In this document: one piece after another, positions 1 to 42,723 of the stretch | Position numbering within the stretch: the stretch's first letter is position 1 | How the letters are laid out: the number at the start of each line of letters is the position of its first letter | Source of the DNA: Bacillota bacterium | Lineage (GTDB): Bacteria; Bacillota; Limnochordia; Darwinibacteriales; Darwinibacteriaceae | Direction of reading: 5' to 3' | Assembly (NCBI GenBank): GCA_012520355.1 | Contig: JAAYOK010000153.1 | Span: forward strand, 1-42,723 | Length of the DNA: 42,723 bases | Position numbers and translations under genes: made by a program | Notes under the pieces: model-generated | Databases searched by the model: none | Told to the model about the DNA's origin: nothing | What the model saw: the letters and a program-made list of their open reading frames with translations, nothing else

Positions 1-1451
1 ACATAGGTAGGATAGTTCTTGAATCCTTGAATCCCCTTGGTCATTACGGCCAGTTGCGGTGGATCCATGATGAAAATACCCGGTAGTTCTTGGGCCAGGA
101 TGGCCTGGGCTTCCAGATACACATCACGGCGTTCACTACCTGTAGTCTTGATACCCTCGGCTATCAGGGCATCGTAGCGTTCATTGGAGAAATTGAAAAA
201 GTTGCGACTACTCTCCGTCGTGTAACGAACCAAAATCGCATGGGGGTCGAGACGTCCTGCCAAGCCAATGACGGATACATCATAATCTCGCTGCGTATAC
301 ACTCGCTCCAGCCAGGTACCCCACTCTACGATCTGCAGGTCCACATCAATACCTAAAGCCTTCCACTGCTCCGCCACGAGCTCCCCTGCTTGCACATGCA
401 GTGGATAGTTAGCTGGCAGGGTTAGGGTCAGGCTCAAGTTCTCCTGGCCGGCCTCCTTGAGAAGCTCCTTGGCTCTGACCGGATCGTAGGGGTTTTCCTC
501 AGCCAAATTGCCGTTGTAAAAGCCTGACATGGCGGGACTCAAGGCACTATCCAGAAGAGTCCCCAGTCCCCAGCCGGCGCCCAGGAGAATTTCATCCCGA
601 TTCACCCCAAGGGCCAGGGCCTTACGCACCCTTAGATCATTAAAGGGTGCCCGGGCGTTATTAATGGAAAAGACTTGCACAAGGTTCATGGGAAAGGACA
701 AGACCTCAAGGGCTGGATCTCGTTCTACCTGGTGAAGTACACCAACTTCTAGGCGGGGTATCAGATCGACCCGTCCCGCTTTGAGATTCAACACCATGCT
801 GTTTTCATCGGGAATAAGCAAGAAGCGGGCTTCCGCGAAGTAGGGCGTCTTCCCTGACCAGTGGTCGTCAAAACGGCGAAGAACTAGATGTTGGTTAGGG
901 AGCCACTCCTCCAGCACGTAAGGTCCGGTACCCACGGGCTTGCGGGCTAAATCACCTGCATGGGCAGGGTAAATAGAAGCATAAACTTCACTGAGGCTGT
1001 AAATAAAGGCCCCATTTGGTTCAGTCAGCTGAATTTCTACCGCCTGATCTAAGGCCTTGACAGCCTCGATCATACCCAGTTCACCAGCTCGAACCGAGAC
1101 ATCCACATCCCGGGCCCGGTTCAAGGAATAGACAACATCCTCTGGCCCGAGCTTCGTTCCATCATGAAAGAGGGCATCCCTGAGATAAAACGTATATAGG
1201 GTACCTGTCTCATCCACCGTCCAATGGGTGGCTAGAGCCCCTTCAACTCCTCCCTCAGGCGTAGCCTTGACCAGTCCTTCATAGATGTTGAAGGCGATTT
1301 CACCTGTGGCTGCCGCGACAGCCTTCACAGGATCGAAGCTATCAGGGTCCTGGGGAATGGCAATATTCAACACTTGAGCAAAACCACTAGCACTACCAAC
1401 GAGAACTGCTACGATGATAAAGATAGCTAAAGACCATGTATTCTTGTACAT
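1..1451 (-). CDS. Peptide/oligopeptide-type ABC transporter substrate-binding protein (SBP_bac_5 family), C-terminus beyond window edge
   Basis: Open minus-strand frame from ATG at 1451 to the window edge, not in the ORF track because it is open-ended. Translation starts MYKNTWSLAIFIIVAVLVGSASGFAQVLNIAIPQDPDSFDPVKAVAAATGEIAFNIYEGLVKATPEGG, a signal peptide plus typical SBP_bac_5 N-terminus; later PVGTGPYVLEEW and NNARAPFNDLRVRKALALGVNRDEIL motifs. Confidence 0.93.
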   Translation of the reverse strand, partial: MYKNTWSLAIFIIVAVLVGSASGFAQVLNIAIPQDPDSFDPVKAVAAATGEIAFNIYEGLVKATPEGGVEGALATHWTVDETGTLYTFYLRDALFHDGTKLGPEDVVYSLNRARDVDVSVRAGELGMIEAVKALDQAVEIQLTEPNGAFIYSLSEVYASIYPAHAGDLARKPVGTGPYVLEEWLPNQHLVLRRFDDHWSGKTPYFAEARFLLIPDENSMVLNLKAGRVDLIPRLEVGVLHQVERDPALEVLSFPMNLVQVFSINNARAPFNDLRVRKALALGVNRDEILLGAGWGLGTLLDSALSPAMSGFYNGNLAEENPYDPVRAKELLKEAGQENLSLTLTLPANYPLHVQAGELVAEQWKALGIDVDLQIVEWGTWLERVYTQRDYDVSVIGLAGRLDPHAILVRYTTESSRNFFNFSNERYDALIAEGIKTTGSERRDVYLEAQAILAQELPGIFIMDPPQLAVMTKGIQGFKNYPTY

Positions 1452-2053
1452 TACATTTCCTCCCTTCGGGCTGTTAAACCGAGGCGTAAGACATCGAGAA
1501 CCTGCCTTAAGAATTGACGATTGCGGCGTTGATCGAAACAGTCAATCAACTCCTTACCCACAGCATGGTAGACAAAGAAGACAGCTTCTGGATCAAGGTC
1601 AGGGTTCACGTCACCCCGTGCCATGGCATCCCTTAAGAACTGGGCAAAATCACGAGCCCGGCTCAAACGCCCCTCTTCTAGTTGGGGCTGGAGAATCTCT
1701 GCCCGACTGTCCCAAAACTTATTGGCTACTTGATGCAAGAGGGGGTGTTTACGAGCAAATTCATAGGACAGGAGGTAGTACTCCTCTAAGACCGAGAAAA
1801 TATCCCCGTCCCTGCTAAACGCCTTACTAACATAGCTTCGCTTTTTCTCATAAGCTTGATCAACCACATAGAGATACAAATCAAGCTTATCAGCAAAGTA
1901 TTGATACATACTTCCTTTAGCAATGCCACACTTTTCCACTATCTTACTTAAGGAAGCCTGTTCAAAGGCATATTGGGCAAATTCTTCCACAGCGGCATCA
2001 ACCACCGCTTGGCGTTTTTCTGGATCGAGATTGAAAAAGGTCTGTTTAGGCAT
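1451..2053 (-). CDS. TetR/AcrR family transcriptional regulator
   Basis: 200 aa; N-terminal HTH typical of TetR (AVVDAAVEEFAQYAFEQASLSKIVEKCGIAKGSMYQYFADKLDLYLYV). Stop overlaps the start of the downstream SBP gene (TAATG). Confidence 0.95.
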   Translation of the reverse strand: MPKQTFFNLDPEKRQAVVDAAVEEFAQYAFEQASLSKIVEKCGIAKGSMYQYFADKLDLYLYVVDQAYEKKRSYVSKAFSRDGDIFSVLEEYYLLSYEFARKHPLLHQVANKFWDSRAEILQPQLEEGRLSRARDFAQFLRDAMARGDVNPDLDPEAVFFVYHAVGKELIDCFDQRRNRQFLRQVLDVLRLGLTARREEM

Positions 2054-2068
2054 GATCCACCCCCCAAT

Positions 2069-2084
2069 GTGACCACCCGGTCAC
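2069..2084. promoter_or_regulatory. Candidate TetR operator (inverted repeat GTGACC-ACCC-GGTCAC) upstream of the tetR gene
   Basis: Perfect 6-bp arms with 4-bp spacer, 16 bp upstream of the tetR start; minus-strand -10-like TATACT lies at 2097-2102. Confidence 0.6.
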
Positions 2085-2161
2085 TTTTATGCCATAAGTA
2101 TACCACGGAGAATCTAGATATGCTAGATCGTCCGTGGCGAAAAACGTAAAAACTAACGGAA

Positions 2162-2701
2162 CTAACGGAAAAGGATCAAACCCAGAAGGGCCGCGCCAAG
2201 CAAGACCTTAATGGGATCCCAGTTTCGCAGGGCGACCAAGTAAAATGTGACCGCCGCCAAGACAAGGGTTATGGCCTGCTGACTCATGGAACTTAGCACT
2301 TGTAGCGTGGAGGATCCAACCTGGATTGCCGCAGCTCCAACCAAACCTACAACTACGGGCCTGAGACCGCCAAACATGAACTGCACGGTCTTAGAGTTTT
2401 TGTACTTTTCCCAGGCGCGACTAACAATAATCACACTAATCAAGGAAGGGAGGACAACAGCTGAACTCGCCACTAAAGCCCCCCCTATACCAGCCGAACG
2501 GAAGCCCACAAAGGTGGCCGCATTGACTGCAATAGGTCCAGGAGTCATTTCGGCAATTCCGATGATATCAACAAACTCAGCCGGAGTGAGCCATCCGTAG
2601 CGAACGATCTCCTGCCGAATGAGGGCCAACATGGCATAACCGCCGCCTAAGGTGAACATGCCAATCTTGAAAAAGGCACCGAATAACTGGACAAAAATCA
2701 T
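2162..2701 (-). CDS. Chromate transporter, short single-domain subunit
   Basis: MIFVQLFGAFFKIGMFTLGGGYAMLALI and WLTPAEFVDIIGIAEMTPGPIAVNAATFVG, ChrA half-size hallmark. Likely start at 2701, overlapping the upstream chrA stop (ATGA). Confidence 0.9.
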   Translation of the reverse strand: MIFVQLFGAFFKIGMFTLGGGYAMLALIRQEIVRYGWLTPAEFVDIIGIAEMTPGPIAVNAATFVGFRSAGIGGALVASSAVVLPSLISVIIVSRAWEKYKNSKTVQFMFGGLRPVVVGLVGAAAIQVGSSTLQVLSSMSQQAITLVLAAVTFYLVALRNWDPIKVLLGAALLGLILFR

Positions 2702-3252
2702 GGCATTGCACCCCTTCTGCGGTAGTAGACGATGCCACTGAGGCCACCGAGCACGATCACCCAGATCACAGGAATAAGACCTGAAACACTGAGGAGTAAA
2801 GCACAAAGGGTAACCACCATGCCAAAGCGATCCCGCAGGGCATTTCTCCCTGCCTTCAAGGCCGCTGCGGCAATAAGTCCAAGGACCGCTGCCTTGACGC
2901 CAGAGAAGGCTCGTGCCACATAGAGATTTGATTGGAATTGGGAAAATAGTTGTGCTATGATGAGGATGACTATCACTGAAGGAGTCACCACACCTAAGAG
3001 GGCAGCGATGGCACCAGGCAAGCCGTAGAGACGGAGGCCAATGAAGACCCCCGTGTTCACAGCGATAGCGCCTGGTACAGACTGGGACAAAGCTAAGATA
3101 TCTACGATTTCCTCCCGCTTGACCCAGCCATGTACATCCACAACCTCTTTTTCGATGAGTGGTAGCATGGCAAAACCACCACCAAACGTAAAAAGACCAA
3201 TGCGAAAAAAGACGATAAATAGCTTCCAGTAATCACGTAGTTTTTCGTTCAA
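2698..3252 (-). CDS. Chromate transporter, short single-domain subunit (partner)
   Basis: LFIVFFRIGLFTFGGGFAMLPLIEKEVV and ALSQSVPGAIAVNTGVFIG; paralogous to the following gene. TTG start with AAGGAG upstream. Confidence 0.9.
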   Translation of the reverse strand: MNEKLRDYWKLFIVFFRIGLFTFGGGFAMLPLIEKEVVDVHGWVKREEIVDILALSQSVPGAIAVNTGVFIGLRLYGLPGAIAALLGVVTPSVIVILIIAQLFSQFQSNLYVARAFSGVKAAVLGLIAAAALKAGRNALRDRFGMVVTLCALLLSVSGLIPVIWVIVLGGLSGIVYYRRRGAMP

Positions 3253-3270
3253 GACAGTACTCCTTATTCT

Positions 3271-4512
3271 TTGTTAATCATGAAATTCTTGCTCACCGAG
3301 GTGAACAGTTTGTTACATATTGAAGCTGACTTAATTTCTACCCTAGCAAGCTTTTCCAGGGTAGGCGATTTAAAGGATCTAACTTTCTTGGCCCATTCGC
3401 AGCGAGTGGCACATATCTCCTACCGGCTTGGCAGAGCACTGACTCTCAGCCGGCTCGAGCTGAAAGAACTTGTCCTGAGCGCGCTTATGCATGATATTGG
3501 CATTATGACCTACAAGGAACAGCTCACACTTGCGGATCTTGAACCGAAGAAGAATCATGTAGCATCCCATTGCCAAGTGGGATACAATCTCTTAAAGGGT
3601 ACCCAAACCTTTGGTTGGCTGGCACAAAACATCCTAGAGCACCATGATTACCACTCATCGAATCTACGAATCATTCCAGCCATTCTCCATCTTGCGGACC
3701 GTGTGGATATTCTCCTGGATAAGAATGGGTATTCCCTCAACCAGGTAGACAATCTCCTCCACTATTTTACCTTGAAGTCAGGTCATATCTTCAATCCCGC
3801 TGTAGTGGATGCCTTGCGAGGCTTGGCCAAGATACCCAGTTTCTGGCTGGATCTCGACTATGGAAATTATACCTATTATGATGAGCATGATTCTTTCAAG
3901 CATATTCTCACCCTTGACGAGCTAGAAGAACTGGCCCAACTGGTCACCTACTTGGTGGACTCCAAGTCGCAGTTCACCCATGATCACTCCCAAGCGGTCA
4001 CTAGAGTTGTGGCCTTTTTGGCCGGTAAGTTACATATGTCCCAAGACCACGTTCGCCTGCTTAAGATCGCGGCCATGGTCCACGATATCGGTAAACTTGC
4101 GATTCCCGACGAGATCCTCCTCCATCCCGGAGCTCTCACCCGGGAGCAAAGGTTGGTGATGAAACAGCACACCTACCACAGTTACCATCTGATTCGTTGC
4201 ATCGGTCCTGGGGCCGAGCACTTAGCTGGCTGGGCTTCCTATCATCATGAGAGGTTAAATGGAACAGGCTACCCCTTTGGACTCAGTGCCTCTGACCTAG
4301 ACAGAGAAGCACGCCTCATGGCCATTGCAGATATGACCGAGTCGTTGCTCGAGGCCAGGCCGTATCGGCAGGGCATGTCCCAAGAAAGGGTCGCTCAGAT
4401 CCTAAAAAATAGTGTGGCTGCAGGCCATATTGATCCCGAACTCACCGATCTGGCCTTGTCTTATCTGGACGAGATCGCCGAGATTGTGGACGCTTGCCAA
4501 AAGCCGGCATAA
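3271..4512 (+). CDS. Tandem HD-domain protein (N-terminal HD plus C-terminal HD-GYP-like domain)
   Basis: Two HD motifs: ALMHDIGIM with LEHHDYHSSNL, and AAMVHDIGKLAIPDEIL with HHERLNGTGYPFGL (GYP). Start may be 3280. Confidence 0.88.
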   Translation: MLIMKFLLTEVNSLLHIEADLISTLASFSRVGDLKDLTFLAHSQRVAHISYRLGRALTLSRLELKELVLSALMHDIGIMTYKEQLTLADLEPKKNHVASHCQVGYNLLKGTQTFGWLAQNILEHHDYHSSNLRIIPAILHLADRVDILLDKNGYSLNQVDNLLHYFTLKSGHIFNPAVVDALRGLAKIPSFWLDLDYGNYTYYDEHDSFKHILTLDELEELAQLVTYLVDSKSQFTHDHSQAVTRVVAFLAGKLHMSQDHVRLLKIAAMVHDIGKLAIPDEILLHPGALTREQRLVMKQHTYHSYHLIRCIGPGAEHLAGWASYHHERLNGTGYPFGLSASDLDREARLMAIADMTESLLEARPYRQGMSQERVAQILKNSVAAGHIDPELTDLALSYLDEIAEIVDACQKPA

Positions 4513-4515
4513 AAG

Positions 4516-4540
4516 AGGTACCCAAGACGGGTACCTTTCT
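4516..4540. terminator. Bidirectional terminator between convergent genes
   Basis: AGGTACCC-aagac-GGGTACCT perfect 8-bp stem, T-rich on + side and A-rich before it. Confidence 0.75.
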
Positions 4541-6241
4541 TTATGCCTCTAAACCCGCTCGCACCAGTTGGTCGAAGGATGCCTTGATCTGCTGTAGCCT
4601 TGCTTCTGCCTGCTGTCGGTTTTCCCCCTGTACTTCTATGTACAGTTTCATCTTGGGTTCTGTACCCGAGGGCCGCAGGGTCACCTTGCTGCCTTCTGCT
4701 GTAATCCACTGCAAAACCCCTTCTTGGGGCAAGGAGATGATGCTTTCCTCCTGGGTACGTAGATCAAGATGGGTACTGGTACCATAGTTTAGGACCTCCA
4801 CTACCTGTTCTGATCCAATGGTTCGAATGGGTTCCCGCTCCAACCGCTGAATGAACTCCCGGGAACGCTCTGCCTCAAGACTTGTGGCAAAGGAATAGGA
4901 TACTAGATCCTGCAGGTAATAACCATGCTCCTGCATGAGCTCCTCGAAACGCTCTACGAGAGTGCTTCCCTGTCTTTGATACAAAGCCGCCACCTGGGCA
5001 ATGAGGAGACTCGCCAAAACAGCATCCTTATCCCGGACCGCCATTCCAGCCAAATAACCATAGCTTTCTTCGAAGCCCAAGGCAAACTCCAGGTCCTCCT
5101 GGGGCAGGCGATCCATCAGGGTTCCAATATACTTGAACCCGGTGAGAGTGTCTCTCACCTGGGCCCCGTACTTATGGGCAATGGGCCGCACCATGTCAGT
5201 GGTTACAATGGTCTTAATCACAACCGAGCGTCTTGCTCTCTCAGGATCGAGCTGGGAAAGCAGATAGTCGGCGAGCAACACCCCTACCTGGTTTCCGTTA
5301 AGCAGAATCCACTCCCCACCTTGCTGCACAGCCACACCCATCCGATCCGCATCGGGATCGGTAGCAATGATGAGATCGTAAGGCTCCTCTTTTGCTTGCT
5401 CGAAGGCCAAAGCGAAAGCCTTAGGGTCTTCAGGATTTGGGTAGCTCACTGTGGGAAAATCCCCATCAGGAGCCATTTGCTGATCCACCGTGGCGACGTT
5501 GGTAAAGCCAGCGCGACGGAGGATCGCAGGAACATATTGGCCACCTGTGCCATGGAGAGGTGTATACAAAACACGCAAGTTCTCTGTCTCTACAAGTGGA
5601 GGTGCGATCTGGAGCAAACTGGCATAATAGGCTTCCGTCACCTCTGCCCCGAGCCACTGCCAAAGGGGACTCTCCTGGGCCTGATGATCAACTAGAACAC
5701 TGTCCAAACCTAGATTTGCCATCTCCGTACTGATGCCTAATGCTTCCTCGCTCAGCATTTGGTTGCCATGTTCATTATACACCTTGTATCCATTGTACTC
5801 CGGTGGATTGTGACTGGCTGTGATGACAATTCCCGCAGAGGCGCCAAAGTAGCGTACCGCAAAAGACAGTAAGGGAGTTGGTGCAACGGTGGGAAAGACG
5901 TAGACTTGGATCTGATTCGCCACTAACACACTGGCAGCCGCCTCCGTAAACTCCCTGGACATATGGCGCGAATCATGGGCGATGGCTACGCCGCCTGTTT
6001 TTCCTTGGGCTTTGAGCTGATTGGCTAGGGCCTGGGTTACAAGGCGTACAGTGTAGATATTCATCCGGTTCGCCCCTGCTCCGAGCCGTCCCCGCAAACC
6101 TCCAGTGCCAAATCCCAACCACTTAAAAAAACGATCTTCTATTTCCCCAGGATGATCAGCTAACTCCCGCAGTTCCTCCTTGGTGTCCTCATCGATCAAT
6201 GGATCCTGCAGCCACAACTCATAGCGCGTCCTTGCGTCCAT
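4541..6241 (-). CDS. pgcA: Phosphoglucomutase/phosphomannomutase family phospho-sugar mutase
   Basis: GTGGLRGRLGAG, VITASHNPPEYNGYKVY (phosphoserine loop), DPDADRMGV (metal loop), GFEESYGYL (sugar loop). Confidence 0.93.
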   Translation of the reverse strand: MDARTRYELWLQDPLIDEDTKEELRELADHPGEIEDRFFKWLGFGTGGLRGRLGAGANRMNIYTVRLVTQALANQLKAQGKTGGVAIAHDSRHMSREFTEAAASVLVANQIQVYVFPTVAPTPLLSFAVRYFGASAGIVITASHNPPEYNGYKVYNEHGNQMLSEEALGISTEMANLGLDSVLVDHQAQESPLWQWLGAEVTEAYYASLLQIAPPLVETENLRVLYTPLHGTGGQYVPAILRRAGFTNVATVDQQMAPDGDFPTVSYPNPEDPKAFALAFEQAKEEPYDLIIATDPDADRMGVAVQQGGEWILLNGNQVGVLLADYLLSQLDPERARRSVVIKTIVTTDMVRPIAHKYGAQVRDTLTGFKYIGTLMDRLPQEDLEFALGFEESYGYLAGMAVRDKDAVLASLLIAQVAALYQRQGSTLVERFEELMQEHGYYLQDLVSYSFATSLEAERSREFIQRLEREPIRTIGSEQVVEVLNYGTSTHLDLRTQEESIISLPQEGVLQWITAEGSKVTLRPSGTEPKMKLYIEVQGENRQQAEARLQQIKASFDQLVRAGLEA

Positions 6242-6324
6242 ATCTATGCCCTCCTTTTTGGTCCATGCTAGAACATTCTAGATATGGTTTCGCTTCCCTG
6301 CAAAAAAGGAAAATGACTACGCCC

Positions 6325-7419
6325 TTAGGCGGTAGCAACGTTCTTGCGTTTGGCGCTTCGAATCTCCGCTATAATCCATAAGCCTATGGGTATTATCACT
6401 TGCATCAAAACGTTGGAAGGTCCGATCACTTTGGTCACACTTCTCTCCACTTCCATCATGTTCTTGGCCAACCATTGGGCTCCTGGGATCATGGCCAAGG
6501 CCACAGGTGTAACCAGAAAGCGATAATCGCTAAACCCCAAGCCAATGGCCAAGGTTTTGCTAGCAGCCAAGATACACACAGCCGCTTTCAAGAACCCTCC
6601 AATGGCAAAACTGATAGAAACAATGGCCTCCAGGCGAGTCAGAAAAGCCACCACATCAATCCGAGACATGGCCACAAAGACCGGGAAGTAGTTCGTCACA
6701 TACTGTTCTACTCCCAAGACAGCGAGGCTCGAGTTGGCGATAGCTAACATGACCAGGGACGCTATGAGCAGGCCTGGGAGTAAGACCCTGTAGGGAGAAT
6801 CTGGTTTGATGAAGTCATCAAAAGCCCAGAAAAGGACAATCGTTTCGAGAAAAGGAAGGTCCAGGAGTTGCAGAGCTCCAAACAAGACTGGTTGAAAGCC
6901 TTCATACATGACTGGCAAGAACTCAGCAAAATGCACTTCACTCATGAGCATCCCAAAAGCGAAAAAAAGAATAAGTAAGACGCCCCTGATCATCACGGTG
7001 CTAAAGCGGGCCAAAACCTCAATCCCCTCCTTTGCGGCCCAGATCCCAAGGAGCACAAAGCCGATGGCTACGACGAACCGAGGGGTACTCGGCAGAGAAA
7101 TGGTCTCAATGAACCTTGTCAAATCAATCAGAACATAGGACCCTAAGCGCCAAGCATAGAGACTGTAGCTTAGTGCCAACGCCCGAGAAGGCCATTTACC
7201 AAATAGAGTTGCCAGGCCTTCTTGCAAAGATTTCCCCTGCATGAGGCTGCGCAAACGAGCATACAGAGCCAACATGGGGACTGCCAATATGATGGCCACC
7301 AAGAAGGCTAACCAAAGATCGTTACCAGCGCGGCTACCCAAATCCATGTTAAAGGAGTTACCGAGAACAAAGAGGATGACGATTGCCACACCCTGACGAT
7401 CAGGCACCAACTCCTTCAT
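6325..7419 (-). CDS. Spore germination permease, GerAB/GerB family
   Basis: ~364 aa polytopic membrane protein (MKELVPDRQGVAIVILFVLGNSF...), located in a GerA/GerC operon; start with SD GGGGTGG at 7419. Confidence 0.88.
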   Translation of the reverse strand: MKELVPDRQGVAIVILFVLGNSFNMDLGSRAGNDLWLAFLVAIILAVPMLALYARLRSLMQGKSLQEGLATLFGKWPSRALALSYSLYAWRLGSYVLIDLTRFIETISLPSTPRFVVAIGFVLLGIWAAKEGIEVLARFSTVMIRGVLLILFFAFGMLMSEVHFAEFLPVMYEGFQPVLFGALQLLDLPFLETIVLFWAFDDFIKPDSPYRVLLPGLLIASLVMLAIANSSLAVLGVEQYVTNYFPVFVAMSRIDVVAFLTRLEAIVSISFAIGGFLKAAVCILAASKTLAIGLGFSDYRFLVTPVALAMIPGAQWLAKNMMEVERSVTKVIGPSNVLMQVIIPIGLWIIAEIRSAKRKNVATA

Positions 7420-7670
7420 TGCTGTCCACCCCCTGACCAAAGCTTACTTACCCAGTGTAAGAACATCCCTAGAGGTTGGGGAACAGGCACTTCCCAGCCA
7501 GATACGATCAAGACACTGAGTGCTGCTGCCGCAAGCAAAGCACCTAGATAGGCCACGATCTGCCTCCAAGGTCGCTCTGACCACAACCAGAGTTCAAACG
7601 CCGCCACCACAGCGTAGCCGAGAATAACGAGGACCACCATCTCAGCGCCTCGGAGTAATGGGATAAGCAC
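7416..7670 (-). CDS. Small two-TM protein embedded in the ger operon (candidate germinant-receptor D-type subunit)
   Basis: 84 aa, two hydrophobic segments; overlaps gerC (7642-7670) and gerB (7416-7419) genes, indicating translational coupling. Confidence 0.75.
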   Translation of the reverse strand: MLIPLLRGAEMVVLVILGYAVVAAFELWLWSERPWRQIVAYLGALLAAAALSVLIVSGWEVPVPQPLGMFLHWVSKLWSGGGQQ

Positions 7671-8793
7671 GTACTCCTGTTAAGACAATTCTGCATTTGA
7701 CCTCCACATCAATGGCCAACTCTTGTAGGTGGGCATCCCAATCCTGGGAATAGCGGCGCCAGATCTCTGGCTCTTGGCGCCTCACCATTTGGCCAAAACC
7801 GAGAATATCGGAGCCAAACTCTTTTTGCGTCTTCTCTACGAACTCCCGGATTCGTCGGTTGAAATAGTGGGCTAGTTGTTCTTCCATGCTAGCCACAATG
7901 GAAGAATCGTGAAAGGAAAAGTTGGCCGTTCCAAGCTCAGTTACATCAAACTCCAGTTCTACACCTATTTTCATCGACAAATCACCACCTTCCGTCTGTG
8001 GACTCAGTTCTGCGGTATTGTTGACAAACTCATAGGTAATGGGGTAGGTTTCCCCACGGATCTTTGTTTCCATCACAAAACGTCCTGACTGCTCCATCCC
8101 TTGGAGCAAGCAAAAAACCTGCGATTCTTCCCCATTGAGCCATCCCACCATACGATCGAGCTTGAACACAGCCGTTCCTTTTATAATGGGAACCTTGTCC
8201 GTCCCTTCCTGGACCAATTGCACCGTGGGCAAAGCACCACAAACACCGGTCGCCAACATATCCTTGACAAATTCCCAGACCTGTTGGGGGAGAAACGTCG
8301 AAAGGGAGCTCTGCAAACGCGCGGTACTGGCTAGATGTTCGCTAACCGACTTGGCAAAAAGGGGCTTACTATTGAAGACTTCTTCAACCGTACAGTCTTT
8401 GGTCACAAAAAAAGGAGTTGTGGTTCGCATATCACGTGCTCGTACCAGGTATTCGACAGCCGGGAGCAAACCGTTTCTGGCCACCTCCTCCGATACAAGA
8501 AAGACCTGGGCATGGGGATAGAAGATTTCCAGGCCGGCTGGGTTAGTTAGGGTACGGACCGCACTAGAAAAACTCCTTCCCTTGGTGGAAAGTACCACGG
8601 GCTGAGACTCTGGTTCTTGACCCCCACCCGTTGACATGATCATTTCTGTGATTAAGACAAAGTCGGGGTCCACTTGGTCCACACCAAAGCCAAAGACAAA
8701 ATCCAAGAACGCAATCTCCCGATAATCCCAGCAACCGACTAGAAGCAAGGCGAGAACGAAAATCACAAAATACTTTAGGAAGCGGAGCTTCAT
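7642..8793 (-). CDS. Ger(x)C family germination lipoprotein
   Basis: Lipobox LLVGCWDYREI followed by typical GerC domain (DFVFGFGVDQ...RDMRTTTPFFVTKDCTVEEVF). Confidence 0.93.
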   Translation of the reverse strand: MKLRFLKYFVIFVLALLLVGCWDYREIAFLDFVFGFGVDQVDPDFVLITEMIMSTGGGQEPESQPVVLSTKGRSFSSAVRTLTNPAGLEIFYPHAQVFLVSEEVARNGLLPAVEYLVRARDMRTTTPFFVTKDCTVEEVFNSKPLFAKSVSEHLASTARLQSSLSTFLPQQVWEFVKDMLATGVCGALPTVQLVQEGTDKVPIIKGTAVFKLDRMVGWLNGEESQVFCLLQGMEQSGRFVMETKIRGETYPITYEFVNNTAELSPQTEGGDLSMKIGVELEFDVTELGTANFSFHDSSIVASMEEQLAHYFNRRIREFVEKTQKEFGSDILGFGQMVRRQEPEIWRRYSQDWDAHLQELAIDVEVKCRIVLTGVRAYPITPRR

Positions 8794-10328
8794 GGTTCCC
8801 TACTCCTTGACTTGGGTTCTAAGCGCTGCCTGTCCTTGGCACCTAGATAGCGAGGCCGTAAGACCATTTTCCACCAAGGCAGGCGGACTGCGGTATCCTT
8901 CATACCTTGGGCTGTAAAGGAAGTTAGAGCTGAAAGGTATGGAACCCCAAAGGATTGCATGGCCGAAAGTTGCAGAACAATTGCCATGAATCCTAGAACA
9001 AACCCATGCAAACCAAGTACGGAGGAGGTTAAGACCAGAAATAGACGCATGATGACGGCAGCGTCATAGACGTAGGAGACGACAAAGCCTGCAATAGCCG
9101 TAAGTCCCACCACAACGATCATGGGTGCACCAACTAAGCTAGCGTTGACCGCCGCGTCCCCGAGAACAATAGCCCCTACGATACTAATGGCTTGACCCAC
9201 CGGGCGAGGCAAACGGACACCACCCTCTCTTAAGATTTCAAAGACCAAGCCCATGAGTACCACTTCCACAAAACCAGGAAAGGGTACATTCTTGCGGGCA
9301 GCCGCAATGCTGAGGGCCAAGGGTGTTGGAATGAGCTGTGGATGATAGGCGATCAGGGCTAAATAAATGGCAGGAGTACTGGTTGTAAGGAAAAAGCTGA
9401 TATAGCGTAAGAAACGATGAAATGTTCCCGCCAGCCAATGGTTATAGTAGTCCTCGTTGGCTTGAAAGATTTCCACGAACAGATGGGGCATGGTGAGGGC
9501 AAAGGGGCTACCGTCAACGATAACTGCCACTCTTCCTTCGAGGATCTTAGCCGCGACAATATCGGGCCGCTCGGTATACCCAACAGTGGGCAGGGAAAAG
9601 TTCGGGCCATCTTGGATCAGTTCCTGAATATAACCGGAATCGAGAACCGCATCAATCTCGATTCTCTCCATCCGTTTCACGACTTCATCCACCAAGTCCA
9701 CGGATACAATCGGCTCCACGTAAACAATCGCTGTTTTCGTCTTCGTTTGCTTGCCCACATCGAGATACTTGACTTTTAACTGGGGACCTGCGATTTTGCG
9801 CCTCACCAAATTGACATTGACCCCCAAATCTTCGGTAAAACCTTGGCGGGGTCCCCGGACTACAGTCTCCGACTCAGGTTCGGTAATGGTCCTCCGATCC
9901 CAACCAGGAGCCTCAACCATGATACCAAAGTTGCAGCCCTCCACAAGTACCACTCCAGAGCCTCGGGCAATGGCATCAACTAACTTCATGTAATGGGATG
10001 AAGAGGCCACCTGATCACTTTGGACCACCCGCTCACTAATAAAGTCAGCTAGTTCTTGTCCGGAGCTTCTTAGCGGCAAGGAGCTCGTCATGAGGGGCCG
10101 CATGACATATTGGCTCAGAAACTCTGAGTTGGTCATATTGTCGGCAAAGATCAAGACACAAGAACGAGAGTTGGGTTCTGCGGTGCGAAAACGGCGATAC
10201 ATAATGCTTTCATCATGAATCAAGATATCACGTTGGAACCAATTCAGGTTTCTTTCCAGGGAAGGGCTCAGCCGCTCTAAGCCTTTCACGTTCGGTTTAT
10301 GCTTTTTGGCTCTTTTCCAAAAGAACAT
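8790..10328 (-). CDS. Spore germination protein, GerA family
   Basis: DILIHDES...YRRFRTAEPNSRSC...RMERIEIDAVLDSGYIQELIQDGPNFSLPTVGYTERPDIVAAKILEGRVAVIVDGSPFALTMPHLF is diagnostic of the GerA family. SD GGGAGGG precedes ATG at 10328. Confidence 0.96.
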   Translation of the reverse strand: MFFWKRAKKHKPNVKGLERLSPSLERNLNWFQRDILIHDESIMYRRFRTAEPNSRSCVLIFADNMTNSEFLSQYVMRPLMTSSLPLRSSGQELADFISERVVQSDQVASSSHYMKLVDAIARGSGVVLVEGCNFGIMVEAPGWDRRTITEPESETVVRGPRQGFTEDLGVNVNLVRRKIAGPQLKVKYLDVGKQTKTKTAIVYVEPIVSVDLVDEVVKRMERIEIDAVLDSGYIQELIQDGPNFSLPTVGYTERPDIVAAKILEGRVAVIVDGSPFALTMPHLFVEIFQANEDYYNHWLAGTFHRFLRYISFFLTTSTPAIYLALIAYHPQLIPTPLALSIAAARKNVPFPGFVEVVLMGLVFEILREGGVRLPRPVGQAISIVGAIVLGDAAVNASLVGAPMIVVVGLTAIAGFVVSYVYDAAVIMRLFLVLTSSVLGLHGFVLGFMAIVLQLSAMQSFGVPYLSALTSFTAQGMKDTAVRLPWWKMVLRPRYLGAKDRQRLEPKSRSREP

Positions 10329-10383
10329 CGCACACTTCCCTCCCACTTTTTGCTAGTATATCCAAAAAGAGAAGGAATATAAA

Positions 10384-10407
10384 AAGTCGACCCTCACGAG
10401 TCGACTT
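10384..10407 (-). terminator. Terminator downstream of the glgP-isomerase pair
   Basis: Minus strand AAGTCGAC-tcgtgagg-GTCGACTTTTTA, perfect 8-bp stem plus T tract. Confidence 0.8.
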
Positions 10408-10428
10408 AGTTTCTACTTCACACTTCAC

Positions 10429-11190
10429 CTATTGATCATTCTGGGCCCTGCGCAAGCTGGCTAAACCAGCACGAATACTCTCTGGTGGAGAGATTTTGTA
10501 GACTTCCGTCTCCAAAATTAGCCACTCTACCCCAGTGTCTAAAGTGGTCTTCAGCACCGTGGGCAAGTCCAAACGTCCATAACCAACATCTGTCTGCCTG
10601 TTTTCATCATCAAAGTCCTTAATATGCACAAGTGGTGTGCGTCCCGCATATTTCCGCAAGTACCCCACTGGGTTCTCTCCCCCATGGAGAATCCAGCCCA
10701 GATCGAGCTGGGCAAAAACAGACTGTGGATCAACCGCTGCAAAAAAGTGATCCAGAGCATAGGAGCCGTCCAAAAGCACGAACTCAAAGCTGTGATTATG
10801 ATATCCCAAGCGAAAGCCCTGGTCCGCTACTCGTTTTCCGATCTCACTGAGATCCTTGGCAAAACGACGCCAGTTTTCAGCCGAACTTTGGTCAAAGCCT
10901 TGAGGGGGCACAGGGCAGACTAGAGTACGGTTCCCTAAAACCCGATTATAGGTGATCTCTTCCTCTAGATGCTCCTGCAAACGTTCAAAGGATACATGAC
11001 TACTGACCGCCTGGAGATTGAGCCTTGCCAAGTGGTCCTTCATTTCTTCACTGGGTAGACTGCCATAACCGGCAAATTCGACCCCTTCATACCCAAGCCC
11101 GGCTGCGAGTTCGAGGGCTGCAACGAAATCTTGCCCGGCTAGTTCTCGTAAGGAATACAATTGCAAAGCGATGGGATGCTTATTCATCAT
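10429..11190 (-). CDS. Sugar phosphate isomerase/epimerase (xylose-isomerase-like TIM barrel)
   Basis: LQLYSLRELAGQDFVAALELAAGLGYEGVEFAGYGSL, YHNHSFEF, HIKDFDDENRQTDVGYGRLDLPTVL. Confidence 0.9.
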   Translation of the reverse strand: MMNKHPIALQLYSLRELAGQDFVAALELAAGLGYEGVEFAGYGSLPSEEMKDHLARLNLQAVSSHVSFERLQEHLEEEITYNRVLGNRTLVCPVPPQGFDQSSAENWRRFAKDLSEIGKRVADQGFRLGYHNHSFEFVLLDGSYALDHFFAAVDPQSVFAQLDLGWILHGGENPVGYLRKYAGRTPLVHIKDFDDENRQTDVGYGRLDLPTVLKTTLDTGVEWLILETEVYKISPPESIRAGLASLRRAQNDQ

Positions 11191-11196
11191 GACCTC

Positions 11197-13644
11197 CTAG
11201 CGCAATTTCCAAATCCGTTGACTATACTCTTCAATCGTCCGGTCACTCGAAAAGTAACCAGCATGACCAATATTGATGATGGCCTTTTTCCACCAGATGT
11301 CCGGTTGTCGGTACTGAGCATCAATCTGTTCGTGCGCTTCTCTATAAGCTGCAAAGTCTTGCAGGATAAAGTAAGGATCAGCCATACCACCCCAGCCATG
11401 GAGTAAGCCATGGCGAAGGTCCTGATAGAGTGCGAGCTTTTGGGCATTGACAAAGCCGTCTACAAGCTGATCGAGCACTTGCTTGAGGTAGGGATCCGCC
11501 AAGTAGAGATCGTAGGGACGATAGTTTTGTTCACCGTAGTATCGGCTGGTTTCCTCCGCCCTCAGGCCAAAGATAAAGATATTTTCCTCACCCACCGCCT
11601 GGGCGATCTCTACATTTGCTCCGTCTAGGGTGCCAATGGTCAGGGCTCCGTTGAGCATAAACTTCATGTTCCCCGTCCCTGATGCTTCCTTTCCTGCCGT
11701 AGAAATCTGCTCGCTCACGTCGGAGGCAGGAATAATGGCCTCGGCCAGAGACACTCGATAATTCTCTAAGAACACGACTTTGAGCTTGCCATGGATGGTA
11801 GGATCATTGTTGATTCGTTCACCCACATCATGAATCAGCTTAATGATGAGCTTGGCCATGCCATAACCTGGTGCAGCCTTGGCACCGAAAATGAAGGTGC
11901 GGGGATGCAGATCAAAACTAGGATCCTCTAAGAGACGGTTATACAGGTAAAGAACGTGTAGAATATTCAGGAGTTGCCGTTTGTACTCGTGTAGCCTCTT
12001 GATCTGCACATCAAAAATTGAGCTTGGATCGACCTGGATGTGATTGTGATCCGCGATGTATTTCGCCAGGGCGATCTTATTGTTATGTCGGATCGCGGCC
12101 AAAGCTTCTTGTGTGCCCTTATCATCTTGATAGGGAAGGAAATTTGCGAGCTCCTCTGGATGCTTGATCCAACCTGGCCCGATGCGATCTGTTATGAGCT
12201 CTGCAAGCCCCCGATTGGCCTTCAGCAAAAAACGCCTAAAGGTGACACCATTGGTCACATTGGTGAACTTTTCCGGGTAGAAATCAGCGAACTCCGCAAA
12301 AACCTCATCACGTAAAATCTGGCTGTGCAATCTAGCTACACCATTAACAGAAAAGGAACCAACGATGCAAAGATGGGCCATCTTCACTTCATGATGGGCA
12401 ATGACGGAGAGGCGGGCGATTCTGTCCCAGTCTCCTGGATAGCGCTCCCAAAGGGAGGCACAAAAACGTTCGTTGATTTCATAGACGATATCCCAGAGCC
12501 TAGGCAAGAGATCGCGAAACAAACCTTCAGGCCAGCGTTCTAAGGCTTCCTCCATAATCGTATGGTTCGTATAAGCAAAGGTTTGCTTCGTAACATTCCA
12601 GGCCTGATCCCAATCTAATCCGTCTTCATCCAGGAGAATCCGCATCAGCTCAGGGATGGCTAGGGCTGGATGGGTATCATTGATGTGAATGACAACATGG
12701 TCTGGGAACTTGGCAAAGTCGGTTCCATGTTGCCTGCGAAATCTCCTGACGATACTTTGGACACTTGCGGATACGAAGAAGTATTGCTGTTTCAGACGGA
12801 GTGCCTTACCTTCTGGGTGATTATCATCAGGATAAAGAACTTTGGAAATGACTTCAGCCAGCTCTTTTTCTTCCAGGGCGTCAAGATACTTACCCTGGCC
12901 AAACAAGCTCATATCAAAGTGTTTGGTTGCCCGAGCAGCCCATAAACGTAGGGAGTTCACCACATCGGACTCATAGCCCAAAATTGGCATTTCATAGGGT
13001 ACAGCCCGCACAGATTGATACCCCTTATGCTCATAAACCAAGCGCCCGTCCACTTCATTGGCCTCTACAAAACCGCCAAACTTGACAATTTCTGTCTCTT
13101 CTGGAAGTGCAATCTCCCAGCTAGAACCGTTCTCTAACCAAGGATCGGAAATTTCGACCTGGTAACCATCGACGATCTTCTGTTGAAAAAGGCCATACTC
13201 ATAGCGAATGCCACAGCCAGTGGCCTTATACCCGAGCGTTGCCAAGGAATCTAAGAAACAAGCGGCTAGACGCCCTAAACCACCATTACCCAACCCTGGA
13301 TCTGGCTCAATTTCTTTGAGTTCCTCCAGATCCAAATCTAATTCATAACAAACTTCCGTGACCACATCTTCGATGCCCAAGTTAATCAGATTATTACTCA
13401 GGGCTCGCCCCATCAAGAATTCCATGGAGAGGTAGTACACTTCTTTACCATCGTAGTTCCCCATGAGTTCACGGGAATACGCTCTTTGCTCCTTAACTAA
13501 ATCCGAAACCACCTGAGTGATTGCTTGGTATATCTGGTCTTTCGAAGCAGCTCGAATGCTACGCCCAAACATTCTTTGTACTTTGGTCTCCAAAGCTGCC
13601 CGAAAGATCCGTTTTTTATCCATTTTTTGGTTCAATTCCTTCAC
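11197..13644 (-). CDS. glgP: Glycogen/starch/alpha-glucan phosphorylase
   Basis: YYLSMEFLMGRALSNNLINLG, EIEPDPGLGNGGLGRLAACFLDSLATL, and PLP-site EASGTGNMKFMLNGALTIGTLDGANVEI. Confidence 0.97.
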   Translation of the reverse strand: MKELNQKMDKKRIFRAALETKVQRMFGRSIRAASKDQIYQAITQVVSDLVKEQRAYSRELMGNYDGKEVYYLSMEFLMGRALSNNLINLGIEDVVTEVCYELDLDLEELKEIEPDPGLGNGGLGRLAACFLDSLATLGYKATGCGIRYEYGLFQQKIVDGYQVEISDPWLENGSSWEIALPEETEIVKFGGFVEANEVDGRLVYEHKGYQSVRAVPYEMPILGYESDVVNSLRLWAARATKHFDMSLFGQGKYLDALEEKELAEVISKVLYPDDNHPEGKALRLKQQYFFVSASVQSIVRRFRRQHGTDFAKFPDHVVIHINDTHPALAIPELMRILLDEDGLDWDQAWNVTKQTFAYTNHTIMEEALERWPEGLFRDLLPRLWDIVYEINERFCASLWERYPGDWDRIARLSVIAHHEVKMAHLCIVGSFSVNGVARLHSQILRDEVFAEFADFYPEKFTNVTNGVTFRRFLLKANRGLAELITDRIGPGWIKHPEELANFLPYQDDKGTQEALAAIRHNNKIALAKYIADHNHIQVDPSSIFDVQIKRLHEYKRQLLNILHVLYLYNRLLEDPSFDLHPRTFIFGAKAAPGYGMAKLIIKLIHDVGERINNDPTIHGKLKVVFLENYRVSLAEAIIPASDVSEQISTAGKEASGTGNMKFMLNGALTIGTLDGANVEIAQAVGEENIFIFGLRAEETSRYYGEQNYRPYDLYLADPYLKQVLDQLVDGFVNAQKLALYQDLRHGLLHGWGGMADPYFILQDFAAYREAHEQIDAQYRQPDIWWKKAIINIGHAGYFSSDRTIEEYSQRIWKLR

Positions 13645-13726
13645 CTACTTTTGCGATTTTTCCTGTCCCCCTCGCAGGATTTCCACCGAAGGAGGGGAAA
13701 CTAATCTATAAAAGGGGGAGATGCTT

Positions 13727-13933
13727 ATGAGTTTTATGTTTGAAAGCGGCGAATACTTCGTACGAATTAAGCGTGAAGGTGGGCACCTAAAAATTACCAT
13801 TTGGGATCGTCGAGGTGACAAACTCCTCAGCGACTTGTTGGGCCCTGATCCTGCACTCCAATTCTGGAATAGAGTAGAAGCCTTAACTGACAAGAACCTG
13901 GTTGCTGACTTAAAGACAAAGGTAGTGTCTTAA
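13727..13933 (+). CDS. Small conserved-looking hypothetical protein (~68-70 aa)
   Basis: MSFMFESGEYFVRIKREGGHLKITIWDRRGDKLLSDLLGPDPALQFWNRVEALTDKNLVADLKTKVVS; SD AAAGGGGGAG upstream, terminator downstream. Confidence 0.65.
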   Translation: MSFMFESGEYFVRIKREGGHLKITIWDRRGDKLLSDLLGPDPALQFWNRVEALTDKNLVADLKTKVVS

Positions 13934-13957
13934 GGGCAACACCACCAATATAGAAAA

Positions 13958-13988
13958 GGCGTCCACCAAACCCAATGGACGTCTTTTT
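13958..13988 (+). terminator. Rho-independent terminator
   Basis: GGCGTCCA-ccaaacccaa-TGGACGTC followed by TTTTTC. Confidence 0.8.
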
Positions 13989-13999
13989 CGGTATTTCCA

Positions 14000-14575
14000 T
14001 TATGATGTACGGCGTGAACCCAAATCTAGAACCTTCAAAGCATGGAAAATCGCGGAATAGACATAAGCGATATAGGTTGGATCCATTTCAGCCACTCGGC
14101 TAAACGCATCTCCCTTATGTGTTGTCTTATAGGCGGGTTCCAAGCCGTTGAGGGACTCGGCCATCAATTGGCTCAGATCATCCCGCTCGAAAAACAGCTT
14201 TTGATTGGATAGAATCTCACTGACCGCAAAGCCCAAAATCGCCTCAGTTGTATTGGTCAACTCTACGCGATCATGTTCATGCCTGGGACTGACCTTAACC
14301 AATTGTAGTGCTTTGTAACACTCTAGCATCACCTTATTGAAGAGACCTGTTTCCAAATCCTCAAGCTCCAAACCTGGAGGCTTCGGTTGGCCCGTCAAAA
14401 GTGGATGATATCGGTGCTGGAGCCGGTTCAGCATCTGAGCCTTGATGTCGTCTTGGCACATAGAACAGCTGCAGGCCCTTTTGTCCTCTTCAAGCACCTT
14501 TTCAACTGCTTGCTCAACCACATCCTCCATGGCATTGTGGATAGCATAGTCTTCTGGTCGTATCCTCACAACCAT
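14000..14575 (-). CDS. ComFB-family protein with apparent second ComFB-like repeat
   Basis: N-terminal IHNAMEDVVEQAVEKVLEEDKRACSCSMCQDDIKAQMLNRLQHRYHP matches the ComFB pattern (C-x-C-x2-C-x2-D-I-x-A-x2-L-N-x-L-x-x-x-Y). C-terminal half repeats the layout without the cysteines. Confidence 0.8.
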   Translation of the reverse strand: MVVRIRPEDYAIHNAMEDVVEQAVEKVLEEDKRACSCSMCQDDIKAQMLNRLQHRYHPLLTGQPKPPGLELEDLETGLFNKVMLECYKALQLVKVSPRHEHDRVELTNTTEAILGFAVSEILSNQKLFFERDDLSQLMAESLNGLEPAYKTTHKGDAFSRVAEMDPTYIAYVYSAIFHALKVLDLGSRRTS

Positions 14576-14580
14576 CCTCC

Positions 14581-15372
14581 TCACTTTTGAGCCACAATCA
14601 AGCAATCTTCTCCACCATTATACTCTCCCAGAGCGGAGTTGGCATACACTCCCTCAACCGTGAAACCAACTTGCTCCAATAAAGAAACCATTCTCTGAGG
14701 CTTCACCACTGCTTCCTTACTGGCATAGACAGTGATCTGCGGCTTAGCTGGTTCCTTCGGATAAATATAATTAACTTGGTTCAATAGGCGCAAATCTGGT
14801 GCCAAACCTTTGATTTGCACTACACTCAAGTAGATCTCTTCTGTCAGGGGATGCATACCCTGGAGGGCCAATTCTGGCCATCCTTCTCCGAGCTCAACCT
14901 CTCCTGCCAAGAAGTCAAAGACAAGGTAACCGCCTTCAGTCAAGTGCCTGAAACAGTTGCTGAAAACGGCTAGACGGTCTTGATCGTTATGCATATACAT
15001 GATGGAACAATAAGGAATGATGATCGTCTCGAATGGCTCCCTAAAGGAAAAAGAACGCATATCACTCTCCACCAAAGCAACTTCAGAGGCTCTAGGACCA
15101 AGTCGCTTTGTAGCTTTGCTTAACATAGCGGGAGACAAATCAAGGCCCGTCACATCCAGTCCTGCATCGAGTAAAGGGGGAATCAAACGCCCCGAACCAC
15201 AAGCCAAATCAAGGACTTTCCCACCCCGCTTGGCCGCGAACTGAACATAGAAGGGGTCATCACTACCTTTACTTACCAATAAGTCATACAATTCCGCATT
15301 GGCATAGGGATCCCCTTCTCTTGCTCGCTTCTTCCTTAACAATTCTGCGGCAAAACCAAAATACATGTCCAT
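14581..15372 (-). CDS. Class I SAM-dependent methyltransferase
   Basis: Motif I KVLDLACGSGRLIPPLLDAGLDVTGLDLSPAML. Confidence 0.9.
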   Translation of the reverse strand: MDMYFGFAAELLRKKRAREGDPYANAELYDLLVSKGSDDPFYVQFAAKRGGKVLDLACGSGRLIPPLLDAGLDVTGLDLSPAMLSKATKRLGPRASEVALVESDMRSFSFREPFETIIIPYCSIMYMHNDQDRLAVFSNCFRHLTEGGYLVFDFLAGEVELGEGWPELALQGMHPLTEEIYLSVVQIKGLAPDLRLLNQVNYIYPKEPAKPQITVYASKEAVVKPQRMVSLLEQVGFTVEGVYANSALGEYNGGEDCLIVAQK

Positions 15373-15382
15373 ATCTCAAATC

Positions 15383-15805
15383 CTAACGCCGTTTATCGAT
15401 AAAGGCGCCTTCAGCACTAGACACACGCCCTACGTAAGCACGGTTCGACTGTTTTCCACTTTGAAGCTTCTTAGCCTCGTCTCGCAACTGTCCGAGACTA
15501 CGTTTGACCAACGATTCTATCACTTCGCTATCTTCTTGTACTCTCACCATCTCTTCCGCTAAAGCGCGTTTTAAAAGAGCAAGCGTTCCAGCCTCGCCGT
15601 CACCCTCTTGCCCTTGAATCTTCTCATCGAGCTTGTCAATCCGGCTGATAACGACTGCTCTTTGATCAAGCAGCGCTAAGAATTCATCACCCACAGCATC
15701 GTCTTCCACGAGCTGTGAAGGGGCAAACTCAGCCATGGACTGGCTGAGTCTGCCTAACTCTTTGCAGAGATCGAGTTTTTGTTGATAGAGTTCAAGGAGC
15801 ATCAC
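15383..15805 (-). CDS. Small coiled-coil protein, probable flagellar chaperone (FliT/FlgN-like)
   Basis: 140 aa, helical; immediately downstream of fliD (6-nt gap), the usual position of FliT. Confidence 0.5.
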   Translation of the reverse strand: MMLLELYQQKLDLCKELGRLSQSMAEFAPSQLVEDDAVGDEFLALLDQRAVVISRIDKLDEKIQGQEGDGEAGTLALLKRALAEEMVRVQEDSEVIESLVKRSLGQLRDEAKKLQSGKQSNRAYVGRVSSAEGAFIDKRR

Positions 15806-15811
15806 TCAAAA

Positions 15812-17230
15812 TCACCCTTGCATGGACATAAGTTGTTGTGTGAGCCAATCACCTTGGGAATAAAGTTGTCCAAGTACTCGTTCCATGGCGGCAAACTTAG
15901 CCCACTGGCTTTCTTCATAGCGAAGGAGACGTTCTTCCATGGCACTTAGGCGAGATTCATAATCACGGATTCGCTCACCAAGGAAACTCTGGTCATAGGA
16001 AATGCTTGCCTTCCCCGCGGTCTGATCGAGACGCTTCATGGCGTTATCCAAGACCGAGGTTAACTTCCTGGAGATCCCTGGTTCAGAGCCTTCTTCAGCA
16101 CCTTGGGCAAAGAGATTCTGCACCGCTTCGGGATTCTCTTCGATGGCTGAACGAAGCTTATCTTCATTGACATGTAATCGACCATATTCAAACCATGAGC
16201 CTGTGGTAATCCCTATTTGGGCTAGACTGATGGTATTTCTATCTTTGTCCTTCACACCAGCGCCTAAAGCAATACGCATTTCACTTAAGAACCCACTAAT
16301 CATGGAATCGGAGCGAAGCAGGCCGCTCTTGGCCTTTTCCTCCCAGAGCTCAATCTCCTTATCGGAAAGATCAGCCCTTTGGGCATCCGTTAGTGGTGGG
16401 AAATCCCGATAGACTTCTTCACGGGTGGCAGCATTGAGCTCGTCAATGAGTTCGTTATACATGTTAACAAACTCTTTGACCTTATCCACAACCGCATCTA
16501 CATCTTGACGTACTTCGATGCGCACCTTAGCGCCTTCAGGTGCGTCGAGCAAGTTCACAGTGACGCCGTTGACGTCGAAGGTGTTGCTACTTTGCTCAGT
16601 TTCAAGGCCATTGATGGTCACGATGGCGTCTTGTCCATTTGTGACGTCATTGCCAAAGATCTCGACAAAAGCATTGTCCCCAACGATTGTCGCATCTGCA
16701 CCTGTCGCGTTTGTGGTGAAGGAAATCGAATCACCATGTGCGAAGGCACTAATGCCCAACTCTTTCTTGGAATTAATTCGAGCCGCGATATCGGCAAGGG
16801 TATCAGTTTCTTTGATTTCTATCTCGACCATATTGTCTTCCGATGTTCCAATCTTAAAATCTTCTCCGTCTCCGACTTTCGGGAAACTGACATTTTCAGC
16901 AATCTGCTGAGCTGACTTCGCTAGTTGCTTGACCTCCAAGTCATAGGTGCCAGCCTGGGCCCTACCGGTTGCAGTCGCGGTTAGAACATCTGTGCGCGAC
17001 GACGAGGCAGTAAACTTCTGCAGAGTGTTGGACAACCTCATGTCGAAAGCGAAATTCCTAAACCGGGATAGTTTCATGTTTATGTCACGATACGCATCCC
17101 GCTTCCACTCGGCTTTTACTTTTTGTTGAAAGACTTTATCCACTGGAATACGTTGGACGGTCATGATATCTTTGATAATTTGTTCGGTATCCATCCCAGA
17201 ATTCAGTCCGGAAATTCTCATCATTCTCAC
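15812..17230 (-). CDS. fliD: Flagellar filament capping protein
   Basis: RISGLNSGMDTEQIIKDIMTVQRIPVDKVFQQKVKAEWKRDAYRDINMKL N-terminus and C-terminal LRYEESQWAKFAAMERVLGQLYSQGDWLTQQL. Confidence 0.96.
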   Translation of the reverse strand: MRMMRISGLNSGMDTEQIIKDIMTVQRIPVDKVFQQKVKAEWKRDAYRDINMKLSRFRNFAFDMRLSNTLQKFTASSSRTDVLTATATGRAQAGTYDLEVKQLAKSAQQIAENVSFPKVGDGEDFKIGTSEDNMVEIEIKETDTLADIAARINSKKELGISAFAHGDSISFTTNATGADATIVGDNAFVEIFGNDVTNGQDAIVTINGLETEQSSNTFDVNGVTVNLLDAPEGAKVRIEVRQDVDAVVDKVKEFVNMYNELIDELNAATREEVYRDFPPLTDAQRADLSDKEIELWEEKAKSGLLRSDSMISGFLSEMRIALGAGVKDKDRNTISLAQIGITTGSWFEYGRLHVNEDKLRSAIEENPEAVQNLFAQGAEEGSEPGISRKLTSVLDNAMKRLDQTAGKASISYDQSFLGERIRDYESRLSAMEERLLRYEESQWAKFAAMERVLGQLYSQGDWLTQQLMSMQG

Positions 17231-17254
17231 CTCATCCTTAAGATTCTACTCTTT

Positions 17255-17282
17255 CTATCGGTAATCCTAACCCTAGTCTTTA
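17255..17282 (-). promoter_or_regulatory. Sigma-D (sigma-28)-type flagellar promoter upstream of fliD
   Basis: Minus strand TAAA-N16-aCCGATAg, 25 bp upstream of the fliD start; matches the TAAA-N14-16-GCCGATAT class. SD-like AAGGATGAGGTG follows. Confidence 0.65.
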
Positions 17283-17328
17283 GCTCTTTTGGACATAGTT
17301 TCCAATTATACAAAGGTATTTCTCCAGA

Positions 17329-17368
17329 GCGGTCCAATCTCCTTTTACTTGGGGGGAGATTGGACCGC
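17329..17368. repeat. Perfect 14-bp inverted repeat in the fliD-csp divergent intergenic region
   Basis: GCGGTCCAATCTCC-ttttacttgggg-GGAGATTGGACCGC. Confidence 0.9.
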
Positions 17369-17409
17369 AAGAGTCAACATATATTGGTGGAAAAGGTTAA
17401 AAATTTAAT

Positions 17410-17438
17410 TTGACAATGTTCCACATCTGTGGTATGGT
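17410..17438 (+). promoter_or_regulatory. Sigma-A promoter of the cold shock gene
   Basis: TTGACA (17410-17415), 17-nt spacer, TATGGT (17433-17438); implies a ~120-nt 5' leader. Confidence 0.75.
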
Positions 17439-17566
17439 GGAAACGGTTAAGACTTTAAATGAAGCGAACACGTATGGCCTCGAGTTCTACCTCAGAGTGA
17501 GCACAAGGTTTTCAAGGTTTGCGTAGTTTAGGCTTTGACTAGAAAACATCTTTAGGAGGCCATTGA

Positions 17567-17764
17567 ATGACTGGTAGAGTTAAATGGTTTAACGCAGAAA
17601 AAGGTTTCGGATTTATTGAGCGCGAAGACGGCGACGACGTGTTTGTACACTTCTCCGCTATCCAAGGCTCCGGTTTCAAATCCCTTAACGAGGGTGAAGA
17701 AGTTAGCTTTGATATCGTGGACGGCGACCGCGGCCCACAAGCTGCTAACGTAGTTCGTCTCTAA
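17567..17764 (+). CDS. Cold shock protein, CspA family
   Basis: [68 protein letters not shown]1 (KGFGFI) and RNP2 (VFVHF). Confidence 0.98.
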
Positions 17765-17785
17765 GTTAAAGAACACCATGGATTA

Positions 17786-17819
17786 AAAAGCTCCATTCTG
17801 CGGAATGGGGCTTTTTTTG
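17786..17819 (+). terminator. Rho-independent terminator of csp
   Basis: AGCTCCATTC-tgcg-GAATGGGGCT followed by TTTTTTT. Confidence 0.9.
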
Positions 17820-17932
17820 TGTTTACTGTTTGCTGCCGCCTATCCCTGTGAAATGATTAACTTACTAACAATTCAAGAGGAAACTTTAAATCTCCGCCGA
17901 ATACTTTAACAAAATCATCTGGAGGTGCTTTT

Positions 17933-19252
17933 ATGTTTCGCTTGAAACGGAATCTCATCATCACCCTCGTGTTAGTCGCTCTCTGTGTTCCCAGTTTGGC
18001 TTTGGCCCAAACCACCACGGTAGAGTTCTGGCACAGCATGACCGGTTCGAGACTGACGGTGCTCAACAATGTAGTCGAACAGTTTAATGCCCTAAACCCT
18101 GCTCAACAAATTGCGCCAGTCCTCATCGGTACCTACGAGGAAGGACTCACCCGCTTTATGGCTGCATACCCAGTCAACCAAGAACCGGGAATTGTGCAAG
18201 TTTATGAAGTGGGCACGCAAGCGATGCACGATAGCGGCATGATTATTCCCGCTTATCAGATCCCGGAGCGCCTCGGCCAAGAATGGGATTTCGGCCAATA
18301 TGTAGCCCCCATCGTGCGCTACTACTCCAAGGACGGCAACCTCTGGTCCTGGCCTTTTGCTTCTTCGTCGGCTATGTTGTATTATAACGCGGATCATCTG
18401 CGCCAAGCGGGCCTTGATCCCGATAAACCGCCTACAACCTGGCAAGAAATGTATGAAATGGGACTTCAGTTGATTGAAGCTGGCGTTGTCACCCATGCCA
18501 TGAGTACGGGTTGGCCCGACTGGATGTTCGAAACCCAACTGGCCATGCATGACCAAGAGTTTGCCAATATGGGTAATGGACGGGAAGGATATCCAACAGA
18601 AGTATCTTGGCCTAGCGAGTTCACCGATGAACTGATGGCTATTTGGGGCAAGATGGCAGCGGATAATGTTTGGATTTATGGTGGTGCTGAGTATAACGCT
18701 AACGGCGCCTTCAATAGTGGTGAAATCACATTCTTAATGCAATCCACCTCTTCCTTAGACGGTGTACTGAATACCGTGGGAGACAATTTCGAAGTGCGGA
18801 CCACATTCTTACCCCGTCTCAGCGACGAATATCCTCGGGGTAATGTACTCATTGGCGGTAACAGTTTGTATGTTTCCAATCGAGTGACCGATGAAGAACT
18901 TGCCGTCATCTTTGAGTTCTTTAAGTTCCTCTCAGATCCAGATATCGGAACCTATTGGCACAAGAATACCGGATACTTCCCAGCAACAAATGCTGGTATG
19001 CAAGCGCTCATGAACGAAGGCTGGTTTACCCAGAGTCCTAACCACCTCACCGCCTTCTTGCAGATTCTCTCTGGCAAAACCGAAGGAAATGCTGCGGCAG
19101 GCATGCGCTTAGGACTCTTTGCCCAAGCTCGTGAATGGGTACGTGATGCACTTGAGAAGATCGCTCGGGGCGAAGATCAAAGAGCAGCCCTAGAGTATTC
19201 AGCACGTCAGATCAACCAATTGTTAGCTGATTACAACGAGTTTCTCGACTAA
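17933..19252 (+). CDS. ugpB: sn-glycerol-3-phosphate-type ABC transporter substrate-binding protein
   Basis: Signal peptide, then TTVEFWHSMTGSRLTVLNNVVEQFNALNPAQQIAPVLIGTYEEGLTRFMAAYP, UgpB-like; followed by two MalF/MalG-type permeases. Confidence 0.85.
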   Translation: MFRLKRNLIITLVLVALCVPSLALAQTTTVEFWHSMTGSRLTVLNNVVEQFNALNPAQQIAPVLIGTYEEGLTRFMAAYPVNQEPGIVQVYEVGTQAMHDSGMIIPAYQIPERLGQEWDFGQYVAPIVRYYSKDGNLWSWPFASSSAMLYYNADHLRQAGLDPDKPPTTWQEMYEMGLQLIEAGVVTHAMSTGWPDWMFETQLAMHDQEFANMGNGREGYPTEVSWPSEFTDELMAIWGKMAADNVWIYGGAEYNANGAFNSGEITFLMQSTSSLDGVLNTVGDNFEVRTTFLPRLSDEYPRGNVLIGGNSLYVSNRVTDEELAVIFEFFKFLSDPDIGTYWHKNTGYFPATNAGMQALMNEGWFTQSPNHLTAFLQILSGKTEGNAAAGMRLGLFAQAREWVRDALEKIARGEDQRAALEYSARQINQLLADYNEFLD

Positions 19253-19277
19253 GTTTTGTCAGACTTAGGAGGAAACT

Positions 19278-19308
19278 AGATCACCGGAGGTCCATCCTCC
19301 GGTGATCT
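19278..19308 (+). repeat. Perfect 13-bp intercistronic hairpin between ugpB and ugpA
   Basis: AGATCACCGGAGG-tccat-CCTCCGGTGATCT, no T tract after it. Confidence 0.85.
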
Positions 19309-19339
19309 CTACTATGTGTACTAGGTCAGGAGGATTTTC

Positions 19340-20224
19340 TTGGACAGATTTCCTAAACACCGCATTCTTCCCTACGGATTGATTCTTCCTTCCCTTACGG
19401 TTATTATAGCTTTCTTGATCATTCCCTTTGGGCAAGCGGTCTATCAATCATTCTTTCGCGTTTCTCCCTTTGGACGACAATTGCGTTACGTTGGCTGGAG
19501 GAACTATATAGAGATGTTTCAGTCGTCGGAGTATCTGGCGAGCTTCCAAAGTACGCTGGTCTTTTCGGTCTTGGTCATTGGCTTTGGTCTAACCATTGCC
19601 CTTGTTGTGGCACTCCTTACCACGCAAAAAATCCGGGGTGCAGCCTTCTATCAAATCGCCTTCATTTGGACCTATGCCATGTCCCCCATTATCGCGGGCG
19701 TCATGTGGTCTTTGATCTTTGATCCGTCCATTGGCATCTTAACCCATGCCATCGCAGATTTGACCGGATATAGAATTAACTACTTTACGGACACGGTGGC
19801 CGCCTTTATCTTAGTCACAGTTGCTTCGGTCTGGGTGATGCTTGGCTACAACATCTGCTTTTTTGTGGCGGGATTGCAAAATGTACCACATGAGTTAAAA
19901 GAAGCAGCAGCCATTGACGGAGCCACATCCTGGCAAGTCTTTTGGGTAGTAACCTTTCCCATGTTGAGCCCCACAACGGCCTTCTTGATTTTCGTCAATA
20001 CAGTCTACGCCTTTTTCCAATCCTTCGGTTTGATTGATGTGGTGACCCAGGGTGGACCGAACCGCACCACAGAATTCCTGATCTATAAGATCTATCGTGA
20101 TGGTTTTGGACGCATGCAAGAAGGGCAAGCGGCGGCACAGTCGGTAGTTCTATTTATCCTGGTGGCCCTTGTTGGAGCATTCCAGATCTACACATCAACT
20201 AGAAAATCCGTCTATCATCGCTAA
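19340..20224 (+). CDS. ugpA: Carbohydrate/G3P ABC transporter permease (MalF/UgpA type)
   Basis: EAA motif: PHELKEAAAIDGATSWQVFWVVTFPML. Confidence 0.87.
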   Translation: MDRFPKHRILPYGLILPSLTVIIAFLIIPFGQAVYQSFFRVSPFGRQLRYVGWRNYIEMFQSSEYLASFQSTLVFSVLVIGFGLTIALVVALLTTQKIRGAAFYQIAFIWTYAMSPIIAGVMWSLIFDPSIGILTHAIADLTGYRINYFTDTVAAFILVTVASVWVMLGYNICFFVAGLQNVPHELKEAAAIDGATSWQVFWVVTFPMLSPTTAFLIFVNTVYAFFQSFGLIDVVTQGGPNRTTEFLIYKIYRDGFGRMQEGQAAAQSVVLFILVALVGAFQIYTSTRKSVYHR

Positions 20225-20236
20225 GGAGGTGTTTTC

Positions 20237-21070
20237 ATGCGATTTAAACGTAAGACAGTGCAGAACCTACTCACCCATGTCGTCTTGCTTTTGACTCTTT
20301 TCGCTGTGACCTTTCCCATCTATTACGCCTTCGTCATGGCCACCCATACGCATCAAGACGCCTATGCCTTCCCACCTATTCTCACCCCAGGTAAGCAGCT
20401 GTGGCCCAATTTAAAGGAAGCCTGGAGTCGGGTTGACATGAGCGTCGTTCTCAATAATAGCCTAATCATTGCAGTTGTTGTGTCCTTCGGCAAGATCGTT
20501 TTTTCCATCTTGGCGGCCTTTGCCTTTACCCACTTTAAGTTTCGGGGAAACTGGTTCTTGTTCCCCCTTTGTATGGTGACGCAGATGATGCCTCTACCGG
20601 TGAGGGTGATTCCGCTTTACCAAACCATGGCTAATTTGGGCTGGCTGAATACCTATCAAGCCCTAACCATCCCCTATTTGGCCAGTACCACAGGGATCAT
20701 CCTGTTTCGCCAATTCTATATGACGGTTCCCGAGGAGCTCGCCGATGCAGCCCGGGTCGATGGAGCGACCCCCCTGCAATATTTGCGTAGGATCTTAGTT
20801 CCCCTCTCCTGGACCAATATCGCAGCCTTACTCGTCATCGAGTTTGTCTACATGTGGAACGAATATCTCTGGCCCAATATCGTGACAACTGCTTCAGATA
20901 TGCGGGTGGCACAGATGGGATTGCGTATGCTCTATACTTCAGAGCGAGGTATGGCCGAATGGAACATCATTATGGCGGGAACCCTAGTGATTATGCTTCC
21001 CCCCCTGATTGTGCTCATCCTCTTCCGCAAGCAGTTTGCCCAAGGAATTGCCATGCAGACGACAAAATAG
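20237..21070 (+). CDS. ugpE: Carbohydrate/G3P ABC transporter permease (MalG/UgpE type)
   Basis: EAA motif: PEELADAARVDGATPLQYLRRILVPLSW. Confidence 0.87.
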   Translation: MRFKRKTVQNLLTHVVLLLTLFAVTFPIYYAFVMATHTHQDAYAFPPILTPGKQLWPNLKEAWSRVDMSVVLNNSLIIAVVVSFGKIVFSILAAFAFTHFKFRGNWFLFPLCMVTQMMPLPVRVIPLYQTMANLGWLNTYQALTIPYLASTTGIILFRQFYMTVPEELADAARVDGATPLQYLRRILVPLSWTNIAALLVIEFVYMWNEYLWPNIVTTASDMRVAQMGLRMLYTSERGMAEWNIIMAGTLVIMLPPLIVLILFRKQFAQGIAMQTTK

Positions 21071-21074
21071 AAGG

Positions 21075-21108
21075 GACGCCGATACCTAAACCAGGATCGG
21101 CGTCTTTT
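21075..21108 (+). terminator. Rho-independent terminator of the ugp operon
   Basis: GACGCCGAT-acctaaaccagg-ATCGGCGTC followed by TTTT. Confidence 0.85.
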
Positions 21109-21141
21109 ATCGTTTTCATATCGGTCGAGGGCCGGCACGTT

Positions 21142-21315
21142 TTATTCTTCCACTGTTTCAAGCTTGGCAACAACCCAAGTCAACTCCGAAATTGCTTTTT
21201 GCAGTGCTTCATGCCTACATTGATCTGACTGGATAAACAGTTTAAGACCCACTTGCTCAGACTTGAGGATATTGATTCGTTCTTGGATGTATGCTGCGAG
21301 ATCTGTCCGATTCAT
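21142..21315 (-). CDS. Small hypothetical helical protein (57 aa)
   Basis: MNRTDLAAYIQERINILKSEQVGLKLFIQSDQCRHEALQKAISELTWVVAKLETVEE; SD AAAGGGGG upstream of ATG at 21315. Confidence 0.6.
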   Translation of the reverse strand: MNRTDLAAYIQERINILKSEQVGLKLFIQSDQCRHEALQKAISELTWVVAKLETVEE

Positions 21316-21455
21316 GGTCCAACCCCCTTTTCCGTAAAGGTACATTTCAATTCTAGCGGATACAACAAGTAGTTTCAAGTTCAAAGTCCATAAGGAGGAA
21401 TCTTCCTTTTCAGAGTCGAAAGATGTATATAAACAGCCCTAATGGAGGTTTTATC

Positions 21456-22352
21456 GTGACCTTAAAGATTATCACCGATAGCGCCTGTGATTTGCCCCCA
21501 GAGATCGTGGAAAAGTACGATATAGACGTACTTCCATTCCTGGTCTATATCGATGAAAAAGAATATCGAGACGGGGTTAATATCACAACAAGACAAGTTT
21601 ACGATGCCATCCATGATGGAAGCATTCCCACCACCGGTCAAGTACCCATGGATGCCATCGTTGACACATTCAAGAAGTATGCTCAGGAAGGACGACAATG
21701 CCTTTATCTGAGTTTTTCTTCGAGACTATCGGGGACCTGCAATACCGTACGTTTAGTCGCCCAAGAAATGAAACAGATGTTTGAGGGCTTTCAAGTTACC
21801 GTTGTGGACACCCTAAGTGGTTCTCTAGGTCAGGGTTTGATCGCCCTAGAAGCTGCCCAAATGGCGAAGGACAAGATCGATCCTGCACGGATTATCAAAA
21901 GGGCCCAAGAGCGCGGAAAAGGTAGTGTAGAGCATCTCTTTTCCGTCGATGATTTGAACTACCTGTACCGTGGCGGTCGGGTCAGTTACGCTAGTTCCTT
22001 CTTGGGAGGCCTTTTGCAGATTAAACCCATCTTGCATGTACGGGATGGCTTGATGATCCCCTTTCAAAAGGTTCGTGGCAAGAAAATGGCTGTAAAACGC
22101 ATTGCGGAACTGGTCAAGGAGCGGTCTCTAGGCAATCCAGATCAGGTCATCGGCATCACCCATGCCGACGATCTCGGCACGGCAACGCAGCTCCAGTCCC
22201 TCCTCCAAGACGCCCTAGGGTATAAAAACATCGTCATCAATCTCATCGGTAGCGTCTTAGCCTGTCACATTGGAATCGGCGGTGTAGCAGCCTTTGTAGT
22301 CAATACCAAAGTGCCCGAACCGAATCTTCTCTCGGGAGGCGAGATGATCTAA
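21456..22352 (+). CDS. DegV family (fatty-acid-binding) protein
   Basis: LKIITDSACDLPPEIVEKYDIDVLPFLVYIDEKEYRDGVNI; GTG start preceded by GGAGG. Confidence 0.93.
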   Translation: MTLKIITDSACDLPPEIVEKYDIDVLPFLVYIDEKEYRDGVNITTRQVYDAIHDGSIPTTGQVPMDAIVDTFKKYAQEGRQCLYLSFSSRLSGTCNTVRLVAQEMKQMFEGFQVTVVDTLSGSLGQGLIALEAAQMAKDKIDPARIIKRAQERGKGSVEHLFSVDDLNYLYRGGRVSYASSFLGGLLQIKPILHVRDGLMIPFQKVRGKKMAVKRIAELVKERSLGNPDQVIGITHADDLGTATQLQSLLQDALGYKNIVINLIGSVLACHIGIGGVAAFVVNTKVPEPNLLSGGEMI

Positions 22353-22412
22353 TATTTATTATTTTACTTTTCGTTAACCCTGCGTTATACTAAATACAAG
22401 ACAAAATCTTAA

Positions 22413-23810
<1,398 letters not shown>

Positions 23811-23825
23811 CGAACGTCTTGCGAA

Positions 23826-23855
23826 AAGCCCTGTAGTGGATCCACTACAGGGCTT
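23826..23855. terminator. Bidirectional terminator, 30-bp perfect palindrome
   Basis: AAGCCCTGTAGTGGATCCACTACAGGGCTT between convergent tpl and the FAD oxidoreductase gene. Confidence 0.85.
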
Positions 23856-23859
23856 ATTC

Positions 23860-25329
23860 TTACTCCTCTTCTCTGCTTTGCAAGAAATCGAGAAGCTCGG
23901 ACTTCTCTACCCTACTTACCCCACTGTGTTCAATATCAAAGCGTGAGTCAAAGGGTTCCGTCGCGATTCGTTCCATGACCTCCACAATTCGAGGTCGGCA
24001 GAATGTCCCTTGGCACCAGCCCATGGAGGCCCGGGTGCGCCTTTTGATGCCATCAATGGTCTTAACTGGAATACCCCTTTGGCAGGCATCTATGATCTCC
24101 CCTTCTGTAACCTGTTCACAGCGGCAAATCACTTTCTCAGGAGCCGAAGGAATATCGAGTAAGGGTTTAATTTCCCGTAAGGGTCTCAGCTCACGATGCT
24201 GAATAATGGGTTCACGGTAGGGATTGAAACCTGGGTCGGCATCGAGTTTTAGTCCCGATTGACGCAGAATCTCTTCCACCAGGTCGGCAATGGCTGGCGA
24301 GGCAGTTAAGCCCGGCGATTGAATGCCCGCAACCTGAATGAAACCCTTCACTTCAGACTCTTCAATAATAAAATCATCGGTGGAGCTTCTGGCCCGTACC
24401 CCTGTAAAGCTACGCAAAAACTGCTTAGGATCTAGGCCTCCATAGAGTTTTTTGCAGGCATCATAGATTTTGGCCAAACGCTCAAGATCGGTGGAGGTGT
24501 CTTCACGATCGTCCCCTTCACTCGCGTCTGGGCCAATCAAGAGATTGTCATGAACGGTGGAGGCTACTAAAATGCCCTTCCCCCTGGCCGTGGGCAAACC
24601 GAAAATCACATGGTTAACAGCCTTTCCAGTGCCCCGGGCAAAAAGGAGGTACTGACCTGTGCGGGGGAGGATGGAAAAGTCGTGGATACCTACCATTTGG
24701 GCGATCCGATCTGCATAAACCCCCGCGGCATTGATCACATAGCGAGTCCGGAAACGTTCCGTGGCTGTTTGCACCAGAAAGTCTCCTTTGCTGCCGGAAA
24801 TCGCCGTCACTTCCGATTCTAGGCGGAGTTCGGCGCCATTTGTAATGGCATTTTCGGCCATGGCAATGGCCATCTCATAGGGCGAACAGACTCCCGCCCC
24901 CTCACACAGCAAACCCCACTTAAGCTCTGGATTCAGATTAGGTTCTAGTTGGCGCAGTTCAGCCTGATCCACAAGGCGCAAATCCTGAAGTCCATTTGCC
25001 TTCCCCTGCTCCATCAACTGCTCTAAAGGGGACGGATCGTCCTGATCGGTCACGACTAGGGAGCCTGTTTCCCTAAATCCAAAGTTGAGCTCTTGATCAA
25101 GTCTGGCAAAAGCCTGCCTTCCAGGGTAGCAGAGTCTTCCTTTCAAGGTGGTATGGGGTTCCGCATACCCGCCGTGGACAATGGCGCTATTCGCTTTGGT
25201 CGCTCCCATAGCAACATCGATGCCCTTTTCCAGTAGCAGGATGTTGAGGCGATAGCGCGACAAATGGCGTGCAATCGTCGTTCCTACAATTCCGGCCCCA
25301 ATGATTACTACATCATACAATGTCTCCAC
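23860..25329 (-). CDS. FAD-dependent oxidoreductase, GlpA/glycerol-3-phosphate dehydrogenase-like with C-terminal BFD-type [2Fe-2S] domain
   Basis: DVVIIGAGIVGTTIARHLSRYRLNILLLEKG; C-terminal CRCEQVTEGEIIDACQRGIPVKTIDGIKRRTRASMGWCQGTFCRPRI. Confidence 0.93.
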   Translation of the reverse strand: METLYDVVIIGAGIVGTTIARHLSRYRLNILLLEKGIDVAMGATKANSAIVHGGYAEPHTTLKGRLCYPGRQAFARLDQELNFGFRETGSLVVTDQDDPSPLEQLMEQGKANGLQDLRLVDQAELRQLEPNLNPELKWGLLCEGAGVCSPYEMAIAMAENAITNGAELRLESEVTAISGSKGDFLVQTATERFRTRYVINAAGVYADRIAQMVGIHDFSILPRTGQYLLFARGTGKAVNHVIFGLPTARGKGILVASTVHDNLLIGPDASEGDDREDTSTDLERLAKIYDACKKLYGGLDPKQFLRSFTGVRARSSTDDFIIEESEVKGFIQVAGIQSPGLTASPAIADLVEEILRQSGLKLDADPGFNPYREPIIQHRELRPLREIKPLLDIPSAPEKVICRCEQVTEGEIIDACQRGIPVKTIDGIKRRTRASMGWCQGTFCRPRIVEVMERIATEPFDSRFDIEHSGVSRVEKSELLDFLQSREEE

Positions 25330-25342
25330 TTCGTATCAGTCC

Positions 25343-26050
25343 TTAAAGAAATATAGTCGCGTAAGAGCCAAACAGGTCCAAGAGCATTAAGAGTCCAACC
25401 ACGATCAAGAGAATACCCGAAATCGTTTGGATGATGCCCATATTCCGCTTGATAAAACCTAAGGCGTTTTGTAATCGACTCCAGAGCAAAGCCGTGAGTA
25501 AAAAAGGGACTCCAAGTCCGAGTGAGAAGATCAGGAGCAGAGCCATCCCCTGATAGAGTGTATCGAAGTTCGATGCCATGATCAGGGCTGTGCCTAGAAA
25601 AGCTCCCAAACAAGGGGTCCAGCCCAGGGAAAAGGCAGCCCCAAAAAGAAGACTGGACCAGAATTTTAAGTCCTTCGTATTGGCCCCTAGACTACGACTC
25701 CGATTGAGAAAACCGATTTTCAACACGCCTAAATAGTTGAGACCAAAGGCGATCACAAAAAGCCCACCGAGGCGCTGGAGTAAGACACGATGCTGGGAAA
25801 TTAGGGCCCCGAGGGCCGAAGCGGTTGCGCCAAGGGTAATAAAGACGAGGGAAAAGCCAGCGACAAACCCCAAGGTGTTGATGATCAAGCGCATCCCCTT
25901 GTTTTTCTCTCCTCCTTCTTGACCCCCAAGATAGAGCAAGTAGATGGGGATCATAGGAAGAATACAGGGCGACAGAAAAGCCAAGAAGCCCTCAACAAAG
26001 GTTAAGCCAAAAAGAGATAACGATATCTCCGGTACCATGGACTGTAACAT
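25343..26050 (-). CDS. ccdA: Cytochrome c biogenesis protein CcdA family
   Basis: EGFLAFLSPCILPMIPIYLLYLGG and FSLGWTPCLGAFLGTALI, paired TM cysteines. Confidence 0.94.
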   Translation of the reverse strand: MLQSMVPEISLSLFGLTFVEGFLAFLSPCILPMIPIYLLYLGGQEGGEKNKGMRLIINTLGFVAGFSLVFITLGATASALGALISQHRVLLQRLGGLFVIAFGLNYLGVLKIGFLNRSRSLGANTKDLKFWSSLLFGAAFSLGWTPCLGAFLGTALIMASNFDTLYQGMALLLIFSLGLGVPFLLTALLWSRLQNALGFIKRNMGIIQTISGILLIVVGLLMLLDLFGSYATIFL

Positions 26051-26559
26051 TACTTAACATCCTCAATCATCTTCAGAACGGTCTCTTTGTTGGTCGCCCC
26101 CACTACATAGCTGGCCAAATATCCCTCCGCATCAATGACAACTGTGGTTGGCAAACCTGGAATGCCAAAGATTTGGCGCCCTACTGCACCATGGTCTAAG
26201 AGGTTGGTCATGGTTAAATCGTTACTTGCGAGATATTCCTTACCCTTTTCCACCGTTTCTTGGCGCCCATCGATCTGGTTGAGCAAGAGCAGGACCGCTT
26301 CACCAGTATCCGTAAATTGGTCATGTAACTCCTGAAACTCCGGCATCTCAGCACGACAAGGTGGACACCAACTCGCCCAGAAGTTGAGAACGACGATCTG
26401 CCCTCGATAATCACTCAGGCGAATGGTCTCATTTGCAGTGGATACCAAGGCAAAATCGGGAACTAGGACCTTTGAATCCTCCGCTGCGGCGTTGCCGCTG
26501 AGACCTAGTACTGCAAACACAACGAAGCACGACAAGACAAGCAAGCTTAGTTTTGGCAT
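26050..26559 (-). CDS. TlpA/ResA-like thiol-disulfide oxidoreductase
   Basis: Signal peptide then VVLNFWASWCPPCRAEMPEFQELHDQF; overlaps ccdA start; SD AAAAGGAG precedes ATG at 26559. Confidence 0.94.
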   Translation of the reverse strand: MPKLSLLVLSCFVVFAVLGLSGNAAAEDSKVLVPDFALVSTANETIRLSDYRGQIVVLNFWASWCPPCRAEMPEFQELHDQFTDTGEAVLLLLNQIDGRQETVEKGKEYLASNDLTMTNLLDHGAVGRQIFGIPGLPTTVVIDAEGYLASYVVGATNKETVLKMIEDVK

Positions 26560-26738
26560 TAACCACCACTCCTTTTTTTTACTATACCCCAGGGGGGCAT
26601 CGGTGGCAAGGATAGAGATTGTGAAGACCATGATCAATATTATCCCTTACTCGGCTGGTGCTCCTTGACAAAAGTGTCGCTTTCAGGGAAGATCAAGAAG
26701 AGACAGTCCATTTCGAGATCGCGAGGTGATTGCTTCCC

Positions 26739-28271
26739 ATGAAAAAAATTCTCTCCCTACTTTTCCACAGAGTTACAATCATTGCTATAGCCATTCTAGC
26801 TCAACTTTTTGCCCTTGTCTTGATGATCGGACGTTTTAGCGACTATGTTCCCCAGTTCTATGGCTTTTTCACCCTTCTTAGTGCCGTTGTCGTGATCTTA
26901 ATCGCCACAGGGAGAGAAAAGACGGCCTACAAGATTGCTTGGATTATCCCAATCACTCTATTTCCGATTTTCGGAGGAATTTTCTATATTATGCTAGGGA
27001 AACCCCGGACAAATCGCCGGATGCAGCGGAAGATGCATAAGCTCAAGTCCCTAGGGCAACGCTCACTCCCCTCCAGTGCGCCAATCATACATAGGCTAGC
27101 GCTGATTGATGCCCAAGCAGCCAACCAAGCTCGCTACATTCAAAATCATGGGCCCTTCCCAGTCTACGAGCATAGCGAATCACACTTTTTTCCCCTGGGA
27201 GAATTGGCCTTTGAATCGATGTTAGAAGAGCTCGCCAAGGCCGAACGCTATATCTTCCTCGAGTACTTCATTATTGAGGAAGGCATCATGTGGAATCGCA
27301 TCCTAGAGATCCTGGTGGAAAAAGCCAAGGCCGGCGTCGATGTGCGCCTCATCTATGATGATGTAGGTTGCCTATTTAAACTACCTTACGGATACGACAA
27401 GCAGTTAGAGGCACTCGGCATTAAGACGGAACGTTTTCATCCCCTCACCCCCAAGCTTTCCGCTACGTTGAACTACCGTAATCACCGTAAACTCTTGATT
27501 ATCGATGGTCATACCGGCTTTACAGGCGGCATCAATCTGGCAGATGAGTACATTAATGCCTATGAGAAGCTCGGTCACTGGAAGGACTCTGCATTTTTGA
27601 TCAAAGGGGAGCCTGTCTGGTCCTTGACTAATATGTTCTTGGCTATGTGGGAGTATTTGAGGGATGAAACCTCTCCTCTTGAGAACTTCAAACCCCAAAA
27701 TCCGCCTGTTCAGGGGACCAAAACCGGCTATATTCAGCCCTTTGGAGACAACCCCCTCGACGGCGAAACAGTCAGTGAAACGGTCTATTTGAACTTAATC
27801 TCGCGAGCTCGGAGCTATGTCTACATCACAACACCCTATCTCATTCTTGATAGTGAAATGCTTACAGCCCTCTGTACCGCGGCCAAATCGGGGGTCGATG
27901 TACGAATTATCACTCCCTATATCCCTGATAAACCCATTGTCCATGCGGTAACCCGTTCCTATTATCATCTCCTGGTCACCAGCGGGGTGCGGATTTATGA
28001 GTACACTCCAGGTTTTATGCACTCCAAGACAATTGTGGCCGATGATGAAGTGGCCGTTGTGGGATCGATTAACCTGGATTATCGTAGCCTCTACCTGGCC
28101 TTTGAAAACGGGGTCTGGATGTACCAGACTCCAAGTGTCCTGGAAATCCTCGACGACTTTCTGGAGACACTAGCGGTCTGCCAAGAGATCACAGGTAAAC
28201 GATATGCGGATGTGGGAACCATCCGGAGATTTTCCTGGTCACTCCTGCGGCTCCTGGCCCCCCTCTTCTAG
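26739..28271 (+). CDS. cls: Cardiolipin synthase (PLD family)
   Basis: Two TM segments then two HKD motifs: NYRNHRKLLIIDGHTGFTGGINLADEYI and GFMHSKTIVADDEVAVVGSINLDYRSL. Confidence 0.96.
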   Translation: MKKILSLLFHRVTIIAIAILAQLFALVLMIGRFSDYVPQFYGFFTLLSAVVVILIATGREKTAYKIAWIIPITLFPIFGGIFYIMLGKPRTNRRMQRKMHKLKSLGQRSLPSSAPIIHRLALIDAQAANQARYIQNHGPFPVYEHSESHFFPLGELAFESMLEELAKAERYIFLEYFIIEEGIMWNRILEILVEKAKAGVDVRLIYDDVGCLFKLPYGYDKQLEALGIKTERFHPLTPKLSATLNYRNHRKLLIIDGHTGFTGGINLADEYINAYEKLGHWKDSAFLIKGEPVWSLTNMFLAMWEYLRDETSPLENFKPQNPPVQGTKTGYIQPFGDNPLDGETVSETVYLNLISRARSYVYITTPYLILDSEMLTALCTAAKSGVDVRIITPYIPDKPIVHAVTRSYYHLLVTSGVRIYEYTPGFMHSKTIVADDEVAVVGSINLDYRSLYLAFENGVWMYQTPSVLEILDDFLETLAVCQEITGKRYADVGTIRRFSWSLLRLLAPLF

Positions 28272-28348
28272 CCTAAAGCAGGAACTTTACTTCGAGTGTC
28301 GAATTTTCTAAGGAATACCTTCATACCCAATGGATGGGAGGCGAAAAC

Positions 28349-30727
28349 ATGCCGTCTTGGTCATTCGGGAAGATTCGACACCGAATCCTGGCTCTATTCA
28401 TAGCAATTGCGCTTGTCCTAACGCTTTTCGTCTTGACGACAACTGGCATGCTGAGCCGAGCCCTTGTACACGATGTGGTAAACGACAGGGTCCGAGATCT
28501 CGTGGAACACCAAAGCCATATCATTCGCCGCTGGCTCGATGAGCGCGTCACAGAACTGGAACTTTTGGCCCAATCCGCTCTTGTGGAAGGACTCAATTGG
28601 GATGAGATTGAACCGCATCTACAGCGCCGCATCGAGCAATCCCATGACTACTTCCTGATCTATTTCGTAGCCACTCCCGATGGCCACTATAATACGACGG
28701 CCATGCGAAACGCCGGTAATATCGCTGACCGCAGTTATTTTTCAGAGGTTATGGCAGGAAAGACTGTGATCTCAGAGCCTTTGATTTCCCGCTCCACCGA
28801 TGAGCGGATTGCTGTTATATCGACTCCCATTTGGGATGAAACCAAGACGGAGGTCATTGGCCTTCTAGGACTTTCCATCGATCTGGTGACAATGCTTAAT
28901 GATGCAGCGGAACTTTTCCGGGATGACTCGGAGATCCGGACCTACTTGGTGGATGCAGAGGGTCGCTTCATCCTCCACCCTAATCCAGATCTAATTATGC
29001 ATGGTCGATTCCAGGATATTTACGGCATGTGGGACGAAGTCGTTTCCCAAGGTATAGACTCTTTTACCGTGAGTCATGATGGAATCGGTTATCGACTCTT
29101 CTTTCACGAACTAGATGGACCTAGTGACTGGACCTTGATCCTGGAGGTACCTACCAGTTTTTTCAACAATCCCGTCAGTGACTTAATGCTTCGCTTGTTC
29201 CTGGTGAGCATACTTGGCTTGATTCTTGTCATTGGCTTAGGTTCTTGGTTTGCCTCCACCATTTCGGATCCTATCGTGGAGCTAAATCAGATCTTTAAGC
29301 AAGGAGCACGAGGCGATCTCACAGTCCGAGCTGAAGTAACAAGCGATGATGAGCTCGGTGAAACAAGATCGTCGTTTAACCAAATGATGAACACCATTGG
29401 TAGCATGACCTATTTCGACCCCTTGACGGGTTTACCGAACCGACAACATTTCCTGCACTCCTTAGAGAAAAGTCTAGCTGAGAACACCACGGTCATTTTG
29501 GTCCTAATTTCTGTACGGGATCTGTCAGAAATTAAGACTTTGGTTGGACCCCATGTCACAGACCATATTTTAAGTAACTTGGCCGAAACCTTACAGGCCT
29601 TGGGGAATGATAACCTCGTTGTTGGTAGAATTGCGGATGCGGATTTCGGTCTGATTATTCCCTCCAGTACCATTGGCGTGCTGAAGATGATCGACCGTTT
29701 AGATAATCTCTTAACCCACCCCATCCACTTCACCTCTAACAGTGTCAGTGTACATCTCTATGGTGGCATGAGTATCAGCGAAGGAGATGGCCTAACGGCT
29801 GAACTTTTCTTCCAACAAGCCCAAACCGCCCTCTATGAGGCGGAACATAGTGTTGGAGATTCCTTAAAACTCTATAATTCTGATACCCATCATGCCATGG
29901 TCAATCGACTCCGATTTCAATCCGAGATTCGACTTGGCCTAGACAACAAAGAATTTCTCGCCTTCTATCAGCCAGTTGTTGATTTAGAAAGAAATGAGAT
30001 TGTGGGAAAAGAAGCTTTGATACGTTGGCAACATCCAAAAAGGGGTTTGTTAGCACCAGCTGATTTCCTCTCCGCCGCAGAACAAGGTGCATACATTGAA
30101 GAAATTGGCGAGTACATGCTACACTGGGTCTGTTCGCAACATCAGGCTTGGCTCGAGGCAGGTCTGGATATGGGCTGGGTAGCCGTAAACGTCTCGGCTA
30201 ATCACTTCCGTTCGCCCCACTTTCCAGGGATGTTACGGACGATTTTACGTACATATAAGCTGCCTGCTAGCATGCTTCGGATCGAGATTACCGAAGATGC
30301 CATGCTATCTCCCACCCCTGATGTGTTACAGAACTTTGAGCAACTCAAGAAAATGGGCATCCATGTGGCCATAGATGATTTTGGTACCGCCTATTCTACC
30401 CTTGAGTACTTAATTCGGTATCCGGTGGAGACACTGAAGATTGATAAGGCCTTTATTGACCAAGTGGATGTTGATCTTCGGGCCCAAGGCTTAGTCCGCT
30501 CCATTGTGGGAATGGGACAAAATCTGGCCATGACCATTGTGGCCGAAGGGGTTGAACGGGAGAATCAACTGCATCTCCTTAGGACCATGGATTGTAACAA
30601 AGCACAGGGCTACCTGTTTAGTCGTCCGCTACCGGTAGAAGATTATCCTCAAGCAGTCCGGGAGCTCGAAGAACGTCTTACAGGAAAACGAGAAATGGTA
30701 AGCGAAGGAGCTAGAGGTATCCTCTAG
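28349..30727 (+). CDS. Cache/HAMP sensor with degenerate GGDEF and intact EAL domain (c-di-GMP phosphodiesterase candidate)
   Basis: Periplasmic Cache-like domain, HAMP (TISDPIVELNQIFKQGARGDLTVRAEVTSDDELGE), GGDEF site replaced by ADADF (GRIADADFGLII), EAL motifs KEALIRW, EITE, DDFGTAYSTL, LKIDKAF, EGVE, QGYLFSRPLP. Confidence 0.94.
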   Translation: MPSWSFGKIRHRILALFIAIALVLTLFVLTTTGMLSRALVHDVVNDRVRDLVEHQSHIIRRWLDERVTELELLAQSALVEGLNWDEIEPHLQRRIEQSHDYFLIYFVATPDGHYNTTAMRNAGNIADRSYFSEVMAGKTVISEPLISRSTDERIAVISTPIWDETKTEVIGLLGLSIDLVTMLNDAAELFRDDSEIRTYLVDAEGRFILHPNPDLIMHGRFQDIYGMWDEVVSQGIDSFTVSHDGIGYRLFFHELDGPSDWTLILEVPTSFFNNPVSDLMLRLFLVSILGLILVIGLGSWFASTISDPIVELNQIFKQGARGDLTVRAEVTSDDELGETRSSFNQMMNTIGSMTYFDPLTGLPNRQHFLHSLEKSLAENTTVILVLISVRDLSEIKTLVGPHVTDHILSNLAETLQALGNDNLVVGRIADADFGLIIPSSTIGVLKMIDRLDNLLTHPIHFTSNSVSVHLYGGMSISEGDGLTAELFFQQAQTALYEAEHSVGDSLKLYNSDTHHAMVNRLRFQSEIRLGLDNKEFLAFYQPVVDLERNEIVGKEALIRWQHPKRGLLAPADFLSAAEQGAYIEEIGEYMLHWVCSQHQAWLEAGLDMGWVAVNVSANHFRSPHFPGMLRTILRTYKLPASMLRIEITEDAMLSPTPDVLQNFEQLKKMGIHVAIDDFGTAYSTLEYLIRYPVETLKIDKAFIDQVDVDLRAQGLVRSIVGMGQNLAMTIVAEGVERENQLHLLRTMDCNKAQGYLFSRPLPVEDYPQAVRELEERLTGKREMVSEGARGIL

Positions 30728-30733
30728 CTCCTT
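30705..30733. terminator. Bidirectional terminator overlapping the 3' end of the EAL gene
   Basis: AAGGAGCTAGAGG-tat-CCTCTAGCTCCTT perfect 13-bp stem. Confidence 0.8.
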
Positions 30734-30740
30734 TATCTTT

Positions 30741-32210
30741 CTATACAAGGCTTTCAGCGAAGTGATATAGGAGGCGCACCCCAACGCCTGTGCCGCCTTC
30801 GGCCAAATAGTCCTGGTTCTTGGCGGAAAAGGCTGTACCTGCAATGTCGAGGTGGAGCCAAGGAGTCTCCTCCACAAAGGCTTCGATGAACAGACCCGCG
30901 GTAATGGTCCCCGCTTCCCGGCCGCCCGTATTCTTCAGATCGGCATAGGGAGTTTTGTTTTGCTCGCGATATTCGGGGAAACTGGGCAATTGCCAGATTC
31001 TTTCCCCCGAGGATTCCGATGCCAATTCCAAATTGGCATAGAGCTCCTGGTTGTTGGTGAGGACAGCGGTTGTGGTATTACCTAAGGCGATAATGGCGGC
31101 CCCTGTCAGAGTTGCCACATCAACGACCTTCGTCGCCTTTTCCTTGGTCACCATGTAATAGACGGCGTCTGCTAGAGTGAGGCGGCCCTCAGCATCTGTA
31201 GATTCAATCTGAATGGTCTTGCCAGACATAGAGCCAATGATATCGCCAGGCCGGTAGCCTGTGCCGCTAATGAGATTCTCACAGGCGGCCACCACAGCTA
31301 CCACATTCAGTTTTAAGCCTTCAGCCGCGATGGCACTCATCGCGCCAATCACCGCAGCTGCCCCACCCATATCCGATTTCATCGCACCCATGCCCTGGGC
31401 TGGTTTAATGGATAAACCACCACTATCAAAGGTGATTCCCTTACCGACAAGGCCCAAGATCTCCTGGGGCTCGCTTGGATTCCCCAAATGCCGCATAATG
31501 ATCAAACGGGGCCGATTGGCACTGGCCTTTCCGACTTCAAGATAGGCCTCCATCCCAAGCTCCAAGATGGCCTCTTCTTCTAAGACCTCAACGGCAAAAC
31601 CATACTGTTCGCCTGCTTCTATTGCTTCCTTGGCTAACTGCTCAGGAGTCATGTAATTGGCTGGTTCGTTCACCAGATTACGGGCCATATTGGTGGCCTG
31701 ACCGAGGGTTTGACCGAGTTTCAGTCCCCTGATCACATCCACTTCTTGTTCTTCCTCATAGCAAACCTGCAGAGAGGTCAAGGAACGCTCCTTCTTTTCG
31801 GCGAGGTAACGATCAAAGCGGTAACCCACAAGCAAAGCCACCTCGGCTACGGCCCGAGCTACAGCGGCGGCAGCTAGAACATCAAGGGACCAAGGGAGCA
31901 TAGACAAGGTCTGGATTTTCCGCTTGTCGGCTTCGTTCAGTGCTTTACCGCAGGCTCTCCGTAGTTTTTCCAGTGAGAGCTCTGCACTTTTACCCAGTCC
32001 ACTTAAGATCACTTGCCGCGGTTTCTCCGCTCCATCCTCAAGATACGCCAAGTAGGCCGTTTCACCAAACTTGCCCCCGAAGCCTTGCGCTTCACTTAGA
32101 CTCTTCATGAGAGGGGTGGGCCAATTATAGTTCTCCACCTGATCTTCAGCAACAAAGAGGAGTACATCTCCTCTAAGATCATCCGTATACTTTAGTGCAC
32201 GTACATCCAT
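30741..32210 (-). CDS. pepA: Leucyl aminopeptidase (M17)
   Basis: LVGKGITFDSGGLSIKPAQGMGAMKSDMGGAA and STDAEGRLTLADAVYY. Confidence 0.96.
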   Translation of the reverse strand: MDVRALKYTDDLRGDVLLFVAEDQVENYNWPTPLMKSLSEAQGFGGKFGETAYLAYLEDGAEKPRQVILSGLGKSAELSLEKLRRACGKALNEADKRKIQTLSMLPWSLDVLAAAAVARAVAEVALLVGYRFDRYLAEKKERSLTSLQVCYEEEQEVDVIRGLKLGQTLGQATNMARNLVNEPANYMTPEQLAKEAIEAGEQYGFAVEVLEEEAILELGMEAYLEVGKASANRPRLIIMRHLGNPSEPQEILGLVGKGITFDSGGLSIKPAQGMGAMKSDMGGAAAVIGAMSAIAAEGLKLNVVAVVAACENLISGTGYRPGDIIGSMSGKTIQIESTDAEGRLTLADAVYYMVTKEKATKVVDVATLTGAAIIALGNTTTAVLTNNQELYANLELASESSGERIWQLPSFPEYREQNKTPYADLKNTGGREAGTITAGLFIEAFVEETPWLHLDIAGTAFSAKNQDYLAEGGTGVGVRLLYHFAESLV

Positions 32211-32228
32211 TCTTCTTCCTCCTTAGGT

Positions 32229-33506
32229 TTAGTCTTCCACATCAAGAAATTCCAGTTTACTCTTTTGGGGTAGAATCAACTTACTATCACCATGTTTCAC
32301 CTGACTCATGGTGAGAAACGCCAGGATCATAAACACGGTGGCATAGGGAAATAGCGTACCATAGCCCACATGCTCCAAGAAGAAACCGGAGAGTACGGGG
32401 GTGAGAATCTGGGCCGACATAGAAGCTGTATAGTAATACCCCGTATACTTCCCTATTTCTGGACCCTTAGCCATCTCCACCACCATGGGATAGGAGTTTA
32501 CATTAATGGCAGCCCAGCCAAAGCCCACGAAAACCAAGAGAATGTTCAGTAGTGGTGAGAAGGTAGTGAACAGGGAGGCTAGGGCAAAAGAGACTGCTAG
32601 AACCACAATTCCAGTGAGAATCGTCCGTTTGCGTCCGAGCCTTGCCGCAATCATTCCAGCAGGAATAAAGGCAATAACCGCCGCTACAGTTGCAATCATC
32701 AGACTACTGGCGAAGCCGCCACCGGCCACACCTAAATGACTCTGAAGATATTTCGAAAAGGCAGTTGTCACAGCATTATACGAAAAGAACCAAAAGAATA
32801 TGGAGGCTAAAATCAGCCAGAAACTCCTCTTAACCGCGGGGTCCATCTTCTGCGACCCTTCTGCCGCGACCTCGTCCTTTTCGGGCTCGTCATAGGCTGC
32901 CATTTCTTTGGCAATTTTGTTTTCCTTAATGGTGAAAAATAAAATGGCCACTGCCACCACCATAAAGACGGCCACAATAGCAAAGAGCAACAAATAATCG
33001 GGTTTACCTACATCTGGAACGAGAAAACTAATGAGGGCTAGAGAAAAAACGGCTCCTAGGGCACCCATTAAGTTAATGATACCATTGGCCTGGGAGCGCA
33101 GGGGTTTGGGCGTCACATCAGGCATCAGGGCCACTGCTGGAGAGCGATAGGTACTCATGGCCACTAGCGCAAGAAAGAGAACGACCACAAAGAGGGGCAA
33201 ACTGATCACATTATCAGCCACAGGAATCAAGACCATGGCCACAACCGCCAAGGCGGTACCCCCAAGGATAAAGGGCATCCTCTTGCCAATTCCCGTTTTG
33301 ATCTGATCGGAGAAAGCTCCAAAGAGGGGAAGCATAAAAAGGGCCAAGACATTGTCAATGGCCATGATTCCGCCAGCTAGAGTGTCACCAATCTCAAAGG
33401 TGTGTTTCAGGATTAAAGGAATGATGCTGTCATAGATTTGCCAAAAGGCAGAGATGGACATAAAGGCTAGACCAATAAAAAACGTTCTGCGGTAGTTTAG
33501 CTTCAC
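32229..33506 (-). CDS. MFS transporter (SLC45/GPH-like)
   Basis: 12-TM-like; YRRTFFIGLAFMSISAFWQIYDSIIPLIL, DNVLALFMLPLFGAFSDQIKTGIGKRMPFILGG. Likely GTG start at 33506. Confidence 0.88.
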   Translation of the reverse strand: MKLNYRRTFFIGLAFMSISAFWQIYDSIIPLILKHTFEIGDTLAGGIMAIDNVLALFMLPLFGAFSDQIKTGIGKRMPFILGGTALAVVAMVLIPVADNVISLPLFVVVLFLALVAMSTYRSPAVALMPDVTPKPLRSQANGIINLMGALGAVFSLALISFLVPDVGKPDYLLLFAIVAVFMVVAVAILFFTIKENKIAKEMAAYDEPEKDEVAAEGSQKMDPAVKRSFWLILASIFFWFFSYNAVTTAFSKYLQSHLGVAGGGFASSLMIATVAAVIAFIPAGMIAARLGRKRTILTGIVVLAVSFALASLFTTFSPLLNILLVFVGFGWAAINVNSYPMVVEMAKGPEIGKYTGYYYTASMSAQILTPVLSGFFLEHVGYGTLFPYATVFMILAFLTMSQVKHGDSKLILPQKSKLEFLDVED

Positions 33507-33713
33507 AAACAAACCCCTCTCTTTTCCTATTCCCGTTTTGGTACACCCTATGTTTTTCTCCATATTGCGCCATTTCCCTGCTTAAGCTTCCTAGTGCCTT
33601 GCTTGTATCGCTTTTTCAAGATTTCTTCTCTGTTTGGCAAAAACTAGAAGGATCTTCCTAACGTCATGGTGAAGGTAGTAATTAGTCCTATTTAAAAAAG
33701 GAGGTTAAAGGCT

Positions 33714-34430
33714 ATGAAAGAGTTTGAGGCAGGTTGCTCCCGCCCCAAAAGGCAAAGTAAGCCTAGTGTGGAAGCTGCAACCATCCCAGAGATTGAGAAA
33801 GGAGAGCAAAAGACAATGATTCAAGTTGGTAAACCAGCTCCAGAGTTTTCAGCACCAGGTTTTTATCAGGGCAAGTTTGTAGAGATGAATCTTGCCGATT
33901 ACAAAGGGAAGTGGGTTATGCTCTGCTTTTACCCCGGAGACTTCACCTTCGTCTGAGCGACGGAAGTATCAGCAGTTGCTGAAAAACATCCCGAGTTCGT
34001 CAAACTAGGTGTAGACGTGTTTTCAATTAGTGTGGACAGTGTCTTTGTGCACAAGATTTGGAATGACAATGAACTGTCCAAAATGCTCGGTGGCAAAGAC
34101 GTACCCTTTCCCATGCTCTCTGACCAAAGTGGAGAAGTTGGTCGACTCTATGGAGTCTATGATGAAGAAGCGGGCACCGAGACCCGCGGACGTTTCATTA
34201 TTGACCCCGACGGCATAATCCAAGCCTTCGAAGTGATGACCCCACCTGTGGGCCGAAATGTAAAAGAGACACTAAGACAGATTCAAGCCTTCCAATATGT
34301 ACGCGAAGCCAAGGGAACTGAAGTGGCCCCGGCGGGCTGGAGACCGGGCAAGAATACGCTCAAACCAGGTCCTCAATTGGTGGGCAATGTCTGGAAGGAA
34401 TGGAAAGTGCAAGAAGCCTTTGAAGAATAG
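33714..34430 (+). CDS. Selenocysteine-containing peroxiredoxin (AhpC/Prx1 class), UGA at 33954-33956 read as Sec
   Basis: ORFs 33714-33956 and 34017-34430 are one frame interrupted only by TGA: ...CFYPGDFTFV-U-ATEVSAVAEKHPEFVKLGVDVFSISVDSVFVHKIW... The TGA is exactly at the peroxidatic Cys of P-x3-T-x2-C. Confidence 0.9.
33969..33982 (+). promoter_or_regulatory. Candidate bacterial SECIS element
   Basis: UCAGC-AGUU-GCUGA hairpin, apical loop begins 18 nt after UGA with G among first two loop bases. Confidence 0.65.
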
Positions 34431-34446
34431 GACTAAGAAATAAAAA

Positions 34447-34475
34447 AAGGCCTGGTCCCTTTGGACTAGGCTATC
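34447..34475. terminator. Terminator between Prx and the convergent GGDEF-HD-GYP gene
   Basis: GCCTGGTCC-cttt-GGACTAGGC stem with one G:U, A tract before it. Confidence 0.65.
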
Positions 34476-34483
34476 TTCGTATT

Positions 34484-35971
34484 CTATGCTGACTGTTCCA
34501 TCATGGTCAGAAAAGCAGCTGAGAGTGCTGGATCGAATTTACTGCCAGCCCCTTCTCTAATTAGGGCCAGGGCCCGATCCACATTGCGTTCTTGCACCCG
34601 GTCATAGGTCTCCACCACTGCTAAAATTCGAGCAAAGTAAGGAATTTCTTCACCCTTAAGTCCCCTTGGATAGCCACTTCCATCCCACCACTCGTGATGG
34701 GCTAAGACGGCCACGGCTAAGTCAGCCGTTTCTTCCAAGAGATTGAGCAAGCGAAAGCCTACCAGAGGATGGCGTTTCATCTCTCGTTCACTTTCTGGCT
34801 CTAGGGGATAGGCTTGGAGCAGAAGTCCTGGTTCTAGAACAATCTTGCCGATATCATGCAAAAGGCCACAGAGACGCAGACTGCGCAGCTCATCACTACT
34901 CAGACCGAGATGTCGGCCAAACTCTTCCGCCAAACGACTCACCCGTTGGGCATGTTCCCTCTCCTCAGCACTGCGGGCATAGAGCTCTTGGGTAATCGCG
35001 TTTAAGGTCTCCCTCTCAAAACAGGTTCTATTGGTCGTTTTCACCCAATACATTTTTTCCTCAGCTTGTTGACAGACAGCCTGAAAATCTTGCTTCTCCT
35101 CTACCTTTGTGGCGCAGCCCAAGGGTAGATTGATGGGAATCATGTTGATTGTGCGTCCTTTAAGGGTCTCTTCAAGACGGTCCCGTACCAAGGCGACGTC
35201 TTCTTTGCCTGTCCTAGGCAAAAGGACAATAAACTCATCGCCGCCCCAGCGAAAGATGCGATCCTCCGGCCGGCAGACGTCACGAAAGGCCTCAGATACG
35301 GCAATCAAAAGCTCGTCACCTTTGGCATGGCCAAAGATATCATTGGTTAACTTAAGCCCGTTTAAATCGCCCATGATCACAGACAGGGGCAAGTGTTCTG
35401 GTCTATCGAGTCGATGGAGTTCTTCTTTAAAGAACGCCCGATTATAGAGACCGGTCAGGGCATCCAAGGTAGATCCCTGGGTCGGTTCCACATGTTTGGC
35501 GCCCCTCCCCACCTTGGGTCTGAAGACGCAGATCGCCCCTTGCACTTCGCCACTTAAGCCCCGGAATGGAATCATTTCTTCGTCCACGGGGATTTCCCGA
35601 CCCGAGCGCGCCACTAAGAAACCATGATTGCGATTCATGGTCCTCCCTTGTAGGACCGCTGCCAAAGGGTCCGGCTTGACGTGTTGGAGCTGGTATATGC
35701 CTCGATAATGTCTTCCTTTCGCCTCTTCCTGTTTATAACCGGTGAGCTTTTCGGCCCGACCGTTGAGTAGTTCGATTTGCCCCTGGGGATTGACGATCAT
35801 GACCGCATCAGAAATTGCAAGGAGGATCTGCCGATAGGCATCTCTCTCTTGTTTCCTGCTTTCTTTGAGCTTTATAGTCTTCACTTCTAACCAGCCTATT
35901 CCTAGAGCCAGTCCTGAGCAGACAATTAACAATGAAACGAATCCCACAACATACACCCCAATCCACCCCAA
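34484..35971 (-). CDS. PAS-GGDEF-HD-GYP signalling protein
   Basis: N-terminal TM; PAS (ISDAVMIVNPQGQIELLNGRAEKLTGY); GGDEF with I-site (RPEDRIFRWGGDEFIVLLP); HD-GYP (LLHDIGKIVLE, HHEWWDGSGYPRGLKGEEIPYFARILAVVETYDRV). Confidence 0.94.
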   Translation of the reverse strand: MGWIGVYVVGFVSLLIVCSGLALGIGWLEVKTIKLKESRKQERDAYRQILLAISDAVMIVNPQGQIELLNGRAEKLTGYKQEEAKGRHYRGIYQLQHVKPDPLAAVLQGRTMNRNHGFLVARSGREIPVDEEMIPFRGLSGEVQGAICVFRPKVGRGAKHVEPTQGSTLDALTGLYNRAFFKEELHRLDRPEHLPLSVIMGDLNGLKLTNDIFGHAKGDELLIAVSEAFRDVCRPEDRIFRWGGDEFIVLLPRTGKEDVALVRDRLEETLKGRTINMIPINLPLGCATKVEEKQDFQAVCQQAEEKMYWVKTTNRTCFERETLNAITQELYARSAEEREHAQRVSRLAEEFGRHLGLSSDELRSLRLCGLLHDIGKIVLEPGLLLQAYPLEPESEREMKRHPLVGFRLLNLLEETADLAVAVLAHHEWWDGSGYPRGLKGEEIPYFARILAVVETYDRVQERNVDRALALIREGAGSKFDPALSAAFLTMMEQSA

Positions 35972-36111
35972 TTTGTTAAGTTCGTCACGTGGAACCTAAG
36001 TCCTTCTCCGAAAGCTGATAGAGGAAAAAACTCCAAGGTTGAATGGTCCAGAAGGACTTGGAGGTTCCCTCTCGAAACTTGCTTACATCAAGAAAAGTTA
36101 GGAGTAACATT

Positions 36112-36324
36112 GTGGAACAATTACTGGAACGCATTAACGAACTCGCGAAGAAATCCAAAGAGCAAGGGCTCACCCCGGAGGAGCAAGAGGAACGAGCTCG
36201 CTTGCGGCAAGAATACTTGGCACGTTTTCGCCAGAATTTTGCTACGATGCTGGATCATACCGTCATCATGCAGCCCGATGGGACTAAAACCCCTGTCAAG
36301 CGGAAGGATAGCACCCAGCATTGA
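36112..36324 (+). CDS. DUF896 family (YnzC-like) protein
   Basis: GTG start: VEQLLERINELAKKSKEQGLTPEEQEERARLRQEYLARFRQNFATMLDHTVIMQPDGTKTPVKRK, hallmark DUF896. Confidence 0.92.
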   Translation: MEQLLERINELAKKSKEQGLTPEEQEERARLRQEYLARFRQNFATMLDHTVIMQPDGTKTPVKRKDSTQH

Positions 36325-36338
36325 GGAAATCTATGATT

Positions 36339-36353
36339 TGAGAATGATAATCA
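36339..36353. promoter_or_regulatory. Fur-box-like sequence upstream of sod
   Basis: TGAGAATGATAATCA matches 12 of 14 defined positions of TGATAATnATTATCA. Confidence 0.5.
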
Positions 36354-36436
36354 CTTGCATTTGGGGAGTTCCTATGCTACACTGGAGTCAAATCAATTCC
36401 TAACCGTTTTTGTTAGGATATCGAGGAGATGATTCC

Positions 36437-37057
36437 ATGTTTGAACAAGTAAAATTGACATATGACTTTAACTCCCTGGAACCCCATATTGATGAACTTA
36501 CTATGCAGACCCACTATGGTAAACACCATGCAGCCTATACCAACAATCTCAATGGTGCCTTAGAGCGCTTGCCTGATCTGAAAGGTAAGACAATTGAAGA
36601 AATCCTCATTCAGCTCGAGGCCATCGGTGATCCTGGTTTACGGACTACGGTCCGTAATAATGGAGGCGGCTTCTACAACCATAACCTCTTCTTCGCAACC
36701 CTCAGTCCCCAAGGTGGCGGCGAGCCACAAGGGTCTTTGGGATCGCAGATCAAGAGCGATTTTGGCAGTTTCGAGGAACTAAAAAAGACACTTTCAACCC
36801 AGGCTGCCTCTGTCTTTGGTTCTGGTTGGGCTTGGCTCTCCACAGATAAGGATGGCAAACTCCTGGTCACAAGTACCCCAAATCAGGATAATCCCTTGAT
36901 GACCCATGGTGGCAAGCTCACTCCCATCTTCGGCATTGACGTCTGGGAGCATGCCTACTACCTCAAGTATAAAAATGTAAGAGCCGATTACATTCAAGCC
37001 CTTTTCCATGTGGTTGATTGGGAGAAGGTCGCCAAACTCTACCAACAAGCCCGCTAA
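36437..37057 (+). CDS. sodA: Superoxide dismutase (Fe/Mn)
   Basis: LTYDFNSLEPHIDELTMQTHYGKHHAAYTNNLN, GGGFYNHNLFFATL, FGSGWAWL, DVWEHAYYLKYKNVRADYI. Confidence 0.97.
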   Translation: MFEQVKLTYDFNSLEPHIDELTMQTHYGKHHAAYTNNLNGALERLPDLKGKTIEEILIQLEAIGDPGLRTTVRNNGGGFYNHNLFFATLSPQGGGEPQGSLGSQIKSDFGSFEELKKTLSTQAASVFGSGWAWLSTDKDGKLLVTSTPNQDNPLMTHGGKLTPIFGIDVWEHAYYLKYKNVRADYIQALFHVVDWEKVAKLYQQAR

Positions 37058-37071
37058 GATGTACTACAAGC

Positions 37072-37105
37072 AGGTGCTGGATAACACATGTCCAGCACCT
37101 TTTCT
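37072..37105 (+). terminator. Rho-independent terminator of sod
   Basis: AGGTGCTGGA-taacacatg-TCCAGCACCT followed by TTTCTTT. Confidence 0.88.
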
Positions 37106-37182
37106 TTGTCCAAAAATAGGAGTAAGCACCTAATTCCCTTTCACGAGACCTGAATACCATATGACAGAAAGGGGGGTGTTCC

Positions 37183-37377
37183 ATGGGAAATCCATTTTTC
37201 CGGCAGAATGAACTCGACCTCTCCTCCATCCTCGCAGGGGGGATGCCCATCCTGTCGTCCATGTTCTCTGGCAACATTTTGCCGAAACTCACGAGTTTCC
37301 TTGAACAGATGGATCCTGAGTTGCTGGAGGCCATCGCCAGACAGCTTTCCCCAATAGAGCCTGGAAGGAGTGAATAA
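37183..37377 (+). CDS. Small protein (64 aa), related in layout to downstream small proteins
   Basis: SD GAAAGGGGGG; MGNPFFRQNELDLSSILAGGMPILSSMFSGNILPKLTSFLEQMDPELLEAIARQLSPIEPGRSE. Confidence 0.75.
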   Translation: MGNPFFRQNELDLSSILAGGMPILSSMFSGNILPKLTSFLEQMDPELLEAIARQLSPIEPGRSE

Positions 37378-37378
37378 T

Positions 37379-37477
37379 ATGGGTAGACCCAGACCGATCT
37401 GCTGTGGAATAGACCCTGTTACGGCCATCTTCATTCTATTCCTGGTTGTACTTCTGATCATCGGCTTCAATCTATAA
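37379..37477 (+). CDS. Tiny single-TM peptide (32 aa)
   Basis: SD GGAAGGAG; MGRPRPICCGIDPVTAIFILFLVVLLIIGFNL; stop/start spacing of 1 nt with the upstream ORF. Not in the supplied ORF track because of its size. Confidence 0.7.
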   Translation: MGRPRPICCGIDPVTAIFILFLVVLLIIGFNL

Positions 37478-37497
37478 CAAGAACGGGAGGTGCTGCC

Positions 37498-37752
37498 GTG
37501 AAAGAGAAGGATAGTCAAACGCTGGATTCGTTACTCAAACTGCTTCCCATACTAGCCGCCAGTTACCCTCAAATCACCGCCCTATTGGGGCAACTTACAG
37601 GAGAGGCCCCTGGCCCAAGCGGTCAAGTCCAGGATGTGATTCCCAAAATAACGCAACGATTGGCCACCATGGACCAGGAAACAAAAGACGAACTGGTCAA
37701 ACAGCTCTATAGTTTCTTTCCCGAACTTAAGGAGCTCGCCAAGGGACGGTAA
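37498..37752 (+). CDS. Small 'LLKLL-SYP' protein (84 aa), paralogue of 39102-39365
   Basis: GTG start with SD CGGGAGGTG; SQTLDSLLKLLPILAASYPQITALLGQL. Confidence 0.8.
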   Translation: MKEKDSQTLDSLLKLLPILAASYPQITALLGQLTGEAPGPSGQVQDVIPKITQRLATMDQETKDELVKQLYSFFPELKELAKGR

Positions 37753-37763
37753 CGAAATGTTTG

Positions 37764-37793
37764 GTGCCCTAGGGGCAAAATCCCTAGGGCACT
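37764..37793. terminator. Bidirectional terminator
   Basis: GTGCCCTAGGG-gcaaaat-CCCTAGGGCAC perfect 11-bp stem between convergent genes. Confidence 0.8.
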
Positions 37794-38806
37794 TGTCTTG
37801 CCTGAAGAGTGGAGAGTAGATGCCCTTGATACGCAAGGGGATTCAGATAGATGCGCCGCAGCAGGGCCTTGTCCGCAAGCCCCCAAAAGAGACTTTTATC
37901 GGGCTTGCCATTGACCTCCAAAATCCAGGGGTTTCCCTCTACATCGATGAGAAAGTCCACCCCTAACTCGCCCAAGATAGCATAGGAACCATCAAGGGAT
38001 TCAGCCACAGCCTGGCTGATGACCCTCAGACGTGCCAGTAGAGGGGACGGTACGAAATCAGCCGGAGCTGCAATGGTATGGTAGTGGTTGGTTAAGAGAT
38101 TAGAGGCAAGACCGATCCGACTCAACTCCCCCCCTACTTCCCAATTACCTCCACCATTTTTCTGCATGAGAATTCGTACATCAAACCTGTCATCACCCAG
38201 CACGGCGCTTTCAATATACTCTTGGGCGATAAACGTCTCAGGTGGCGCGGTGGCAAGTAAAAGGGGGATGAAAAGGTCGGCACCTATAAGGGGAACTGGT
38301 ATGCCTACCCCAGAACGGATAATGATCACACTTGGAGTTAAGAGTGTAAGCTTAAGAACTCCAGCGCCGCCATGGCTGAGGCGAGGCTTCAAGATGAGGG
38401 AGGGATGTCGAGTCAAGATCTCCCCGAAATCATCATCCGTATACTTGTAGGTTCTAGGCAGGTACTCGCCGAGCCCCTGTTCCTCCAAGCTCTGATAGAC
38501 GTCCCATTTATCGAAATGGGTACGATCGTTAAAGATATGCTCCGATCCCAAGATCTGACCTAGTCTCAGTAAAAGGTCCTGAGGCTCTGGAAAGCAGCGA
38601 TTATAGATGATCTTAGGGAAAGCAAAGTAGCCCTGTTGCCAGCGCCCCCTCTTCAAGAGAAGACCTCCAACTCGTTCCCTAGCCCAGTCGATACCCCCGG
38701 GGTCAAAGAAGAGCAAATCCACGGGATACTCCCTGGAAAGAGATCCATACACTCTTACTCTGTGTAGCTTGTTTAACAGTATAGCCTGACTAACTCTTCG
38801 ATACAT
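37784..38806 (-). CDS. ATP-grasp protein, YheC/YheD (endospore coat-associated) family
   Basis: GGLLLKRGRWQQGYFAFPKIIYNRCF, HFDKWDVYQSLEEQGLGEYLPRTYKY, LILKPRLSHGGAGVLKL, YAILGELGVDFLIDVEGNPWILEVNGKPDKSLFW. Confidence 0.88.
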   Translation of the reverse strand: MYRRVSQAILLNKLHRVRVYGSLSREYPVDLLFFDPGGIDWARERVGGLLLKRGRWQQGYFAFPKIIYNRCFPEPQDLLLRLGQILGSEHIFNDRTHFDKWDVYQSLEEQGLGEYLPRTYKYTDDDFGEILTRHPSLILKPRLSHGGAGVLKLTLLTPSVIIIRSGVGIPVPLIGADLFIPLLLATAPPETFIAQEYIESAVLGDDRFDVRILMQKNGGGNWEVGGELSRIGLASNLLTNHYHTIAAPADFVPSPLLARLRVISQAVAESLDGSYAILGELGVDFLIDVEGNPWILEVNGKPDKSLFWGLADKALLRRIYLNPLAYQGHLLSTLQARQVP

Positions 38807-38927
38807 GGTAGCGCCCCCCAAAGAGCGAAAATGAGAACTCAGAATTATGGCAGTCCACATAGACTGTCATATTGTATGAGCAAGAAGGGTAGCAGCTTCT
38901 TAATTCTCCGCCAAGGGGGTGCACTCC

Positions 38928-39008
38928 GTGACTGACAACCAAGAGACCTTCATCGTCTTTGTAGCCTTGATCCTCATCGTGATTTTGGCTGTGATCTTGC
39001 TTGCCTAG
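38928..39008 (+). CDS. Tiny single-TM peptide (26 aa)
   Basis: GTG start with SD AAGGGGGTG; MTDNQETFIVFVALILIVILAVILLA. Not in supplied ORF track because of its size. Confidence 0.65.
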   Translation: MTDNQETFIVFVALILIVILAVILLA

Positions 39009-39015
39009 CTCTGGC

Positions 39016-39038
39016 AGGGATGGGGCCTCCCCATCCCT
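39016..39038 (+). terminator. Hairpin / weak terminator after the 26-aa gene
   Basis: AGGGATGGGG-cct-CCCCATCCCT, 10-bp stem, only a poor pyrimidine tract after it. Confidence 0.5.
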
Positions 39039-39101
39039 CCTTCTACTCCCAATAGTATATGAGAGACAAAGTAGGTGTGACCCAGAAAGGAGGTGTGAAT
39101 C

Positions 39102-39365
39102 TTGGAGTCAACGAATGGCGACTTGACCAAATCAAGCGAGACCTTTGAGACATTGCTCAAGCTACTTGCGCTACTCATCACGAGTTATCCTGCAATTTTG
39201 TCCCTTCTGGAACAGTTCAAGGAGGACTTCGCAAGCGGAATCCGCACCATCACAGAGGCCCTGAACAGCATTCGTGAGGAGAATGGGGATCCAGAAAGGC
39301 TCACGAGACAACTCACAGAAGCCATACCAGAACTTGGGAAGTACATTCCTAAAGCATATACCTAA
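39102..39365 (+). CDS. Small 'LLKLL-SYP' protein (87 aa)
   Basis: TTG start with strong SD AAAGGAGGTG; SETFETLLKLLALLITSYPAILSLLEQF, paralogous to 37498-37752. Confidence 0.82.
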   Translation: MESTNGDLTKSSETFETLLKLLALLITSYPAILSLLEQFKEDFASGIRTITEALNSIREENGDPERLTRQLTEAIPELGKYIPKAYT

Positions 39366-39370
39366 GGAAA

Positions 39371-39410
39371 AAGAGGCTGGCAGACGATCCTTCTATCCAG
39401 CCTCTTTCGG
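39371..39410. terminator. Bidirectional terminator overlapping the end of the membrane-protein gene
   Basis: AAGAGGCTGG-N16-CCAGCCTCTT then T-rich. Confidence 0.75.
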
Positions 39411-39848
39411 TGTCTCTGTACCGTCCAATCTCCTGACCAGGTACCCAAGGAGCACTCCCCACAAAATGGCCCCGATTTTGCCGCTCAGCACCGTACCTAC
39501 CGTGGCTTGACTTACATGCGGTACCCTATACAAAACGGCAATAGCACTCTCTGCAAAGCTTAGTAGGAGGCTAAAGATGAGCGCCTTACCCAAATAGCCC
39601 TGGGAATGGGTATCGGAAAAGGCATACGAAAAAACAACTCCCCTAAACCCAGACCAAAGAAGCTGTAAGGCCAAGGACGAAACCACCTCTAGTGTACTTT
39701 GGGGCAGTCTACCATAGATGATAACGCCTGCCCAATCGAGCATTTGAAAGGCGGCAAGGTCCAAAGTGTGAAAGGAAATGTAACTCCAAAGATTGAGAGG
39801 AATGGCAGCGAGCACACCGCCTACAAAGCCTCGGTAGAATCGATCCAT
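39393..39848 (-). CDS. Hypothetical polytopic membrane protein (~151 aa)
   Basis: MDRFYRGFVGGVLAAIPLNLWSYISFHTLDLAAFQMLDWAGVIIYGRLPQS..., several hydrophobic segments. Confidence 0.75.
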   Translation of the reverse strand: MDRFYRGFVGGVLAAIPLNLWSYISFHTLDLAAFQMLDWAGVIIYGRLPQSTLEVVSSLALQLLWSGFRGVVFSYAFSDTHSQGYLGKALIFSLLLSFAESAIAVLYRVPHVSQATVGTVLSGKIGAILWGVLLGYLVRRLDGTETPKEAG

Positions 39849-40037
39849 GACGAAGCCCCCCATACACTGTCTTGCTATAGGGTCTCCTCGGAGCAGAAAT
39901 TCATTCGCCCGGGCTACTTTCCCCTGAGCACTTGGCAATACAAGGCCCTGACCGATCAGATGCTTTCGCTGCTGATTTAGCCATTGACACACAAACTAAT
40001 GTTCGTCTATGATAAGGGAGAAAGGAAGGTGGCGCCT

Positions 40038-42350
40038 ATGCCAGGTGGAGTGGAATCTGTCCTAGAAAAGATGAAGAAGAATCCTCGTTTTACGGATAAT
40101 GTCACCTTCCGTCATACCATACCGGCTCAGGCCGGAGTCTATGAGCCCATTCCAGATTTTTTACCCCATGAACTACGTGAACTTCTCCAGCGGAAAGGAA
40201 TCGAGCGGCTTTACAGCCATCAAGCGGCTGCCCTGAAGGGTGTTAGAGAAGGTAAACACATTGTGGTGGTCACACCTACGGCTTCGGGTAAAACCCTCTG
40301 TTACAATCTGCCTGTCATCCAAACCCTTCTAGAAGACGAAGAAGCAAGGGCACTCTACCTCTTTCCCACCAAGGCCTTGGCCCAAGATCAGGTGGCCGAA
40401 CTCATGGCCTGGAGTGATGAACTTGGGGGTAGAATTAAGACCTATACCTATGACGGAGATACCCCCGGCGATGCCCGTATTGCCATTCGCTCCGCAGGAA
40501 GTATTGTGGTCACCAATCCAGATATGCTTCATTCCGGAATTTTGCCTCATCACACCAAGTGGATGAGGCTCTTTGAGAATCTGAAATATGTCGTCATCGA
40601 TGAGCTTCACATCTACCGAGGAGTCTTCGGTTCCCATGTGGCTAATGTGCTACGGCGGCTTGAGCGTATCTGCAAGTTTTATGGGGCTAATCCCCAGTTT
40701 ATCTGTACATCGGCCACCATCGCCAATCCGAAAGAACACGGGGAAAACCTCCTCGGACGCCCTGTGTCTGTGATTGATCAAAATGGAGCTCCTAGGGGAC
40801 AGAAAGATCTGATCTTTTATAATCCACCAGTTGTGAATAAGCCCTTAGGGATTCGTCGTAGCGCCCTTTTGGAGGCAGAAGCAGTGGCCCGGGAACTGAT
40901 TGCAGCTAAAGTGCCCACCATTGTCTTTACCCGTAGTCGCCTTAACACAGAGGTACTTGTCACCTATTTACGGCAGTCCTTTCAAAAGCTCGGTCAACCC
41001 CATGAGACAATTCGAGCCTACCGCGGCGGTTATTTGCCTCGCCAGCGTAGGCAAATCGAGCAAGACCTCAGGGCTGGCAAGGTTTTAGGGGTGGTCAGTA
41101 CCAATGCTTTAGAGCTTGGAATTGATATTGGGACGCTCCAAGCCGCGGTCTTGACAGGCTATCCCGGAACGATTGCCAGTACCTGGCAGCAACTGGGGCG
41201 CGCTGGTCGGAGTAACGAGTCTTCTTTAGCGGTCTTAGTGGCGAACTCGAGCCCCCTGAACCAGTTTATGATCCAAAACCCTCGGTACTTCATGGAGCGA
41301 GGCGCTGAATATGCCCGCATTAATCCTGATAACCTTTACATCCTCGTCTCTCATCTAAAGTGCGCTGCTTTTGAGCTTCCCTTTGTGGTGGGAGAGAAAT
41401 TTGGTCAAATTGAACCAAGTGAAATTTTGGACTATCTTGCGGATCAAATGATCCTCCGCAAGGTAGAGGACCGTTTTTATTGGATGAGCGAGAACTATCC
41501 CGCAGTGGATATTTCCCTGCGCAGTGCTTCCACGGAAAACTTCGCCATTATTGATACCACAGATGGACAAACCAAGGTCATCGGTGAAGTGGATCGCTTC
41601 AGTGCCCCCATGCTCGTCCATGAAGGCGCGATTTACATCCATGAAAGCGCCCAGTACCACATTGATAAGCTGGACTGGGAACGCCAAAAGGCCTATGCCA
41701 GAGAAGTTGATGTAGATTACTATACGGATGCCAATCTAGATGTAGAGCTGAAGGTCTTGGATGTTTTCGCCAACGAAGAGTTACCCCAGGTCAAGCGAAA
41801 CTGGGGTGAAGTCATGGTGGTTGCCAAGACCCATATGTACAAGAAGATAAAGTTTCATACCCATGAGAATATTGGTTGGGGCCAGATCGCCTTGCCAGAA
41901 CAGGAACTGCATACTACGGCCTATTGGTTTAGTATCCCTCAGGAAAACGTCGCAACTCTCGAACGAGGAGCTTTACAAAGTGCCCTCTTAGGAGCAGCCC
42001 ATCTTCTAGGTCAAATCGCTTCTTTAGAGCTTATGTGTGAGCCCAGCGATTTGGGAGTCACTGCCCAGATCCGGTCACCATTCACAGGCGATCCCACGGT
42101 CTATATCTACGAAAAATATCCTGGTGGCGTCGGTTTTAGTGAGCAGCTCTTTGAGGCCCATGGGAGACTACTCTGGCGAGCTTTATCCATAATCAAGAAC
42201 TGTCCTTGTCCCTCAGGTTGTCCCTCCTGTGTGGGACCAGTGGAAGAGGTGGGCATGGAAGGCAAGGCACATACGTCCTGGTTTTTAAAGGGGGTTTTGA
42301 CGCATGGATCTGACGAGCAAGCTTCGAAGATTCCTTCCCCCCAAGAGTGA
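40038..42350 (+). CDS. mrfA: DEAD/DEAH-box helicase, MrfA/YprA family with C-terminal Cys cluster
   Basis: HQAAALKGVREGKHIVVVTPTASGKTLCYNLPVI, VIDELHIYRG (DExH), LGIDIGTLQAAVLTGYPGTIASTWQQLGRAGRS; C-terminal CPCPSGCPSCVGP. Likely start at 40038 preceded by GGAAGGTGG. Confidence 0.92.
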   Translation: MPGGVESVLEKMKKNPRFTDNVTFRHTIPAQAGVYEPIPDFLPHELRELLQRKGIERLYSHQAAALKGVREGKHIVVVTPTASGKTLCYNLPVIQTLLEDEEARALYLFPTKALAQDQVAELMAWSDELGGRIKTYTYDGDTPGDARIAIRSAGSIVVTNPDMLHSGILPHHTKWMRLFENLKYVVIDELHIYRGVFGSHVANVLRRLERICKFYGANPQFICTSATIANPKEHGENLLGRPVSVIDQNGAPRGQKDLIFYNPPVVNKPLGIRRSALLEAEAVARELIAAKVPTIVFTRSRLNTEVLVTYLRQSFQKLGQPHETIRAYRGGYLPRQRRQIEQDLRAGKVLGVVSTNALELGIDIGTLQAAVLTGYPGTIASTWQQLGRAGRSNESSLAVLVANSSPLNQFMIQNPRYFMERGAEYARINPDNLYILVSHLKCAAFELPFVVGEKFGQIEPSEILDYLADQMILRKVEDRFYWMSENYPAVDISLRSASTENFAIIDTTDGQTKVIGEVDRFSAPMLVHEGAIYIHESAQYHIDKLDWERQKAYAREVDVDYYTDANLDVELKVLDVFANEELPQVKRNWGEVMVVAKTHMYKKIKFHTHENIGWGQIALPEQELHTTAYWFSIPQENVATLERGALQSALLGAAHLLGQIASLELMCEPSDLGVTAQIRSPFTGDPTVYIYEKYPGGVGFSEQLFEAHGRLLWRALSIIKNCPCPSGCPSCVGPVEEVGMEGKAHTSWFLKGVLTHGSDEQASKIPSPQE

Positions 42351-42723
42351 TGAGGTCAGCCCCGTTCTCACAAAGAGTCATAATCTTGATCCCTTCCTCC
42401 ATGGTCAGGAGGTGGATACACCCTTTGGCACTACCTATGTTGTGGAAGAAAAGTGGCCCTTGAACAAGCGCCATGGCCATTGGCTGCTAAAAACGCTTCT
42501 GGAGACTGATTACGAATGTTTTCAGGCCTCGGTCGGTGAGTTTACCCTAGAAGACCTCCTCTTTCTCGATACAGAAACCACGGGCCTGGCCGGTGGAACT
42601 GGCACCTATGCTTTTTTGGTCGGTCTAGGCTATATGACGCCAACACACCTCGTCGTCAAACAGCTTTTGATGCGAGACTATAATGAAGAGCTAGCCCTCC
42701 TCTACCTGTTGGATCAAGAACTA
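42304..42723 (+). CDS. mrfB: Ribonuclease H-like exonuclease, MrfB/YprB family, truncated by window edge
   Basis: Frame overlaps the mrfA end; MDLTSKLRRFLPPKSDEVSPVLTKSHNLDPFLHGQEVDTPFGTTYVVEEKWPLNKRHG...LLFLDTETTGLAGGTGTYAFLVGLG (DEDD exonuclease motif DTETTGL). Confidence 0.9.
   Translation, partial: MDLTSKLRRFLPPKSDEVSPVLTKSHNLDPFLHGQEVDTPFGTTYVVEEKWPLNKRHGHWLLKTLLETDYECFQASVGEFTLEDLLFLDTETTGLAGGTGTYAFLVGLGYMTPTHLVVKQLLMRDYNEELALLYLLDQEL

Follow-up and report, generated by a model that had tools for sequence, protein, structure and literature searches.

SpoVM, a coat-recruiting peptide of 26 aa, is an amphipathic, cationic helix that lies on the surface. Among other short sporulation proteins, yjcZ belongs to the sigma-K regulon in B. 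subtilis (PMC517825), and SpoVQ of C. difficile is a bitopic membrane protein, confined to one lineage, that connects coat and cortex (PMC8265636). The YheC/YheD-type ATP-grasp YheD of B. subtilis encircles the forespore in a SpoIVA-dependent manner and self-associates, with no known activity (PMC7911427). YheC/YheD-type coat ATP-grasps have no known function, and the clade described here offers a way to test which molecules they bind or modify. Its module also shows that uncultured spore-formers have coat-module peptides likely missed by standard annotation; no description of its arrangement was found in the open-licence literature.

The window is the whole stretch of DNA analysed, 42,723 nt from a Bacillota bacterium (Darwinibacteriaceae; assembly GCA_012520355.1, contig JAAYOK010000153.1, forward strand). 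An earlier note on this DNA had described a duplicated two-gene module, a tiny transmembrane peptide followed by a protein of about 85 aa, on either side of an ATP-grasp gene. Re-reading the open reading frames bore out the coordinates and lengths of its four plus-strand genes, TM1 (37379-37477, 32 aa), s84 (37498-37752, 84 aa), TM2 (38928-39008, 26 aa) and s87 (39102-39365, 87 aa), and the intervening gene on the opposite strand (37784-38806, 340 aa; enclosing open reading frame 37784-38860) is of the YheC/D type, as claimed (PF14398, 141 bits against a curated cut-off of 26.8, E=4.8e-41). The first unit has three genes, since the 64-aa open reading frame s64 (37183-37377, plus strand), whose stop lies 1 nt ahead of the TM1 start, had been overlooked. 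The order in the window is s64-TM1-s84 rightward, ATP-grasp leftward and TM2-s87 rightward. The small genes have good ribosome sites, as the note had it, and these are conserved for both tiny ones.

This is a real, co-inherited module with undescribed small-protein families. Among 73 genomes of the class, profile searches matched TM1 in 22, TM2 in 21 and the s-protein family in 19; all TM2 matches lie at the module and TM1 and s-family matches are almost confined to it, a TM1 match in G014 being taken as chance because it falls inside a 438-aa frame. Direct reading added the TM1 of G031 and the TM2 and s-protein of G027. Co-occurrence of the small proteins with the peptides and YheC/D, which the note had proposed to tabulate, is the rule: 22 genomes carry TM1 and TM2 with an adjoining ATP-grasp, 17 from family f1 and five from family f3, and, because the carriers are related metagenome-assembled genomes, these and the other conservation counts are not independent. 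Outside the order, two phylum-level sets (300 and 399 genomes) yielded only weak matches in long or broken frames. In genera g1 and g4 of f1 the neighbouring genes encode SOD and a helicase, and other genes take their place in g5/g6 and f3, so the cluster is kept intact as its surroundings change. Genera g5/g6 have the order ATP-grasp, TM2-s-TM1-TM2-s. The duplication claimed earlier thus holds for the s-protein family, but not for a two-gene unit: the window has three s copies, TM1 and TM2 are distinct, and copy number and order differ between genera. In G005, a contig break within TM1 splits the module over contigs C37 and C76.

TM1 (MGRP..CCG.DP..AIFILFLV) and TM2 (xxxxQETFIVFVALILIVVLAVILLA) are both short, each with a single C-terminal hydrophobic segment; their N-termini carry the motifs MG[RK]..C..D and Q[EQ]TF, respectively. 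Judged by these motifs (CC...D versus QETF), they are two distinct conserved peptide families. Both are under strong purifying selection, in agreement with the earlier view that the tiny frames are translated: pN/pS is 0.20 for TM1 (13 genomes) and 0.154 for TM2 (23 genes), and third codon positions dominate the variation, with 22 of 25 variable in TM1 against 6-7 at positions 1-2, and 20 of 22 in TM2 (permutation p about 1e-4). Neither outcome that the note had named as fatal to its claim, missing co-occurrence or missing coding signal, was thus observed. Within a genus the two peptides are 84-97% identical (TM2 85-96%), compared with mostly about 30-80% for s64, s84 and s87, and TM1 retains 78-97% identity across genera g1 and g4.

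TM2 resembles SpoVM in size (26 aa) and in its proposed role as a docking peptide at the forespore membrane. Unlike SpoVM, it is uniformly hydrophobic, with a maximum hydrophobic moment of 0.18, a mean hydrophobicity of about 1, a net charge of -2 and no basic residue. As short hydrophobic peptides, TM1 and TM2 also recall YjcZ_2 (PF09680), but this model, searched in 23 genomes with E<=1 allowed, matched nothing at the module, while it did match control genomes including B. subtilis. SpoVQ, compared by description only, differs in being specific to Peptostreptococcaceae, and its abstract describes no ATP-grasp linkage (PMC8265636). Neither peptide has a Pfam or NCBIfam match above the curated cut-offs. 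Their size, their all-hydrophobic segment, a weak, non-significant Pfam similarity to CydS/COX4 small subunits and a predicted membrane protein gene at 39393-39848 (minus strand; no Pfam match), conserved near the module in g1 and g4 only, would fit small subunits like CydX or KdpF in some larger membrane complex that has no part in sporulation. We regard this as very improbable: the module has no conserved companion gene for a large membrane complex, the 39393-39848 gene did not turn up at the loci of g5/g6 and f3, and the ATP-grasp and promoters point to sporulation.

Those promoters lie upstream of s64 and TM2. A promoter-like composite for s64-TM1-s84 (37113-37161, plus strand) consists of AAAATAGGA at 37113-37121 and a -10-like AATACCATA at 37153-37161, and that of TM2 (38828-38876, plus strand) of AAAATGAGA at 38828-38836 and, 40 nt apart, a -10-like CATATTGTA at 38868-38876. 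Alignment, for s64 in 13 genomes, shows that a AAAATAGGA-like element 40 nt upstream of the -10 is common to both. The s64 -10-like sequence AATAC(C/T)ATA occurs in 13 of 13 genomes, against about 0.4 expected from shuffles, and the TM2 form CATAnnnTA or AATAnnnTA (MATANNNTA) in 19 of 23 genes, against 0.7. A candidate s87 -10 element, AATAGTATA (39051-39059, plus strand), is present only in some genus g1 genomes (5/23) and exceeds shuffles only with the longer pattern ATANNNTAWG. The ATP-grasp gene itself yielded no promoter element. The strict composite pattern had one control match and, across 23 genomes, 12 matches, of which ten belong to the module, one is 3' of the YheC/D gene of G008 and one is elsewhere. 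A strict match in G009 was set aside, since the gene downstream of it is dehydrogenase-like and unrelated. Nor did the relaxed form of the pattern, AAATAGG/CATANNNTA, reveal a regulon, with 10 matches listed against 8 in the reversed control; because it barely exceeds control genome-wide, the AAAATAGGA element is unsupported as a mark of a sporulation regulon.

The s64 and TM2 -10 elements resemble the spoIVA -10 of the same genomes. In 20 f1 genomes the spoIVA promoter, TTATATT-N13-AATATAGTA with at most one letter changed, fits the sigma-E consensus of B. subtilis. This resemblance makes mother-cell control plausible, and we consider mother-cell expression likely on the strength of these elements. 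SpoIVA is encoded in all 22 carriers; most relatives that lack the module have it too, so the correlation with sporulation runs one way only and the module is accessory. The window further contains a complete gerA-type spore germination operon (6325-10346, minus strand) with GerA, GerAC and Spore_permease domains. Taken together, a link between the module and sporulation is quite probable. The sporulation link that the note had proposed is supported by the mother-cell-type promoters and by SpoIVA in all carriers; its membrane and small-protein system needs amending as to the s-proteins, which are predicted to be helical and amphipathic instead of clearly membrane-spanning.

Two hairpins accompany the genes. 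One, terminator-like in both directions, lies between the convergent s84 and ATP-grasp genes (37763-37793) and overlaps the ATP-grasp stop codon; folding of f1 genomes from g1 and g4 gave a stem of the GTGCCCTAGG...CCTAGGGCAC type. The other, strong and directly 3' of TM2 (39017-39038, plus strand; stem GGGATGGGG...CCCCATCCC), was found in every module genome folded, with stem sequences that differ between f1 and f3. Their conservation suggests that TM2 and s87 are expressed separately or at graded levels. Very short hydrophobic reading frames, one of them followed by a strong hairpin, are also what type I toxin-like peptides under RNA control would look like, but identity of up to 97% in fixed synteny, the absence of a basic tail from TM2, the linkage to an ATP-grasp and conserved small proteins, and the lack of any Rfam match in the window make such an origin exceedingly improbable.

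The module ATP-grasps share the PF14398 domain and active-site residues of other YheC/YheD proteins, from which they differ in forming a separate clade (support 96/97), always flanked by TM1 and TM2; their neighbours s64 and TM2 carry the mother-cell-type promoter elements. Several non-module paralogues, which fall outside the clade, occur in the same genomes. One such second paralogue (G000:C13:9743-10477), present in many relatives, has no flanking micropeptides. Residues K140, Q195, D209, R211, D284, E297 and N299, which are expected to bind ATP/Mg as in other ATP-grasps, are invariant in 36 sequences. The AF2 model (pLDDT 95) resembles the carboxylate-amine ligases Ddl, RimK, LysX/ArgX, PruB and TTLL, and the enzyme is predicted to be a catalytically competent carboxylate-amine ligase. 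Members of the clade were never found without TM1 and TM2, both strongly conserved, and only rarely without the dedicated s-protein family.

The s-proteins form that family. BLASTP aligned s84 and s87 at 30 of 77 identical residues (E=1e-5), the 28-residue match pointed out earlier is indeed 15/28 identical, and in genome searches each retrieved the other (1.4e-4 and 7.3e-5). A family HMM, built from rows that include s64, s84 and s87 themselves, matched s84 at 1e-30, s87 at 4.7e-24 and s64 at 7.3e-10. Orthologues of s64 hold the same position in other g1 and g4 genomes and those of s87 occur in most module genomes, while the f3 genomes have a version of 144-166 aa. In G006 s87 is truncated and in G007 it was not found; TM2 is kept in both, which indicates that TM2 is independent of s87. 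The AF2 model of s84 is all-helical at low confidence (pLDDT 65), too uncertain for a fold search. No s-protein matched Pfam above the curated cut-offs, nor did the window members match NCBIfam, and Pfam, NCBIfam, PDB-sequence and YjcZ searches turned up no known family for the peptides or small proteins, in agreement with the note, which knew of no described family with this arrangement. A phage tail chaperone Pfam match of s84 was rejected at 0.0069, below the cut-off, as was a similarity of the family to TAL effector repeats in the PDB sequence search, a summed repeat score with no single passing stretch, which we took for low-complexity helical similarity.

LysX/ArgX-LysW and RimK share the ATP-grasp fold, at a low sequence identity of 13-17%, and a small protein partner for the module enzyme is conceivable. 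With the conserved catalytic residues, a structure near RimK, LysX/ArgX and peptide-modifying ATP-grasps, an s-family that always adjoins the ATP-grasp, and several s64 orthologues with an acidic last residue, s64, s84 and s87 could be substrates or carriers to which the enzyme ligates amino acids, in the manner of LysX/ArgX with LysW or RimK with S6, the TM peptides acting only as tethers. We think this rather unlikely, as the last residues of s84 and s87 vary, the invariant positions of their alignment are two prolines that offer no obvious modification site, and the s-proteins have no LysW-like C-terminal motif. Alignments of the s-proteins showed no graspetide-type core (repeated Ser/Thr/Lys with Asp/Glu). 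Another reading, in which TM1, TM2 and the s-proteins are independent small components of the coat or outer forespore membrane, merely co-regulated with a coat-localised, structurally acting ATP-grasp, is similarly doubtful. It would accord with the self-assembly of B. subtilis YheD in the absence of a known activity (PMC7911427), with the loss of s87 where TM2 is kept and with the reshuffled gene order in g5/g6, but the linkage, tight and nearly exclusive in both families, and the invariance of the catalytic residues point to something beyond loose co-regulation.

Our best model, held tentatively and at slightly less than an even chance, is an accessory mother-cell module of the outer forespore membrane or coat, in which micropeptides and s-proteins act with an active ligase; we infer the compartment, the membrane site and the recruitment of its components. 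Promoters of the sigma-E/sigma-K type would drive its transcription in the mother cell. TM1 and TM2 would then be tail-anchored in the outer forespore membrane, display their short conserved N-termini (CC..D and Q-E-T-F) to the cytosol of the mother cell, and could serve as docking points for the ATP-grasp ligase, the helical s-proteins or both, which together may form part of the basal coat layer. The peptides and s-proteins might scaffold, recruit or be substrates of the ligase. As to its substrate, we speculate that a coat component, perhaps the s-proteins, is what the enzyme most likely links to an amino acid or peptide. A more specific version, a membrane-tethered ATP-grasp on the forespore surface that is recruited by the micropeptides and covalently modifies dedicated small coat proteins, is on present evidence improbable, and we know of no description of such a protein-modification route for spore coats.

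The YheC/D gene in G008 (L089:3431-5040), a genome that has no module peptides, is followed by genes for two proteins of 172 and 191 aa without Pfam matches, and the same kind of AAAATAGGA/CATANNNTA composite as at the module lies between it and them. In f3, a predicted exported protein of 260-268 aa (no Pfam match for the L077 copy) precedes TM1, with copies at L077:837-1619 and L097:77-862 and, as reverse complements, at L075 730-1536 and L076 5008-5802.
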